Position numbers and translations under genes: made by a program. 64,000 nt of DNA from Verrucomicrobiota bacterium (GTDB lineage: Bacteria > Verrucomicrobiota > Verrucomicrobiia > Chthoniobacterales > Terrimicrobiaceae). The notes under the pieces were generated by a model. It was not told the origin of the DNA and searched no databases. It saw only the letters and a list, made by a program, of their open reading frames with translations. Below are positions 1-64,000 of this stretch, piece after piece (the first letter of the stretch is position 1; every line of letters starts with the position of its first letter). The stretch covers positions 1 to 64,000 of the forward strand of contig JAGWWS010000001.1 of NCBI GenBank assembly GCA_018970255.1. The letters are read 5' to 3'.

Positions 1-2
1 GC

Positions 3-1106
3 ATGAACACCGAAGTCAAAATTCCCGCCGTCGGAGAGTCCATCACATCCGGCGTCCTCACCATCTGGCACCGCAAAAACGGCGACACCGTCCGCGAGGG
101 CGAAGTCCTCTTCACCCTGGAAACCGACAAGGTCTCGCAGGAGGTCAACGCCCCCGCCACCGGCATCGTCCACACGAAGGTTGCCGAAGGCGATGAAGTC
201 AAAATCGGGCAAGCCGTCGCCGAAATCGAACCGTCATCCGTTGCCGCCGCCCCGGCCCCCGAGCCCGAAAAACCGGCCGCTGCCAAACCAGCCCCTGCAG
301 CACAAAAGGCCCCCGCACCCGCCCCGGCAGCGCCTCCGCAAGTTTCTGCACCAGTCCCCTCCCCAGCGCCCCTCCCGCCCCAAGCCACCGTCTCAGCGCC
401 CAACGACAGCCGGGCCACGCGCAAAAAACTCTCCCCCCTCCGCCGCAAAATTGCCACGCAGCTCGTCCTGGCGCAGCACACCGCCGCCATCCTCACCACT
501 TTCAACGAGTGCGACATGTCCTCCGTGATGTCCCTCCGCAAGGAACTCCAGGAGGAATTCACGAAACGCCACGGCGTGAAACTCGGCTTCATGGGATTCT
601 TCATCAAAGCCGTCGTCGACGCTCTCCAGGCCGTCCCAGCCATCAATTCCCGAATGGACGGCGACGACCTCGTCATGAACAACGCCTTCGACATCGGCGT
701 GGCGGTTGGAACCGACCGCGGGCTCGTCGTCCCGGTCATCCGCGATTGCGAACGCCTCGGCTTCGCCGAAATCGAGCGCAGCCTCGCCGACTACGCCGTG
801 AAAGCCCGCGAAGGCCGCATCTCGCTCGCGGACCTCTCCGGCGGCGTCTTCACCATTAGCAACGGCGGCATCTACGGTTCCCTCCTCAGCACGCCCATCC
901 TGAACCCGCCCCAGAGCGGCATCCTCGGCATGCACAAAATCCAGGAGCGCCCCGTCGCGGTGGACGGGCAAGTCGTAATCCGACCGATGATGTATCTGGC
1001 CCTGAGCTACGACCACCGTGTCGTGGACGGCAAGGAAGCCGTCACCTTCCTCTTCCGCGTGAAGGACTGCATCGAAAACCCCTCCCGCCTCCTCCTCGGG
1101 GCCTGA
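3..1106 (+). CDS. sucB: Dihydrolipoamide acyltransferase, E2 of a 2-oxoacid dehydrogenase (succinyl type)
   Basis: This is the acyl-transferring core of a 2-oxoglutarate-type dehydrogenase complex in the TCA cycle. Residues 1-78 are a lipoyl domain with the lipoylated lysine in ETDKVS (K43). An Ala/Pro-rich linker runs to about residue 134. The CAT-like catalytic domain follows, with the active-site His338 and Asp342 in SYDHRVVDG. The [10 protein letters not shown]-type stretch and the [14 protein letters not shown] signatures favour the succinyltransferase class. At 367 residues it is shorter than the roughly 405 of E. coli SucB, because I see no peripheral subunit (E3)-binding domain between linker and core. 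The ATG lies two bases into the window, so its upstream partner (E1) is probably just outside. Confidence 0.93.
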
Positions 1107-1120
1107 GCAGGCGCGCGCGA

Positions 1121-1927
1121 CTAAACTTTTTCGTCGACCACCGGATTCGTCAGCGAACCGATTCCATCGATTTCAATCGTTACGGAATCACCGGCCTTGA
1201 GCCAACGCGGCGGCTTTGCAGCCATCCCCACGCCATGCGGCGTCCCAGTTAAAATCACAGTGCCAGGCCACAGCGTCGTGCTTCCGCTCAAAAACTCAAT
1301 CAGCGCGGGCACATCGAAAATCATGTCGTTCGTGTTCCAATCCTGAACCCTCTCGCCATTGAGCACCGTGCGGATGGGCAGTGCATTCGGATTGAAAATT
1401 TCATCGGCCGTCACCAGACACGGCCCGAGCGGCGCAAACGTGTCGAACGTCTTGCTCCGGCTCCATTGCCCGCCGCCGAATTTCAACTGCCAGTCGCGCG
1501 AACTCACATCATTCGCGCAGGTGTAGCCCAGGACCACATCGAGCGCCTTGGCGCGCGGCACATTCTTGCACTTTTTGCCGATGACCACGGCCAACTCGCA
1601 CTCGTAGTCCACCTCGCCACTCGCCAGCGCGACCGGGATTTCAATCGGGTCGCCAGGATTTTGAACAGTGCCGGGCGTCTTCATAAAAACAATCGGCCGC
1701 TCGGGAATCTTTGCCCCCGTCTCCTCGGCATGTTTGCGGTAGTTAAGCCCGATTCCAATAATCGCCGTCGGCTGCAGTGGCGCGAGGAGCTTGCCGGGAG
1801 AGACGAATTTTCCGGACGGCTTGGGATTCGAAAAAAGGTCGCCCTCCAAGAGTTCAAAACGCCCATCGGCATGTTGGATGGCGTGTTCGATTTGTCCGGA
1901 GGAGGAGAGATGGCGAATGATTTTCAT
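1121..1927 (-). CDS. Fumarylacetoacetate hydrolase family protein
   Basis: The 268-residue product belongs to the FAH superfamily, whose members hydrolyse or hydrate beta-diketo or 2-keto acids in catabolism of aromatics or sugars. Seen are the GIGLNYRKHAEE segment, the metal-binding Glu pair in VDYECELAVVIG, the ANDVSSRDWQ stretch and a C-terminal ILTGTPHGVG motif, all typical of the YcgM/ureidoglycolate-lyase-like branch. I chose the ATG that gives MKIIRHL at the N-terminus because the reading frame extends further upstream only with low-complexity sequence that is not family-like. The substrate cannot be assigned from sequence. It converges on the E2 gene with 14 bases between stops. Confidence 0.88.
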   Translation of the reverse strand: MKIIRHLSSSGQIEHAIQHADGRFELLEGDLFSNPKPSGKFVSPGKLLAPLQPTAIIGIGLNYRKHAEETGAKIPERPIVFMKTPGTVQNPGDPIEIPVALASGEVDYECELAVVIGKKCKNVPRAKALDVVLGYTCANDVSSRDWQLKFGGGQWSRSKTFDTFAPLGPCLVTADEIFNPNALPIRTVLNGERVQDWNTNDMIFDVPALIEFLSGSTTLWPGTVILTGTPHGVGMAAKPPRWLKAGDSVTIEIDGIGSLTNPVVDEKV

Positions 1928-1998
1928 GGGGAATTTTTTTAAGCCGGAATGACTACCTCCATCCCGCCCGCCGGTCACGAAGAACCCGTCCGCTTTTC

Positions 1999-3213
1999 TT
2001 GAAATGCCCGGCGTGCTTGTTAGCGTGCGGTGTGCGGCTGCGCGGTCTCGTCATGTTCCTCGCCTTGGCGGCGGTTTTTCCGTCAGCCCCCATCGTCGCC
2101 CGCGCACAAATGAGCGAGGAACAAAAAAGGAGGCTGTTCCTCCAAGTCCGCGAAGACATCAAGCCGGTCCCCAAACCCACTCCCAAAGCCACTCCGCGGC
2201 CGAAACCCAAGCCAGCCGCCACGCCATCGCGCGCAGCCACGCCGCCCCCAAAAGTCGATTGGGTTTCCACGCCCAAACCGACCCCCCGGAAAACCGCCAC
2301 CCCGAAACCCACGCCGCGCACGACCCCACAAGCAACACCCAAGCCGAGTTCGCAGCCGACACCCGAAGAACGCGAATCCACACCGGAGCCCACCCCCGCA
2401 TCAAAACCCGCGCAGCCGCCGCAGGCCCCTGCCCAAGAATCCGACGACTACATTCTCATGCCGGGCGAGGTGAAGGGCGAAAAGTCGAAGCCAATCGTCG
2501 TTGAAGAATCCAAGCCGCCCTCGGAGCCAGAGCCGAAGCCCCAAAGGACCGAAAAGCCCATAGCCGCCGCCACGCCGCAAATCCCGAAAGGCAAAACCCC
2601 CGCAGGCCGCCCCCTTGACGCGCCCATCCTCATTGAAAAATCCGGCCTGCAGGACGAAGCCGGCTACGAACCGCCAACGAAACAGGTCTTCGGCGGATTC
2701 ATGAAACGCTGGCGCTACCTCACACCCGGAATCCGCAGGGCCATCGACAACGCCAAGGTCCGCCGCGGCCGCTGGAAATACATCATCGTCCACAACAGCG
2801 GCACCCGCCAAGGAAACGCCCGCATCTTCGACAACTACCACCGCCGCGTCCGCAAAATGCAAAACGGCCTCGCCTACCACTTCGTGATTGGAAACGGGAA
2901 TTCCTCCGGCGACGGGCAAATCGAAATCGGCAACCGCTGGACCCGCCAGATCAACGGCGGCCATGTGGCCAGCGACTACCTCAACGACATCGCCATCGGC
3001 ATCTGCCTCGTCGGCGACCTCAACCGCGACCTGCCCACGAAGCACCAACTCGGCGCGCTCGACGAACTCGCCACCTACCTCCGCGGCCGCGTGGGCAAGG
3101 TCAAGGGCCGCCCCGCGATCGTCAAGGGCCACAAGGAAATCAACCCCAAGCCCACCGATTGCCCCGGCGACCGCTTTCCGCTCGGCTGGCTGCGCAAGCG
3201 CTTCGGCAGCTGA
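1999..3213 (+). CDS. Exported N-acetylmuramoyl-L-alanine amidase-like protein with Pro/Lys-rich stalk
   Basis: The C-terminal part (about residues 255-404) is an amidase_2/PGRP fold with YIIVHNSGT, an AYHFVIGNG segment, and GHKEIN followed by TDCPG, so the zinc ligands His, His and Cys are present. It probably cleaves the lactyl-peptide bond of peptidoglycan or binds muropeptides in the periplasm. Residues 45-200 are a low-complexity stalk of Pro, Thr, Lys and Ala repeats, a likely wall-spanning spacer. A TTG at 1999 gives a signal peptide with basic residues before the hydrophobic core; an ATG at 2053 would leave the core without basic residues. The NCS1 permease gene begins four bases after its stop. 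Confidence 0.85.
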   Translation: MKCPACLLACGVRLRGLVMFLALAAVFPSAPIVARAQMSEEQKRRLFLQVREDIKPVPKPTPKATPRPKPKPAATPSRAATPPPKVDWVSTPKPTPRKTATPKPTPRTTPQATPKPSSQPTPEERESTPEPTPASKPAQPPQAPAQESDDYILMPGEVKGEKSKPIVVEESKPPSEPEPKPQRTEKPIAAATPQIPKGKTPAGRPLDAPILIEKSGLQDEAGYEPPTKQVFGGFMKRWRYLTPGIRRAIDNAKVRRGRWKYIIVHNSGTRQGNARIFDNYHRRVRKMQNGLAYHFVIGNGNSSGDGQIEIGNRWTRQINGGHVASDYLNDIAIGICLVGDLNRDLPTKHQLGALDELATYLRGRVGKVKGRPAIVKGHKEINPKPTDCPGDRFPLGWLRKRFGS

Positions 3214-3217
3214 ACCC

Positions 3218-4666
3218 GTGGAAAAGCCACCCGACCCGCGCCTCTGGAACGAAGACCTCGCGCCGGTCCCCGCCGCGCGCCGCACATGGACCACATGGAA
3301 TATCGCCGCGCTCTGGATCGGCATGGCCGTGTGCATCACCACCTACACGCTCGCCAGCGGCCTCATCGGCCAAGGCATGGATTGGAGCCAGGCGGTCCTC
3401 ACCATTTTCCTCGGGAACCTCATCGTGCTCGTGCCCATGGCGCTCAACGCCCACCCCGGCACCGCCTATGGCATCCCGTTCCCGGTCCTTCTGCGCGCCT
3501 CGTTCGGCACCCTTGGCTCGAACATCCCGGCGCTCATGCGCGGCATCGTCGCCTGCGGTTGGTTCGGCATCCAGACATGGGTCGGCGGTTCCGCGGTCTA
3601 CTCCACCGCTGCCGTCATTTTCGGGTTCGACCCCGCCCAACGAACGCCCCTCCCGGTCCTCGGCATCTCGGCCGGCGAGTTCGCCTGCTTCCTGCTTTTC
3701 TGGGCGGTGAATGTTTACTTTATCGTCCGCGGCATGGAGTCCATCAAATGGCTCGAAGCCCTCAGCGCGCCATTCCTTGTCGCCGTCGGCCTCGCGCTCG
3801 TCTGGTGGGCATGGGAAGCCGCCGACGGCTTTGGCCCGATTTTCTCCCAACCCTCGAAACTCGATTCCCCGGAAAAATTCTGGCCCGTGTTCGGCGCCGG
3901 CCTCACTGCGATGGTCGGCTACTGGGCCACGCTGTCGCTCAACATCCCCGATTTCTCCCGCTTCGCCCGCTCGCAGCGCGACCAAATCGCCGGCCAGGCC
4001 CTTGGGCTCCCCACCACCATGACGCTCTACGCCTTCATCGGCGTGGTCGTCACCAGCGCCACAGTGGTGGTTTTCGGCGAAGCCATTTGGGACCCCGTGC
4101 AAGTCATCTCCCGCTTCAACAACCCCTGGATCTCCGCCATCGCCCTCGTCACGCTCGCCGTCGCAACCCTCTCGACCAACATCGCCGCGAATGTCGTCTC
4201 CCCCGCCAACGACTTCTCGAACCTTGCCCCCCGCCGCATTTCGTTCCGCACCGGCGGCATCATCACCGCATTCCTCGGAATCCTCATGTTCCCCTGGAAA
4301 CTCTACCAAGACCCCAGCGGCTACATTTTCACCTGGCTCATCGGCTACAGCGCCCTCCTCGGCCCCATCGCCGGCATCATGATTGCCGACTACTTCGTCT
4401 GGCGCCGGCGCCGCCTCGAACCCGAAGAACTCTACATCCGCAACGGCGCCTATTCCTACACCGGCGGATTCAGCATCGTGGGATTCGCCTCACTCGCCCT
4501 CGCCATCCTGCCAAACATCCCCGGCTTCCTCGTCCATGTGAAACTCCTCGCCCCTTCCGCGTTCCCCGCATTGGTCGTGGACGCCTACAATTACGCTTGG
4601 TTCGTCGGCTTCACCCTCGCCTTCCTCCTCTACTCCCTCCTCCGCCCGGCGTTCCCGAACCGCTGA
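3218..4666 (+). CDS. NCS1 family nucleobase/allantoin/hydantoin-type permease
   Basis: The 482-residue integral membrane protein has about 12 hydrophobic helices and the NCS1 hallmarks: the N-terminal LWNEDLAP and WNIAALWIGM segments, a GGSAVYS-like helix 3, and the NIPDFSRFARSQ stretch at the helix 8 region. Family members import cytosine, purines, uracil, allantoin or hydantoins with Na+ or H+. I set the start at GTG 3218, which yields an N-terminus (VEKPPDPRLWNEDL) matching the family and lies four bases after the amidase stop. The reading frame is open upstream but only as a shadow of the amidase gene. The substrate is undetermined; no purine-catabolism genes are adjacent. Confidence 0.9.
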   Translation: MEKPPDPRLWNEDLAPVPAARRTWTTWNIAALWIGMAVCITTYTLASGLIGQGMDWSQAVLTIFLGNLIVLVPMALNAHPGTAYGIPFPVLLRASFGTLGSNIPALMRGIVACGWFGIQTWVGGSAVYSTAAVIFGFDPAQRTPLPVLGISAGEFACFLLFWAVNVYFIVRGMESIKWLEALSAPFLVAVGLALVWWAWEAADGFGPIFSQPSKLDSPEKFWPVFGAGLTAMVGYWATLSLNIPDFSRFARSQRDQIAGQALGLPTTMTLYAFIGVVVTSATVVVFGEAIWDPVQVISRFNNPWISAIALVTLAVATLSTNIAANVVSPANDFSNLAPRRISFRTGGIITAFLGILMFPWKLYQDPSGYIFTWLIGYSALLGPIAGIMIADYFVWRRRRLEPEELYIRNGAYSYTGGFSIVGFASLALAILPNIPGFLVHVKLLAPSAFPALVVDAYNYAWFVGFTLAFLLYSLLRPAFPNR

Positions 4667-4698
4667 GGAACCGCGGCGCTCCGTGCTAAAAACAAACC

Positions 4699-5313
4699 CT
4701 AAGCCGCGATCTTCTCGCTGCGCTCCACGAGCCGGAAGCGGAACTTCTCGCTGTATTTGCCGCCATTGTGCTTCCGGCAGCACTTGATGCAGGCGGCCCG
4801 TTGCCGCAGCGGCTTCACGCGCGCCAACACCGATTCGCACTGGGGGCACGCGTAGAAAAATTTCCGCGCCACCTTGCGCCGCTTGAAGGGCAATTCATGG
4901 CACCTCTCCTCGTTGGGAATCCCGAGGTCCGCACAGGCTTCCTTCCATTCCTCCCCATGCGCATCGATGCGCCGGCGGCCGGCGCGGTGCCGGGCGAGCA
5001 GGTGCGCCAATTCGTGCCGCAGCGTGCGCTGCACCTCGGCGGCCGAAACCTCCACCAGCTTGGGGTTCAAAACCACCAAGCGGTCCACCAGAACCGCCAA
5101 GCCCGCCGTGGTCTTCAGCCGCGGGTTCCAGCAAACGCGCACCTTCAGGTCGCGGCAGCCCGCCGCCTTGAGGAGTTGGTTCGCGAAATCCTCGAGCAGC
5201 GGGTCGTGCCGGAACGGCGAACTGCGCCGGGGCTTTTTCAAATCATCCGGCGTGGCGCGCACCCGCCGCATCACCGTCCTGCCGAAATCGAGGAGAAGCT
5301 GCCGGTATTTCAT
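4699..5313 (-). CDS. SprT-like zinc metalloprotease domain protein
   Basis: The 204-residue protein has the SprT/Spartan-type zincin motif HELAH (His100, Glu101, His104) followed by a third ligand region HGEEWKEA. A C-terminal zinc ribbon has CPQC and CIKC pairs. SprT-like proteins are metallopeptidases or metallopeptidase-like; Spartan relatives act on DNA-protein crosslinks, while the bacterial role is poorly defined. The start ATG overlaps the stop of the cysteine desulfurase gene by four bases (ATGA), so the protein is likely made with CysE and the desulfurase from one transcript. The link to sulfur metabolism is only positional. Confidence 0.82.
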   Translation of the reverse strand: MKYRQLLLDFGRTVMRRVRATPDDLKKPRRSSPFRHDPLLEDFANQLLKAAGCRDLKVRVCWNPRLKTTAGLAVLVDRLVVLNPKLVEVSAAEVQRTLRHELAHLLARHRAGRRRIDAHGEEWKEACADLGIPNEERCHELPFKRRKVARKFFYACPQCESVLARVKPLRQRAACIKCCRKHNGGKYSEKFRFRLVERSEKIAA

Positions 5314-6455
5314 GCCGCCATCGCGTGTTGGAGCCGGGCGACGCGCGCCACCGCGGCCGCCGCCCCCTCCACATCGCGCTCCGTTGTCCCATGCCCCATC
5401 GAAAACCTCACCGTCGCCAATGCCGTGGCCGGCTCGACCCCCATCGCGATCAAAACATGCGACGGCTGGATCGACCCCACCATGCACGCCGACCCGCTGG
5501 AAACACACACGCCCTCGAGGTCGAGCCCCATCAGCAGCGACTCGCCGTCCGCACCCGGGAAACTCACATTCAAAGTATTCGCCAGCGAGCGCCCCGGGTC
5601 GCCGTTTCTCACGGCATGCGGGCAGGTTTCCTGAATCAACGCCCAGAGCCTTTCGCGCAGCGGCGCCAGCCTCGCCGCATCCGCGGCGCCCCGCGTGGCA
5701 GCCACCTCCGCGGCCGCAGCCATTCCCACGATCGCCGCCACATTTTCCGTGCCCGGCCGCCTGGAATTTTCATGCGAGCCGCCATGCGCCGTCCGCGCCA
5801 GTGCAATCCCCGCGCCGAGCCACAGCGCCCCGGCGCCTTTCGGCCCATAAAACTTGTGCGCCGCGATGGAAAACGCCGACAGCCCCTCCGCCCCCGCGCG
5901 CAACGGCAACTTCCCGAACGCCTGCACCGCATCGCTGTGGAAAAACACGCCCCGCTCCCGGCACACCGCCGCCAATTCCGCCACCGGTTGCACCACGCCC
6001 GTCTCGTTGTTCGCGTGCATGACGCTCACCACCGTCGTGTCCTTGCGGATGACCCGCGCCAAAAAACCCGGGTCCACCGCCCCGCCCCGGTCCACCGGCA
6101 GCAGCGTCACTTCATACCCCTCGAAATGCTGCAGGTATTCCGCCGCGTGGAGCACCGCATGGTGTTCGATGGCGGAAACCACGATGTGCTTCCCCTTCGG
6201 AGCATGCGCCCGCGCCAGCCCCATCAGGCCCAAATTGCAAGCCTCCGTCCCCCCGCCCGTGAACACAATCTCGTGCGCCTTCGCGCCGATGACCGCCGCG
6301 AGCCTATCCCTCGCATCGTCCACCGCCGCCCGCGCCCGCCGCCCCGCCGCATGGATCGAGGAGGGATTGCCGAAATCCCCGTCCAAAAACGGCAGCATCG
6401 CCTCCCTTGCCTCGGGGGCGAGCGGCGTCGTCGCGTTGTGGTCCAGGTAAATCAT
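5310..6455 (-). CDS. Cysteine desulfurase (NifS/IscS-like, class I)
   Basis: This PLP enzyme takes sulfur from L-cysteine as an enzyme persulfide for Fe-S clusters, thiolation or cofactors. The N-terminus MIYLDHNATTPL is typical, the PLP lysine sits in SIAAHKFYGPKG, and the catalytic cysteine lies in the SSGSACMVG loop, as in the NifS/IscS class. The length of 381 residues is normal. It overlaps the upstream serine acetyltransferase gene by four bases and the downstream SprT-like gene by four bases. No iscU, sufU or regulator is next to it, so whether it serves Fe-S assembly or another sulfur pathway is open. Confidence 0.92.
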   Translation of the reverse strand: MIYLDHNATTPLAPEAREAMLPFLDGDFGNPSSIHAAGRRARAAVDDARDRLAAVIGAKAHEIVFTGGGTEACNLGLMGLARAHAPKGKHIVVSAIEHHAVLHAAEYLQHFEGYEVTLLPVDRGGAVDPGFLARVIRKDTTVVSVMHANNETGVVQPVAELAAVCRERGVFFHSDAVQAFGKLPLRAGAEGLSAFSIAAHKFYGPKGAGALWLGAGIALARTAHGGSHENSRRPGTENVAAIVGMAAAAEVAATRGAADAARLAPLRERLWALIQETCPHAVRNGDPGRSLANTLNVSFPGADGESLLMGLDLEGVCVSSGSACMVGSIQPSHVLIAMGVEPATALATVRFSMGHGTTERDVEGAAAAVARVARLQHAMAA

Positions 6456-7363
6456 TTGATCGCTCCGCCGGATTCCCTCCGGTCCTTCTCCAGAATACGC
6501 AGTTGTTTCTCCTCGTAAACCACCAGCGACCCCGCCGGCACGCTGTGCATCAAAAAAACATTCGCCCCGATCGTGCTCCCCTCCCCGATCACCGTCTCCC
6601 CGCCGAGCACCGTGGAATTTGGGTAAATCGTGACATTGTGTCCCACATCCGGATGGCGCTTGCCACCCTTAACAATCTGACCGGATTCATCTTTTGCAAA
6701 ACTTCGCGCCCCGAGTGTGACACCGTGGTAAAGCTTCACATGGTGCCCGATCCGGCAGGTTTCCCCGATGACGACTCCCGTCCCGTGGTCGATGAAAAAA
6801 TACGGACCCAATTGCGCCCCCGGATGGATGTCGATTCCGGTCCGGGCGTGGGCCCATTCGGTCATCATCCGCGGCAGGAGCGGCACCCCCGCGCCGTAGA
6901 GGGCATGCGCGCAACGCTGCACCGCCACGGCCTCGAGGAATGGATACGCCAACACGATTTCCTCGTAGCTCGCCGCCGCCGGATCGCCCTCATACGCCGC
7001 CTCGATGTCAGTGCGCAAGAGCGCCCGGATTTCCGGCAACGCATCCAAAAAATCCATCATCGCCGCGCGCGCGCGGTCGCCGCCGCCATCCGCCCCGCGC
7101 AGGCTCAGGCTCTTGCCGATCAAGTCCTGGAGCCGATCCGCAAGCTCCTGCAGGCGCAGCTCGGTCGTCTCCGCGAGTTCATTTTTGTGGATCGGCCGCT
7201 CGTCGTGGAACCCGGGAAAAAGGAATTGCAGCAACTGCCCGCACAACGCATCGAGCGAACGCTTGGAAGGCAGGTTGTGGCCGTCGGTGTTGTTCAACCC
7301 CCCGACTTTCTCATACGAATCGAGAATCTTCTTCACAATCTCCGGCAACCTCTTCGACGACAT
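6452..7363 (-). CDS. cysE: Serine O-acetyltransferase
   Basis: This enzyme acetylates L-serine with acetyl-CoA, the committed step of cysteine synthesis. The product (303 residues) has an extended helical N-terminal half and a left-handed beta-helix with hexapeptide repeats. Signature parts are GIDIHPGAQLG, FFIDHGTGVVIGET, GVTLG and KGGKRHPDVG. The length matches the longer SrpH/EpsC-like type. I chose ATG 7363 (MSSKRLPEI); upstream codons are open but AT-rich and not family-like. It is the first gene of a coupled trio with the cysteine desulfurase, placing cysteine synthesis and cysteine desulfuration on one transcript. Confidence 0.92.
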   Translation of the reverse strand: MSSKRLPEIVKKILDSYEKVGGLNNTDGHNLPSKRSLDALCGQLLQFLFPGFHDERPIHKNELAETTELRLQELADRLQDLIGKSLSLRGADGGGDRARAAMMDFLDALPEIRALLRTDIEAAYEGDPAAASYEEIVLAYPFLEAVAVQRCAHALYGAGVPLLPRMMTEWAHARTGIDIHPGAQLGPYFFIDHGTGVVIGETCRIGHHVKLYHGVTLGARSFAKDESGQIVKGGKRHPDVGHNVTIYPNSTVLGGETVIGEGSTIGANVFLMHSVPAGSLVVYEEKQLRILEKDRRESGGAIK

Positions 7364-7590
7364 GGAGGTGAATTCTACGCGGCACGCCAGCCCTGTCGAG
7401 AACCCGCTGAAAATCGGGCTCGGCGGGAGTTTTTTTACCCGAATCCCCAGCCCCAAAATAAAAACGCTTCTTATCCGTATATTTTTATAGAAATCACCTA
7501 TTCCGATTTCCTTGAGTGTTTTTCACAAAATTCCCATTTCCCGCGGCTCCCGCATTGAATCCCGCCTGATTCCCTGCACAATCCCGCGCC
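7364..7590. promoter_or_regulatory. Divergent promoter region between cysE and valS
   Basis: This 227-base gap separates two divergent genes. It holds an AT-rich patch at about 7440-7530 in otherwise GC-rich DNA, the likely promoter zone for both. No riboswitch or T-box pattern (no AGGGUGG-like element) was recognised in front of valS. Exact promoter elements could not be assigned. Confidence 0.4.
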
Positions 7591-10188
7591 ATGTCCGAAT
7601 TGTCCAAGGCCTACGAGCCCCAGTCCGTCGAAGAAAAATGGTATTCCCACTGGCTCGAATGCGGCCATTTCACCGCCGACCCCGCTTCGCCCAAGCCCGC
7701 CTACTCAATCGTCATCCCGCCGCCGAATGTCACCGGCGTCCTTACGCTCGGCCATGTTCTCAACAACACGCTCCAGGACATTCTCGCCCGCCGCGCCCGC
7801 CAGACCGGACACGAAGTCCTCTGGCTCCCCGGCACCGACCACGCCGGCATCGCCACCCAGACCGTCGTCGAGCGGAAACTCCGCAAAGAGGAAAAGAAAA
7901 CCCGCCACGACCTAGGCCGTGACGAATTCCTCAAGCGCGTCTGGGAGTGGAAGGACAAGCACGGCGGCATCATCATCAACCAGCTCAAAAAACTCGGCTG
8001 CTCCTGCGATTGGACTCGCGAACGGTTCACTATGGACGACGCCTACGCGCGCAAGGTCCAGGAGGTCTTCGTCGATCTCCACGCCAAGGGCCTCATCTAC
8101 CGCGGCAAGCGGATGGTGAACTGGTGCCCCGTCTCGCTCACCGCGCTCAGCGACGAGGAGGTCATCCCGAAAACCCAGAAATCCTTTTTCTACCACTACC
8201 GCGTCGAGGTCGTGGAAAAACCCGGCACCTTCCTCGAAATCGCCACTACCCGTCCCGAGACGATTATGGCCGACGCCGCCGTGGCCGTGAATCCCGAGGA
8301 CCCGCGCTACGCCGCCCTCATCGGCCTCCATGTCCGCCGTCCCCTCCCCGCCAATGTCGAAGCCCTCCTTCCCATCATCGGCGACGAGGCCGTTGATTTC
8401 GAATTCGGCACCGGCGTCCTAAAGGTCACCCCCGCGCACGACAAAACCGACTACGAGATCGGCCTGCGCCACAACCTCCCGGTCATCGACATCTTCAACC
8501 CCGACGCGACCCTCAACGAACTCGCCGGCGAGGAATTCGCCGGCCTCGACCGCTTCGAGGCCCGCACCGAGGCCGTCGCCAAGCTCCAGGAACTCGGTCT
8601 CCTCGTGAAGGAAGAGCCACACGAAAACAATGTCGGCTTCAGCGAACGCGCCGATGTGCCGATCGAACCCCGCCTCTCCGAGCAGTGGTTCCTGAAATAC
8701 CCGAACCCCGCCGAGTCCCGCGACGCCGTCCGCAACCACCTGATCCGCTTCTTTCCCGACCGCTGGGAAAAGGTCTACGACCACTGGCTCGAAAACATCC
8801 AGGACTGGTGCATCTCCCGCCAACTCTGGTGGGGCCACCGCATTCCCGTCTGGTATCCAGCGGGGAATGCGAAATGCGAAATGTGGGATGTGAAATGCCA
8901 GATCGAGTCCCCCGGCGAAGGCTGGGTTCAGGACCCCGATGTGCTCGACACCTGGTTCTCCTCGTGGCTCTGGGCGCACGAGACAATGGAACCCGCCGCG
9001 CTGAAAAAATTCTTCCCGACCAGCGTGCTCGTCACCGGGCCCGACATCATCTTTTTCTGGGTCGCCCGCATGATCATGGCGAGCCTCGAATACACCGGCC
9101 AAATCCCGTTCCGCGATGTCTACTTCACCGGCATCATCCGCGACAAACAGGGCCGCAAAATGTCCAAGAGCCTCGGCAACTCGCCCGACCCGCTCGACCT
9201 CATCGCAAAGTTCGGGGCCGACGGCATTCGCTTTGGCCTTCTCCGCATCGCGCCGCAGGGCCAGGACATCAAATTCGACGACCAGCAAATCGTCGAGGGC
9301 CGCAATTTCTGCAACAAGCTCTGGAACGCCTGTCGATTCCGCCAAATGCAGGGCTCGCTCGACCCGCAGGCCGATCCCTCGAAACACGAACTCTCCCTCT
9401 TCGCCCGCGACCTCCTCGCCCGGCTCGACGCCACGATTCGCCGCGTGAACGAAGGCTACGAAGCCTACAAATTCAGCGACATCGCCCAAGCCCTCTACGA
9501 CTTCGTCTGGGGCGATTTCTGCGACCGCTTTATCGAAGTCGCGAAATCCGATTTCGCCACCGACTCGCCCCGCCGCGCGGGCACGCTGGCGACCCTCGAC
9601 TACACCATCAAACGCGTCCTCCAACTCCTCCACCCCTACGCTCCCTTCATCACCGAGGAACTCTGGCACGGCTTGAGCTTTGGCACCGAGAGCATCCAAT
9701 TCAGCGGTTGGCCCGAACCGGCCAACTGCAATGCTGACCCGCGCTCCGAAGCCGTTTTCAGCGCCGTCTCCGCCGCCCGAAACCTCCGCTCCACATACGG
9801 CATCCAGAGCAACCGCCGGCTCCCTTGGCAACTCGCCCCCGCCTCGGATTGGGTGAAAAACGAACTCCCCGTCCTCGCGATCCTGCTCCACTCCGAGACG
9901 ATCACTCTCTGCGAAGCCGCCCCGCAAGGCCATGCCGCCTGCCCCACCGACATCGGCACGATCTACCTTCCGCTCGAAGGCATTATCGACCCGGCCACGG
10001 AAGCCAAGCGCCTCGACGGCGAAATCCGCAAAGTCGAAGCCGAGATCGAGAAGGTCGCCAAAAAACTCTCCAGCGAAACCTTCGTCCAAAACGCCCCCGC
10101 CGAAGTCGTCGCGGACCACCGCCAGCGCCAGCAGGATTGGCTCGCCAAACTCTCGGAACTACAAAAAGCCATTACCGCCTTGGGTTGA
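7591..10188 (+). CDS. valS: Valyl-tRNA synthetase
   Basis: This class I synthetase charges tRNA-Val in the cytoplasm. The HIGH-type motif appears as LTLGHVLNN near residue 55 after PPPNVTG, and the KMSKS loop as GRKMSKSLGN near residue 525. The editing domain carries the ATTRPETIMAD and GTGVLKVTPAHD signatures. The VLDTWFSSWLW motif and a C-terminal coiled-coil arm rich in Lys and Glu complete the family architecture. The length of 865 residues is usual. A short repetitive insert around 8863-8897 (residues about 425-437) lies at a naturally variable position before the DVLDTWFSS block. Confidence 0.97.
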   Translation: MSELSKAYEPQSVEEKWYSHWLECGHFTADPASPKPAYSIVIPPPNVTGVLTLGHVLNNTLQDILARRARQTGHEVLWLPGTDHAGIATQTVVERKLRKEEKKTRHDLGRDEFLKRVWEWKDKHGGIIINQLKKLGCSCDWTRERFTMDDAYARKVQEVFVDLHAKGLIYRGKRMVNWCPVSLTALSDEEVIPKTQKSFFYHYRVEVVEKPGTFLEIATTRPETIMADAAVAVNPEDPRYAALIGLHVRRPLPANVEALLPIIGDEAVDFEFGTGVLKVTPAHDKTDYEIGLRHNLPVIDIFNPDATLNELAGEEFAGLDRFEARTEAVAKLQELGLLVKEEPHENNVGFSERADVPIEPRLSEQWFLKYPNPAESRDAVRNHLIRFFPDRWEKVYDHWLENIQDWCISRQLWWGHRIPVWYPAGNAKCEMWDVKCQIESPGEGWVQDPDVLDTWFSSWLWAHETMEPAALKKFFPTSVLVTGPDIIFFWVARMIMASLEYTGQIPFRDVYFTGIIRDKQGRKMSKSLGNSPDPLDLIAKFGADGIRFGLLRIAPQGQDIKFDDQQIVEGRNFCNKLWNACRFRQMQGSLDPQADPSKHELSLFARDLLARLDATIRRVNEGYEAYKFSDIAQALYDFVWGDFCDRFIEVAKSDFATDSPRRAGTLATLDYTIKRVLQLLHPYAPFITEELWHGLSFGTESIQFSGWPEPANCNADPRSEAVFSAVSAARNLRSTYGIQSNRRLPWQLAPASDWVKNELPVLAILLHSETITLCEAAPQGHAACPTDIGTIYLPLEGIIDPATEAKRLDGEIRKVEAEIEKVAKKLSSETFVQNAPAEVVADHRQRQQDWLAKLSELQKAITALG

Positions 10189-10202
10189 CCGGCGCGTTTG
10201 TC

Positions 10203-10556
10203 CTATTTCGCAGGGGTCACGCTCGCCGCGTTGAGTTGGGGCGGGTTGGTCCCGGGAACCAGCCTGCCGTTCGCAGTTAGAAATGTCCCTTTGACGGGCA
10301 TTTCGACGCCTTTAGGAAGCAGCACAACGACCGATTTCCGCTCGCAGACCTTGGTGCAGGTGGCCTCCGAGGAATCGATCAATACCACCATTCCGCGCGC
10401 GGCTGAGACCCGGTCCACGAGGCCGGTCACTGTAAGTTCCTTTTCGGAAAGAGCGGAACTTTGTTCGTGGAGGGCATCCACGCCAATCGGTGTCTCGGCA
10501 TTGGCCGGAACCACGAGGATTAATGTCAGCGCAGTCAGCAGGAGTCGGGTTTTCAT
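10203..10556 (-). CDS. Exported small protein, OB-fold-like
   Basis: The 117-residue protein has a clear signal peptide (MKTRLLLTALTLILVVPANA). After a short linker comes a beta-rich domain with LTVTGLVDRVS, MVVLIDSS and GTFLTANGRL, spacing that resembles secreted OB-fold proteins; it carries a C-x3-C pair (CTKVC). It is the last gene of the exporter operon, starting three bases after the stop of the second FtsX-type permease. Its function is unknown; a periplasmic accessory role is inferred only from position. Its stop converges on valS. Confidence 0.7.
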   Translation of the reverse strand: MKTRLLLTALTLILVVPANAETPIGVDALHEQSSALSEKELTVTGLVDRVSAARGMVVLIDSSEATCTKVCERKSVVVLLPKGVEMPVKGTFLTANGRLVPGTNPPQLNAASVTPAK

Positions 10557-10559
10557 GGT

Positions 10560-11699
10560 TTAAAGATGTCTGATGGCTTGGATGGTGGAAAGGCGCAGGG
10601 TTCTGGCGATCGCCGCCGTGCTTCCGAGCAGTCCGATCAACACGCCAAGCAAGAGGCCCGCCGCGGCCATTTCGGGTCCCATGTGAAGTCGGAAGGCTCC
10701 CATGGGCAATTTCAGCGCGAATCCCTGGATCGACATCGCCGCACCGATTGCGATCAGGGAACCAGCCAGCGCCGGCGCAAGCCCCTCGATGGCGAATCCG
10801 CAGGCAAGCTGCCAACGACGGAAACCCAGGGTCCGGAGCATCCCGAGTTCCCGCGTGCGCGCGGTCACCGAGGCGAAAAGTGTGTTCATCCCGAGAAGCG
10901 CGCCTCCAAGCACGAGAATCCCAGCCAGGATGCAAATGGCCGCAGTGATCGGCCGGAACGCCTCGGCATGGGCGGCATAGTAATCCGTCTCGCGCCGGGC
11001 GGCGACGATCACATCCCTCCTGGTTTCGAGATCGAAGAACAATTCCTCCAGGGCCGCCTGGTCTCGCGCGCGGAGAACCACCGAGTTCAATTCGTCGCGG
11101 CGGTAGGTGGACATCATGGCATCTAGGGGTGCCCAGATCTCGGCCTCGAAGGCGGTGCCCGGCGCCTCGAGGCGGCCAACGATTTTCCACGGCTTGCCGT
11201 CCAGCACCAGCTCTTGACCCACCTTCAGCGACTCCTCCGGCAAACCTAGCTTCACGCTGACCAGTGGCCCGATGGCCACCTCATCGGCAGCCAAAGGCGG
11301 GCGTCCCTCCGCAACTCGCACCTGGTCGTGCACGGCGAAGGCCACGGGCAAAATTCCGCGCACCAAGGCCTGGGAAACTTTACCCTCCTGCTCGTGCGTG
11401 GCCGCAAAAAGAACCTCCGGGGAGGCCAGCGAACCACTGTTGTCACCTGCCAGTTCGGGGGAGTGTCTCAGCGCCTCGTAGGTCGATCGATCCAAGGCCG
11501 AGAATTCGATCGTTTCAGCACCCCGGCTGGTGACCAGGACATTGAGGGGATTTCCCGTCGCCTTGAATCCGGAGACGATTCCAAGAGCCAGCCCGCCCAT
11601 CACCATGGCGACGAAAACCGCGAGCCCGATGCCGACGGCAGTCATCAAAAACCGCGAGCGACGCACCAGCAGACTCCTCCAATGATACTTGAGCAGCAT
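10560..11699 (-). CDS. ABC transporter permease, FtsX/MacB type (second of pair)
   Basis: The 379-residue inner-membrane protein has one N-terminal helix (about residues 15-37), a large periplasmic domain, and three C-terminal helices around ITAAICILAGILVLGG, ending in the FtsX-domain motif TRELGMLRTLGFRRWQL. This is the layout of MacB- and DevC-type permeases, which transmit force to the periplasm instead of moving substrate through the membrane. Its ATG overlaps the stop of the upstream permease gene by one base (TGATG). Two different permeases with one ATPase suggests a heterodimeric exporter. Confidence 0.88.
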   Translation of the reverse strand: MLLKYHWRSLLVRRSRFLMTAVGIGLAVFVAMVMGGLALGIVSGFKATGNPLNVLVTSRGAETIEFSALDRSTYEALRHSPELAGDNSGSLASPEVLFAATHEQEGKVSQALVRGILPVAFAVHDQVRVAEGRPPLAADEVAIGPLVSVKLGLPEESLKVGQELVLDGKPWKIVGRLEAPGTAFEAEIWAPLDAMMSTYRRDELNSVVLRARDQAALEELFFDLETRRDVIVAARRETDYYAAHAEAFRPITAAICILAGILVLGGALLGMNTLFASVTARTRELGMLRTLGFRRWQLACGFAIEGLAPALAGSLIAIGAAMSIQGFALKLPMGAFRLHMGPEMAAAGLLLGVLIGLLGSTAAIARTLRLSTIQAIRHL

Positions 11700-12844
11700 C
11701 AGTCCACCTCCCTCAAAGCCTCGACAACCCGAAGTCTCGCGACGCGCAGGGCGGCTGGAAGCCCCGCTGCGGTCGCCAGCACGACCGAAAGAATCATCGC
11801 CTCCAAGAGCAGGCTGGGCGACAGCGCGGGCGCAAAAGAAAAGCCCTCGACCGATAGCTCGAAATGCGTCGCGCGGATCAGAACCCAGGCGGCGGCCACT
11901 CCGATCGCTCCTCCTGCCGCTCCGCAGATAAAGGCCTCGGACAGCATCAATCGCAGAACCTGAGGCCTTCGGAAGCCGAGGGTTTTCAAAATCGCGATCT
12001 CCCGCGTCCGATCCCGGATGCTCATGGAAAGGCTGTTTCCCACCCCCGCCACCACCAATCCGAGGGCACCATAGCCGAGCAGCGAGGTAAACTCGACAAG
12101 ACCGGCGATGCTGGAGACCGCGGCATCCATGAACGCCCTCTCGCTCGCGGTGCGCGTCGGCGACTTGGAATTGGCGAAATGCCGGTCGATCGCGACGGCT
12201 AGCGCGCCTCCATTCTCTGGATCGGCCAACCGGACATGGCAAAGGGTGACTTTTCCGGGTTGGCTCGTTGCGATTTGCAAATACGCGAGATCCACCAAGA
12301 TGGCGCTTTCGAGACCCTCCGTTTTCGAAGTGAAGATGCCGCGAACCGTGAAGGTCAGGCCCCCGAGGCGCTCCAGCGAGACGGTTTGCCCGACCTTCCA
12401 ACCATACCTCGTCGCCGCCCGGCGCCCGACAAGCGCGGCACCCCGTTCGGAGCTGAAGGCGGCGAACTCCGACTCTGGAAGATCGATGTCCCGGAAGCTC
12501 CTCACCTTGCCGGGCTCGATGCCATAGACCGCCACCAGATCGGTCACGCGGGAGCACGAGCTGATTACAAACAACTCGGCGGTCACATCACGGACGCCTT
12601 CCATGCCCTCGAGGGCGCCTCGGTGGGCCTCCGGAAGCTTCGAGAGCGGAGGACAGCTTTGAAATCGGTCGAAGACGACCAGCACATCGGAGCGCGCGCC
12701 GGTCGCGAGCATGAGGTCGAGCCCGCGGTCCACAGCCGACACAGCGCAGAAGAGCGCAACCGCGAGCGCAACCGCCAAAACAGCGAGTGACGGCCGGAGC
12801 GGAGCCCGGGTCAGAGCGTGCACGGTATAGCGAAGCCAGTTCAT
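11699..12844 (-). CDS. ABC transporter permease, FtsX/MacB type (first of pair)
   Basis: The 381-residue protein has the FtsX-type topology: a helix near residues 15-40, a MacB-like periplasmic domain, then three helices with the TREIAILKTLGFRRPQ coupling motif. It shares architecture but little sequence with the downstream permease, as in heterodimeric systems. Its start overlaps the ATPase stop by four bases (ATGA). Together with the adaptor upstream it should form a tripartite-type efflux or secretion machine; an outer-membrane TolC partner is not encoded here. Confidence 0.88.
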   Translation of the reverse strand: MNWLRYTVHALTRAPLRPSLAVLAVALAVALFCAVSAVDRGLDLMLATGARSDVLVVFDRFQSCPPLSKLPEAHRGALEGMEGVRDVTAELFVISSCSRVTDLVAVYGIEPGKVRSFRDIDLPESEFAAFSSERGAALVGRRAATRYGWKVGQTVSLERLGGLTFTVRGIFTSKTEGLESAILVDLAYLQIATSQPGKVTLCHVRLADPENGGALAVAIDRHFANSKSPTRTASERAFMDAAVSSIAGLVEFTSLLGYGALGLVVAGVGNSLSMSIRDRTREIAILKTLGFRRPQVLRLMLSEAFICGAAGGAIGVAAAWVLIRATHFELSVEGFSFAPALSPSLLLEAMILSVVLATAAGLPAALRVARLRVVEALREVD

Positions 12845-13536
12845 AAAGCTCCAGCCCGGTCTTCCAACAGCAGGCCCTTTTCCATCCGAGCCACCCGGTC
12901 AGCGGCTTCGGCGGCCTTCGGATCATGGGTCACCATGACGAATGTCTTGCCCAGCTCGCGGCACAGGATGCCGATCAGGCCCAGCACGGCCCCGGCGCTG
13001 TCGCGATCCAGGTTGCCGGTCGGCTCGTCGCCGAGCAGGAGGGGAGGATCCGGAGCGAGTGCCCGGGCGATCGCGACGCGCTGCTCCTGCCCGCCACTGA
13101 GCTGCGAAGGCAAATGCCTGCGCCGGTCGGCTAGGCCCACCGCCTCAAGCGCATTCATGACCTGTTCGTGCCTCCGCTTGGACGGCAGCCGCAACAGCAA
13201 CAGCGGCAGCTCGACATTTTCATAGGCTGTCAGCACCGGCACCAGGTTGTAGGCCTGGAAAATGTAGCCAATGTTCCGCGTCCTCCACGCGGCGAGCTGG
13301 TCCTCATTGAATCGGCTGATGTCGCGACCATGCACCACGATCCGCCCGGAGGTCGGGGAATCGATCCCGGCCATGAGATTCAGCAGCGTGGTCTTGCCGC
13401 TGCCACTGGGCCCCATGAGCGCCAGGAACTCGCCCTCGGGCACCGTGAGGTCCACGCCCTTCAACACATCGATCGACTCCGGCCCGCGGCGGTGGATCTT
13501 GTGGACCCCCTCGATTTGGACAACAGGCCCCTTCAT
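12841..13536 (-). CDS. ABC transporter ATP-binding protein, MacB/LolD-like
   Basis: The 231-residue ATPase powers the two adjacent permeases. The Walker A motif GPSGSGKTT is at residues 42-50, the Q-loop in YIFQAYNLVP, the signature is LSGGQEQR, Walker B ends in GDEPTGNLD and the H-loop in MVTHD. The Asn-Leu after DEPTG and the LVPVLTAYENVELP segment are typical of the MacB/LolD/FtsE group. The signature carries Glu where Gln is more common (LSGGQEQR instead of LSGGQQQR). The gene overlaps the adaptor upstream and permease downstream by four bases each. Confidence 0.93.
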   Translation of the reverse strand: MKGPVVQIEGVHKIHRRGPESIDVLKGVDLTVPEGEFLALMGPSGSGKTTLLNLMAGIDSPTSGRIVVHGRDISRFNEDQLAAWRTRNIGYIFQAYNLVPVLTAYENVELPLLLLRLPSKRRHEQVMNALEAVGLADRRRHLPSQLSGGQEQRVAIARALAPDPPLLLGDEPTGNLDRDSAGAVLGLIGILCRELGKTFVMVTHDPKAAEAADRVARMEKGLLLEDRAGAL

Positions 13537-14474
13537 TCCGGAAAAACCACCTTCACGCCCATCTCGGGGCGCAGGGAGGGCGGAAACTCCCCGAGTTCCA
13601 AAACCACCCTCACCGTGTTCCGCGCCAACGAGGCCTTGGGCAGGATGCGCTCGATGCGCGCCGGGAATTCGCGCCCCGGCTCGGCATCCAGGCTCACAAC
13701 CGCCCGCCCGCCCTCGCGGATGCGGGCGATGTCGCGCTGGTTCACATCCACCCACGCTTGCATACGCCGCGGATCGACCACCGATGCGACGCCATGCCGT
13801 TCCTCGAGGTCGATGAAATCGCCCTCCGAGGCCAAGCGCTCGTAAACGACCCCGCCGACCGGCGAGCGTACGGTGGATTGTTCGATTTGCCACCGCACGG
13901 TTTCGAGTTCCGCGTTGATGCGCTCCGCCTCCGCGCGGAGGATGCCCACCTCCGCCGAGGCCGACTCGAGTTCCCGCTTCGGCATCGCTCCTTGGCTGGA
14001 GAGCGTTTCCGCCCGGGCGAGTTCCTTCTCGGCGAAATCCAGCCGGCGTGCGGCCACGGTGGCGGCGGCCACCAATTCCGCCTCGCGGTTTTGGTGCTGG
14101 TCGGTGTTCAAGCGGGCAACGATGTCGCCGGCTTTGACCTCATCCCCCTCGCGGATGGAAAACTGGTCGAGCCGCCCCGAAACCAACGGCGTGATTTTCA
14201 CGGGAAACGGCGGGACCGGTTCGATGTAGCCCGCTACGCTGAAATCCCCGCCTGGCGGAGCTGCTTCGGCCGCGGGCGGTGCCGTGGTTGTTTGTTGGGT
14301 TGGGACCGGTGCGGCGGCATTCCGGTTGGCAAACCAGAGTCCTGCCGCAACCAAAACGATGGTTGCAACCGCGGCCATCCAGCCGGCGTGGAACCGCCGA
14401 CCGGCGCGCCGGACCTCGTCATCCCTGTTGATGTTTGCCTCCAACCGGAGGGCTTTTGCTTGTTCGATTTTCAT
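13533..14474 (-). CDS. HlyD/MacA-like periplasmic adaptor protein
   Basis: The 313-residue protein has one membrane helix (about residues 33-49), a Pro/Thr/Ala linker and then the adaptor fold: a split biotinyl-lipoyl motif (PLVSGRLDQFSIREGDEVKAG and VRSPVGGVVYERLASEG parts), a coiled-coil hairpin between them rich in Ala/Glu/Arg, and a beta-barrel with GMKV-like ending. Such adaptors bridge an inner-membrane ABC pump and an outer-membrane channel. It overlaps the ATPase gene by four bases. The resemblance to DevB/MacA supports an export role. Confidence 0.88.
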   Translation of the reverse strand: MKIEQAKALRLEANINRDDEVRRAGRRFHAGWMAAVATIVLVAAGLWFANRNAAAPVPTQQTTTAPPAAEAAPPGGDFSVAGYIEPVPPFPVKITPLVSGRLDQFSIREGDEVKAGDIVARLNTDQHQNREAELVAAATVAARRLDFAEKELARAETLSSQGAMPKRELESASAEVGILRAEAERINAELETVRWQIEQSTVRSPVGGVVYERLASEGDFIDLEERHGVASVVDPRRMQAWVDVNQRDIARIREGGRAVVSLDAEPGREFPARIERILPKASLARNTVRVVLELGEFPPSLRPEMGVKVVFPE

Positions 14475-14496
14475 GAAATGCCTGAACCTTGTTTTG

Positions 14497-14514
14497 GCCC
14501 GGCGGAAACCGGGC
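14497..14514 (-). other. Perfect 6-bp stem-loop within the exporter leader
   Basis: GCCCGG and CCGGGC pair around a six-base loop in the spacer between the Cys-rich gene and the adaptor gene. No T-run follows on either strand, so it does not look like an intrinsic terminator; it might tune expression between the two genes or stabilise an RNA end. Function is unknown. Confidence 0.45.
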
Positions 14515-14563
14515 GTGTGGGGATTGGGTTGAGAAGAGACCGCGCAGCGGCCCCCGGACGGTT

Positions 14564-14878
14564 TCAGGCTCCTCGGGGCGGCTGCTCAATCGCGGGGAGG
14601 AACCCCTCGGGCAGTTCTGATGTGGAAAGGGCGAGGTCCATCAACAATCCCGGCCGGACGGGAAACCCACCGGCGGGTGTGCCTGCGAGGATTTTTCCAA
14701 AAGCCACGCACTGTTGGCATCCGCCCGGCGCCACACCCTCGCCGCACCCCGCATCCCCGCAAGAAGCGTCGGAAAGCTCGCAAACAACCACCTCCGGTCC
14801 GCAATCAGAGACAGCCTGCGAATTCGGCAGTGCAACCCCAATGGCGAAAACAAAAAGCAATCTCAGGAGGTATTGCAT
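14564..14878 (-). CDS. Small secreted cysteine-rich protein
   Basis: This 104-residue protein begins with a hydrophobic signal peptide (MQYLLRLLFVFAIGVALPNS). The mature N-terminus is rich in cysteine and glycine (CGPEVVVCELSDASCGDAGC followed by CQQC), with seven cysteines in about 35 residues, and then a Pro/Leu-rich tail. It is not a family I recognise. It stands about 90 bases upstream of the HlyD-ABC-FtsX operon on the same strand. Metal binding, redox activity or being the exported substrate are all possible; none is shown. The ATG at 14878 was chosen because it directly starts the signal peptide. Confidence 0.55.
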   Translation of the reverse strand: MQYLLRLLFVFAIGVALPNSQAVSDCGPEVVVCELSDASCGDAGCGEGVAPGGCQQCVAFGKILAGTPAGGFPVRPGLLMDLALSTSELPEGFLPAIEQPPRGA

Positions 14879-14959
14879 TGGGACTTCGAATAATCCCGAA
14901 CCCGTCACATGTCAAAGCGCAGAAAAATGCCGAATTCGAGCGAGCTTGAGATTGAAAAC

Positions 14960-15041
14960 TACCGGCGGAGGGGCTCGAACCCACACTCCCGAGGGAACGC
15001 GATTTTGAGTCGCGCGCGTCTGCCAATTCCGCCACGCCGGC
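14960..15041 (-). tRNA. tRNA-Leu (anticodon CAA)
   Basis: The minus strand folds as a tRNA with acceptor GCCGGCG / CGCCGGT, a D-arm with TTGGCAGACG, an anticodon stem CGCGA / TCGCG holding loop CTCAAAA (anticodon CAA at 15007-15005), a class II variable arm CCCTCGGGAG and a TTCGAGC T-loop. It decodes UUG leucine codons. CCA is not encoded. The T-stem has one mismatch (GTGGG / CCCTC). It follows coaB on the same strand. Confidence 0.93.
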
Positions 15042-15081
15042 TTGGACCCGCAGGAATAACCCCGCCAAGCCGCCCGCGCAA

Positions 15082-15714
15082 TTAGGAATCCGCAACCATC
15101 GCCGCCAGCGCCTTGGCCAGCGACCGCTTGTCGGCGAATTCCCGCAGCACCCCGTCGGGCAACAAAAGCCCAAACCCGGCTCCAAACGCAGGGCCGTTGA
15201 CCACGCAACCATTCGTGCCCGATTCCTCAATCTGGCACTTTGCGGCTGCGAGGGCCCCCTCGCGCCCACCGTCGCACTCGAATTTCCACCCGAAAATTTC
15301 CGCATTCGGAAAAAACCCGCGGAGCTTTGGCAGGAGCTTTTCCGCTGGGCGCAATCGCAAAGAGATTTCCCCTCCGCGGCTGGAGATTTTCCCCCGACCG
15401 TCCCCGCCGGAAATCCCAGCGACTTCGAAGTCGCAAAGCGCCGCCGCATGGAAAACCGCAGCCGTTTCGGCCGGAAGCGTTCCGAGAACCGCCGCCAGTG
15501 ATTCGTTTGTTGAAAAGCCAAGCACCTTCGCCGCCTGCGGTGGCGCAGCCGTGCAACCTTCCCCCCTCAGGCAAAAGACCTCCCATCCGAGCACTGACAA
15601 CTCCTCCGCTAGGAGCGTCCCGATTTCACCGGTCGCAAAATTTGTGATGCGCCGCACCGAATCGATCGGCGCATACGCGGGACCGCAGGTGATGACGGCA
15701 ATTTTCCCCGTCAC
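15082..15714 (-). CDS. coaB: Phosphopantothenate-cysteine ligase, stand-alone CoaB domain
   Basis: CoaB joins 4'-phosphopantothenate and cysteine in coenzyme A synthesis. The 210-residue product carries the family motifs DSVRRITNFATGEIG near the N-terminus, a VFHAAALCDFEV segment, a Lys-rich ISSRGGE stretch leading to RPAEKLLPKLR, and NGCVVNGPA. It is the ligase domain alone; most bacteria fuse it to the CoaC decarboxylase, which is not seen here. I chose GTG 15714, directly before GKIAVITCGPAYAPID; the frame is open further upstream only as a shadow of purH. It lies 25 bases downstream of purH. Confidence 0.85.
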   Translation of the reverse strand: MTGKIAVITCGPAYAPIDSVRRITNFATGEIGTLLAEELSVLGWEVFCLRGEGCTAAPPQAAKVLGFSTNESLAAVLGTLPAETAAVFHAAALCDFEVAGISGGDGRGKISSRGGEISLRLRPAEKLLPKLRGFFPNAEIFGWKFECDGGREGALAAAKCQIEESGTNGCVVNGPAFGAGFGLLLPDGVLREFADKRSLAKALAAMVADS

Positions 15715-15739
15715 CTTAAGCCCTCCGTGTTGGAACCCC

Positions 15740-17263
15740 TCAATGCCGGAAGTGCCTCGTGCCGGTGAAGACCATCGCCACATCCTTGGCATTGGCGGCT
15801 TCGATGACCTCGGCGTCGCGCACCGAGCCGCCCGGTTGGATGGCGGCGGTCGCACCGGCTTCGGCGGCGGCCACCAGCCCGTCGGGGAACGGGAAAAAGG
15901 CATCGCTGCAAACGGCGCTGCCCTTCAGCGACAATCCCGCCTCCTGCGCTTTCCAAACCGCAATCCTCGAGGCATCGACGCGCGACATTTGCCCGGCGCC
16001 GATTCCCAGCGTGCGGTCCTTCGCGGCGTAAACGATCGCGTTCGACTTCACATGCTTCACGACCTTCCAGCCAAATTCCATCGCCTCGATTTCCGCCTTG
16101 GTCGGCGGGCGGGCGGTGACGACCTTGTGCTCGAGTTCGGGCAGGTCGGCGGTGTCGGAATCCTGCACCAGCAACCCGCCCACCACGCTGCGCATGTCGC
16201 GCCCGGTTTGCGCCGGCGCCTTGAGCAGCCGCATGAGCCGCAGGTTTTTCTTTTTTTGCAGGAGCGAACGCGCCTCGGATTCGAACTCCGGCGCGATGAT
16301 GACCTCGCTGAAAATTTCGCAAATCGCCTTTGCGAGCGAGAGGGTCACGGGCTGGTTGCAAATGATGATGCCGCCGAACGGCGCCTGTTTGTCGGTCGCG
16401 AACGCCTTTTCCCAAGCCTCGCGCAGGTCGGGGTCGGTGCCGACGCCGCAGGGGTTCGTGTGCTTGAGGATCGCCACGGTCGGCTTGGAAAATTCCGCGA
16501 TCAGGTTCGTCGCCGCCGTGATGTCCAGGATGTTGTTGTAGGAAAGTTCCTTCCCGTGGAGCTTTTCAAAATGCGAGCCGAAGTCGCCGTAGAGTTCGGC
16601 GTGCTGGTGAGGGTTCTCGCCGTAGCGCAGCCGCATTTCGAGGGGCAGTTCGAGCCGGAAGCGGCTGCAGGTTTCCTGCTCGCGGTTCAGGTAGCCGGAA
16701 ATGGCGGCGTCGTAGGCGGAGGTGGCGGCGAACGCCTTGATCGCAAGACGCTCGCGCAGCGCCCGCGTGGTGCCGCCGTTTTCTTCCTTCAAATCCTCGA
16801 GCACCGCGGGGTAATCGGCGGGGTCGGTCACCACGCACACCGATTGGTAGTTCTTCGCCGCGCTGCGGATCATCGAGGGTCCGCCGATGTCGATTTGCTC
16901 GATGGCCTCGGCAAGCGTCGTCCCCTCGCGGGCGATGGTCGCCTCGAACGGGTAGAGGTTCACCACCACGAGGTCGATCGGCCGGATGCCGTGGGCTTTC
17001 GCCTGTTCCTCGTGTTCGGCATTGCCCCGCAGGAACAAGAGCCCGCCGTGGATTTTCGGGTGCAGCGTCTTCACGCGCCCCTCGAGGATTTCGGGCGATG
17101 CGGTGAACTGCGAGACCTCGACGGTCTTCACGCCCGCATCCTTCAACGCCTTCGCCGTCCCGCCGGTCGAAAGGATTTCCACCCCGCGGTCGGCGAGGGC
17201 TTTTGCAAATTCCACAATCCCCGACTTGTCGGAAACGGAGACCAACGCGCGCTCGATTTTCAT
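15740..17263 (-). CDS. purH: Bifunctional AICAR transformylase / IMP cyclohydrolase
   Basis: PurH carries out the last two steps of de novo purine synthesis. The N-terminal IMP cyclohydrolase part begins with [15 protein letters not shown] and includes the STGGTAKAL and [13 protein letters not shown] motifs. The C-terminal transformylase part includes [25 protein letters not shown] and the FFPFPDGL segment. The length of 507 residues is usual. ATG 17263 matches the family start. It shares the leftward strand with fabV upstream and coaB downstream. Confidence 0.96.
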
Positions 17264-17285
17264 TTTTTCAAAAATTGGGGCCGGC

Positions 17286-18476
17286 TCAGGAAATCGAGGG
17301 GACCGTGACCCCGGGGTCCACATCGGCGGCGTAGTCCACGCCATCGAGGCCGAAACCGAAAAGCCGCAGGAAGCTGGATTGGTAGCCCGCGAAATCCGCC
17401 AACTCGGCGAGGTTCCCCGTCTCGACCTGCTCCCAGCGCTCGGAAATGGTTTTTTGCACCGCGTCCGCCATTTCCCAATCGTCCACACGGATGCGCCCCT
17501 CGGCGTCGGTCTCCGGCGAGGGCTTCGAGAGCCGGTCGCGGAAGAGGCGGTCCATCTGCTCGATGCACTCTTCGTGGGTGCCGTCCGCCTTCATGATTTT
17601 GTAGAGGATCGAAATGTAGAGCGGCACCACGGGGATGGCGGAACTCGCCTGCGTGACGAGCGCCTTGTTGACGGAAATCCATGCCTTGCCGCCGAGCGGG
17701 GCGAGCTTGGCACCGATGGCGGCGCAGGCGCGCTCGAGGTCCTGCTTGGCGCGGCCGATCGTGCCGTTCTTGTAAATCGGCCAGGTCAAAACCGGCCCGA
17801 TGTAGGAATACGCGACCGTCTTAGCCCCGGGCGCGAGGACCCCCGCCGCCTGCAGCGCATCGATCCACATTTCCCAATCCTCGCCACCCATCACGGCCAC
17901 CGTGTGCGCGATCTCTTCGTCATTCGCGGGCTCGATGGAAACCGAGGTCACCTCGCCGGTGCCGGTGTTGAGGTTTTTGTTCGTGTAGGGCGCGCCGATC
18001 GGCTTGAGGGTGGATTTGAAAACCTCGCCGGTCTTCGGGTGCGTGCGCCGGGGCGAGGCCAGGCTGTAAACCACGCAATCGACCTGCCCGAGGTCGGCTT
18101 TGATGGCGGCGCAGACCTCCTGCTTCATCGCATCGGAGAACGCATCGCCGTTGAACGAGCGCGCATACAGGCCGGCCGCCTTCGCCTCGCGCTCGAAAGC
18201 CGCGGAGTTATACCAGCCCGCCGTGGCTGTGCGCCCGGCTTCCGCGCCACGCTCGAAAAACACGCCCACGGTCGCCGCCCCGCCCCCAAACGCCGCCGCA
18301 ATCCGCGAAGCCAGCCCGTAGCCGGTGGAGGCGCCGATCACCAAAACCTTCTTCGGCCCATCGGGCAGGGGACCGTTCTTTTTCACATGGGCGATCTGGT
18401 CGGCGACATGCTTGGCGCAGCCGGCCGGGTGCGCGGTGGTGCAAATGAATCCACGGATTTTGGGTGAGACAACCAT
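17286..18476 (-). CDS. fabV: Trans-2-enoyl-ACP/CoA reductase, FabV type
   Basis: FabV reduces trans-2-enoyl-ACP (or -CoA) with NADH, the last step of the fatty-acid elongation cycle. The 396-residue length is typical. Seen are the N-terminal [10 protein letters not shown] segment, the NAD-binding [13 protein letters not shown], and the active-site stretch YSYIGP to [12 protein letters not shown] with the long Tyr-x8-Lys spacing that defines FabV. FabV is generally insensitive to triclosan compared with FabI, a family property not tested here. It starts 87 bases from the divergent kdsB and is followed by purH after 22 bases. Confidence 0.94.
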
Positions 18477-18563
18477 AGGAACGGAAAGACTGGCTTCCGC
18501 CGCTCCGGCACTCAACAGTTTTTCTGGATCGCCCCCGGAACCCCCGCGCGCTAAGCCTCGCGC

Positions 18564-19301
18564 ATGCCGAAAGCCGCCATCGTCATCCCCGCCCGCTGGG
18601 CATCCACGCGCCTCCCCGGGAAACCCCTCCTCCCCCTCGCCGGCAAGCCAATCCTCCGCCATGTCTGGGAGCGCTGCAAAAAAGTCAGCGCCGCCGACAC
18701 CGTCATCATCGCCACGGACGACATGCGCGTGGCCGAGGCCGCCTTTGAATTCGGTGCGGAAGTTTCGTTCACCTCGCCCCGCCACCCGAGCGGCACCGAC
18801 CGCATCGCCGAGGTCGCAAAAAAGCTCCAAGGCTTCGACACCATTGTGAATGTCCAGGGCGACGAACCCTTCATCGAACCCGCCCTCGTCTCGAAACTCA
18901 TCGCCGCCCTCGCCTCGGGAAAATCCCTCCAAATGTCCACCGCCGCCTGCCCCCTCGCACCGGCGGACCTCGCGAACCCCAATTGCGTGAAAGTCGTCAC
19001 CTCCCTCGATGGCAATGCCCTCTATTTCTCCCGCAGCCCGATTCCCTGCGACCGCGATGGCGATGCCCACCCCGCACGGCTCCGCCACCTCGGCATCTAC
19101 GCCTACCGGCGGAAATTCCTCCTCGATTTCGTAAAGTGGAAACAGACGCCGCTGGAAAAATCCGAAAAGTTGGAACAACTCCGCGCCCTCGAGCACGGCG
19201 CAGCCATCCGCGTCATCCAAACCAAACCCGCCGGCCCCGGCATAGACACCCCGGCCGACCTCCGCGCCGCCGAAGTGTTCCTGCGGAAAAAAAGCCGCTG
19301 A
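18564..19301 (+). CDS. kdsB: 3-deoxy-manno-octulosonate cytidylyltransferase
   Basis: KdsB activates KDO as CMP-KDO for lipopolysaccharide core synthesis, so it marks a Gram-negative envelope. The 245-residue product has the [14 protein letters not shown] motif, [20 protein letters not shown] and a C-terminal GIDTPADL motif. The gene is the only rightward one in this block and converges on folD with three bases between the stops. Confidence 0.96.
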
Positions 19302-19304
19302 ACA

Positions 19305-20186
19305 CTACGGGCCGGAAATCCTTTCCGCCGCCAGGACGCAATTCGACATCAGCATCGCAATCGTCATCGGGCCCACCCCCCCCGGCACGGGCGTGATGGC
19401 GGCGCACTTGGGCGCCACGGCATCGTAATCCACATCGCCCACCAGGCGGTATCCAGCCGGCACCGACGCATCGGCCACCCGGTTGATCCCCACATCGATC
19501 ACCACAGCCCCCTCGCGGATATGCTCCGCCCCCAGGAAATGCGGCCGCCCGATCGCGGCGACCACGATGTCCGCCGCCTGCGTCACGGCCGCCAAGTCCT
19601 TCGTCCTCGAATGCGCCACCGTCACCGTGGCATCCCCGCCCGGCCCGCGCCGCATGAGGAGGAGCGCCATCGGTTTCCCGACAATCATGCTGCGCCCCAC
19701 CACCACGGCCCGCTTCCCGGCGGTTTCGATCCCCGCCTCGAGGAGCAGCCGGATACACCCGAGCGGCGTGCACGGGACGAAACCGCTTTCATCCTCCATC
19801 GCCAACTTGGCGACATTCACCGGGTGGAAACCGTCCACATCCTTGCGCGGGTCGATGGCCAGGACGACCTCGGCCTCGTTGATGTGCGGCGGCGGCGGCG
19901 ATTGCACCAGGATTCCATGGATGGCCGGGTCCGCATTCAACTTCGCAATCAAAGCCAGCAATTCCCCCTGCGCCGCCTCCGCGGGCAACTCGTGCTTCAC
20001 CGAGTGGAGCCCCAGCTCCGCCGCCTTCCGGTCCTTCGACCTCACATAGGCCCGCGAGGCGGGATCGTCGCCCACCAGCACCACCGCCAGCCCCGGCTTC
20101 ACGCCGCGCCGCGCCAACTCGCCCACACGCGCCTTCGTTTCCGCGAGCACTTTTTCCGCGACCGCTTTTCCGTCAATCCGCACCAT
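19305..20186 (-). CDS. folD: Bifunctional methylenetetrahydrofolate dehydrogenase/cyclohydrolase
   Basis: FolD interconverts 5,10-methylene- and 10-formyl-tetrahydrofolate for purine synthesis. The 293-residue protein has [13 protein letters not shown] with the catalytic lysine, the [11 protein letters not shown] motif, KDVDGFHP, and GRSMIVGKP, followed by the conserved [10 protein letters not shown]. The active-site motif reads QSPPPPH where QLPLPxH is more common. Its start overlaps the acyltransferase gene by 14 bases. It fits with thyA and DHFR of the same leftward cluster as folate metabolism. Confidence 0.95.
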
Positions 20187-20805
20187 GTCTTAAAATTTCC
20201 TCCAGTTTCTTCCGGTGGGCCTCGAACTCCTGTTCGGGGAGCCCTTCCGGAACGGCAAAGCTTCTATCGATCGTCACCGAGACCGTCGAGAACGGCATCG
20301 GCACCACAAACCCGTCCCAGGTCTTCATCCGCACGCAGCGCGAGAATTTCGCATGCACTGGAAGGATCGGCGCCCCCGTGGACTGCGCCAAATGCACCGC
20401 CCCCGGCCCCAATGCATACCGCGGCCCCCTCGGCCCATCGGGCGTGATCGCAATATCGCGCCCGCTTTTCACGAGCCTCACCAGCTCGAGCAGCGCCTGC
20501 GAACCCCTCCTCGAACTCGACCCGCGCACCGACCCCATCCCGAAGGCCGCCACGAGCCGCGCCAAAATCTCGCCGTCCTTGCTCGGGCTCGTCAAAACCG
20601 TCACGCCATGCCTCCGCTTCGGATAAACGCGGTCGAAAGCCAGCGTGATCCCGAGGATGCGGTTGTGCCAAAAACACAGGATCGCCGGCTCGCGGAACAT
20701 CTCCTCCAAAATCCCGCTCCGGTCCTCGAGCCTCAGCCGCAGCGTCAGGAAAAGGCTCCGCAAAATCCCGGCCCCCGTCCCCGCCAGCAACCCCTCGCGC
20801 GTCAT
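20173..20805 (-). CDS. DUF374 lysophospholipid acyltransferase-like protein
   Basis: The 210-residue protein belongs to the DUF374/LPLAT superfamily, which acylates lipid precursors such as lipid A or lysophospholipids. It shows the WHNRIL segment (active-site His), [10 protein letters not shown], the [13 protein letters not shown] stretch and ITPDGPRGP, the usual four blocks. It overlaps the IMPase-like gene by four bases (ATGA). An envelope role is inferred from the family and from kdsB nearby; the exact acceptor is unknown. Confidence 0.85.
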
Positions 20806-21803
20806 GGCAAAAACTCCCGCAGCGTTTTTTGCAAAACCGGCCGCATCAGCGCAGCCAGGTCCTCATTCGCATAGGCCACCCACGCCACGCCACTCTCCGT
20901 ATCCAGCGGCGCCTCGGGGAATCCCCCGAGCGGGTGCTCGAACACCACGCCCGCCCGCTCCAGCACCAGCCAAGCGCAGGCGTCATACGGATGGCAGGCG
21001 AGCGAAGATTCCATGTCCAGCGCGCGGAAAACCAGCGGCCGCAAATCGCCCACCATCCGGTCCCGCCCGGCAATCAATTCATGGAACTGCCCGCCGGTGG
21101 ACAAATACTGGTCGTCGAAAACCTCGGGCGATGCCGAAGCGCCCACCCCGCCCAATTGGTCCCAAACCCTCTCCTCGATCTGCGAAGTGAGCGTCCGCCC
21201 CTCGGGAAAAAATTTCACCAGCGAGGCAAACCCGTGCCGGAAGTCCTTCGCCTGCGAGGGCGCGGGCGCGATGGACTCCTGCGTTCCCCGCACCAAATCG
21301 AACGCCGTCCCCACCACGCCGCCATCCCCCGTGGCGCTGAACTGGTCCGCCCGCCATTGCTTGGACACCGGAATCTCGGTCATCGCCGCCGCCACGATTT
21401 GCGAAAGCGAAGTTTCCTCCCCCCGCTGCGGCGCGATGCCCGCCAGCGCCCACGCCGGGCGCTTGTCATACATCAGCCCGCGCGTCCCATCGATCGGGTC
21501 GATGATGCATTTCCATTGTGTCGCACCCGCCGCCACCCCCTCGGGAAAACACAGTTCGCCCTCGAGCCCCTCCATCACCACTTGCACCGGCATATCGGCC
21601 GGCCAGTTTTTTCGGAACCAATCCTTCACCGCCCCCTCGCCGAACTTGTCCACTGCATAAATCGTGTCGCCCCCGCCCCGGCCGGCCACGGCCGCCAATT
21701 CCCCGCCGGTTTTCCCGAGCCGCCCCGCGAGCACGCCATCCCTCACCGCCACTCCCAGCGCGCACAATTTTCCGCGCAGGAGTTCGTGCACCGCGGCATC
21801 CAT
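20802..21803 (-). CDS. Inositol monophosphatase family protein
   Basis: The 333-residue protein carries the metal-dependent phosphatase motifs of the IMPase/FBPase/CysQ superfamily: IDPIDGTRGL (metal site) and HPYDACAWLVLERAG near the C-terminus. It is longer than typical 260-270-residue IMPases, with extra segments around residues 75-110 and 190-230. The substrate could be inositol phosphate, PAP, or a sugar phosphate. Its ATG shares one base with the ispH stop (TGATG), so the two are coupled. Confidence 0.85.
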   Translation of the reverse strand: MDAAVHELLRGKLCALGVAVRDGVLAGRLGKTGGELAAVAGRGGGDTIYAVDKFGEGAVKDWFRKNWPADMPVQVVMEGLEGELCFPEGVAAGATQWKCIIDPIDGTRGLMYDKRPAWALAGIAPQRGEETSLSQIVAAAMTEIPVSKQWRADQFSATGDGGVVGTAFDLVRGTQESIAPAPSQAKDFRHGFASLVKFFPEGRTLTSQIEERVWDQLGGVGASASPEVFDDQYLSTGGQFHELIAGRDRMVGDLRPLVFRALDMESSLACHPYDACAWLVLERAGVVFEHPLGGFPEAPLDTESGVAWVAYANEDLAALMRPVLQKTLREFLP

Positions 21804-23002
21804 CAAGCCGCCTCCGCCAAGGTTTCCCCCCGGAGTTCCAGCACGCGCCGGACGACCTCCTCGATCAAATTGTTCGGGCAGCTCGCCCCCGCCGTGATTC
21901 CAAAGGTCAACCGTTCCTTGCGCGGCAGCCAGCCCACCGCCGGGACCTCCTTTTTCGCATGGATGTCGAAATGCCGGATCGCCTCCGCCGACTCGATGCA
22001 GCTGGCGTTGCGGATGAACCAGGTCGGCAGTTTTTCCGAACCGATCTCGACCAGGTGCGTCGTGTTCGAGCTGTTGTAGCCGCCCACCACGAGCAGGAGG
22101 TCGAGCGATTCGTTGAGCAATTGGAACAACGCATCCTGCCGGTCCTGCGTCGCCCCGCAAATCGTATCGAAATACCGGAAATTCGCCGTGCTCCCTCCAT
22201 CGCGCTGCGCCACCGCCCCGCGCAGCAAATTCTGGATCGCCTCGGTCTCGCTGCGCAGCATCGTCGTCTGGTTCGCCACGCCGATCCTTTGCAAATGCAG
22301 CACGGGATCAAACCCCGGGCTCACCGCGCCGCGGAACGCCTCCAGGAATTCCGACGCATCCCCGCCGCGAACCATGAAATCCGCCACGCGCTGCGCCTCC
22401 CCGAGGTTCAGCACGATGAGGAAATGCCCGAGCCCGTCGCCGCCCAGCGCCCTCGAGGCCGTGGCGCGCGTCTCTTCGTGCGATGCCTTGCCATGGATGA
22501 CCGAAGTCACCAGCTCGGTGGCATTTTGCCGCACCCGTTTCCAAACGCTCATCACATCGCCGCAAGTCGTATCCACGATCCGGCACCCGCGCGCCTTCAC
22601 CGCCTCCACAGTCTCCACCTCCGCGCCGAATGCCGGCACGATGACCACATCGTCGGCCGCCAATTCCGCGATCTCCGCCTCGGCCGGGTGCGCGGCCAGG
22701 TAGCGGATCCCCAGCGCCTCCATCTGCGCGTTCACATCGGGGTTGTGGATGATCTCCCCGAGCAAAAAAATCCGCTGCCCAGCAAAAACCTTCCCGGCCG
22801 CATAGGCGAGGTCGATCGCACGCTCCACGCCGTAGCAAAACCCGAATTCCTTCGCGAGCCGCACCGTCGTTTTTCCCGCCTGCAGGACGCCGCCCTGCGC
22901 CCGCATGCGCTCGACGAGTTCGCTCCGGTAGTGGCTCTCGACCTGCGCCTGCACATGCGCCATCACATCGGGTGTGCGGATGTTGATTCGGTTCGTGCTC
23001 AA
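21803..23002 (-). CDS. ispH: 4-hydroxy-3-methylbut-2-enyl diphosphate reductase (plant/cyanobacterial type)
   Basis: IspH makes IPP and DMAPP in the last MEP-pathway step using a [4Fe-4S] cluster. The three cluster cysteines are in FGFCYGVERA, IVDTTCGDV and ASCPNNLIEEV. At about 400 residues it is the long form known from cyanobacteria and plants, not the roughly 315-residue E. coli form. No ATG fits well: I chose TTG 23002, which gives an N-terminus of family-like length before YRSEL; TTG 23035 and ATG 22963 are alternatives. It lies in a cluster with DHFR and thyA upstream and the IMPase-like gene downstream. Confidence 0.92.
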   Translation of the reverse strand: MSTNRINIRTPDVMAHVQAQVESHYRSELVERMRAQGGVLQAGKTTVRLAKEFGFCYGVERAIDLAYAAGKVFAGQRIFLLGEIIHNPDVNAQMEALGIRYLAAHPAEAEIAELAADDVVIVPAFGAEVETVEAVKARGCRIVDTTCGDVMSVWKRVRQNATELVTSVIHGKASHEETRATASRALGGDGLGHFLIVLNLGEAQRVADFMVRGGDASEFLEAFRGAVSPGFDPVLHLQRIGVANQTTMLRSETEAIQNLLRGAVAQRDGGSTANFRYFDTICGATQDRQDALFQLLNESLDLLLVVGGYNSSNTTHLVEIGSEKLPTWFIRNASCIESAEAIRHFDIHAKKEVPAVGWLPRKERLTFGITAGASCPNNLIEEVVRRVLELRGETLAEAA

Positions 23003-23035
23003 GACCCGCAAAGAATGCCCCAACCGCGGGACCAA

Positions 23036-23500
23036 TCAAACGGTTTCACCCAGCCGTCGGTGGCGCAGAATCCGGTAGCCCGCACCCGACTCGATTTCCT
23101 CGCCTGCATCGAAGAGCCCCTCGAACTCCGGAAAAAACGCATCGCCCCCCACCACCGCCTCCACCCGCGTCAGCAAAAGCTCCGAGCACGCCGGCAGCAG
23201 CGCCGAATAAATTTCCGCCCCGCCGATCAAAAACACCTCCCGCCCCTCGCCTGCCCCGGGAATTTCCGCAAACGACCCCACCACCCTCGCGCCGGGAATT
23301 TCCCGAAGGCTCCGCGTCAGCACCCAATTCTCCCGCCCCGGCAGCGGCTTCCCGAGCGAATCCCAGGTCTTCCGCCCCATCAGCACCACATGGCCGAGCG
23401 TCGTGCGCTTGAAAAATTTCAAATCCGCCGGCAGGTGCCACGGAATCTTCCCGCCCGCCCCGATCACCCGGTTGGGCGACATCGCCGCGATCGCGATCAT
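23036..23500 (-). CDS. folA: Dihydrofolate reductase
   Basis: DHFR regenerates tetrahydrofolate after thymidylate synthesis. The 154-residue protein begins [14 protein letters not shown], followed by [13 protein letters not shown] (substrate-binding acidic residue in PAD), the [12 protein letters not shown] motif and FLIGGAEIY. Its start overlaps the thyA stop by four bases, so the two enzymes of the thymidylate cycle are translationally coupled. Confidence 0.96.
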
Positions 23501-24291
23501 ACCGAGATGGGCGCCTTGATCGCCGGGTGCGGGTCGTAGCCCTCCAGCGTGAAGTCCCCGTAAACGAAATCCTCGAGCCGCGTGCGCGCCGGGTTCAGCG
23601 CCATCCTCGGCAGCGGCCGGAAATCCCGCCCCAGCTGCAGCCGCGCCTGCTCCACATGGTTCGAGTAAAGGTGCAGGTCGCCGAAGGTGTGCACGAACTC
23701 CCCCGGCCGCAACCCGCACACCTGCGCCACCATCATCGTCAGCAGCGCATACGAGGCGATGTTGAACGGCACCCCCAGGAACAAATCCGCGCTCCGCTGG
23801 TAAAGCTGGCAGCTCAATTCCCCATCCTGCACGAAAAACTGGAACATCGCGTGGCACGGCGCCAGCGCCATCAAATGCAGCTCCCCCGGGTTCCAGGCGC
23901 TCACCACCAGCCGCCGGCTGCCGGGGTTTTTTTGGATTTCATCCACCACCCGCGCGATCTGGTCCACCACCGCCCCGTCCGGCCCCCGCCAATCCCGCCA
24001 CTGCGCCCCGTAAACCCGCCCCAGGTCCCCGTTCGCATCCGCCCACTCGTCCCAAATCGTCACCTGGTTTTCGCGCAAATACCCCACATTCGTCCCCCCC
24101 CGCAGGAACCACAGCAGCTCATGGATGATCGAGCGCACATGCAGCTTCTTCGTCGTCACGAGCGGAAACCCCTCCCGCAGGTCGAACCTCTCCTGCGCGC
24201 CGAAGACCGACCAGGTGCCCGTCCCCGTGCGGTCCTGTTTGAACCGCCCCTTCTCCAAAACCAAATTCAACAGCCTGTGGTATTGCTCCAT
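23497..24291 (-). CDS. thyA: Thymidylate synthase
   Basis: ThyA methylates dUMP to dTMP with methylene-tetrahydrofolate. The 264-residue protein equals E. coli ThyA in length. The catalytic cysteine is in [10 protein letters not shown], preceded by [10 protein letters not shown], and the [18 protein letters not shown] stretch and HLYSNHVEQ are canonical. It heads the thyA-DHFR-ispH-IMPase-acyltransferase-folD run and is divergent from the crcB pair with only 45 bases between starts. Confidence 0.97.
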
Positions 24292-24336
24292 CTGCGCGCC
24301 TTCCCTTTTTGCACAACCGCGCCCAAACTCCCACCG

Positions 24337-24735
24337 TTGATTTCCTCTTCCCGAAAAAACCCGCCCCGCCTGCCGCCATCGCTGCTCGTCGCGGCCGGCG
24401 GGGCCCTCGGCACCCTCGCGCGCCACGCCATCGACACCGCATTCCCGCCCGCCCCCGGCGCCTTCCCCTGGACCACCCTCGCCATCAACACCGCCGGCTC
24501 CCTCCTCCTTGGATTCATCCTCGCCATCAGCGAAACCCATCCCCGCGCCCCCCGTTGGCTGCACCCCTTTGCCGGAATCGGATTCTGCGGCGCCTTCACC
24601 ACCTTCTCCACCGTGAGCCTCGAATTCGTCCAACTCTCCGCCGCCCACCACGCGACCACCGCCACCTACATCCTCGCCAGCATTGCCGCAGGAACCGCCG
24701 CAGCCGCCCTCGGCTCCCGGCTCGGCACAAAATGA
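24337..24735 (+). CDS. crcB: Fluoride exporter CrcB/Fluc, first copy
   Basis: The 132-residue protein has four hydrophobic helices and the Fluc signatures [23 protein letters not shown] (with the conserved Asn) and [11 protein letters not shown]. Fluc channels export fluoride as antiparallel dimers. The start is a TTG at 24337, because no ATG or GTG lies before the GGALGTLAR helix; there is no clear ribosome-binding site, so the start is uncertain. It overlaps the second copy by four bases (ATGA). No fluoride riboswitch fits in the 45 bases before it. Confidence 0.88.
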
Positions 24736-25118
24736 AAGACCTCCTCCTCCTCGCCGCCCTCGGGGCCATCGGCTCGCTCGCCCGCTACCACTTCGGCGGA
24801 TTCGTCCACACCACCGCCAACCGCGCCCTCGCCTCCGAACGCGAATTCCCCTTCGGCACCCTCATGGTCAACACCACCGGCTCCTTCCTCATCGGCCTCC
24901 TCGCCGGATCCGCCGGCACCGGATTCCTCGACACCCCCACCGCCAACCTCCTCGCCGCCGGCCTCTGCGGCTCCTTCACCACATTTTCCACCCTCTGTGT
25001 CGACACCCAACGCCTCCTCCGCGACCGCCGCCCCGGGTTCCTGGCCATGAACCTCGCCCTCTCCTTCACCCTCGGCCCCCTCGCCGCCTGGGCAGGCCTC
25101 ACCCTCGCCCGGCCCTGA
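24732..25118 (+). CDS. crcB: Fluoride exporter CrcB/Fluc, second copy
   Basis: The 128-residue protein again has four helices with [26 protein letters not shown] and [12 protein letters not shown]. It differs clearly in sequence from the adjacent first copy, which suggests an obligate Fluc heterodimer as known for paired crcB genes in some bacteria. It overlaps the first copy by four bases. A decayed piece of this gene is found about 1.2 kb downstream (see 26029-26085). Confidence 0.9.
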
Positions 25119-25157
25119 GACCATTTCAGGCGATTTTCCGGACCTCTGCAATGTAGC

Positions 25158-25174
25158 GCAGGCGTCCCGCCTGC
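25158..25174. repeat. Short palindrome GCAGGCG-TCC-CGCCTGC
   Basis: A perfect 7-bp inverted repeat with a 3-base spacer lies between crcB and the first toxin gene, inside a stretch reading GTAGCGCAGGCGTCCCGCC. I recall this type of GCAGGCG..CGCCTGC element as a scattered intergenic repeat in Verrucomicrobia and Planctomycetes genomes, but could not search. It could also act as a hairpin at the 3' end of the crcB transcript. Confidence 0.6.
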
Positions 25175-25235
25175 CAGCGTATACGCGGCAGTCCCCAACA
25201 CCCAAAACCCGCGGTTCGGGGGGAAATTTTTATCC

Positions 25236-25613
25236 TTACCAAACGATCGCCGTTCCGTATTTGGCGATCTCGGGGTCGCAAGTGACCAAGGGGATTCCCT
25301 CGGCTTTGGATTGGGCGACCAGAAGGCGGTCGAAAGGATCGCGGTGGTGGAGCGGGAGCTTCCGGTATTCGGCCAAATGCCGGTTTTCGATTCCCAGCGT
25401 TTCGTATCCCATCTCCGCCAACTCCTCGAAAAAACCCTCGGGCAACTCCAGCTTGCCCAGACCCGCCTTGATCGAAAGCTCCCAGAGCGTCCCGGCACTC
25501 ACCAAGACACGGTTTTCTTCCGAGCCGATCGCCTCGCGCGCGCCGTCCCCGAGCTTTTCCGGCGTGTCCACGGCCCACAAGAGGGAGCAAGTGTCCACCA
25601 ACACCGTCGCCAT
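25236..25613 (-). CDS. PIN-domain toxin, VapC-like
   Basis: The 125-residue protein is a PIN-fold ribonuclease: an N-terminal VLVDTCSLLW with the first acidic residue, WELSIKAGLGKLELP, and HRDPFDRLLVAQ with the central acidic residues, then a C-terminal LVTCDPEIAKYG. VapC toxins cleave tRNA or rRNA when freed from antitoxin. The start ATG shares one base with the antitoxin stop (TGATG). It belongs to the subgroup whose antitoxin is Phd/YefM-like. Confidence 0.88.
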   Translation of the reverse strand: MATVLVDTCSLLWAVDTPEKLGDGAREAIGSEENRVLVSAGTLWELSIKAGLGKLELPEGFFEELAEMGYETLGIENRHLAEYRKLPLHHRDPFDRLLVAQSKAEGIPLVTCDPEIAKYGTAIVW

Positions 25614-25852
25614 CAGTCCTCCAAACCCAAGGCGCGAGCCTCTTCCTGGTTCCACGAATCGAAATCGGGGGATTTGCGAACCCGGCCGCGCATCGCCCCC
25701 AAACGGCGCCCGCCGGAACCGGGCACATACCGGACCAGTTGCACCATCGGCTTGCCGGCCTTGCCAATCACGACCGGACTCCCTGTGCGAACCACGGAAT
25801 CCACCAGGGACGACAGGCGCGTTTTGCTTTCAGTAATCGTGAGGGTCTTCAC
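25613..25852 (-). CDS. Phd/YefM-like antitoxin
   Basis: The product, about 79 residues, begins VKTLTITESKTRLSSLVDSV, the Phd/YefM pattern of a short beta strand and helix that binds DNA as a dimer, followed by SPVVIGKAGKPMVQLVRY. The C-terminal half, including FDSWNQEEARALG, would wrap the toxin. I chose GTG 25852 because it fits the family N-terminus; a longer reading frame to 25897 is possible. It is the upstream gene of the toxin and should autorepress the pair. Confidence 0.82.
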   Translation of the reverse strand: MKTLTITESKTRLSSLVDSVVRTGSPVVIGKAGKPMVQLVRYVPGSGGRRLGAMRGRVRKSPDFDSWNQEEARALGLED

Positions 25853-25935
25853 GCACGAAATCAAACCAGATCCGATCTGGTTTGTCAAGGAGATCAAATG
25901 CCCGTGGCGCGGCAGCGCCTTCGAGACCCCTTGGA

Positions 25936-25957
25936 GGGACGACCTCCGTGTCGTCCC
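25936..25957. repeat. Palindrome GGGACGAC-N6-GTCGTCCC
   Basis: A perfect 8-bp inverted repeat around a 6-base loop sits in the gap upstream of the first antitoxin gene, embedded in TTGGAGGGACGACCTCC. Pairing continues imperfectly outward (TTGGA with CTCCAG). It resembles dispersed short palindromes in related genomes; an antitoxin operator is less likely because it is about 85 bases from the start. The element at 44000-44018 starts with the same GGAGGG. Confidence 0.6.
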
Positions 25958-26028
25958 ACTCCAGCGGCGAAGTCGCCCGATTCTTCAAAAAAATCCGACG
26001 CACCGAAAAAACATCTATTTTGCCAGAA

Positions 26029-26085
26029 ACCACTTAGGCGGATTCTTCCAAACCACCGCCAACCGCGCCCTCCCCCTCGCCCGTT
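26029..26085 (+). pseudogene. Decayed crcB fragment
   Basis: About 45 bases here match crcB copy two (24787-24831) closely: both contain ACCACTT, GGCGGATTC and a 21-base identical run ending CCGCGCCCTC, with roughly five differences over 48 bases. In translation it reads GGFFQTTANRAL against [12 protein letters not shown] of the intact gene, and then PLAR-stop, which resembles the C-terminus TLARP of the intact gene, as if the middle were deleted. It lies in the 352-base gene-free gap between the two toxin-antitoxin pairs and has no function I can see. Confidence 0.65.
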
Positions 26086-26204
26086 AGTGCGGCGCCTCCG
26101 AAACCGCCGCCCGCCCTAAAAAAATCCAGAGCCTTGAAAATCCGCGCTCCCCGCATTCGCAATCTTTTGGCGCAAAAAACTACACAACATTTTCAGGAAG
26201 AACT

Positions 26205-26621
26205 TTAAACAAGTTTCAGTTTCACCCCGGCGGAGCGGCAAGCTGCGGCAAGTTGCTTGTCAAGTGTTGCCAAGGGAATTCCGAGGCGCAGCGCGAGTTC
26301 AAGGTAGGCCGCATCATAGGTGGAGAGCCTGTGCTGTTGCGCCAAATCCAGGGTTTTGTCCCATGCGCGGACGGAAGTTTCGGGGTCGACCTGAATTTCC
26401 AAATCCCCCAACCGCGAAACAAAGGCTTCAATGCCGGCTTGGTCGATTCTTCCTTTTCGCATCGCCCCCAACAAAACATTACCCACCTCCAGGTGCCAGA
26501 TGGCGGGCACCCAGGCTTGGTCGCCGGCGGCAAGCCCATCGAGCAAACGGTCCGTGCCTTTGGTGGCTTCGTCTGCAAAAACCCAAGGCAGGGCGGCCGA
26601 GCAATCGAGGACGAAATTCAC
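26205..26621 (-). CDS. PIN-domain toxin, VapC-like (second system)
   Basis: The 138-residue protein has MNFVLDCSAALPWVFADE, a VGNVLLGAMRKGRI segment and LSTYDAAYLELALRLGIPLATLD, the three acidic blocks of VapC nucleases. The YDAAYLELA block is typical of the FitB/VapC type. It overlaps the antitoxin gene by four bases. It is only distantly similar to the toxin at 25236-25613, so the two systems are not recent duplicates. Confidence 0.88.
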   Translation of the reverse strand: MNFVLDCSAALPWVFADEATKGTDRLLDGLAAGDQAWVPAIWHLEVGNVLLGAMRKGRIDQAGIEAFVSRLGDLEIQVDPETSVRAWDKTLDLAQQHRLSTYDAAYLELALRLGIPLATLDKQLAAACRSAGVKLKLV

Positions 26622-26869
26622 GCCCGCCCCTCATCGCGCAATTCGCGGATGCCGGCCCCCTTGAGTTTGTATTTCGCCCTCAACGCGCGCATTTCGGCCG
26701 CCGCATCCTTGCGCCGCGAGGACCTGTCGTCACGGTAGGCGACCAACCGGGCCACCGGCTGGTCATGCTTGGTGATGATGAAGGAGTCCCCGCGCCCGAC
26801 CCGTTCGAGCAACTTGCCAAGCTTGGTCTTCGCCTCGAACGCACCAACCAAAACAGGCTGCATCTTCAT
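26618..26869 (-). CDS. Phd/YefM-family antitoxin (second system)
   Basis: The 83-residue protein reads VGAFEAKTKLGKLLERVGRGDSFIITKHDQP in two blocks, the Phd/YefM DNA-binding and dimer region with the usual RLVAY end, followed by a charged toxin-binding tail. Two start codons are close (ATG 26869 and 26863); I used the first. It precedes and overlaps its toxin gene. A 155-base gap to the next gene upstream should hold the operator, but no clear palindrome was picked out. Confidence 0.82.
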   Translation of the reverse strand: MKMQPVLVGAFEAKTKLGKLLERVGRGDSFIITKHDQPVARLVAYRDDRSSRRKDAAAEMRALRAKYKLKGAGIRELRDEGRA

Positions 26870-27024
26870 GTCGTTTAGACTAGTTGTTCCTACCAGTCTG
26901 TCAACGCCCAAGGGGATTCGCAGCGGAATTCAGGGGGCGGAGGCAGGCTCTGCATAATGCCGTTTTTTTGTTGAAACGCCCGCCCCGGATCAAAGGCTCC
27001 AGCAATCGGCATAAGGCTCCCCCA

Positions 27025-27375
27025 TCAGCCCCCGCCATTCACACTGCTCACCCAGCCCAACAGGCCGCCGATCGTGCAATGCTGCTCGAGCGGGTGCCGC
27101 AGCCGGCTCTTCTTCGCGATGCGGTAGCGGTTCCGCCGGCCGATCCTCTCCTTCGCCAGGACCCCCGCGGCTTCCAGGTCCGAGAGGATCCTCTGCACCG
27201 CGCGCTCGGTGATTCCCACCATCGCCGCCAAATCCCGCACCCGCAGCTCGGGGTCGCCGTCGAGGGCGACCAGGACATGCGAGTGGTTCGTGAGGTAGGT
27301 GAAGCCGTGCAGCCCATCCGCATCGGCGCGCACGAAATTTTTTTTCAAAAAAGGGTTGACGGTTTTAGAGGGCAT
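27025..27375 (-). CDS. Winged-helix transcriptional regulator
   Basis: The 116-residue protein is mostly one winged-helix domain: LRVRDLAAMVGITERAVQRILSDLEAAG (as helix-turn-helix) then LAKERIGRRNRYRIAKK as the wing. The HTH reads like MarR/ArsR-type regulators. It is divergent from the SbtA-like gene with 85 bases between starts and a perfect palindrome in that gap, so it likely autoregulates and controls the bicarbonate-transport pair. No ligand-binding domain is apparent. Confidence 0.8.
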   Translation of the reverse strand: MPSKTVNPFLKKNFVRADADGLHGFTYLTNHSHVLVALDGDPELRVRDLAAMVGITERAVQRILSDLEAAGVLAKERIGRRNRYRIAKKSRLRHPLEQHCTIGGLLGWVSSVNGGG

Positions 27376-27390
27376 TTAATACACGAATTG

Positions 27391-27413
27391 CATGTCATGT
27401 TTTATATGACATG
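27391..27413. promoter_or_regulatory. Operator-like palindrome between regulator and sbtA-like gene
   Basis: CATGTCAT and ATGACATG form a perfect 8-bp inverted repeat with a 7-base AT-rich spacer, in the centre of the 85-base divergent gap. Position, symmetry and AT content fit the binding site of a dimeric winged-helix protein, here the product at 27025-27375. That pairing is inferred. Confidence 0.65.
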
Positions 27414-27460
27414 AAAAACAATACCACACCCAACCGCCGCAATCAACCTTACCCGAAACC

Positions 27461-28432
27461 ATGGATGTCCTGAATTCACTAATGCTCAGCCTTCTCACCC
27501 CGATGGTCCTCGCCTTCCTGCTTGGCGTCGCCGCCAGCCTCGTGAAGAGCGACCTGAAGATCCCGCCGGAAATCTACACGGCGATGACGATCTACCTGCT
27601 CTTCGCCATCGGCCTCAAGGGCGGCGCGAAGCTCGACGGGGTGACATTCGCCGAATTCTGGCGCCCGCTCGCGGCGGCGCTTTTCCTCAGCCTGGCCATA
27701 CCGGTGTGGTGCTACGCCATCATGCGGAAGTTCGGGAAACTCGACGGGGTGAACTCGGCGGCGCTCGCCGCGCACTACGGATCGGTCTCGGCCGTGACCT
27801 TCGGCGAGGCAGTCGCCTTCCTGCAATTCGCGAAGGTTCCCTACGAGCCCTATGTGGCGGCGCTGCTCGCCGTGATGGAAGTCCCGGCGATTATCCTGGC
27901 GATTTTCCTCGTCGGGAAAGCCACCATCGCCTCGGGCGGCGGGGACATGAAGAAGGTCCTCCGGGAACTCCTCACCAGCAAATCGATTGTGCTGCTCATG
28001 GGCGGCATGGCGATCGGGCTCCTCGCCGGCAAGGAGGGAACCGCACAGGTGGCGCCGTTGTTCGAAGACCCCTTCCGCGGCGTGCTCACGCTCTTCCTCC
28101 TGGAAATCGGCCTCGTCACCGGCCGCAGGCTGGGCGACCTCAAACAAGCGGGCTGGAGGCTCATCGTTTTCGGAATCGCGATGCCCTTCGTGCACGGCAT
28201 CCTTGGCGTCCTGCTGGGCTACTGGAGCGGGATGGGCGTTGGCGGCTCGACCGTCCTCGGCACCCTCGCCGCGAGCGCCAGCTACATCGCCGCGCCGGCC
28301 GCGGTGCGCGTGGCATTGCCCGGCGCCAGCCCGGCAATCTACCTGACCTCGTCGCTCGCCGTGACCTTCCCGTTCAATGTCGTCATCGGGATCCCGCTCT
28401 ACTTCTCCTTCGCGCGCTGGCTCATCCCGTGA
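27461..28432 (+). CDS. SbtA-type sodium-dependent bicarbonate transporter family protein
   Basis: The 323-residue membrane protein has about ten helices in two inverted halves, with family-typical stretches PMVLAFLLGVAASLVKSDL, YLLFAIGLKGG and the FGEAVAFL region, matching the SbtA/DUF897 family. SbtA of cyanobacteria brings in HCO3- with Na+; bacterial relatives are mostly uncharacterised. It is followed after 51 bases by the iota-carbonic-anhydrase-like gene, which supports inorganic-carbon handling. No PII-like SbtB gene is adjacent, unlike in cyanobacteria. Confidence 0.85.
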   Translation: MDVLNSLMLSLLTPMVLAFLLGVAASLVKSDLKIPPEIYTAMTIYLLFAIGLKGGAKLDGVTFAEFWRPLAAALFLSLAIPVWCYAIMRKFGKLDGVNSAALAAHYGSVSAVTFGEAVAFLQFAKVPYEPYVAALLAVMEVPAIILAIFLVGKATIASGGGDMKKVLRELLTSKSIVLLMGGMAIGLLAGKEGTAQVAPLFEDPFRGVLTLFLLEIGLVTGRRLGDLKQAGWRLIVFGIAMPFVHGILGVLLGYWSGMGVGGSTVLGTLAASASYIAAPAAVRVALPGASPAIYLTSSLAVTFPFNVVIGIPLYFSFARWLIP

Positions 28433-28483
28433 AAACGGACTGAAGCCCGCGCGCCCCAACCAAAACCCAAAACCAACACAGAA

Positions 28484-28963
28484 ATGAAAAAACACACCAC
28501 CATCCTGATCGCGGCCCTGGCCGCAGCCACAAATGCCATCGCCGCCGGCCAACCCGCCGAGTCGGAAATCACGGCGAACTTCGAGGCTTGGAAAAACGCT
28601 CTCGCCACGAAAGAGCCCAAAAAAGTCGCCGCGCTTTTCGCACCGGATGCCATCCTGCAGCCAACGGTCTCGAACGAAATCCGCAACACCCCGGTGGAGG
28701 TGGAATCCTACTTCGTGGATTTCCTCAAACTCTCGCCATCGCCGGTTATCAACGAACGCCATGTCCGCGTGCTCGACGACAACACCGCCATCGACTCCGG
28801 GATTTGGACATTCGACCTCGTGCGCGACGGCAAGCAAAACTGGGTCACCGCGCGGTATTGCTTCGTGTGGGAGAAAAAGGACGGCGAATGGAAAATCGCA
28901 CTCCTCCATTCCAGCGCGATGCCCGAGCCGGTGGAATCACGCCCCGCGCCGCTCCAGCAATAA
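28484..28963 (+). CDS. Exported SgcJ/EcaC-type NTF2-fold protein, iota carbonic anhydrase-like
   Basis: The 159-residue protein has a signal peptide (MKKHTTILIAALAAATNAIA) and a cone-shaped NTF2-like domain of the SgcJ/EcaC (CaMKII-association-like) type. Conserved parts are the EITANFEAWKNAL helix, a TVSNEIRNTPVEVESYF segment, and RYCFVWEKKDGEW to ALLHSSAMP, with His142-Ser143-Ser144 near the end. From memory, iota carbonic anhydrases of the COG4337 group share this fold, signal peptide and an (H)HSS motif and may work without metal. The neighbouring SbtA-like gene strengthens this reading, but carbonic anhydrase activity is not proven by sequence. Confidence 0.75.
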   Translation: MKKHTTILIAALAAATNAIAAGQPAESEITANFEAWKNALATKEPKKVAALFAPDAILQPTVSNEIRNTPVEVESYFVDFLKLSPSPVINERHVRVLDDNTAIDSGIWTFDLVRDGKQNWVTARYCFVWEKKDGEWKIALLHSSAMPEPVESRPAPLQQ

Positions 28964-29006
28964 AACCGTGCCCCGGCGCCCCCCGCCTTGGTTTGATTGC
29001 GGAGCC

Positions 29007-29870
29007 ATGGGCGCCAACCCGAAAAACCGGCCGGACCGGCACACAGGCGCTTCCTTTGCCCTGCTCACCAAGCACGGCAAGGAACGCGCCATCGCCCCCC
29101 GTTTCCGCAGCGCGCTCGGGGCGGAAGTGGTGCTGGTCGATTCGTTCGATACCGACACGCTCGGCACCTTCACCCGCGATGTGCCGAGGGCGGGCAGCCA
29201 ATGGGACGCCGCCCGCCGCAAGGCGGAACTCGCCATCGAACTCTCCGGCCTGCCCCGCGGCCTCGGAAGCGAAGGCTCGTTCTCGGCGGGGCCATTTGGA
29301 TTTGTCGCCACAAACCTGGAACTGCTCGTGTTGAAGGATGCGGAGTTGGGCATCGAAGTCGCCGGCGTGGCGGTGGCCGGCGGGCACCAGGCTTCGGGTA
29401 TTTTTTCCGATTGGGAGCGCTTCGCAGAATTCGCGCGCAAGATGCTCTTCCCCTCCCACGGCCTCGTGCTGCGGCCCGGGGACGGGGACGACCCCCGCAT
29501 TTACAAAGACGCCGGTGATTTCGAAAAACTCCGTGCGGTTTTTTCCGAATGCACCGCCTTGTCGCCGGAGGGCTTGGTCTTTGCCGAAAGCGACCTTCGG
29601 GCGCACCGCAACCCCACCCGCATGGAAACCATCGGCCAAGCCTGCGGCGACCTGCTCCGCCGCCTCCAGTGCGATTGCCCGGCCTGCGGCAAACCCGGCT
29701 TCGGCCTCGCGAAAAAACTCTCCGGCCTGCCCTGCTCCTGGTGCGGCTCGCCCACGAACGACATCCTCGGCGAGGAACACAAATGCCCCGCCTGCGGCTT
29801 CACCGAAACCCGCGACACCGCGGAGGGCAAAAAGGCCGACCCGAAATTCTGCCCCGCGTGCAACCCGTGA
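29007..29870 (+). CDS. Zinc-ribbon protein, DUF6671-like
   Basis: The 287-residue cytoplasmic protein begins with a TKHGKERAIAPRF segment and VDSFDTDTLGTF, has a central alpha/beta part with RAHRNPTRMETIGQA, and ends in four CxxC zinc-knuckle pairs (CPACG, CSWCG, CPACG, CPAC). This order resembles the DUF6671 family, a name I recall with moderate confidence. The function is unknown. It lies 43 bases after the carbonic-anhydrase-like gene in the same direction, but I see no functional tie. ATG 29007 was chosen as the first start after that gene. Confidence 0.7.
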   Translation: MGANPKNRPDRHTGASFALLTKHGKERAIAPRFRSALGAEVVLVDSFDTDTLGTFTRDVPRAGSQWDAARRKAELAIELSGLPRGLGSEGSFSAGPFGFVATNLELLVLKDAELGIEVAGVAVAGGHQASGIFSDWERFAEFARKMLFPSHGLVLRPGDGDDPRIYKDAGDFEKLRAVFSECTALSPEGLVFAESDLRAHRNPTRMETIGQACGDLLRRLQCDCPACGKPGFGLAKKLSGLPCSWCGSPTNDILGEEHKCPACGFTETRDTAEGKKADPKFCPACNP

Positions 29871-29914
29871 GCGGATAAAGTCAGCGCTCCCCGGATTCCC
29901 CTCCGACTGAAGGA

Positions 29915-30208
29915 TCAGGATTTTTTTGCTTTTTCGTCGCCGGTCCCCCCATTTGCGCCGTCAGCAAGGATGGACTCGATTGTTCGCGAGGCGTAGGCCT
30001 CGTCGGGACCGTAGGTCTCGATATCGATGGTCGTCCCCATGGCCGCGCATAGGGCAAGGATACTGAGAATGTTTTTTGCATCTGCGATCCGCCCGCCGCA
30101 GCGGAGCAGGACGACAGCCTTCATTTGCCGCATGGCGCAGGCAATGGTTTTTGCGAGGAGGAGGTTCACGCCAGACTGGCGGGATACAACAGAACGAGTT
30201 GTTTTCAT
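29915..30208 (-). CDS. HPr-fold protein lacking both phosphorylation sites
   Basis: The 97-residue protein aligns end to end with the PTS phosphocarrier HPr, including the GGRIADAKNILSILAL helix region and a GTTIDIETYGPDE strand. The catalytic His15 is Asn15 (GVNLLL instead of GLHARP), Arg17 and Pro18 are both Leu, and the regulatory Ser46 is Asn46. It therefore cannot act as a PTS phosphocarrier or be phosphorylated at Ser46; a regulatory or binding role is possible. A Lys-rich tail follows the fold. It converges on the zinc-ribbon gene and is divergent from the TauE/SafE gene. Confidence 0.75.
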   Translation of the reverse strand: MKTTRSVVSRQSGVNLLLAKTIACAMRQMKAVVLLRCGGRIADAKNILSILALCAAMGTTIDIETYGPDEAYASRTIESILADGANGGTGDEKAKKS

Positions 30209-30308
30209 TCGAGAAGTTTGACAGCCAACCCTGCATAAAGGTTCATTTTTAAAAAGCTGATTTTATTGCGTTCATTTGGCTGACAGCATGGTCAAAAGCC
30301 ATTTTTAA

Positions 30309-31049
30309 ATGGATGAGAGTGCCCTGAGTTTTCTGCCGCTGGCCGTCGCGATGTTCGCGGTGGCGGTGCTGTATTCCAGCGTGGGGCACGCCGGCGCGTC
30401 CGGCTACATCGCGGTTTTAACCCTCTGCGGACTCGGAATTGAAACGGTCCGGCCAACCGCTCTCACGCTCAATGTTCTCGTTGCTGCGATCGCGACGGTC
30501 CAATGGTGTCGCGCGGGTCACTTTTCCTGGGGTCTTTTCTGGCCCTTCGCGATTTTATCGGCTCCGGCAGCATTCCTCGGCGGATGGCTCAAACTTCCCG
30601 CTGATTTTTTGAAAATTCTCGTCGGCCTTGTTCTGTGGTTCTCCGCGTGCCGCCTGTTTTTTCGGAAAAACGACCCATCCGAAACGAAACGCCCGTCGAA
30701 AACCGCCTCCGTTGCCTCAGGGGCGGGAATTGGCTTTCTGGCCGGGCTCACGGGAACTGGTGGCGGGATTTTTCTGACTCCGCTTCTCCTGTTTTGCGGA
30801 TGGGCGAAAGCCAAGGAAGCCGCGGCCGCCTCGGCTCCCTTCATTTTGTTGAACTCCATCTCCGGCCTCGCGGGTTACGCGGGCAGCGGGCAAAGCCTGC
30901 CAAACTTCGCTTGGCCCCTGGCATTGGTCGTGGCGGCGGGTGGTTTGATTGGCTCCAGCCTTGGCAGCCGGCATCTGGCCGTGCGCGCAATCTCCATCAT
31001 CCTCGCAGCGGTTTTGATCGTGGCCGGAGCCAAATTGGTTCTCGGCTGA
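30309..31049 (+). CDS. TauE/SafE family sulfite/organosulfonate exporter-like protein
   Basis: The 246-residue membrane protein has about eight helices and the family hallmarks: an N-terminal SSVGHAGASGYIAVL motif and the duplicated GAGIGFLAGLTGTGGGIFLTPLL. Family members export sulfite, sulfonates or related anions; the substrate is not predictable here. The start ATG 30309 lies right behind a short AT-rich hairpin (CCATTT / AAATGG). GC content is a little lower than in the neighbouring genes. Confidence 0.88.
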   Translation: MDESALSFLPLAVAMFAVAVLYSSVGHAGASGYIAVLTLCGLGIETVRPTALTLNVLVAAIATVQWCRAGHFSWGLFWPFAILSAPAAFLGGWLKLPADFLKILVGLVLWFSACRLFFRKNDPSETKRPSKTASVASGAGIGFLAGLTGTGGGIFLTPLLLFCGWAKAKEAAAASAPFILLNSISGLAGYAGSGQSLPNFAWPLALVVAAGGLIGSSLGSRHLAVRAISIILAAVLIVAGAKLVLG

Positions 31050-31056
31050 AAAAGCT

Positions 31057-32202
31057 TTAACCGATCCGCTCGAACAGCGGCTTGAGTGAGTTTTGGGGAG
31101 CAAAAACCGTTCGCGCCAATTCCGAAGCACCACTGGAGTTTTGTTCTATTTCCAAAGCGACTTCGCGGATTTTTTCAGCGGCATCGGCCGTCGTTTCGAA
31201 TGGCCACATGCCCGCTCGTGGTTCGACAGCCGCTGTCCAACCCGTGTCTTGCAAAAGCACCGGACGTCCGAGCGAGAGATAAACCATGCTTCGGTCACTG
31301 AGCCATCCGCCACGCGAAACCACATAGCCGCCCTTGGCCACGCCGATTTCGCCGGCCGAGCCACCGATGAATTTCAAATACGAATCCACATCACGGCAGA
31401 CATCACGGCTGTGCACGAGCCGCCAGCCATTGCCAACGAATGCATCATAATCCTCCCACCCCGGTTCCAGGTCGCTTCCGATCGTGAAGCCCGCGCCGCC
31501 GCACATGGGCGGCAAGGGTGCGATCGCGCGCAGGCTCTCGCGCTTGCCCCCGAAAGTCAAACCGTCCCAGAGCAGGTCGCTGTATCCATACCAATGCGCC
31601 ACGGTGGACCAGGTCCCGTGCCGTTCGGCCCCGCCGGCCGCTTCCAGCCTGCCTTTCCAGTAATCCGCCGCCACGGACGGCACCACTGGAATCCACTCGC
31701 GCGAGCTTTTCGGCAACCGCACATCGGGCGCACCGAAGTTTGTTCCGACCGTGAAAAACAAATCGTGCCCTTCGAAATTCATGTCGCTCCCGCACACATC
31801 CGCCCACAACTGCGTGAACCCCGGGTCCACATCGAGGTAGCACTTGAGGGTGCGTCCGCCGAAGAGGTCGAGGCGTTTGAATTGCCCCGAGTAATTCAGG
31901 AAAAAATCCGCCCCGGCCGCGAAGTCCCGCATGGCCTCGAGGTCCGGGCTCTTGCCGTTGACAACGAGGCATTGCCGGTCCGAGAGCCCGAACTCCGCCG
32001 CCGTCGCATGCCAGAACTCCTCCTGCGGGCTTCTTTGCGCTCCGCACTCCGGGGCTTCCACCTCCTCCCCGTCGATGTGCTCGGTAATCCAAACATCCCA
32101 TCCGATGGCCTTGAGCCCCATCACCCAATTCATGACGGCGCAAGTGTGACCCGCCGAGGACCGCGGGCAGCGCGCGAGGACAACTCCAAGAATCGCTTTC
32201 AA
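31057..32202 (-). CDS. Glycosyltransferase-like protein (GT-B fold suspected)
   Basis: The 381-residue protein opens with ILGVVLARCPRSSAGHTCAVMNWVMGL, like the N-terminal half of GT-B transferases, and ends with SRGGWLSDRSMVYLSLGRPVLLQDTG, the typical nucleotide-sugar-binding half where an acidic or Ser residue contacts the sugar. I do not recognise the exact family or acceptor. The start is TTG 32202; no ATG is near. The nearest neighbours give no polysaccharide locus, so its product is open. Confidence 0.6.
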   Translation of the reverse strand: MKAILGVVLARCPRSSAGHTCAVMNWVMGLKAIGWDVWITEHIDGEEVEAPECGAQRSPQEEFWHATAAEFGLSDRQCLVVNGKSPDLEAMRDFAAGADFFLNYSGQFKRLDLFGGRTLKCYLDVDPGFTQLWADVCGSDMNFEGHDLFFTVGTNFGAPDVRLPKSSREWIPVVPSVAADYWKGRLEAAGGAERHGTWSTVAHWYGYSDLLWDGLTFGGKRESLRAIAPLPPMCGGAGFTIGSDLEPGWEDYDAFVGNGWRLVHSRDVCRDVDSYLKFIGGSAGEIGVAKGGYVVSRGGWLSDRSMVYLSLGRPVLLQDTGWTAAVEPRAGMWPFETTADAAEKIREVALEIEQNSSGASELARTVFAPQNSLKPLFERIG

Positions 32203-32253
32203 AGTTTCGCGCCTGCCTATTCCAACACCGCCGCCGTGGCAAGCCGCCCGCCT

Positions 32254-33024
32254 TTACTTCGCCGCCGCACGGCGCGCCATGAACCACGCGATGCCGATGC
32301 ATGCCTCGTAAAGAATGCACATCGGAACGCCCATCAACAAAAGGGTCACGATGTCCGATGTCGGCGTGATAATGGCCGCGAAGACAAAAATCACCACCAC
32401 CGCAAAGGCGCGCGTTTTCTTGAGGTGGGCGTGGTCCACGATTCCGAGCTTCACCAGCATCAACACCACCAGCGGCAATTCAAACGAGAGCCCGAAGGCG
32501 ATGATGAACTGTGTCGTGAAGGAATAGTATTCCCGGACCGTCCACGTGGGCTGCCAGTTCATCGCCTTGGCATCCTGGAAAAAAAACTCCAGCGCCTGCG
32601 GCAGGACGACGAAGTAGGCAAACGCCCCCCCGAGCATGAAAAGCCCCGAACCGAAAACGGCCGCCGGCAGGATCATCGCTTTTTCCTTCGCCGTGAGGGC
32701 CGGCAGGATGAACTCCGCGAGGAAGAGCACGAGGAACGGGAAGGAAATGACCATCCCGCCGTAGAAGGCCAACTCGAGCGAGATCGTGAACGAGTCGGCC
32801 ACGCCAAGCGATTGGAGGTTCGCCGCCCGCGACGGGTCCACGGCGACGAGGGGACGCTGGATGACCGCCGCCAACTCGGACCGGAATGCAAAGGAAAGCA
32901 CCATCCCGCCGATGAGCGCGCCGGCGACCTTCACGATGGTGAACCTCAAATCCTCGAGGTGCGCGAGAAACGGCTTGGGTTCGTCCCCCCGGTTCCGGAA
33001 GGCGAAAAGTTTTTCGAGGATCAT
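32254..33024 (-). CDS. tatC: Sec-independent translocase subunit TatC
   Basis: TatC is the core receptor of the twin-arginine pathway for folded proteins. The 256-residue protein has six membrane helices, the N-terminal FLAHLEDLRFTIVK motif with the conserved HLEDLR, and a periplasmic loop with a Phe-rich YSFTTQFIIAFGLSFELP helix. No tatA or tatB gene is adjacent. It overlaps argH by four bases (ATGA), an unrelated partner, so the pairing may simply reflect compact organisation. Confidence 0.94.
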   Translation of the reverse strand: MILEKLFAFRNRGDEPKPFLAHLEDLRFTIVKVAGALIGGMVLSFAFRSELAAVIQRPLVAVDPSRAANLQSLGVADSFTISLELAFYGGMVISFPFLVLFLAEFILPALTAKEKAMILPAAVFGSGLFMLGGAFAYFVVLPQALEFFFQDAKAMNWQPTWTVREYYSFTTQFIIAFGLSFELPLVVLMLVKLGIVDHAHLKKTRAFAVVVIFVFAAIITPTSDIVTLLLMGVPMCILYEACIGIAWFMARRAAAK

Positions 33025-34391
33025 GCGCCGAGCGCCTTTTTCCAGCGGGCCAGTTCGCGCCCCACATTCGCCGGCGACGGTGCCCCCGGGGCCTTCCTCG
33101 CTGCCAGCGCGGATTCCAGGTCAAAAGCCGCATCGACCACTTTCCGCGTAAGCACGGGAGATGCTGCGGCAAACTCGGCGTCCGCCAGCTTGTGCAGCGG
33201 CACCCCCTTTTTCCCCGCCAGCGCCACGAGCCCGCCGACAATCTCATGCGCCTTGCGGAAGGGAACGCCCCCTTCGACCAGCCGGTCCGCCAAATCGGTC
33301 GCGAGCAGCAGCGGGTCTGACGCCGCCCCGAGTGCGCGGTCCCCGCAGAGCGAGGCTCCATCGAGCATTTCGGCGAAGAGCACCAGCGTGTCGGACGCCG
33401 TTTTCACGGAGTCGAAGACGGGCTCCTTGTCCTCCTGCATGTCTCGGTTGTAGGTAAGCGGGAGGCCCTTCATCACGGTGAGGAGCGCCATGAGGTTCCC
33501 GTAGAGCCGGCCCGCTTTGCCGCGCGCCAATTCGGCGATATCCGGGTTTTTCTTTTGGGGCATCAGGCTCGAGCCGGTCGTGTGGCGGTCGCTGAGGGCG
33601 ATGAAGCCGAACTCCGCGGAAGCCCACAGGATGACATCCTCGCTGAGCCTGGAAATGTGCATGCCCATGATCGCGATGGCCGCCAGCGCCTCGCAGGCGA
33701 AATCGCGGTCGGCCACGGCATCCATGCTGTTCGCCGTGGGTTTCGAAAAACCCAGTTCCTTTGCGACCGCTTCCCGGTCGAGTTCGATGGTCGATCCCGC
33801 AATGGCGCCCGACCCGAGTGGGCAGGCATCCATCCTCGCGGCGGCATCGGCAAGGCGGCCGGCATCGCGGTCGAGCATTTCGACATAGGCGAGCAGGTGG
33901 TGCGCGAACAAGACCGGCTGCGCCCGCTGCAGGTGCGTGTAGCCGGGCAGGACGGCCGCGCTGTGCCGGGAGGCGAAGCCCACCAGCGAGCGCTGCAGCC
34001 CACGGACCTTCGAAACCAAATCCCCGCAGGCCGTGCGCAGCCACATTTTGAAATCCACGGCCACCTGGTCGTTGCGGCTCCGGGCCGTGTGCAATTTCGC
34101 CCCCGCATCGCCGATGCGTTCGGTAAGCGCCGCCTCGATATTCATGTGCACATCCTCGAGCTCTCGCCGGAATTCGAATGTCCCAGCCGCGATTTCCCCG
34201 CCGATTTGCCGCAGCCCGGCTTCGATTTTTTCAAACTCGCCCTGCGTGAGGATGCCCGCCGCGGCCAGCGCCCGCGCGTGTGCGATGCTGCCGCGGATGT
34301 CCTCGCGGTGGAGTTGCCAATCGAAGCCCACGGATTCCCCGTAGGCTTTCAGCAGCCCGCTCTGGTCCTCTTCGAAACGCCCCTTCCACAT
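33021..34391 (-). CDS. argH: Argininosuccinate lyase
   Basis: ArgH splits argininosuccinate to arginine and fumarate. The 456-residue protein has the superfamily signature GSSLMPQKKNPD with the catalytic serine loop, TARSRNDQVAVDFKMW and HTHLQ-like YTHLQRAQPV. It lies six bases downstream of the fur-like gene and overlaps tatC. Arginine made here could feed the arginine decarboxylase at 46543, but the loci are separate. Confidence 0.96.
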   Translation of the reverse strand: MWKGRFEEDQSGLLKAYGESVGFDWQLHREDIRGSIAHARALAAAGILTQGEFEKIEAGLRQIGGEIAAGTFEFRRELEDVHMNIEAALTERIGDAGAKLHTARSRNDQVAVDFKMWLRTACGDLVSKVRGLQRSLVGFASRHSAAVLPGYTHLQRAQPVLFAHHLLAYVEMLDRDAGRLADAAARMDACPLGSGAIAGSTIELDREAVAKELGFSKPTANSMDAVADRDFACEALAAIAIMGMHISRLSEDVILWASAEFGFIALSDRHTTGSSLMPQKKNPDIAELARGKAGRLYGNLMALLTVMKGLPLTYNRDMQEDKEPVFDSVKTASDTLVLFAEMLDGASLCGDRALGAASDPLLLATDLADRLVEGGVPFRKAHEIVGGLVALAGKKGVPLHKLADAEFAAASPVLTRKVVDAAFDLESALAARKAPGAPSPANVGRELARWKKALGA

Positions 34392-34397
34392 GGCGCG

Positions 34398-34883
34398 TTA
34401 TGCGGGAGCCCCCCCCGCGGCCTTGCGGCAACTGCCGCGCAATTGGAATTCGTCGCACCGCGCCTCGATCTTCACGGTTTTGTTCGAGGGCGAAAAACCC
34501 ATGCGGCGCGTGATGCAGTTGCCGAGCAGTTCCATGTTCGGGTCCTCGAATTCGAAAATCCTTTTGCAATCCACGCAGACCAGGTGGTTGTGGGTCGGGT
34601 GCTCGAGGAAGTTCGGGTCGTAGATTTTCGTGGCGCCGCCAAGGTCGAGTTCCCGCAAGAGCCCGCTCTCCACCAGCAGCGGGAGCGTGCGGTAAACGGT
34701 CGCGCGCGAAACCGATGTGTCGATGCCCCGGGCCATGGCGAGCAATTGCTCCGCGGTGTAGTGCTCGGTCGTGCCGAAGGCGGCATCGATGATGGCGTCG
34801 CGCTGGGAGGTTTTCCTCAATCCGCGCCCGGCGAGGAAGCCATGCAGCACCTCGCGCACGCTTTCGCGGGGAATCGTAGCCAT
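34398..34883 (-). CDS. Fur family metal-dependent transcriptional repressor
   Basis: The 161-residue protein has the winged helix RKTSQRDAIIDAAF to SRATVYRTLPLLVESGLL, then the metal-binding part PTHNHLVCVDC with the His/Cys ligands, and a second Cys pair at the C-terminus (RCDEF to GSC). This is the Fur/PerR/Zur family; the metal cannot be decided from sequence. I chose ATG 34883 (MATIPRES); upstream codons are GC-rich and lie next to the SRP RNA. argH follows by six bases. Confidence 0.9.
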   Translation of the reverse strand: MATIPRESVREVLHGFLAGRGLRKTSQRDAIIDAAFGTTEHYTAEQLLAMARGIDTSVSRATVYRTLPLLVESGLLRELDLGGATKIYDPNFLEHPTHNHLVCVDCKRIFEFEDPNMELLGNCITRRMGFSPSNKTVKIEARCDEFQLRGSCRKAAGGAPA

Positions 34884-34930
34884 CGCGGCGCAGGCTACCG
34901 GCGGGCGGGCGCGAGTCAAGGCGGGGGAGG

Positions 34931-35026
34931 GACACCAGGGAACCACGGCAAAGTGGAGCTGGCTACCGTTGCTGCATTCCTGCCCTGGCGGGGTTCGCCG
35001 GTCCGCAGTCCATGGCCCCTGGCAAC
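34931..35026 (-). ncRNA. ffs: Small bacterial signal recognition particle RNA (4.5S)
   Basis: The minus strand carries the universal SRP domain: CAGG, a 3-bp stem GCA/TGC with the GGAA tetraloop (34980-34977), and AGCA on the other side, flanked by CGAACCCCGC and AACGGTAGCC as in many bacterial 4.5S RNAs. The outer arm pairs GCCAGGG with CCCTGGT and CCATGG with CCGTGG. The RNA joins Ffh to target signal peptides at the ribosome. Ends are set from the outer stem and may be off by several bases. Confidence 0.9.
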
Positions 35027-35114
35027 GCGGAACCTAAGGCGCCCCCCACCCCGCTGGCAAATGGCAAATCCCCCGCGGCTTGCCGCCATCCACCGCCCGT
35101 GTTCAATTCCGCCC

Positions 35115-36158
35115 ATGCCACAGCCCGACCAAGATTCCATCCGCGCCGCCCTCGCCACCGTCAAATACCCGGGCTTCTCCCGCGACATCGTTTCCTTCGG
35201 CATCGTCAAGGAAGCCACCGCCAACGGCGCCGACATTTCCGTCCAGCTCGTCCTCGCCACCAACGACACCGGCACCGCGAAAAAAATCCAGGCCGACTGC
35301 ACAGCCGCGCTGCAAGCCATTCCCGGGGCCGGCCGCGTGGATGTGCGCATCGATATCCAAGCCCCGGCCGCGCCCACCGGTGGCGCCGGCCCCGCGCGCA
35401 TCGATGGCGTGAAACACATCATCGCCGTCGCCAGCGGCAAGGGCGGCGTGGGAAAATCCACCGTCGCCGCGAACCTCGCACTCGCACTCGCCCGCTCCGG
35501 CGCGGCCACCGGGCTCTGCGATTGCGACATCTACGGCCCCAGCATCGCCCTCATGTTCGGGGGCGCCAACGAACGCCCCACCGCCGACGAGGAAAACCGC
35601 ATCATCCCCATCCGGCGCCACGGCGTTGCGCTCATGTCCATGGGCTACCTCCTCGACGAACACTCGCCCGCAGTCCTGCGCGGCCCCATGGTCACCCGAT
35701 ACACCCAACAATTCCTGCGCCAGGTCGCCTGGGGCGAACTCGATTTCCTTGTCCTCGACCTCCCGCCCGGCACCGGCGACATCCAACTCACGATCGTGCA
35801 AACGGTCGCCCTCTCCGGCGCCATCATCGTCACCACGCCGCAGGAAGTCGCCCTCATCGACGCCCGCAAGGCCATCGCCATGTTTGAAAAAACCAATGTC
35901 CCCGTGCTCGGCATCGTGGAAAACATGAGTTGGTTCCTGTGCCCCGGCGATGGGAAGCGCTACGACATCTTTGGAACCGGCGGTGGAGCCCGCGAGGCCG
36001 CGCGCTTGAAAGTGCCATTGCTCGGGGAAATTCCCATCGAACCAAAGGTCCGCGAAGCCGGCGACACCGGCCTCCCCGCCGTCGCCTCACACACCGAGTC
36101 CGAAGCCGCAAAAGCATTCCTCTCGGTGGCAGGAAAAATCCAGTCGGTGCTGGCTTAG
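35115..36158 (+). CDS. mrp: Mrp/ApbC-type ATPase, iron-sulfur carrier-like
   Basis: The 347-residue protein has an N-terminal DUF59/MIP18-like domain (residues 1-90), then a P-loop ATPase with the deviant Walker A GKGGVGKST, DCDIYGPSIA, and LDLPPGTGDIQLT. Mrp proteins carry [4Fe-4S] clusters between dimers through a CPxC motif. Here that spot reads CPGDG: Cys276 is present but the second cysteine is Asp279, so standard cluster binding looks impaired. It is divergent from the SRP RNA gene. Confidence 0.93.
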   Translation: MPQPDQDSIRAALATVKYPGFSRDIVSFGIVKEATANGADISVQLVLATNDTGTAKKIQADCTAALQAIPGAGRVDVRIDIQAPAAPTGGAGPARIDGVKHIIAVASGKGGVGKSTVAANLALALARSGAATGLCDCDIYGPSIALMFGGANERPTADEENRIIPIRRHGVALMSMGYLLDEHSPAVLRGPMVTRYTQQFLRQVAWGELDFLVLDLPPGTGDIQLTIVQTVALSGAIIVTTPQEVALIDARKAIAMFEKTNVPVLGIVENMSWFLCPGDGKRYDIFGTGGGAREAARLKVPLLGEIPIEPKVREAGDTGLPAVASHTESEAAKAFLSVAGKIQSVLA

Positions 36159-36198
36159 GAAAAACTGACCGCCGTTTCGGCCAAACGGGTGCCGAAAA

Positions 36199-36840
36199 TC
36201 AGGAGGCGAGCGGCTTGCCGCAGAGTTCGTTGAACTTTTTCGACTGCGAGGAACTCAGGACCGAGCGCATTTCGAGCGATTGCTCGAGTCGGTAGTTTCG
36301 GAGCAGGTCGATGCGCTGTTTGTGGCTGAGCGTGCCGTCCTCGAACGAACTGTTGGTTTGAGACACGAACTCAAGGCCGAGTTTGCGGATTGATTCGATT
36401 TTCGCGACCTGTGAGGCGGAGAGGCCGAGTTGTTTTTGAACCTTCGGCGAGACGAGCATCGTGTAGCCGAGGATGCGGTTTTGGATTTCGTGAAAGCGGG
36501 TGGCCTGGGCGGGAGTGAGAATCGAAAGTGCCCCGGCATTGTTGCGGTCGATGAGACCGAAAAGGCGCTGGTCGGCGGTGAGGTCGTCCGCGTTTGCCGA
36601 GGAACCTTTCTTGATGAGGTTTTTTGCGGAGGACTTGAGTTGACGGCGCAGGGTGTCGAGCCGGGCGGTTTGCTTCGAATCGAGTTGGAGGTCGGCACGA
36701 ACCTGAGGAACGCCGAGCAGAATCGCCACCGATCCTGGATAATCGGTGGCGCGAGTGGTGGCGCGGACCGTCGCGGCACCGCAGGCCATGAGGCATGCGG
36801 CGGCGAGGAGGGCGACGGTGGTGGCGCGCGGGGACATCAT
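36199..36840 (-). CDS. Exported helical protein, possible lipoprotein
   Basis: The 213-residue protein starts with a signal peptide ending in LMACG, which could be a lipobox. The rest is helical and charged, with repeated LTADQ/LTPAQ and LSASQ-like stretches ([30 protein letters not shown]), the spacing seen in periplasmic Spy/CpxP-like or LTXXQ proteins. A chaperone or metal/stress sensor role is only a guess. Its start overlaps the transaldolase stop by four bases (ATGA). Confidence 0.6.
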
Positions 36841-37799
36841 GCGTTGAATCCGTTGGCGACGATTTTTTCGAGCGAAACGATATCGGCCGCGAATTTACGG
36901 ATGCCCTCGGCGAGCTTGTCCGTCGCCATGGCGTCCTCATTGAGCAGCCAGCGGAAGGTTTTTTCATCCATGTGGATTTTCAACACATCGGACTTCGCCG
37001 CCTCGGCGGGATCGAGCTTCCGGACGACCGGTGTGTTGGATTCCTGGAGTTCCTTGAGAAGTTCGGGAGCGATCGTGAGCAGGTCGCAGCCGGCGAGTTC
37101 GAGAATCTGGCTGGTGTTGCGGAAACTCGCGCCCATGACCTGGGTCTGGTAGCCGAATTTTTTATAATAGGCGTAAATGCGCTCGACGGATTGAACGCCG
37201 GGATCGTCAGCGCCGCGAAAATCCTTTCCGCTTTTTTCTTTGTAGTAGTCGTAAATACGGCCCACGAACGGCGAGATGAGGCGCACGCCGGCTTCGGCGC
37301 AGGCGATGGCCTGGGGCAGCGAGAAGAGGAGCGTGAGGTTGCAGTTGATGCCTTCCTTTTGGCAAACGGCTGCGGCCTGCGCGCCTTCCCAGGTGGAGGC
37401 GATTTTGATGAGGATGCGCTCGCGCGGGGTGCCGAGTTTTTCGTAAAGGCCGATGAGATAGCGCGCCTTCTCGATGGTGGCTTGGATGTCGAAAGAGAGA
37501 CGGGCATCGACCTCGGTGGAGACGCGGCCGGGGACGATTTTCAGAATCTCGCGGCCGAAAGCGATGAGCAGGTCGTCGATGACCTTGCGGTGTAAGGCGG
37601 GGCCGGTGAGAGAGCTGGAGCGGTTGTCGGCGATGGCTTTTTCGAGCAGGTGCTTGTATTCCGCGTGCTGGACGGCCTTGAAAATGAGGGTCGGGTTGGT
37701 GGTGGCGTCCTGTGGGGTGTAGGCGCGGATGCTTTCGAAATCCCCGGTATCGGCGACGACGGTGGTGAACTGCTTGAATTGGTCGAGGGTGGTGCTCAT
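36837..37799 (-). CDS. tal: Transaldolase
   Basis: Transaldolase moves a dihydroxyacetone unit in the non-oxidative pentose phosphate pathway. The 320-residue protein begins [11 protein letters not shown] and has [13 protein letters not shown] and [11 protein letters not shown] with the Schiff-base lysine near residue 131, matching the TalB-type family. ATG 37799 fits the family N-terminus. It is coupled to the exported helical protein downstream; there is no metabolic link seen. Confidence 0.96.
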
Positions 37800-37900
37800 G
37801 AGGTTTTGATTCCCTGCGACTCTGGTGAGCGCGTCGCGGGAATGCAATCGGTATTATCGCACAACACAGCACGCGCCGTGCCATGAGCAGACAGCGCCTT

Positions 37901-40231
37901 TCACGTGACGGGAGGGCGACCCGACCACCATGCGGGAAGCAAAGTTCGGTGACGCTGTTCGGTGAATCTCCGGTCGATCAGAAGAATCGAACCGGTATCC
38001 GATGTGGAGCGGATGAGGCGGCCGGCGGCTTGAAGCACGCGTTGCATTCCCGGGAACAAATAGGCGTAGTCGAAGCCCCGCCCATGAGTGGAATCGAAAT
38101 GCCGGCGCAAAATGTCGCGTTCGAGTGAGAGCGATGGCAGTCCGGTGCCGATCACACAAACTCCGACAAGACGATCCCCGGGCAAATCGATGCCCTCGGA
38201 AAACACTCCGCCCAGCACCGCAAGGCCCGTGGTGTTTGTGGCGCGGGTGAAATGCGCCAGAAAATCCGACCGGGCTTTTTCATCCATGGCGGAGGTTTGA
38301 ATGGCGATCGGGATTCCGCCAATCAACGGCTCCAAGATTTCGCGAAGCGCAGCGAGATAAGAGTGCGACGGACAAAAAACCAAGTGGTTGCCGGGCCTAA
38401 CCCGGATGTGCTCTGAAACAGCCTCAGCGACGGCCGGCAGGGTTTGTTCACGAAAGCGGAGCGTGAGTTCGAGCGGAAGAACACGGAGCGACACCTGCTC
38501 GGATGAAAAAGGGGAATCGAGTTGGACGGAGTCATCCTCCGCTCCACCTCCCAGCAGGTCGTGGAAATACTCGAGCGGCGAAAGCGTCGCTGAAAAAAAT
38601 ACGGCGCTGCGGACCTTTTTCAAATCGGAGCGCAATCGTTCCGAGGGGTCCGCACAGAAAATCCGGACCTCTCCCGCCGGCGAGCAAATCGTTTGGCAGG
38701 ATTCGTCGTAGGCATCCACAGCGCCCAGCCAATCCGAGAGGGCGAACCAAGGCTCGATCCAGCCCGACAACGGCGTGCCCGGCGCGAGCGAAATTAGAAC
38801 CGCCTCCAACGCCTCCTTGGCTGCGCGGCATGGCTCGACGAGTTCCTTGGGCAGAGCGTTGAGGGCGATTTTATTTTCATGATGAGCCTGCCGGGGAATG
38901 GATGGCTCCTGACTCGCTGCCTTGCCAACGAAGTCCAAGAGCGCCTCCGCAGCCTGCCGCAGCGCCCGCTTTGCTTTTGCCGAACCTTTCGCGCGCTGCG
39001 CCCCAGGCCGAATCTCCAAATCCCCCACGGAGAGAGCTGCGGAATGCATCTCCCGGCTTCGCTCCACCAAGTTGTGCACCTCGTCCACGAGAAGCACATG
39101 TTTCGCGGAGGCATCCTCGCCGAAGTGCCGCTGCAACCGCGCCGAGGGGTCAAAGGCATGGTTGAAGTCCCCGATGACCACATCGCACCAATCCGAGATA
39201 TCAAGCGAGAGTTCGTGCGGGCAAACCATGTGCCGACGCGCCACATCCTCGATTTGCTCACGCCCGATTCTGGTGAGCCGCGACAGCTCCTTCATCGCTT
39301 CGCGAGCCCGGTCGTAATACCCGACTGCATACAGACACGACCTCGGGTCGCAACCACCCGGATCTTCCGAGAAACAGATTTTGTTCTTCGCGGTGAGGGT
39401 CACACTGCGGAATTCCGCGCCCGCCGACTCCAACTTCCGGAGGGCTTCCTCTGCCGCGAGGTGACCGGGTGTTTTTGCCGTAAGATAAAACACCCGCCCC
39501 TCACCGAGCAGCGGCAGTGCTTTGAGGGCGGGGAACAGCACGGCCAGGGTTTTTCCCAATCCAGTCGGCGCCTCTGCAAAAAGATGATGACCGTTACGAA
39601 TCGCCCGATAGGCCCGTCGCGACAACTCCCGCTGGCCGCCGCGGAACGAAAACGGAAACTCCAAGGTTTCCATCGAGGCATCGCGCCGAGTCCGCCGCCG
39701 GGCCTCGGGAAGAATCCACTCGAACCAGACATCCAGCGTATGGCGCAAAAACGCCTCGAGCGATTCCCGCGTTTCGCGCAGCACCGTGTGGAACTCCGCA
39801 CCGGTGCCGAGATGCCAATGCGTCAGTCGCAACTCGACCTCCTCCCATCCCCGCTGCGTCGCAAGAATGGCCCCGTAGATTTTCAACTGCGCGAGATGCA
39901 ACAGGTCCGCTTTTCCATTCCAAAAGCGGTCCACGGTCTTGATTTCCTCCACCAGCGGTGGATTCGAGCCGGCCATCACACCATCCGCCCGCCCGTAAAT
40001 GACGGTCTCGACGCCCTCCCGGCACTCGCGCCACTCGACCGCCACCTCGGAATCATAATCCCCTCCCCTCGCCTTCTGCACCCACCGATGCCCCCTCACC
40101 CCCTCTTTCGCCCGGTCGACCCCGCGAAACCCCGCTTCCCCGACAAGATTTCCACGACGATGAACGAAGGAGACCAATTCCTTCACCGATGAGGGAAACA
40201 CCACGACTTTCTGTTTGCGCTCCTTGGTCAC
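37901..40231 (-). CDS. Rad3/XPD-like DNA helicase with PD-(D/E)XK nuclease-like N-terminus
   Basis: The 776-residue protein joins two parts. Residues about 50-170 look like a Cas4/RecB-type PD-(D/E)XK fold (GRADGVM and EEIKTV). From about 195 it is a superfamily 2 Rad3/DinG/XPD helicase with TGLGKTLAVLFP as Walker A, LLVDEVHNL as motif II, and an Fe-S domain with Cys residues in KICF, GCDPRSCLY and MVCPHEL. The C-terminal RecA-like domain has GGVFSEGIDL and QAAGRLIRS. It probably processes damaged DNA. The start is GTG 40231, 30 bases after the ArsR-methyltransferase stop. Confidence 0.87.
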   Translation of the reverse strand: MTKERKQKVVVFPSSVKELVSFVHRRGNLVGEAGFRGVDRAKEGVRGHRWVQKARGGDYDSEVAVEWRECREGVETVIYGRADGVMAGSNPPLVEEIKTVDRFWNGKADLLHLAQLKIYGAILATQRGWEEVELRLTHWHLGTGAEFHTVLRETRESLEAFLRHTLDVWFEWILPEARRRTRRDASMETLEFPFSFRGGQRELSRRAYRAIRNGHHLFAEAPTGLGKTLAVLFPALKALPLLGEGRVFYLTAKTPGHLAAEEALRKLESAGAEFRSVTLTAKNKICFSEDPGGCDPRSCLYAVGYYDRAREAMKELSRLTRIGREQIEDVARRHMVCPHELSLDISDWCDVVIGDFNHAFDPSARLQRHFGEDASAKHVLLVDEVHNLVERSREMHSAALSVGDLEIRPGAQRAKGSAKAKRALRQAAEALLDFVGKAASQEPSIPRQAHHENKIALNALPKELVEPCRAAKEALEAVLISLAPGTPLSGWIEPWFALSDWLGAVDAYDESCQTICSPAGEVRIFCADPSERLRSDLKKVRSAVFFSATLSPLEYFHDLLGGGAEDDSVQLDSPFSSEQVSLRVLPLELTLRFREQTLPAVAEAVSEHIRVRPGNHLVFCPSHSYLAALREILEPLIGGIPIAIQTSAMDEKARSDFLAHFTRATNTTGLAVLGGVFSEGIDLPGDRLVGVCVIGTGLPSLSLERDILRRHFDSTHGRGFDYAYLFPGMQRVLQAAGRLIRSTSDTGSILLIDRRFTEQRHRTLLPAWWSGRPPVT

Positions 40232-40261
40232 CGTTTCTTGGAAACCTACCGCAAGGCGGAA

Positions 40262-41182
40262 TTACTTGTGAGCAAAAGCCAGAAGCGTCTGGAAAAATGG
40301 CGCATCCGGTTCGCGCGAGACAATCGAAGTCTCCACCGAAGAAAAGCCCGCTTTTTTTAGCATTCGCTGCAATTCGATTTCCGAAAATCCCAGCCACACA
40401 TGGCCGTAGAGTTCACGAGTCTTTTCATGGGTGTGCGAGAGCAGGTCGAGGACGAGCACCCGCCCGCCGGGGCGCAGAATGCGGTGTGCGGCCTGGAGCG
40501 CCTTCTGCGGCGCCGCCGCATGGTGGAGGGCCTGGCTGAAGAGCGCGAGGTCCACGCTGCCGGAATCGATGGGCGGGTCCTCGATGTCCCCGAGGCGGTA
40601 TTCGAGGTTCGGGAACCCATGCTCCTTCGCGAGCTTCGATCCGAATTCCACCATCTTCTCGGAGTTGTCGATGGCGATGACCTTTTTCGCCGTCCGGGCG
40701 AGGAGTTGCGATAGAGTGCCTTCGCCCGCGCCGAGGTCCGCAATCGCCATCGGCGGCAGCAGGCGCAGCAGCCCATGGGCGAGCGCTTCCCAAGACCTGC
40801 CTGGCACATAGGCGCGGCCGAACTTTCCGGCGAGCCGGTTGAAATACTCCGCCGCCTTGTCCTTGCGCTTCCTCAGGGTGAAAGCGAGGTGCGCCTTGTC
40901 GGCGGCGGCCTCCTTCAATTCCCCCCTCGCCGCCTCGAGCACCGCCAGCGCGGCGGGACCGGGGTCCTCCGCCGCAGAGTAGAAAATGTTTTTCCCCACG
41001 CGGCGGTCGTTCACCAGGCCCTCACCCTTGAGCAGCGCCAGGTTCGTCGAAATCCGCGACTGCGCCAGCCCGAGGATTTCCTGCAATTCCGCGACCGTCA
41101 GCTCCTCCTCCACCAGCAGCAGCGCCAGCCGCAGCCTCACCGGGTCCGACAAAACCCGCAGCGATTTCAGGATTGACGCCAT
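40262..41182 (-). CDS. ArsR-type regulator fused to a SAM-dependent methyltransferase
   Basis: Residues 1-95 form an ArsR winged helix (LRVLSDPVRLRLALLL, ELQEILGLAQSRISTNLALLKGEG). From about residue 130 a class I methyltransferase fold follows, with IADLGAGEGTLSQLLA as the SAM motif and LALFSQALHHAAAP. This fusion, next to metK and ahcY, fits a sensor that reads SAM or SAH through its methyltransferase-like domain; the related SahR of proteobacteria controls the same genes with an ArsR domain alone. It lies divergently, 69 bases from the metK start. Confidence 0.88.
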   Translation of the reverse strand: MASILKSLRVLSDPVRLRLALLLVEEELTVAELQEILGLAQSRISTNLALLKGEGLVNDRRVGKNIFYSAAEDPGPAALAVLEAARGELKEAAADKAHLAFTLRKRKDKAAEYFNRLAGKFGRAYVPGRSWEALAHGLLRLLPPMAIADLGAGEGTLSQLLARTAKKVIAIDNSEKMVEFGSKLAKEHGFPNLEYRLGDIEDPPIDSGSVDLALFSQALHHAAAPQKALQAAHRILRPGGRVLVLDLLSHTHEKTRELYGHVWLGFSEIELQRMLKKAGFSSVETSIVSREPDAPFFQTLLAFAHK

Positions 41183-41188
41183 GGAACA

Positions 41189-41214
41189 TATCTACATATT
41201 TGAATTCGAAGATA
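41189..41214. promoter_or_regulatory. Candidate operator between the ArsR fusion gene and metK
   Basis: The divergent gap holds TATCT-N16-AGATA as a perfect 5-bp inverted repeat and, nested in it, TTTGAATTCGAA (41199-41210), palindromic at 10 of 12 positions. AT-rich dyads of this length are typical ArsR-family operators. No riboswitch is visible here, so the fusion protein is the likely control of metK-ahcY. Confidence 0.5.
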
Positions 41215-41251
41215 GGTAAAGACCAACCTCAACCAGAAAGACCCAAACACC

Positions 41252-42448
<1,197 letters not shown>

Positions 42449-42460
42449 AAATTACAAAAA

Positions 42461-43969
42461 ATGCCTTCTAAAAAATCACCCAAAGCCACGGCTGCCGCTG
42501 TCCTCGCCGAGCTCACCGCCGCCACAGCCAACCTCGCCAAATACTCCGCCGCGACCCCGCGGGGCTCCGACTATGTCGTTGCCGACATCTCGCTCGCCGA
42601 GTGGGGGCGCAAGGAAATTTCCGTCGCCGAGCACGAGATGCCCGGCCTCATGGCGGTCCGCAAAAAATACGCGAAAGCGAAGCCCCTCAAAGGCGTTCGC
42701 GTCACCGGATCGCTTCACATGACGATCCAAACCGCTGTGCTCATCGAAACCCTGGTCGACCTCGGCGCGCAGGTCCGCTGGGCAAGCTGCAACATTTTCT
42801 CCACCCAAGACCACGCCGCGGCCGCCATCGCCGAAACCGGCACGCCGGTCTTCGCGTGGAAAGGCGAGACGCTCGAGGAATATTGGGAACTCACGCTCAA
42901 GGCCATCACCTTCCCGGGCAACGAGGGCCCGCAGCTCGTCGTCGATGACGGCGGCGATGTCACCCTCCTCATCCACAAGGGCGCCGAACTCGAGAAAGGC
43001 GACAAATGGGCCTACCAACCCGCCGACAACCACGAGGTCTCGGTCGTCAAAGCCCTCCTCCGCCGCGTGGCCAAGGAGCGCCCCGGTTTCTGGACAAAGG
43101 TCGCAAAAGCCTGGAAGGGCGTTTCCGAGGAAACCACCACCGGCGTCCACCGCCTCTACCAACTCGCCGAGGCGGGCAAACTCCTCGTCCCCGCGATCAA
43201 TGTGAACGACTCGGTGACGAAGTCGAAATTCGACAACCTCTACGGCTGCCGCGAATCGCTCGCCGACGGCCTCAAGCGCGCCACCGATGTGATGATCGCC
43301 GGAAAAGTCGCGGTCGTCTGCGGCTACGGCGATGTCGGCAAGGGCAGCGCCCACTCGCTCCGCGCCTACGGGGCCCGCGTGGTCGTCACCGAAATCGACC
43401 CCATCAACGCCCTCCAGGCCGCGATGGAAGGCTTCGAGGTGAACACCGTCGAAAGCACGCTCGGGGTCGGCGACATCTATGTCACCACCACCGGCAACAA
43501 GGACATCATCACCCTCAAGCACATGCTCGCGATGAAGGACCAGGCGATCGTTTGCAACATCGGGCACTTCGACAACGAGATCCAGGTCGAGCAGCTCAAG
43601 AAGCACAAGGGCGTCCGCATCGAGAACATCAAGCCGCAATACGACCGCTACTACCTCCCCGGCGGGAAAAAGAGCATCTACATGCTTGCCGACGGCCGCC
43701 TCGTTAACCTCGGTTGCGCCACCGGCCACCCGAGCTTCGTGATGTCGAATTCCTTCACGAACCAAACGCTCGCGCAAATCGACCTCTGGCAGAACAAGGA
43801 CAAATACAAAAAGACCGTTTACCGCCTGCCCAAGAAGCTCGACGAGGAAGTCGCGCGCCTGCACTTGGAAAAAATCGGTGTCGTCCTCACGAAGCTCTCC
43901 AAAGACCAAGCCGAATACCTCGGCGTGCCGTCCGAGGGGCCCTACAAGCCCGAGCACTACCGCTACTGA
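42461..43969 (+). CDS. ahcY: Adenosylhomocysteinase
   Basis: AhcY splits SAH into adenosine and homocysteine, keeping methylation reactions running. The 502-residue protein has [13 protein letters not shown], the NAD-binding [13 protein letters not shown], and [24 protein letters not shown] near the C-terminus. The length over 470 residues indicates the form with an extra insert, common in bacteria and eukaryotes. It follows metK in an operon, so SAM supply and SAH removal are co-transcribed. Confidence 0.97.
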
Positions 43970-43999
43970 TTTCGGCACCACGAACGGTGTGAACAGGAG

Positions 44000-44018
44000 G
44001 GCGCCGCTCGTCGGCGCC
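44000..44018. repeat. Inverted repeat GGCGCCG-CTCGT-CGGCGCC between convergent genes
   Basis: A perfect 7-bp stem with a 5-base loop lies between the convergent stops of ahcY and larC. There is no T-run, so it would be an atypical terminator. It is preceded by GGAGG, giving GGAGGGCGCC, similar in layout to GGAGGGACGACC at 25933, so it may be a member of a dispersed palindrome family. Confidence 0.5.
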
Positions 44019-44028
44019 ACCGCTAAAA

Positions 44029-45237
44029 TCACCCGCAAGCGCTCAAAGCAGCGTGGTAAACCCGCAGCAGCGGCACCCCCGCCTTTTCAGATAGCAACCG
44101 GCAATCCTCGAACTCGGGTGATTGCCTAATCAACTCCGCGCCCAGCCATCCCAGCTTCACCCGCACCGGGCCGAACGGAGTTTCCACATCACGGAACTCC
44201 CGCCGCAATTTCATCCGCCGCACCGAGTCCACCCGCACACCGAACGAACTCGTCTCCGCAAAAACGATATGCGCGAGCGAATCGGTTTTCGCAGGCTCGC
44301 AAAGAACCGTGAGCATGAATCCCGGCCGGTTTTTCTTCATCTGAACCGGCGTTAAAAAAACATCCAGCGCGCCGGCTTCGAACAACCGCCGCATCGCCTC
44401 GCCGGCCACCTCTGGCGTGGTGTCATCAAGATTGGTCTCGATGCGCGAGATTTCGTCGGTTTCCGCCGCTTCGCCGCCCTCGCCCAAAATGGCCCGCAAA
44501 ACATTCGGCCTCGGGGAAGTGTCCCGGGTGCCAACGCCATAGCCTGTCTTCTCAATTCGCATCCCGGACATCGCGCCGAATCTTCCGGCAAACTCGGCCA
44601 GCAGCGCCGCGCCGGTGGGTGTGATGAACTCGCAGGCTTCATCGACTTGGCGCAGGGGAATCCCTTTCAAAATTTCAAGCGTCGCCGGAGCGGGCAGCGG
44701 AAACTTGCCGTGCGCGCATTCGATCCAACCCGAGCCCTCGACCAAAGCCGAAGCCTCAATACGCAAGGCCCCGAGCGCGTGGATGCCGGCACAGGCGGCA
44801 ACAATATCGGCAATCGAATCCGCCGCGCCCACTTCATGGAATCCGATGTCATCGACCGGCACTCCATGAATCGCCGCCTCGGCCACGGCGATGCGTTGAA
44901 ACACCGAAACCGAGCGGGCTTTGACTTCAGGCACGAGCGAGGATTCTTCGAGCAAAGCCCGGATTTCCCGCCAGGTCCTCCCATGAACATGCAATTCCCC
45001 ATGGGAGTGATCGTGGCTGTGATGCCCGCCGTGATGGCTGTGAGCGTGCACATCAAATTTCCAACCCGAAATGCCCTGCCGAACCGCCCGGTGGAAGTGC
45101 AGATGGACTTCATCGCCGAGTCCCAGCGCGGTCACCGCTTCGTGGAAAACCGACTCCGAAACACCAAGATCACACAGGGCGCCGACGGTCATGTCGCCGC
45201 TGATTCCGGAAAAGCAATCGAAGTGGAGAATTCGCAT
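44029..45237 (-). CDS. larC: Nickel-pincer cofactor chelatase LarC
   Basis: LarC inserts nickel into the pyridinium-bisthiocarboxylate mononucleotide cofactor of lactate racemase. The 402-residue protein starts MRILHFDCFSGISGDM and has a long His-rich loop (HAHSHHGGHHSHDHSHG) for nickel binding, then GIPVDD-like GVPVDDIGFHEVGAADSIADI and the TNLDDTTPEV segment. Unlike in Lactobacillus plantarum it is one continuous frame without programmed frameshift. LarA, LarB and LarE are not in the window. Confidence 0.92.
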   Translation of the reverse strand: MRILHFDCFSGISGDMTVGALCDLGVSESVFHEAVTALGLGDEVHLHFHRAVRQGISGWKFDVHAHSHHGGHHSHDHSHGELHVHGRTWREIRALLEESSLVPEVKARSVSVFQRIAVAEAAIHGVPVDDIGFHEVGAADSIADIVAACAGIHALGALRIEASALVEGSGWIECAHGKFPLPAPATLEILKGIPLRQVDEACEFITPTGAALLAEFAGRFGAMSGMRIEKTGYGVGTRDTSPRPNVLRAILGEGGEAAETDEISRIETNLDDTTPEVAGEAMRRLFEAGALDVFLTPVQMKKNRPGFMLTVLCEPAKTDSLAHIVFAETSSFGVRVDSVRRMKLRREFRDVETPFGPVRVKLGWLGAELIRQSPEFEDCRLLSEKAGVPLLRVYHAALSACG

Positions 45238-45277
45238 GGAAATTTTCAGCCGCGCTTTTAGTGTGCGCGCACTTTTC

Positions 45278-46542
45278 ATGATTTCACGCCGGCCCATGCT
45301 CCGCAACCTCGCTGCGCTCGCCGCCGCCACCGTCCAAGTGGCGCCGCTCTCGGCGATAAGTGTCGAGCAGGCGAACACGGCTTTCGGAATCTCACTTCTG
45401 GCTGATGAAAACCTCTGGGACGACGAAGCCGCGGCCGTTGCCAAGCGGCTCGGCTGGCCGGTCGAGTCGGTCACCTCGAACGATGCCAGTTTTCGAAAAT
45501 ACCCCGGGGAGCAGGACCGCATCCTCGGCGCGCGCCCGCATTCCACAGTCCTCCACGCCGAGGATGGCAAGCCCTCCAGCCTCTCGCTGGTTTTTGCGAA
45601 CAAAGGCGACGCGGTGCTCTACACCACGCCGGAGTCCAACCGCGAAGCCAAGCGGTTGAAAAACGAGCAAGTCCGCGAAATCAAGCGGACCATCCAGGAG
45701 GACAAGCGCCAGCTCGAAGAAAATCTGGAAGGATTGTTCGGCGAACCAAAGGCGGACCGTTTCGGCCAGGGCCGCGAAACCCGCGAAAATGTGAAGCGCT
45801 GGGATTGGAACGGCCACGCCTTCCTGCTCGCCGCGCCGCGGGACGAATATGTCGCCCTGCGCATTATGCCTTTGGAATCCGCAGATGCCGGCGGAAAATC
45901 CCGGGTGCCCGATTCCGAAATCCGCAAACGGGTCGCCGCCCGCGTGGAGCGCCGGCCGAATGGCGATGTCATCCTCAAGGACATGCCGATGGTGAACCAA
46001 GGGCCGAAGGGTTACTGCGTGCCTGCCACCTGGGAGCGCGTGATGCGCTACATGGGCGTGCCGGCGGACATGTATGTGCTCGCGATGGCCGGTGACACAG
46101 GAATGGGCGGCGGGACGTCGGTGGATGCCATCGCCACCGGCGCCCGCGAATCGATCGTGCGCTCGGGCCGCAAAATCGAAAATGTTTCAGCCAGGCCCGA
46201 GCCACGGGAAGTCTCAAAATACATCGACCGCGGCCTCCCCCTCATGTGGGCGATGTTTTCCACCGGCGAGTTCAACCACGCCGCGAATTCCCGCATTGGG
46301 CCACGAAAGCAAATGGGCGATCCAGCCGAGTGGCGGAAGTCACTCGCCGATGCCCGTAAGGCCGCGAAAAAATTCCGTCCGGAACGCGGCTCCGGCCATG
46401 TTTGCATGATCATCGGCTACAACGAGCAGACCGGCGAGGTCGCCGTCTCCGACTCCTGGGGGCCGCAATTCGCCGAGCGCTGGGTGGCCGCGGAGGAAGC
46501 CGCCGCCGTTTGCCAGGGCCGGCTCCAAGCCATCGTTTTTTG

Positions 46543-46543
<1 letters not shown>
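45278..46543 (+). CDS. Exported cysteine peptidase-like protein (C39-like)
   Basis: The 421-residue protein has a signal-peptide-like start (RRPMLRNLAALAAATVQVAPL). Residues about 250-421 form a papain-fold C39-type domain: MVNQGPKGYCVPATWERVMRYMG with the catalytic Cys, GSGHVCMIIGYN with His, and AVSDSWGP with Asp. An upstream domain of about 220 residues includes a Lys/Glu-rich helix (REIKRTIQEDKRQLEE). The substrate is unknown. ATG 45278 was chosen; ATG 45236 would overlap the divergent larC. The stop overlaps speA (TGATG). Confidence 0.75.
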
Positions 46544-48485
<1,942 letters not shown>

Positions 48486-48486
<1 letters not shown>

Positions 48487-48716
48487 TGGCGATCTATGTT
48501 TACGAAAGCATTCCGGAGTCCGACGGCGCTCCCGTGCGGACCTACGAGTTCAAGCAAAGCATGAACGATGCGGCCTACACGAAGCACCCGGAAACCGGCG
48601 AGCCAATCCGCCGTGTCGTGACCGGCAGCATCGGCATCATGACCGGCTCCAAAGGCGGCTCCTCAACTCCGTCCGGCGGAGGCCACTCCTGCGGGAGCCA
48701 CTGCGGCTGCGGCTGA
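48486..48716 (+). CDS. FmdB-like small protein without N-terminal zinc cysteines
   Basis: The 76-residue protein reads like FmdB/CxxC-CxxC regulators (YVYESIPESDG, then MNDAAYTKHPETGEPIRRVVTG, then a Gly/Ser tail). The first CxxCG that FmdB proteins use for zinc is absent. Only the C-terminus has cysteines (HSCGSHCGCG). It shares one base with speA (TGATG) and precedes holA by two bases, so it is in a tight run. The function is unknown. Confidence 0.72.
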
Positions 48717-48718
48717 AA

Positions 48719-49852
48719 ATGCCTGCAAAAAAATCCACCACGCCGATCCACTTCGTGACCGGCAATGACGATGCCGAAGTCAAACGGGTCGCCTCGGAAC
48801 TTTCCAAAAAACTCGCGCCGGATGCCGACGCATTCGGATTGGAAATCATCGACGGCGCCGTGGAAACAGTGGACGCCGCCGTTTCAAGACTGCGTCAAAC
48901 CATGGACGCCCTAGCGACCCTTCCGTTTCTGGGCGGAACAAAACTCGTGTGGCTCAAAAGCGCAGCCTTTCTCTCGGACTCGGTCTCGGGATCCTCCGAA
49001 AAAACACTGACCGAACTGGATTCCTTTTGTGGATTCCTCGAGAGCGGATTGCCGGATGGTGTTTCGTTGCTTCTCAGTGCCATCAAACCCGACAAGCGCC
49101 GCGCGGCCTACAAGCGCCTGTCAAAACTCGCCGACACCACCGTTTGCGACAAACCCGAGTTGAGCTTCGGCGGCGGTGAGGAGGAGATCATCGATTGGAC
49201 GGCGCGGGAGGTTCGCAACCGCGGACTCAAAATCACTCCCAAAGCCCTCGAAGTTCTCTCGTCCCGCGTCGGAATGGAGCCCGGCCGCCTCCGCACCGAA
49301 CTCGACAAACTCGAAACCGCCCTCGGTGCGTCTTGCGAGATCGGCCCGGACGATGTCCGCAATCTCGTTGCCGCCACCCGCCAGAGCGGCATTTTCGATC
49401 TCAGCGGCGCCATCCAATCGCGCGACCTCCAGCTCGCGCTCGCCACGCTCGACCAACTCCTGAGCCAAGGCGAGAAAGGCATCGGCATTCTTCTCGCATC
49501 AATCGTCACCACCGTCCGAAATCTTCTCGTTGCGAAAAGCCTTCTGGAAAAACACCGCCTTCGCGCGCCGGACACGCCGAACGCTTTCGCCGCCATCGTC
49601 TCCCGGCTTCCTGACTCCGAAACAGAGCACCTCCCGCGCAAAAAAGACGGCACCATCAATTCCTACGGTCTCGGCATCGCCGCGCGTGCCTCGATGAGAT
49701 ATTCGCTCGAAGAACTCCAGCGCGGTTTCAAAGCCTGCGCCGAAGCGAATTTCCTGCTCATCACCAGCGGCGGCTCGGACGATGTCGTCCTGACAAAACT
49801 GCTCGTGGGTTTGATGGGATCGAAAGCCGCGAACTCCGAATTTTCAGAATAA
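48719..49852 (+). CDS. holA: DNA polymerase III subunit delta
   Basis: The delta subunit of the clamp loader opens the beta clamp. The 377-residue protein has an N-terminal AAA+-like fold (IHFVTGNDDAEVKRVASEL, ATLPFLGGTKLVWLKS), a central region with TPKALEVLSSRVGMEPGRLRTELDKL and a C-terminal helical collar with the FDLSGAIQSRDLQLALATLDQLL stretch. It is degenerate in P-loop, as is normal for delta. It converges on the 5' nuclease gene, overlapping by nine bases. Confidence 0.9.
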   Translation: MPAKKSTTPIHFVTGNDDAEVKRVASELSKKLAPDADAFGLEIIDGAVETVDAAVSRLRQTMDALATLPFLGGTKLVWLKSAAFLSDSVSGSSEKTLTELDSFCGFLESGLPDGVSLLLSAIKPDKRRAAYKRLSKLADTTVCDKPELSFGGGEEEIIDWTAREVRNRGLKITPKALEVLSSRVGMEPGRLRTELDKLETALGASCEIGPDDVRNLVAATRQSGIFDLSGAIQSRDLQLALATLDQLLSQGEKGIGILLASIVTTVRNLLVAKSLLEKHRLRAPDTPNAFAAIVSRLPDSETEHLPRKKDGTINSYGLGIAARASMRYSLEELQRGFKACAEANFLLITSGGSDDVVLTKLLVGLMGSKAANSEFSE

Positions 49853-50764
49853 CTCCCCCTGCTTCGGCGGCGGTGGCGGGCCGAATCCCGCAAGCGCCGC
49901 CTCCTTTTCAATCTCGCTTACCAACGAACGGAACTCGCAATCACGCAGGGCGGAGAGAAGTTCATCCCACTGTGGCCGGATTTCCAAATCCCTCCACGGA
50001 ACCGGCAATTCCAGGTGGTCGTCGAGACGGACCATTTCGCGATTCGAAACAACGGTTTGCCGATGGGTTTCGATTTTTTCCCGGATCCTGGTGTTCGAAA
50101 TCAGCGTCGGGTTTTCCAGAATCACTGAGACCGACCCGTGTTCGTTGATCAGGCCGGCCGCGGTTTTTTCTCCGATGCCGGGAACTCCGGGGATGTTGTC
50201 CGAGGAATCGCCCGTGAGCGCCAGAACGTCGGCGATTCGCACCGCGGCAACGCCCCACTTCGCCGCGACCTCGACTGGTCCCAGCAAAGCGAATGTCCCA
50301 TCGGTGAGGTCAGCCTTGGCGGTGGAATAAATGCGGGTCGATTCATCCACGAGCTGGAGGATGTCTTTGTCATTCGTTGCAATCACGACCTCGGCTCCCT
50401 CCCGGCGCGCGGCGACTGCGTAGGATGCGATCAAGTCGTCGGCCTCGGTGTTCTCGACAAAGAGGCTGGCCGTCCCGAGCAGCGGAATTTTTTCCTGCAA
50501 CCAATCTTCCTGCGGACGCAGGTCGTCGGGCATCTCCGAGCGGTTTTGTTTGTAGGCCGGTTGGAGTTCCACCCGCCGCGCCGGAAGCCCGCAGTCCCAA
50601 ATCACAGCGGCACGATCGGGCCGGATGTCGGTGAGCATTTTGCGAAGCGCCTTGAGGAAACCGAAAATCGCGTTCGTCGGCTCGCCGCGGGAGTTTCGCA
50701 GTCCGCGAATCGCGAAAAATGACCGGTAGAGGTAGTAATGGCCATCAACGAGCAGGAGCCGCAT
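49844..50764 (-). CDS. 5'-3' exonuclease / flap endonuclease with C-terminal clamp motif
   Basis: The 306-residue protein matches the 5' nuclease domain of DNA polymerase I as a separate protein. It has LLVDGHYYLYRSFFAI, IWDCGLPARR, TEADDLIASYA, ATNDKDILQLV and the helix-hairpin-helix GDSSDNIPGVPGIGEKTA. It probably removes RNA primers or flaps. The last five residues are QGELF, which fits the QxxLF beta-clamp-binding consensus. It lies six bases after the NIL gene. Confidence 0.92.
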   Translation of the reverse strand: MRLLLVDGHYYLYRSFFAIRGLRNSRGEPTNAIFGFLKALRKMLTDIRPDRAAVIWDCGLPARRVELQPAYKQNRSEMPDDLRPQEDWLQEKIPLLGTASLFVENTEADDLIASYAVAARREGAEVVIATNDKDILQLVDESTRIYSTAKADLTDGTFALLGPVEVAAKWGVAAVRIADVLALTGDSSDNIPGVPGIGEKTAAGLINEHGSVSVILENPTLISNTRIREKIETHRQTVVSNREMVRLDDHLELPVPWRDLEIRPQWDELLSALRDCEFRSLVSEIEKEAALAGFGPPPPPKQGELF

Positions 50765-50770
50765 GAGGCC

Positions 50771-51013
50771 TCAGCTCGCGATGGTGCCAATCTCGACGGG
50801 TTCGACTTTGATGCCCTCCTCCTCGAGCCAGGCGATGGCTTTTTTGATTTCCTCGCGCTGGCCGTCGAGTTCGAGAGAAACGATGCCAATCTCGTCGGTA
50901 ACGCTCGCTTGACGGACATTCGTGACCACCTCGAATTTTCTCCCCAATTCCCAAAGCACCGGCCTGGTGATCAACCGGGCGGGAAACATCAACCAGAGGC
51001 GCGTCTTATCCAT
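50771..51013 (-). CDS. NIL domain protein
   Basis: The 80-residue protein is almost entirely one NIL (ACT-like) domain: RLWLMFPARLITRPVLWELG, then VTNVRQASVTDEIGIVSLELDG and AIAWLEEEGIKVEPVEIG. In MetN and in ferredoxin-like homocysteine-synthesis proteins this domain is associated with methionine or sulfur; stand-alone copies are often near such genes. It is on the opposite strand from the SAM-riboswitch operon 0.7 kb away, so the link is suggestive only. Confidence 0.82.
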   Translation of the reverse strand: MDKTRLWLMFPARLITRPVLWELGRKFEVVTNVRQASVTDEIGIVSLELDGQREEIKKAIAWLEEEGIKVEPVEIGTIAS

Positions 51014-51055
51014 GAGGCGAACCTAATCCCCGCCGCGCGCTGCCGACAAGGGGTT

Positions 51056-51595
51056 TCAGGAAGTATGACGCGGACGCGAGGTCGCAGGATTTCCGGTGAC
51101 CAGCGCATCCGGTCCTGCATCGCGGATGACCACTGCTCCCGCCCCCACCACCGTATTGCGTCGGACGGTGACACCGGGTCCGAGAAATGCCCCGGCGGCA
51201 ATCCAGCACTCGTCCTCCACCACAAGCGGGCGCGTGACGAGATCGAAGCCCGCAGACTTGTGGTCATGCGAGCCGGTGCAGAGAAAAGCCCGCTGCGAGA
51301 TGCACACATTCGATCCGATCCGCACACGGTCCAGACTCAGAATCAAAACATCGTCGCCAATCCAAACATGGTCCCCCGCCTCGAATCGCCAGGGGAAGGT
51401 GATGTTGACATGCGAGCGGATGACAACTCCGCGGCCGATCCGCGCGCCGAACGCTCGGAGCACGGCGCAACGCAGCCCCGAGGGCAACGGAAACCAGCAT
51501 TCGAAAAAGAGCGACCTCGCCACCCACCAGAGTGCCTCCTTCCAACCCGGCGCCCCGCGATGGAAATGGCTGTTGTCGTATCGGGAGAGGTCCAT
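51056..51595 (-). CDS. WcaF-like sugar O-acetyltransferase
   Basis: The 179-residue protein begins MDLSRYDNSHFHRGAP and continues as a left-handed beta-helix with hexapeptide repeats (VVIRSHVNITFPW, VWIGDDVLILSLDRVRIG, TVVGAGAVVIRD), with the His in CTGSHDHKS. Such WcaF/colanic-acid-type enzymes acetylate sugars in surface polysaccharides. It is followed by NIL and 5' nuclease genes on the same strand. ATG 51595 matches the family; ATG 51613 is an alternative six codons upstream. Confidence 0.85.
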   Translation of the reverse strand: MDLSRYDNSHFHRGAPGWKEALWWVARSLFFECWFPLPSGLRCAVLRAFGARIGRGVVIRSHVNITFPWRFEAGDHVWIGDDVLILSLDRVRIGSNVCISQRAFLCTGSHDHKSAGFDLVTRPLVVEDECWIAAGAFLGPGVTVRRNTVVGAGAVVIRDAGPDALVTGNPATSRPRHTS

Positions 51596-51612
51596 CGCGT
51601 GGCAAATCAACA

Positions 51613-51650
51613 CACCCCGACGCCGGGGTGCGATTCAAAAATCGATTTTT
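51613..51650. promoter_or_regulatory. Hairpin and symmetrical AT palindrome between wcaF-like gene and riboswitch promoter
   Basis: CACCCCG-ACGC-CGGGGTG (51613-51630) is a perfect 7-bp stem-loop just upstream of the wcaF-like start. AAAAATCGATTTTT (51637-51650) is a perfect 14-bp palindrome, five bases before the -35 box of the riboswitch operon. The palindrome could be a protein operator for one or both genes. Roles are inferred from position only. Confidence 0.4.
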
Positions 51651-51654
51651 CCCC

Positions 51655-51683
51655 TTGACGGCACCGCGTCGGGAAACGATTTT
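51655..51683 (+). promoter_or_regulatory. Probable sigma-70 promoter of the riboswitch operon
   Basis: TTGACG (51655-51660) is followed after 17 bases by GATTTT (51678-51683), a reasonable -35 and a weak -10. Transcription would start near 51690, right at the first bases of the SAM-I aptamer. The good fit of promoter and RNA start supports the assignment. Confidence 0.5.
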
Positions 51684-51690
51684 TTCACCA

Positions 51691-51823
51691 TCTTATCGAG
51701 AGTGGCTGAGGGACTGGCCCGATGATGCCACGGCAACCGCCGGAAAGCGCGCAAGCGCCGACCGGGACCAGGTGCCAAATCCAGCTCGGAGCGCGCGCAA
51801 GCGGGCGACGGGAAAGATGAGAG
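51691..51823 (+). ncRNA. SAM-I (S-box) riboswitch
   Basis: The conserved SAM-I core is present in order: CTTATCGAGAG at P1/P2, GAGGGACTGGCCCGATG (kink-turn and pseudoknot loop), CGGCAACC, then GGTGCCAAATCC in the P3/P4 junction, and AGATGAG closing P1 (CTTATC with GATGAG). The aptamer binds SAM and shuts off downstream genes. Past P1, GGGACA (51823-51828) can pair with TGTCC (51846-51850) in the leader; no clear T-run follows, so control could be translational or by an atypical terminator. The regulated genes are the threonine-synthase-like gene and the sulfur-carrier gene. Confidence 0.93.
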
Positions 51824-51884
51824 GGACATTCGCAAACTCCGCAGGTGTCCATCCCTCGTCCGCTCTCGGCAGGACCCACAAGCC

Positions 51885-53153
51885 ATGAGCGACACACAGA
51901 CCTACTTCTCGAACCTCAAATGCCGCGAATGCGGTCGCCTTTACCCGAAGGAGGCCATCCACATTTGCGAATTCGACTTCGGACCCCTCGAAGCGGCCTA
52001 CGACTACAAACTCATCGCCAGCCGCCTGAACCGCGAAACCATTGCATCCCGGCCGCAAACAATGTGGCGCTACCGCGAGTTGCTTCCCATCGACGGCGAG
52101 CCAACCGTCGGGCAGCAGGTGGGCTTCACCCCGCTCGTTCGCGCCGACCGCCTCGCGAAGCACCTCGGCGTGGATGAACTCTACATCAAGAACGACACGG
52201 TCAACTACCCCACCCTCTCGTTCAAGGACCGCGTTGTCTCGGTGGCGCTCAGCCGCGCGCGCGAACTCGGCTTCAAGGTCGTGGCCTGCGCCTCCACCGG
52301 GAACCTCGCGAATTCCGTCGCCGCCAATGCCGCCGCCGCCGGCCTCACGAGCTATGTCCTCATCCCGGCGAACCTTGAAAAAAGCAAAATCGTCGGCTCG
52401 CTCGTTTACGGCACGCAGGTCATCGGAATCCAGGGCGCCTACGACCAGGTGAACCGCCTCTGCTCCGAAATCGCGGGCAAATACGGCTGGGGCTTCGTGA
52501 ATGTGAACCTCCGCCCCTACTACGCGGAGGGCTCGAAAAGCATGGGCTTCGAAATTGCCGAGCAGCTCGGGTGGAAACTCCCGCGCCACACGGTCATCCC
52601 CATGGCCAGCGGCTCCCTGCTCACGAAAATCCACAAGGCCTACAACGAATTCATCAAAGTCGGCATCCTCGACCAGCAACCCTTCTCCGTCCATGGCGCG
52701 CAGGCCTCCGGCTGCTCCCCGATTTCCGAGGCGCAAAAAAAACGCACCGATATCGTCAAGCCGGTCTCGAACCCGCAGACCATCGTCAAGTCGCTTGCGA
52801 TCGGCACCCCGGCGGACGGCTACTACGCCCTCCGCAGCATGGCCGAGACGGGCGGCAGCGCCGAGGATTGCACCGATGAAGAGGTCATCCGCGGCATCCG
52901 CGACCTCGCCGAATACGCGGGCATTTTCGCCGAGACCGCCGGCGGCGTCACCGTCGCCTGCGCGCGCAAGCTCATCGAAAGCGGAAAAATCCCGCGCAAT
53001 GAAAGCATCGTCCTTTGCATCACCGGCCACGGGCTGAAAACGCAGGAAGCCATCCACGGCGAATGCGGCGAGCCCCGCGTCATCAACCCCAGCCTCCGCG
53101 AGTTCGAGGCCCTCATCGCCAACGACTCCGCCATCCTCCAAACCCAAAACTGA
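51885..53153 (+). CDS. thrC: Threonine synthase-like PLP enzyme under a SAM-I riboswitch
   Basis: The 422-residue protein has an N-terminal zinc-ribbon-like part (CRECGRLYPKE), then a fold type II PLP enzyme. The PLP lysine is K114 in LSFKDR, with STGNLANSVAANAA as the phosphate-side loop and ITGHGLK near the end. By sequence it is threonine synthase, which acts on O-phosphohomoserine. The SAM-I riboswitch in front and the sulfur carrier gene eight bases behind argue that it may add sulfur to phosphohomoserine (homocysteine synthesis) instead of water. The symbol thrC is by homology; which reaction it performs is open. Confidence 0.85.
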   Translation: MSDTQTYFSNLKCRECGRLYPKEAIHICEFDFGPLEAAYDYKLIASRLNRETIASRPQTMWRYRELLPIDGEPTVGQQVGFTPLVRADRLAKHLGVDELYIKNDTVNYPTLSFKDRVVSVALSRARELGFKVVACASTGNLANSVAANAAAAGLTSYVLIPANLEKSKIVGSLVYGTQVIGIQGAYDQVNRLCSEIAGKYGWGFVNVNLRPYYAEGSKSMGFEIAEQLGWKLPRHTVIPMASGSLLTKIHKAYNEFIKVGILDQQPFSVHGAQASGCSPISEAQKKRTDIVKPVSNPQTIVKSLAIGTPADGYYALRSMAETGGSAEDCTDEEVIRGIRDLAEYAGIFAETAGGVTVACARKLIESGKIPRNESIVLCITGHGLKTQEAIHGECGEPRVINPSLREFEALIANDSAILQTQN

Positions 53154-53161
53154 AAACCCAC

Positions 53162-53437
<276 letters not shown>

Positions 53438-53441
53438 CCGC

Positions 53442-53462
53442 GCGGGGCTTGTCAAACCCCGC
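53442..53462 (+). terminator. GC-rich hairpin after the sulfur-carrier gene
   Basis: GCGGGG and CCCCGC pair around a 9-base loop four bases after the stop codon of the sulfur carrier gene. A short T-run (TTTT) comes only about 12 bases later, so it is a weak candidate intrinsic terminator for the riboswitch operon. Confidence 0.4.
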
Positions 53463-53486
53463 CCGCTGGTGGAGTTTTCCGCCACC

Positions 53487-53559
53487 GGGGGTATAGCTCA
53501 ACGGTCAGAGCAGGCGGCTCATAACTGCTTGGTTCACGGTTCGAATCCGTGTGCCCCCA
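53487..53559 (+). tRNA. tRNA with CAT anticodon (elongator Met or Ile2)
   Basis: The 73-base sequence folds as a tRNA: acceptor GGGGGTA / TGCCCCC, D-arm AGCTCAACGGTCAGAGC, anticodon loop CTCATAA (anticodon CAT) and T-loop TTCGAAT. The first base pair is G-C, so it is not an initiator tRNA. Whether C34 is lysidinylated (Ile2) cannot be told from DNA. CCA is not encoded. Confidence 0.92.
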
Positions 53560-53617
53560 CACTTCCCTTTTGACTTCCGTGGCAGCGCGTTGACCGTAGT
53601 CTACAAGCCCTTCCCCG

Positions 53618-56299
53618 ATGCCCCGGTTCCTCTCCATCGCCTTTCTGCTGGTTCTCGGCATTTTGTTGGGTGTTTTCCTGTGGGATGTTCCACAGCCGCA
53701 GGCGAGGGACAAACCAGCGGAAAAAACCGGCGGCCCGGCCGCGGCTTCGACTCCTCTTGCAATTCCAGCGACCACAGCAAGCGACCACAAGCCAGGCGGC
53801 CCGCGCCGCAGAAACGAACTCGGCCAGGCCATGGCCTTTCGCGAGCGGGCAGTCGAAGCGGCGGAAATCGAAAAGCTTAAAAGTGCGATGCCGGGCGACC
53901 GGGTTGTTTTGGATTTTTTCCCGGATGTCCGCTTCCGCGCGCGGGTCGATTTGCGGGATTCGACCACCGGAGAGCTCCGAGTGGCCGGACCGCTTGTTGG
54001 ATTTGGAAAAGATGACCGGTTTTTCCTGACCTCCATTCCCGGAGAAGGCCGATTGCTCGTTGAAATTCCGTCCCTCAACCTTGCCTACGAAATCGCGTGG
54101 AACCCCGACCACGCGCCTGTTGCCCGGGAGTGGCTTTTGACCGATGTGATTTGCGCCTCGCCGGCGAATGACGGCTCCGCCAATCGCGGAATTCCCCCCT
54201 CGGAGAACCGACCGCTTCGCACAGCATCGGTGGCCCAAATTGACCCCAGCCAGGTTCCCATCATCAATACCCGCCCGGGCGCACCGGATGTCATTTACAT
54301 GGATTTCGACGGCGAAACCGTGACGACTTCCGCTTGGGCCGGCGGCGCAACCATCGTCGCGCCATCCACGAAACTCACGGCCTCGCAAATCCGCGAAGTC
54401 ATTTCCCGCATGGAACGCGATTTCGAGGGCTTCAATGTCAACATCACCACTCAGCGCAGCGTATATGATGCCACGCCGCTGAACAGTCGCATTCACTGTG
54501 TCGTGACCGACAATGACCTGGCCGCGCCCGGCGCCGGTGGGGTTGCCTACGTCGGGAGTTTCGATGACAATGTTTCCACCCGCAAGGTCTGCTGGGTTTT
54601 CATGGAAAGCTCGGCGAAGGATTGTGCCGAGGCTGCTTCCCACGAGGTCGGGCACACACTCGGGCTCAACCATGACGGGCGGGTCGCTTCGGGATCGCAA
54701 CCCTACGAGGAATACTACGAAGGCCACGGGAGCGGCTCCACCGGTTGGGCTCCGATTATGGGAGTGGGCTACTACCGCCAGCTCACCCAATGGAGCAAAG
54801 GCGAATACAACCGCGCCAACAACCCCCAAGATGACCTCACCGTGATGACGAGTTCCACCATGCTGTCGTTTGCCTCGGACACGGTTGGAAACTCCACGGC
54901 CTCGGCTTTGGCGGTCTCGGGCGATCGAGCGGATGGCCGGATCGAAAGAACAAACGACCTCGACTTCTTCAGCGTCAATCTTGGCGCAGGGTCACACACC
55001 ATCAATCTTTTGCCCTCCGCCTACACTAATCTGGACGCAGAATTGAGCGTCATCGCTTCAAATGGAACCACTCTGGCCGCGGCAAATCCGACAGAAGAAA
55101 CCGGGGCCTCCGCTTCCTTCTCGCTCGCCTCGAACCAAACCATCTTTCTCCGTGTGAGCGGCGTCGGAAAAGGCGATGTGGCGGGCACCGGCTATTCAAA
55201 TTACGGAAGCCTCGGTGCCTACTCGCTTACAGGCTTCGGCAATCAGCAACAACCGCCCTCCTCCCCCATCGGTCTTTCCACCACGCCGATTTCCGGGAGC
55301 CAGATTAAGCTTTTCTGGTCCCAAAATCCCTCCGCAACAACCTATGCGATCTACCGCAACGGCACACTCATCGGCACCACCACATCCACCGAGTTTCTGG
55401 ATACCGCAGCCACGCCAGGAACCGAGACATCCTACTCGGTCATCGCCACAAACTCCTACGGCTCCAGCCCAGCTTCCGAGCCCACCACGGTGCTCACTCC
55501 CGCCGCGGATGAATTCGTCATGGACGGCTCGGCGGACTTCGGCGGCTACCTGCTTTCCAATCCCGGCATGACGATTTACGCCGCCGTGCGCGGCAACCGC
55601 CTCTATGTCGCCACCTGGTCGCCCGGCGACAACGGCTCGGGCTTTGGGAGCGACCATTTTCTATTGATTAGCGACACGCTTCTCCCAGCCGCCACAACCC
55701 CCGCGCCGTGGGGCAAGGCGGGGTCGATTGCGATTCCATCGAACAAGCCATATTTGGCCGGCGAAAGCACGACCACCTACGCAGGCTGGTTCGATGCCCC
55801 GCCGAATTCGCCACTCTCGAAATCCTCGCTTAACTCCGCAGTCCTTGAGGGCTCGATCGACCTCATAGCCGCTTTCGGTTCCATCCCCCAAAATGTTTAC
55901 ATCGCCTCCGTGGCCTATGGAACAAACGACGGCAATGGCATTAATAGCCAAGCCCCGGGAACCAGAGACGACGATAATCTCGGCCCCTCCGAATTCCTCC
56001 GCATCCCTGTCGCATCCATCCGCGACCGCACGTTGAACGGCACCTACGACATCCTCGACCCCGCCCGCTTGTTCCGGCCGAAAAGCATCGGCTTCGATTC
56101 GCAAAACCGCCCTGTGCTTGTTTGGGATGTTGTGCCAGGCAAGCGATACACCGTGCACAGAACCGGCGAGCTGTCGGGACCTTGGTCAGTCCTAAACATC
56201 GGAGGTTGGAATGCGGACCCAGGTCAGTGGGAGATGATTTACACCGATACGGACCCGAACCTTGGCGCCCGCCAGTTCTACCGGGTCACTTTGGATTGA
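53618..56299 (+). CDS. Large secreted zinc metalloprotease with PPC and fibronectin III domains
   Basis: The 893-residue protein has an N-terminal membrane or signal helix (residues about 5-22) and a pro-region. A metzincin-like domain follows with HEVGHTLGLNHDG (His342, Glu343, His346, His352) and a nearby IMGVGYY Met-turn. Then come a pre-peptidase C-terminal (PPC) domain (FFSVNLGAGSHTINL to LGAYSLTG), a fibronectin type III domain (PIGLSTTPISGSQIKLFW), and a C-terminal beta-rich part ending TVHRTGELSGPW to FYRVTLD. It probably degrades extracellular protein. It follows the CAT tRNA; no immunity or regulator gene is adjacent. Confidence 0.85.
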   Translation: MPRFLSIAFLLVLGILLGVFLWDVPQPQARDKPAEKTGGPAAASTPLAIPATTASDHKPGGPRRRNELGQAMAFRERAVEAAEIEKLKSAMPGDRVVLDFFPDVRFRARVDLRDSTTGELRVAGPLVGFGKDDRFFLTSIPGEGRLLVEIPSLNLAYEIAWNPDHAPVAREWLLTDVICASPANDGSANRGIPPSENRPLRTASVAQIDPSQVPIINTRPGAPDVIYMDFDGETVTTSAWAGGATIVAPSTKLTASQIREVISRMERDFEGFNVNITTQRSVYDATPLNSRIHCVVTDNDLAAPGAGGVAYVGSFDDNVSTRKVCWVFMESSAKDCAEAASHEVGHTLGLNHDGRVASGSQPYEEYYEGHGSGSTGWAPIMGVGYYRQLTQWSKGEYNRANNPQDDLTVMTSSTMLSFASDTVGNSTASALAVSGDRADGRIERTNDLDFFSVNLGAGSHTINLLPSAYTNLDAELSVIASNGTTLAAANPTEETGASASFSLASNQTIFLRVSGVGKGDVAGTGYSNYGSLGAYSLTGFGNQQQPPSSPIGLSTTPISGSQIKLFWSQNPSATTYAIYRNGTLIGTTTSTEFLDTAATPGTETSYSVIATNSYGSSPASEPTTVLTPAADEFVMDGSADFGGYLLSNPGMTIYAAVRGNRLYVATWSPGDNGSGFGSDHFLLISDTLLPAATTPAPWGKAGSIAIPSNKPYLAGESTTTYAGWFDAPPNSPLSKSSLNSAVLEGSIDLIAAFGSIPQNVYIASVAYGTNDGNGINSQAPGTRDDDNLGPSEFLRIPVASIRDRTLNGTYDILDPARLFRPKSIGFDSQNRPVLVWDVVPGKRYTVHRTGELSGPWSVLNIGGWNADPGQWEMIYTDTDPNLGARQFYRVTLD

Positions 56300-56303
56300 A
56301 ACC

Positions 56304-58505
56304 TCAAAGCGAGAAGTCGCCCATGTAGCGCCCCGGGCTCAATTCCCCTGCGATCCTGCAGGCCGCGCGCAATTCCCCGGCGGCGTGGATGTATCGGGCG
56401 GCGCGGCCCGTGAGGCCGAAGGTTTTCAGGGCACCGGCCTCGGAGGAAATCAGCCGCAACCGGCAGCCTTGCACCCACTCCGCAAATTCCGCGGCCGCCG
56501 CATCCATGGCGGCGGGGTCCGGGCAGGCGGCGCCTTTCCGTTGTTGGAACATCCCGGAAATTCCGGTGAGGATCTCAGCGAAGCGGGCGCGCAGGTTTTT
56601 CGAGAGCCTTGCGAATTCCGCCGCATCCGCGCCTTCCAGCAAGTGCCCCGCATCGCAGTCCACCACGCGGTTGCCCGAAAACCTGTCGAGGCAATCGACC
56701 AGCGCGGCGAGGCGTTCCTTTTCCCCGGGCGGGCAGCAGCCGAGGTTGCGGATGCGCACGAGCAATTCGCCGGGAATGAGCGCGAGCCGGAAGCGTTTCT
56801 CGGGCGCGAGGGAACCCGATTCCAGCGCCGCGCATTGGATCGCGGCGGCTTCCCGCAGGCGGTCCCGCAATTCATTTTGCGGAAGCAGGGGCCACATCGT
56901 GCGCATGCACACCGCCGCGATAACGAACCCCGCGACGATGGCAAAAAACATGTCCGAGATGTCCTGGAACGGCACCGGTTGCTGGGCGTTGAGCCCGAGC
57001 ACGCCGACCACCGCCATCATCACGATGTTCATCAGCGTGGTGACGCCGCCGAGGTTGAAGGAGAGGTAGCCGTAGAGGAATAGGACCGTGAAAATGACAA
57101 TGTTCATCACCGAGTAGCTCGCCATCGCGGGCGTTCCGGCAATCAGCGCGAGGCAAACCACCAGAATGCCCAGCGACCCGAGAACCACCATGGTCCACGA
57201 TCCACGGTCGCCCCGCCCCTCGGGGCCGACCGGCAGGAGCGCACAAAAAACCCATGCGACGAGCACGATCATCGAGGATGGCTGCCCGAGCCACTCGTAG
57301 GCCACGAGCGCCGCAGTGGCGGAGACGGCCGAGCGGATCCCGTTCGTGATCCAAAAGGTCGATGGCAACCCGGGCACGTCAAAGTGCGTGGTTTTTTCCG
57401 GGCCCTTTTGCCCGTGCCCGGTCAGCCCCCCGACAAAGCCCAGGAGTTTTTCGGTGGCCGTGTGGATTTCATCGAGCGACAGGATCCTCAACCCGAAATC
57501 GAGGCTGTCTTGGACCTCGACCGAGCGCGCCTGCGGGTCGGCGCGCATGGCCGCGAGTTTTTCGATGATCTCGCCGCGCCCGCGTTCGAGCGCGTCCACC
57601 GCCGCCTTGCGGGAAGCGGCATTGGAATTTTTGGAAACCACCTCCGCGAGCGCGGCATCGAGGGCGGCCTGGAACCGCCCCAATTCCCCGCCCAAATTTT
57701 CCCGGTAGAAATCGGCGAACCGCTTGGCGTCGTGCAGGGAGCGCAGGGCATTGTGGATGCGCCTCGTGCAGCCGAGGATTTCCATGTAGCCGCCGAGGTT
57801 TGCATGGAAATACCGGCTCTCGCGGGTGCCAAAGCGCAGGAGTTGGCGCATCTGCGCGACATTTTGTTCGAAGCTCCGGTCGTCCGCCGAATCCCCGCCG
57901 CCGGAAAGCATGTGGCGCAACAACTGGATCAACCCCGCGAGCCGTTCCAAAAATTCGCGCCCGGCGTAGTGCGGCCAGAAGAGGCTTTGCACGAGCAGCA
58001 CCGCGATGATCCCGACGCCGATATCGTGGATCCGCCACAGCATCGGGATCCAGGAGTTTTCGGGTTCGGAGAGCCCCGCGGAGCAAATCACGACCGTCGT
58101 CATGCCGCAGAGCAGGAACGCGTAGGGGTAGGCGGACTGGCCGAACATCGCCGTGGAAAAAGCGACCAGCAGCAAGAACAGGCTCAGGTAAATCCAGGGG
58201 TCCTGCTCCAGCCCCGCGCTCAACAAATACCCCGCGAGCCCGCCGACGACGGTTCCCGCCATGCGGAGGATCGATTTCTCGGAGATCGCGCCGATGTATT
58301 GCGCCGTGCAGAGGACGATGACGGTGAAGAGCGACCAGGTCGGTTCCGCGCTTTTGTTCCAAAGCGTCATGAACACCGCGAGCACGCCGGCGGTGCCGAA
58401 TTTCAGCCCGTGCCGGAACGCCGCGTCCAGCGGCAGCCTGGCAAAAAATGCAGCCCAGTGCGCGAACCGGGCGAACCCCGCGGAATGTGCGGCCGGCTCA
58501 ACCAA
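56304..58505 (-). CDS. FUSC family inner-membrane transporter (AaeB/YccC-like)
   Basis: The roughly 733-residue protein has two clusters of about five to six membrane helices, at about residues 25-170 and 385-535, each followed by a soluble helical region, the FUSC layout. The TWSLFTVIVLCTAQYIG segment and the second LFLYGYLSFNLGG cluster are typical. Relatives export aromatic carboxylates or unknown small molecules. No ATG suits the start; I chose TTG 58505, which has GGAG nine bases upstream and overlaps the preceding gene by 8 bases. TTG 58589 is a longer option. Confidence 0.85.
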   Translation of the reverse strand: MVEPAAHSAGFARFAHWAAFFARLPLDAAFRHGLKFGTAGVLAVFMTLWNKSAEPTWSLFTVIVLCTAQYIGAISEKSILRMAGTVVGGLAGYLLSAGLEQDPWIYLSLFLLLVAFSTAMFGQSAYPYAFLLCGMTTVVICSAGLSEPENSWIPMLWRIHDIGVGIIAVLLVQSLFWPHYAGREFLERLAGLIQLLRHMLSGGGDSADDRSFEQNVAQMRQLLRFGTRESRYFHANLGGYMEILGCTRRIHNALRSLHDAKRFADFYRENLGGELGRFQAALDAALAEVVSKNSNAASRKAAVDALERGRGEIIEKLAAMRADPQARSVEVQDSLDFGLRILSLDEIHTATEKLLGFVGGLTGHGQKGPEKTTHFDVPGLPSTFWITNGIRSAVSATAALVAYEWLGQPSSMIVLVAWVFCALLPVGPEGRGDRGSWTMVVLGSLGILVVCLALIAGTPAMASYSVMNIVIFTVLFLYGYLSFNLGGVTTLMNIVMMAVVGVLGLNAQQPVPFQDISDMFFAIVAGFVIAAVCMRTMWPLLPQNELRDRLREAAAIQCAALESGSLAPEKRFRLALIPGELLVRIRNLGCCPPGEKERLAALVDCLDRFSGNRVVDCDAGHLLEGADAAEFARLSKNLRARFAEILTGISGMFQQRKGAACPDPAAMDAAAAEFAEWVQGCRLRLISSEAGALKTFGLTGRAARYIHAAGELRAACRIAGELSPGRYMGDFSL

Positions 58506-61500
58506 GGGGATGGGCTCCGATGGTGCCTCGCAGGGATTCGGCGTGGCCGGGCGATTCGGCTTTCTCCAGCATGGCGATGGCTTCCGCAAGGCGCGCCGGG
58601 ATTCCGAGGCTTTCGGAAACCCCGCCGTTGTGCGGGCGGCGCAGGAAGGTTTGCAGGTTCTTCACATGGCGGCGCCAGAGCCTGCGGTCCACTTGCGCCG
58701 CGGCTTCGAGCCTCTCCCGATACCAATCGCTCGCCAGCGCCTTCGCGGGGTCGAACAATTCGCGCACTTCCGGCGAGCCGAGGGTTTTTCCCCCGAAATT
58801 CCCGTCGCGCATGATGTGGAGGAGTGCGCGCAGCGGCGGGCACGCCATCTCCACGCCGCCATCGTCGAAATACGCCTGCGCCACCAACCGCTGGGTCGAG
58901 GCGATGTTGTCCATGCCGTCGGCGAATTGCGCCATGTCCTGCGTTTCGGGCTTGAGCATTTCGGGCGTGAAGACCCGGTCCGGGTAATTGAACACGCGCC
59001 CGAAGAACATGCGGACGAACCGGCTGTTGATGCGCCATCCGAGACGGCTGGAGGGGACCGTGCGGCCGCCGAATTCCATGTCCCCCACGCGCTCGAGGCA
59101 GCCGTTTCCAATGAGCCAGGCGGGGTCGCGCTCCTGCGGCGACATGCGCGACCACACCTCGGGCACCAACAGGCTGATATCGTGGTCCACCCTCGCATTC
59201 GGCCCCACATTTCCCGCGGCGGTGACGAACACCGCCTGCCGCGTGAGGAGGAACCCGGTGAGAGCGGCGTTCAGGTCGAGGATGGGCGGCAGGGCGTTGA
59301 AGGGGCCCTTCGTCAGCGCGCCCTCGCTTCCGGCGCCGGTGGTGGAGGGCGATTTGCCGGTGAGCGAGCAAATGAACTCGAGGAACATCTCCGGCAGCTC
59401 GAGGTGGTGGATGGGGTTGAAAACCGCGAGCGGCCGCACGCCTTTTTCAGCCGGGTTGTTCCTGCGCCCCGGCAATGTGGCGCCCACCGGCGTGTGGAGC
59501 GGCTCGGCGAACGGGATGCGGCGGGACAAACGCTGCGCAACGCCGGCGAGGTGGGCATCGAGCGGGCGGACGAGGTCCTGCCGGGTTTGCAGGTAGCGGG
59601 GGTTTTTCGAGGGCTTGCCCTCCACGATGCGCGGGGAGTTGTTGCAGGCGAAAAACTCCGGGCCGCCCCCTTCCGCCATGCCGCGGATGGCTTCCTGCAT
59701 GGGCGGCGTGAATTTCGAAAAGGTCACGGCGTCCTCGAGGATTTCCCGTGCCTGCGCGCGGCGGAGCGGTTCGTAGTTCGAGAAAAAATTTCCGCTTCGC
59801 GAGAAATCCGCCTCCGTTTGCTTGTCGTAGCCGGGGTGGATCGCGTCGTCCGGCCGCTGGAACAGGCGGTATTCGCAATTCACCGCGAATTTCACCGAGC
59901 CGCCGGGCGCGTCCCCGGGGGCATGCGCCAGCCTCCCCAGCGGCACCACCGCGGAAACGCTGATGTCGTCCTCGGTCTGCAATTTTTCCGCCGGGAAAAA
60001 ATCCTGCCGCAGGCTGAAGACGCGCCACGAGCCATCGGGCTCGAAGCCAACCCTGAGGTAGTCGGTGGCGAGGTGACGGTTGTGGAATTTCAATTCGTGC
60101 CCGGGCGTGCCGTTCACGGTGTCCACGCCGAATTCCGATTTCCAATCCGCGCAGCGCTTCGGGTCGTGGTGGCGCTTCACGGCGAAGAGGAGTTCCTTCA
60201 CATGCTGCGGGATCGTGGAGAGCCACGCGTTGTAGTCGTCCGAATATTCCTGCGCCGCGGGGGTGAGGAGCTTGATGACCGAGCCCAGTGACCTCTCGGG
60301 GCTCAGGACCGGCCGGGTGTCCGACCCATGCCGCGCCGGGTCGCGGAACCTGCGCGAGTAGTCGTGGCGCAGCAATCCATCGGCCAGCGCGCAGTCGGCC
60401 TTGAAATCCGAAATGTAAACCGGGCCGTGGATGATCGCATCGGAGATGGATTTCGAGATTTCCGATTTCCCGCCGCCGGAGACCGTGCAGGGCTTGTGGC
60501 AAAAGAGCGCGTCCGCCCGCGTTCCCACGAGCCTCCAGCGTTTCCCCCCGTCGCTCCGGCGAAGCGAGATCCTGTAGCCCGAGGGGCGCACATAGACATG
60601 CCCGGGCAGGAGTTTGAGCGAATGCGCGCTGCCGTCCGGATTCGCCCACGAAATCGAAAGCGATGCCAGGCTCGCCCGCGCATCCTCGGGGATGTAGGTG
60701 ACCTCCGGGAATTTCCGGTCCACCGCGTAGCCGCCGGGCTTCGCCTCCATGAGTTCGGGGAACAGCCGGAGCGCCTCTTCCAGCGAATGCCCGCGGCTTT
60801 TGACATGGAGCGACCCGTCGAACTCCTCGCCGAGGTCGTAGCTCGGGAAAACCAGTGCGCCGCCCGCGTGCTCCTCCTCGCAGCCGCCGAGCAGGTTCGC
60901 CGCGAAGCTGATCTGGGTCTTCACCTCCTTTTTGCAATACCCGAAGTAGTTGTCGGCGATCATCGTCACCACCACGCCGGATTCGTTGCGCGCGGTGAGC
61001 TTGAAGGCGGAGCCGTCGTTGTAGCGTTCGTCCTTCGATTTCCAGCACATGCCGTCCCGGCGCTGGCGCTCCGTCGCCTCGTCCCAATGCGGCAGGCCGG
61101 CCTCCGCTTTCGTCACCGAGGTGAGGTGCGGCGCGAGGACCACGCAGCCGGTGTGCCCGCTCCAATGCGCGGCATCGAGCCCGGCGTCGTTTTGCGGCAG
61201 GAACGGGTCGCCGGCATTGCCGAAAATGCTCTCGACGAAATCGAGGTTGCTCACCATCCCGCCGGGCGCGAAGAAGCGGATTTCCATCGTGCGCTCCTTC
61301 GTGAACCCCCGCACTTCGGGGCAAACCTTGGGTCGCAGCAGGAGCGAAACAAAACACTCGGCCTGGCGTTCGCACCCCGAGGTGAACGGCAAACGCATCA
61401 GCTCCGCCGGCGGCCGGAGCGCGAACTCCAGCATCCGGGCGAAGGTCCCGAGCGGCACCGCTTTTTTGTCGTCGGGAATCGGCAGCCCGCCCTCGGCGAC

Positions 61501-61941
61501 ATGGAACACGCCCTGCGTGGTGCGCCGGTCATTGGCGGGATTGTGGAGCACGCCCTGCCGGACGCGGTAGCTGCTGAGGATCTCGGATTCGAATTTGTCT
61601 GCGTAGCATGGGAGCGAGAGGGCGCGCGCGATGCCGTGGCGGTCGAGGATGAGCGTTTGCGAAGGCAGGCGCGGGGTTTTCCCCGCCGCGTAGAGATACT
61701 CGTCGAGGAACCCCTGGATGCGCCAATCCGCCGGGCATTGGTAGTCGGCCAGCAGGCGTGCCGTCTCGCGGCTGTGGGCAAGCATGGATTCCGCGAGGTT
61801 GCTGAAAACGGGGTCCTGGTCGGCGCCATCGGCCGTGGGGCAGCCGATCGCGGCGAGCTTGAGGTTGATGTAGGTCCGCAGGCGCGCATCCGGCACGGTG
61901 GAGTCGGCATCGAGCCCGATCAGGTTGGAGAGATTTTCCAT
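58498..61941 (-). CDS. Large conserved-looking protein of unknown function
   Basis: The 1147-residue soluble-looking protein has no signal peptide, membrane helix or domain I can name. Notable stretches are MIADNYFGYCKKEVKTQISFAA (written here in part as NYFGYCKKEV), CTVSGGGKSEIS (a Gly-rich, P-loop-like spot near residue 485 that lacks the canonical spacing), and a long C-terminal region with GRVFNYPDRVFTPEML. Codon use and GC match the neighbours, so it looks native. It overlaps the FUSC gene downstream and shares its strand, so the two may act together. Function unknown. Confidence 0.75.
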   Translation of the reverse strand: MENLSNLIGLDADSTVPDARLRTYINLKLAAIGCPTADGADQDPVFSNLAESMLAHSRETARLLADYQCPADWRIQGFLDEYLYAAGKTPRLPSQTLILDRHGIARALSLPCYADKFESEILSSYRVRQGVLHNPANDRRTTQGVFHVAEGGLPIPDDKKAVPLGTFARMLEFALRPPAELMRLPFTSGCERQAECFVSLLLRPKVCPEVRGFTKERTMEIRFFAPGGMVSNLDFVESIFGNAGDPFLPQNDAGLDAAHWSGHTGCVVLAPHLTSVTKAEAGLPHWDEATERQRRDGMCWKSKDERYNDGSAFKLTARNESGVVVTMIADNYFGYCKKEVKTQISFAANLLGGCEEEHAGGALVFPSYDLGEEFDGSLHVKSRGHSLEEALRLFPELMEAKPGGYAVDRKFPEVTYIPEDARASLASLSISWANPDGSAHSLKLLPGHVYVRPSGYRISLRRSDGGKRWRLVGTRADALFCHKPCTVSGGGKSEISKSISDAIIHGPVYISDFKADCALADGLLRHDYSRRFRDPARHGSDTRPVLSPERSLGSVIKLLTPAAQEYSDDYNAWLSTIPQHVKELLFAVKRHHDPKRCADWKSEFGVDTVNGTPGHELKFHNRHLATDYLRVGFEPDGSWRVFSLRQDFFPAEKLQTEDDISVSAVVPLGRLAHAPGDAPGGSVKFAVNCEYRLFQRPDDAIHPGYDKQTEADFSRSGNFFSNYEPLRRAQAREILEDAVTFSKFTPPMQEAIRGMAEGGGPEFFACNNSPRIVEGKPSKNPRYLQTRQDLVRPLDAHLAGVAQRLSRRIPFAEPLHTPVGATLPGRRNNPAEKGVRPLAVFNPIHHLELPEMFLEFICSLTGKSPSTTGAGSEGALTKGPFNALPPILDLNAALTGFLLTRQAVFVTAAGNVGPNARVDHDISLLVPEVWSRMSPQERDPAWLIGNGCLERVGDMEFGGRTVPSSRLGWRINSRFVRMFFGRVFNYPDRVFTPEMLKPETQDMAQFADGMDNIASTQRLVAQAYFDDGGVEMACPPLRALLHIMRDGNFGGKTLGSPEVRELFDPAKALASDWYRERLEAAAQVDRRLWRRHVKNLQTFLRRPHNGGVSESLGIPARLAEAIAMLEKAESPGHAESLRGTIGAHPLG

Positions 61942-62117
61942 GTGGTATTATCCGGGTGGTTGAAAGAGGGAATCGTTGGAGGAGAGGCTTGTGGAAGGTC
62001 CATTGCGGGTCAAGACAACCGGGTTTTTGGCTTTTGCGGATTTTTTACAGGGTTTGGGTTGCAAAGATTCTGTCGGTTGGCATGATTCGCATCCCCGAAT
62101 CACCGGGGCTCAAAACC

Positions 62118-62636
62118 ATGGCAAAAAAAGTTCCCCTTCTTTCTCTTATTGCCGCCGCCATGCTTCTGGTAGCTTGTGCGGGCGGTTCCCAAGTGAATCC
62201 CGCGGTCCTCTCAGCCGCAACTTCGCGTGGCGTGGCTTCCTCGACCACCTCGAAAATGTCGAACGGCCAGGCACTGGCATTCGGTGACATTCTCAATCTG
62301 GTTTCCAAAGGTGTGCCGGATGCAACCATCGAAGCCTACCTGACGAGCACGCAGCAGGTTTGCCGCTTTTCACCGGATCAAATCGGGCAACTCCGCCAAG
62401 CTGGTGCTTCGCAAGCCCTGCTCTCCTACCTCGGCGACACCTCGGGATTCTACGCTCCCCGTCAGACCGGTCCCGGCGCGATCGCGCGCAAAGCCGCTTC
62501 CCAGCCCTCGGGGCAATACATGAACACCCGCGGCTATCAGGACGAGCAGCCTTTCGCTTACAACGAGCCCGCCGTGGACGGATTCTACGACTCCGGCTAC
62601 GAGGAGTCGCTCTACAGTCCGTTCTCGTTCAACTAA
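62118..62636 (+). CDS. Putative lipoprotein
   Basis: The 172-residue protein starts MAKKVPLLSLIAAAMLLVAC, a lipoprotein signal with lipobox LVAC and G following. The mature part includes a helical stretch, AFGDILNLVSKGVPDATIEAYL to SQALLSYLGD, resembling short repeats found in other bacterial lipoproteins, and a Tyr/Asp-rich tail (GYQDEQPFAYNEP). Function unknown. It is divergent from the 1147-residue orphan across a 176-base gap and lies ten bases before the comEC-like gene. Confidence 0.68.
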   Translation: MAKKVPLLSLIAAAMLLVACAGGSQVNPAVLSAATSRGVASSTTSKMSNGQALAFGDILNLVSKGVPDATIEAYLTSTQQVCRFSPDQIGQLRQAGASQALLSYLGDTSGFYAPRQTGPGAIARKAASQPSGQYMNTRGYQDEQPFAYNEPAVDGFYDSGYEESLYSPFSFN

Positions 62637-62645
62637 CGCCGGCGC

Positions 62646-64000
62646 GTGCCCGGGTTAACGCCGCTTTGGCAAAGGCGGTTGCCCTTCGCGGGGCTGGCGG
62701 GCTCGGCTTCCGCAGGGATTCTCGCGGCGGCGTTTACCCCGCTTTCATCGGTGCCCTTCCTCGCGGGATTCGCGGCGTTGCTGTGCGTTTGGCTGTTCCG
62801 GCGGCGCGCCGTTTGGCTCTACGCGGCGGTCGCGTGTGCCTTTGGAGTGCTTCAAGTCTGGCAAACCCGCGAATCGCCTGCCACGGCGCTTGCCGAATTC
62901 ATCGGGGAGGATTCCCTACCCGCTTTGGCTGTCGGAAGAATCACCGGCGAACCCGCGGCCGTCGGTGCTAAAAAATTCCGTTTCCGACTGAGGCTGGAAA
63001 CGCTCGAGGTAGATGGCCGGACCGTGCCTGTGGATTGCGAGGTGCGAGCCGTTGTTCCCGCCACCTGCACTGTGGGTTGGGGCGACACGGTTAAGATTTT
63101 GGGAAACCTCCAGCGCATCCATGCACCGCGGAACCCCGCGCAATTCGATGCCCGGCGCGTGATGGCGCAGCAGGGCCTCACCTGCGAACTCTCGGCATCG
63201 TTGCCATCGGATGTCTCCGTTTTGAAAGCGGGTTCGGAATTCTCGCTCCCGAGGATTGCATCGCGGTGCCGCCAATGGATGGAAAAAACGCTCCGCATCG
63301 GCATTTCCGACCAACCCCTCGAATGCGACCTCATCGCGGGCCTCGTCCTCGGCGTGACGGCGGACATTCCGGAGAACCTGCAAAACCGCTTCCGGCGGAC
63401 GGGAACCTACCACCTGTTTTCTGTCTCGGGACTCCATGTGGGAATGATTGCCGTCATCCTCTGGGCAATCCTGCGGCTCGTTCAGGCGGACCGGCGCACC
63501 GCGGTAGCCATCATCATCCCGGCGCTTTTCTTTTACGCGCTCATCACGGGATGGAAGCCCGCCAGCGTGCGTGCGGCGACGATGGCCGCCATCTTCCTTG
63601 CCGGGATGGCCGCCTCGCGCCAGCAGGTGCCGTTCAACTCGCTGTGCGCCGCAGGCCTCGTGATCCTGGCACAATCCACCAACGAACTTTTCAACCCCGG
63701 CTTCCAACTCTCGTTCCTCGTTGTTGCCGCGATCCTGGTTTTCGACCGCCCCATCCGCGACGCCATCCGCACAGCCCTGCGACCGGACCCGTTCATCCCC
63801 GCGCAAATCTGGAACTGGCGCGAACGGACCGCGAACTCTTCCGGAAAATGGGGCGCCGAACTTCTCGCCGTTTCCGCCGCCGCATGGCTTGGATCCTTAC
63901 CGCTGACGGTCCTGTTTTTTGGAATCATTTCGATTTCCGCGCTCATCGCGAATCCCATCGTCGTCCCGCTGTCATTCGCCATCATGGCGACCGCGATGGC
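62646..64000 (+). CDS. comEC: ComEC/Rec2-like DNA uptake membrane protein (3' end outside window)
   Basis: The visible part (about 451 residues) has N-terminal membrane helices, an OB-fold-like DUF4131 region with LRLETLEVDGRTVPVDCEV, and the competence-domain stretch LFSVSGLHVGMIAVILW, ITGWKPASVRAATMA and NPGFQLSFLVVAAI, all signatures of ComEC. It forms the channel that brings single-stranded DNA into the cell in natural transformation. The start is GTG 62646. The reading frame is still open at the right edge; the metallo-beta-lactamase part expected further on is not visible. Confidence 0.92.
   Translation, partial: MPGLTPLWQRRLPFAGLAGSASAGILAAAFTPLSSVPFLAGFAALLCVWLFRRRAVWLYAAVACAFGVLQVWQTRESPATALAEFIGEDSLPALAVGRITGEPAAVGAKKFRFRLRLETLEVDGRTVPVDCEVRAVVPATCTVGWGDTVKILGNLQRIHAPRNPAQFDARRVMAQQGLTCELSASLPSDVSVLKAGSEFSLPRIASRCRQWMEKTLRIGISDQPLECDLIAGLVLGVTADIPENLQNRFRRTGTYHLFSVSGLHVGMIAVILWAILRLVQADRRTAVAIIIPALFFYALITGWKPASVRAATMAAIFLAGMAASRQQVPFNSLCAAGLVILAQSTNELFNPGFQLSFLVVAAILVFDRPIRDAIRTALRPDPFIPAQIWNWRERTANSSGKWGAELLAVSAAAWLGSLPLTVLFFGIISISALIANPIVVPLSFAIMATAM

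Follow-up and report, generated by a model that had tools for sequence, protein, structure and literature searches.

HPr is a two-site phospho-switch, and, to our knowledge, the only well-studied degenerate form of it is Crh, in which one site has been lost. What becomes of an HPr when both sites are gone is the question raised by a gene within a 64,000-nucleotide stretch of a Verrucomicrobiota genome (contig JAGWWS010000001.1, positions 1 to 64,000; hereafter the window). The gene is an intact minus-strand ORF of 97 codons (29915..30208) encoding the 97-aa protein MKTTRSVVSRQSGVNLLLAKTIACAMRQMKAVVLLRCGGRIADAKNILSILALCAAMGTTIDIETYGPDEAYASRTIESILADGANGGTGDEKAKKS, which a sequence-only reading had described as an HPr paralogue that kept the fold while both known phosphorylation sites were replaced. 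Like canonical HPr (TIGR01003/PF00381), the protein has a gap-free core and is recognized by Pfam: PTS-HPr (PF00381) matched residues 6-82 with 44.7 bits (E = 1.4e-11), above the gathering cut-off of 23 bits. Unlike canonical HPr, it lacks His15 and Ser46 and scored below the NCBIfam cut-off for HPr (TIGR01003; 36.8 vs. 47.9 bits), and its score against the NPr equivalog (25.6) was far below the cut-off of 119. The alignment of the subfamily profile with the HPr of PDB 1rzr (columns 1-84) was gap-free over the HPr/Crh core, and numbering was identical. By this numbering, the protein carries Asn15 (codon 30164-30166, minus strand), Leu17, Leu18 and Asn46 (codon 30071-30073, minus strand), i.e., neither His15 nor the Arg17 that accompanies it in HPr phosphocarriers.

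An AlphaFold2 model built on the protein's own subfamily alignment (mean pLDDT 76, pTM 0.61) showed an open-faced beta sandwich with three helices (residues 16-27, 47-54, and 70-86), with strand 1 weak and of low confidence (pLDDT 58). All of the best PDB matches found by Foldseek were HPr or Crh (TM ~0.6-0.77 by query length); the Crh entries 1mo1, 1zvv, and 2ak7 were among the matches. Two of the checks that had been proposed, structure prediction and profile alignment, agreed with assignment to HPr, and Pfam and the fold together rule out membership of a different family. A pseudogene or wrong start was also ruled out, as relatives share the start and no frame is broken. The Lys-rich tail (residues 90-97), which had also been singled out as a feature, is not conserved among relatives, and we set it aside.

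The assembly containing the window (2.56 Mb, 93% complete) also encodes a canonical HPr directly after hprK, with the motifs NRNGLHARPAA and NGKSIMG (core GLHARP/GKSIMG), as well as one EI, one PF00359 EIIA, and one HprK. Since all of these components are present, the phospho-chain is intact and the window protein is an extra, coexisting with a complete canonical regulatory PTS; for the same reason, site loss does not reflect decay of the PTS, and we rule out that His15 was lost because the PTS was lost. Mannose-type EIIA was absent from all 24 genomes checked, ruling it out as a partner. Glycogen phosphorylase is a known HPr target and is present here, but it also occurs in genomes without the paralogue gene and is not singled out as a partner.

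The window protein belongs to a patchy, phylum-wide HPr subfamily of Verrucomicrobiota, here termed PW-HPr; no study of this phylum's HPr paralogues turned up in the literature searched. The 34 members collected comprise nine from the 213 genomes of the order plus others obtained through profile searches at class and phylum level and from a named genome collection, all from drafts, mostly MAGs, in which absence calls depend on the first look of the search. Named carriers include Cephaloticoccus, Akkermansiaceae, a Pedosphaerales-labelled bin, and Chthoniobacteraceae, and four members come from a family outside the class. Carrier genomes that were checked also have canonical HPr, EI, and HprK. 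On the tree, the subfamily separates from canonical HPr at 100/100 and the window protein falls within it. Members are marked by V-P-W before the site and by helix 2 of the form AD-x-R-S-I-L-S-V-x-A-L-C-A-x-M-G-T, for which we use the signature AD-x-[RK]-[SN]-IL-[SG]-[VI]-x-ALCA. A broader version found in most members, AD-x-[RK]-[SN]-I-[LFMVI]-[SG]-[VIL]-x-x-LCA, is matched by the window protein as ADAKNILSILALCA, and the subfamily's Trp10 is Arg10 in this protein. Although it shares the helix-2 signature, length, accessory status, and patchy presence of PW-HPr, it differs from most members, which keep Trp10, His15, Arg17, Pro18, and Ser46. Indeed, His15 is kept in 27/34, and these His-keeping members also have Trp10 (27/27), Arg17 (25/27), Pro18 (22/27), and Ser46 (23/27). 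Sites within the family thus range from intact (GLHLRP with Ser46) through partly eroded (GLHLRQ, GLHLLP, GLHMRR) to fully replaced (GVNLLL with Asn46), a natural series that lets one ask what HPr does without phosphate, in a phylum whose PTS is hardly studied. A further group of HPr paralogues in the order (L007, L015, L024, L025) has the helix 2 SAISIMDIMTADIRSGAEI, keeps His15, and is a different subfamily.

Within PW-HPr, the window protein groups with four proteins from a single further genus (g19) of the order, to which it is 42-49% identical. Support for this clade was 100/100, and 99/98 with trait columns 9-18 and 46 left out, the clade being only five sequences and the family tree resting on fewer than 90 columns. 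Trp10, His15, Arg17, Pro18, and Ser46 are gone in all five, which instead have Val or Ile at 14, Asn15 (four) or Thr15 (one), hydrophobic residues at 17 and 18, Asn46 (5/5), and Ile-Leu at 47/48 (5/5). As four further species in this clade show comparable changes, site loss in the window protein is not chance. The sequence-only reading had named orthologues with His at the site as a refutation, and this was half borne out: the wider subfamily mostly retains the histidine, but the five-member clade has none. His15 is also missing from L090 (G289, GLVLLP) and L091 (G518, RRFPMRA), probably lost separately in each, both adjoining a His-keeping member in the tree. Under parsimony, the tree needs His15 to be lost three times and position 46 to change four times. 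An AU test of one loss for all seven His-less proteins returned p = 0.038 with all columns and p = 0.083 without the trait columns, making separate losses likely rather than proven. The window genome may have acquired its copy by transfer from the f12 genus, but the alternative, in which the four f12 proteins form one clade, was not rejected (p = 0.26).

The main null explanation is that the subfamily is dispensable, its active site has drifted repeatedly, and the present copy is a duplicate en route to loss that does nothing. Consistent with this are the three loss events on the tree, the missing Arg17 or Pro18 in several other members, and the very patchy distribution (9/213 genomes of the order). 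The gene was not found in any of the 15 other genomes of its genus, so its function is dispensable, which tells against the adaptor reading set out below. However, the frames have stayed open in five species despite the divergence noted above, and pairwise dN was 0.13-0.50 against a dS of 0.84 to saturated; considering that dS is near saturation, the strength of selection is rough, but dN well below dS suggests that the gene is not an obvious pseudogene. The distribution of changes also argues against drift. The former phosphocarrier loop (codons 14-18; 30155..30169, minus strand) reads V-N-L-L-L in place of L-H-[AL]-R-P and has turned hydrophobic likewise in 5/5 members. Identity between the clade and His-keeping members is 0.07 in this loop, 0.22 at 9-13, and 0.59 at 44-59. 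Helix 2 (codons 44-59; 30032..30079, minus strand), which bears the subfamily signature AKNILSILALCAAMGT, is the best-conserved part within the clade, with an identity of 0.78 vs. 0.56 among His-keeping members, although the clade is also younger. Decay alone would not give up the phosphocarrier site and keep helix 2, as has happened here, and we regard a functionless duplicate as quite unlikely.

To our minds there is about an even chance that the protein is a degenerate-site HPr paralogue that has left phosphoryl transfer and serves as a permanently dephospho-like adaptor for a regulatory partner. In one clade of the window's order, an accessory PW-HPr with His15 and usually Ser46 would have been stripped of Ser46 and of its entire His15 site, the protein surviving as a binding module held permanently in the "dephospho-HPr" state. 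Helix 2, with its invariant Ile47-Leu48, and the new hydrophobic 14-18 loop may dock on the regulatory partner regardless of the state of the PTS or HprK, in which case protein abundance, not phosphorylation, would determine the signal. Somewhat more tentatively, and at slightly less than an even chance, we propose that in this clade of doubly dead HPr the loop became a hydrophobic docking surface and the protein a phosphorylation-independent regulator in bacteria whose PTS is purely regulatory. The E. coli partners MtlR, Rsd, EI, and LsrK accommodate Phe48 of dephospho-HPr, together with Leu47, in a hydrophobic pocket, and acidic residues next to His15 reject phosphorylated HPr in those complexes (PMC6763467). 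The absence of His15 and Ser46, the Ile47-Leu48 pair, and the hydrophobic loop fit a module locked in the dephospho state. Constitutive partner binding, as the sequence-only reading had suggested, would have a direct precedent in the unphosphorylatable E. coli HPr(H15A), whose effect on the mtl operon is that of constitutively dephosphorylated HPr (PMC5320558).

Like Crh of Bacillus and relatives, the window protein is an HPr paralogue that has lost His15 and kept the fold beside a normal HPr, being the second HPr of a genome whose canonical copy adjoins hprK. Crh binds CcpA in its Ser-P form. In Crh, His15 is replaced by Gln, whereas Ser46 is kept, is phosphorylated by HprK, and supports a role in carbon catabolite repression (PMC9631020). 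Since the window protein also lacks Ser46, Arg17, and Pro18, the Ser46 route of Crh is closed to it, and the claim that it goes beyond Crh holds; what is new is an HPr variant one step further, with both sites lost in a clade. It also resembles NPr of the nitrogen PTS as an accessory HPr in a purely regulatory PTS, but NPr takes up phosphate on its His.

Among the rivals, the main one to offer a mechanism takes the protein for an HprK pseudosubstrate: helix 2 would dock in the active site of HprK, presenting Asn46 where Ser46 would be, and compete with canonical HPr. HprK is present in all tested genomes that have the gene, conservation centres on helix 2, where Asn46 is invariant in the clade, and the HprK/P-bound form of B. 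subtilis HPr (1kkl) is matched by the model. Yet the subfamily helix 2 (ADxRSILSVxALCA) differs from helix 2 of the HPr that is linked to HprK in those genomes (VNGKSIMGLMMLAA), and HprK is universal in the tested genomes while the gene is rare; we therefore consider this reading unlikely. A shift of phosphorylation to another residue, e.g., Ser49 or the Thr15 of one member, seems improbable to us. Ser49 is invariant in the clade (5/5) and present in 20/27 His-keeping members, but it replaces Gly49 and occurs also in members that retain both Ser46 and His15, and Ser49 is not the target of any HPr kinase known to us.

If the protein is indeed a dephospho-like adaptor, its partner is not pointed to by the surrounding genes. 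The window locus has no operon partner for the paralogue gene, which is flanked by a divergent TauE/SafE gene and by convergent DUF6671, SnoaL/CaMKII_AD-like, and Sbt_1 genes; the DUF6671 gene itself is present in only 1/15 other genomes of the genus. No conserved neighbour emerged when the ORFs of 31 neighbourhoods were compared with each other: closely related genome pairs aside, common neighbours were sporadic, and by a rough count they were no more than chance. Short-chain-dehydrogenase-like genes adjoin several subfamily loci, and MurJ-like genes (named by eye) lie near L039 and L083/L085. An Sbt_1 bicarbonate-transporter-family gene lies within ~3 kb of the His-less HPr gene both in the window (27461-28432, plus strand) and at L035:2846-3850 (G048), probably by chance. 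No promoter or terminator consensus was found around the paralogue gene. GC content falls to 0.52 at 30000-30299, which spans the gene's 5' part and the gap to the divergent gene, vs. ~0.56-0.68 around it. Two PIN-toxin/antitoxin-like pairs, of VapBC type by eye, lie close together on the minus strand of the window at 25236-25897 and 26205-26911.
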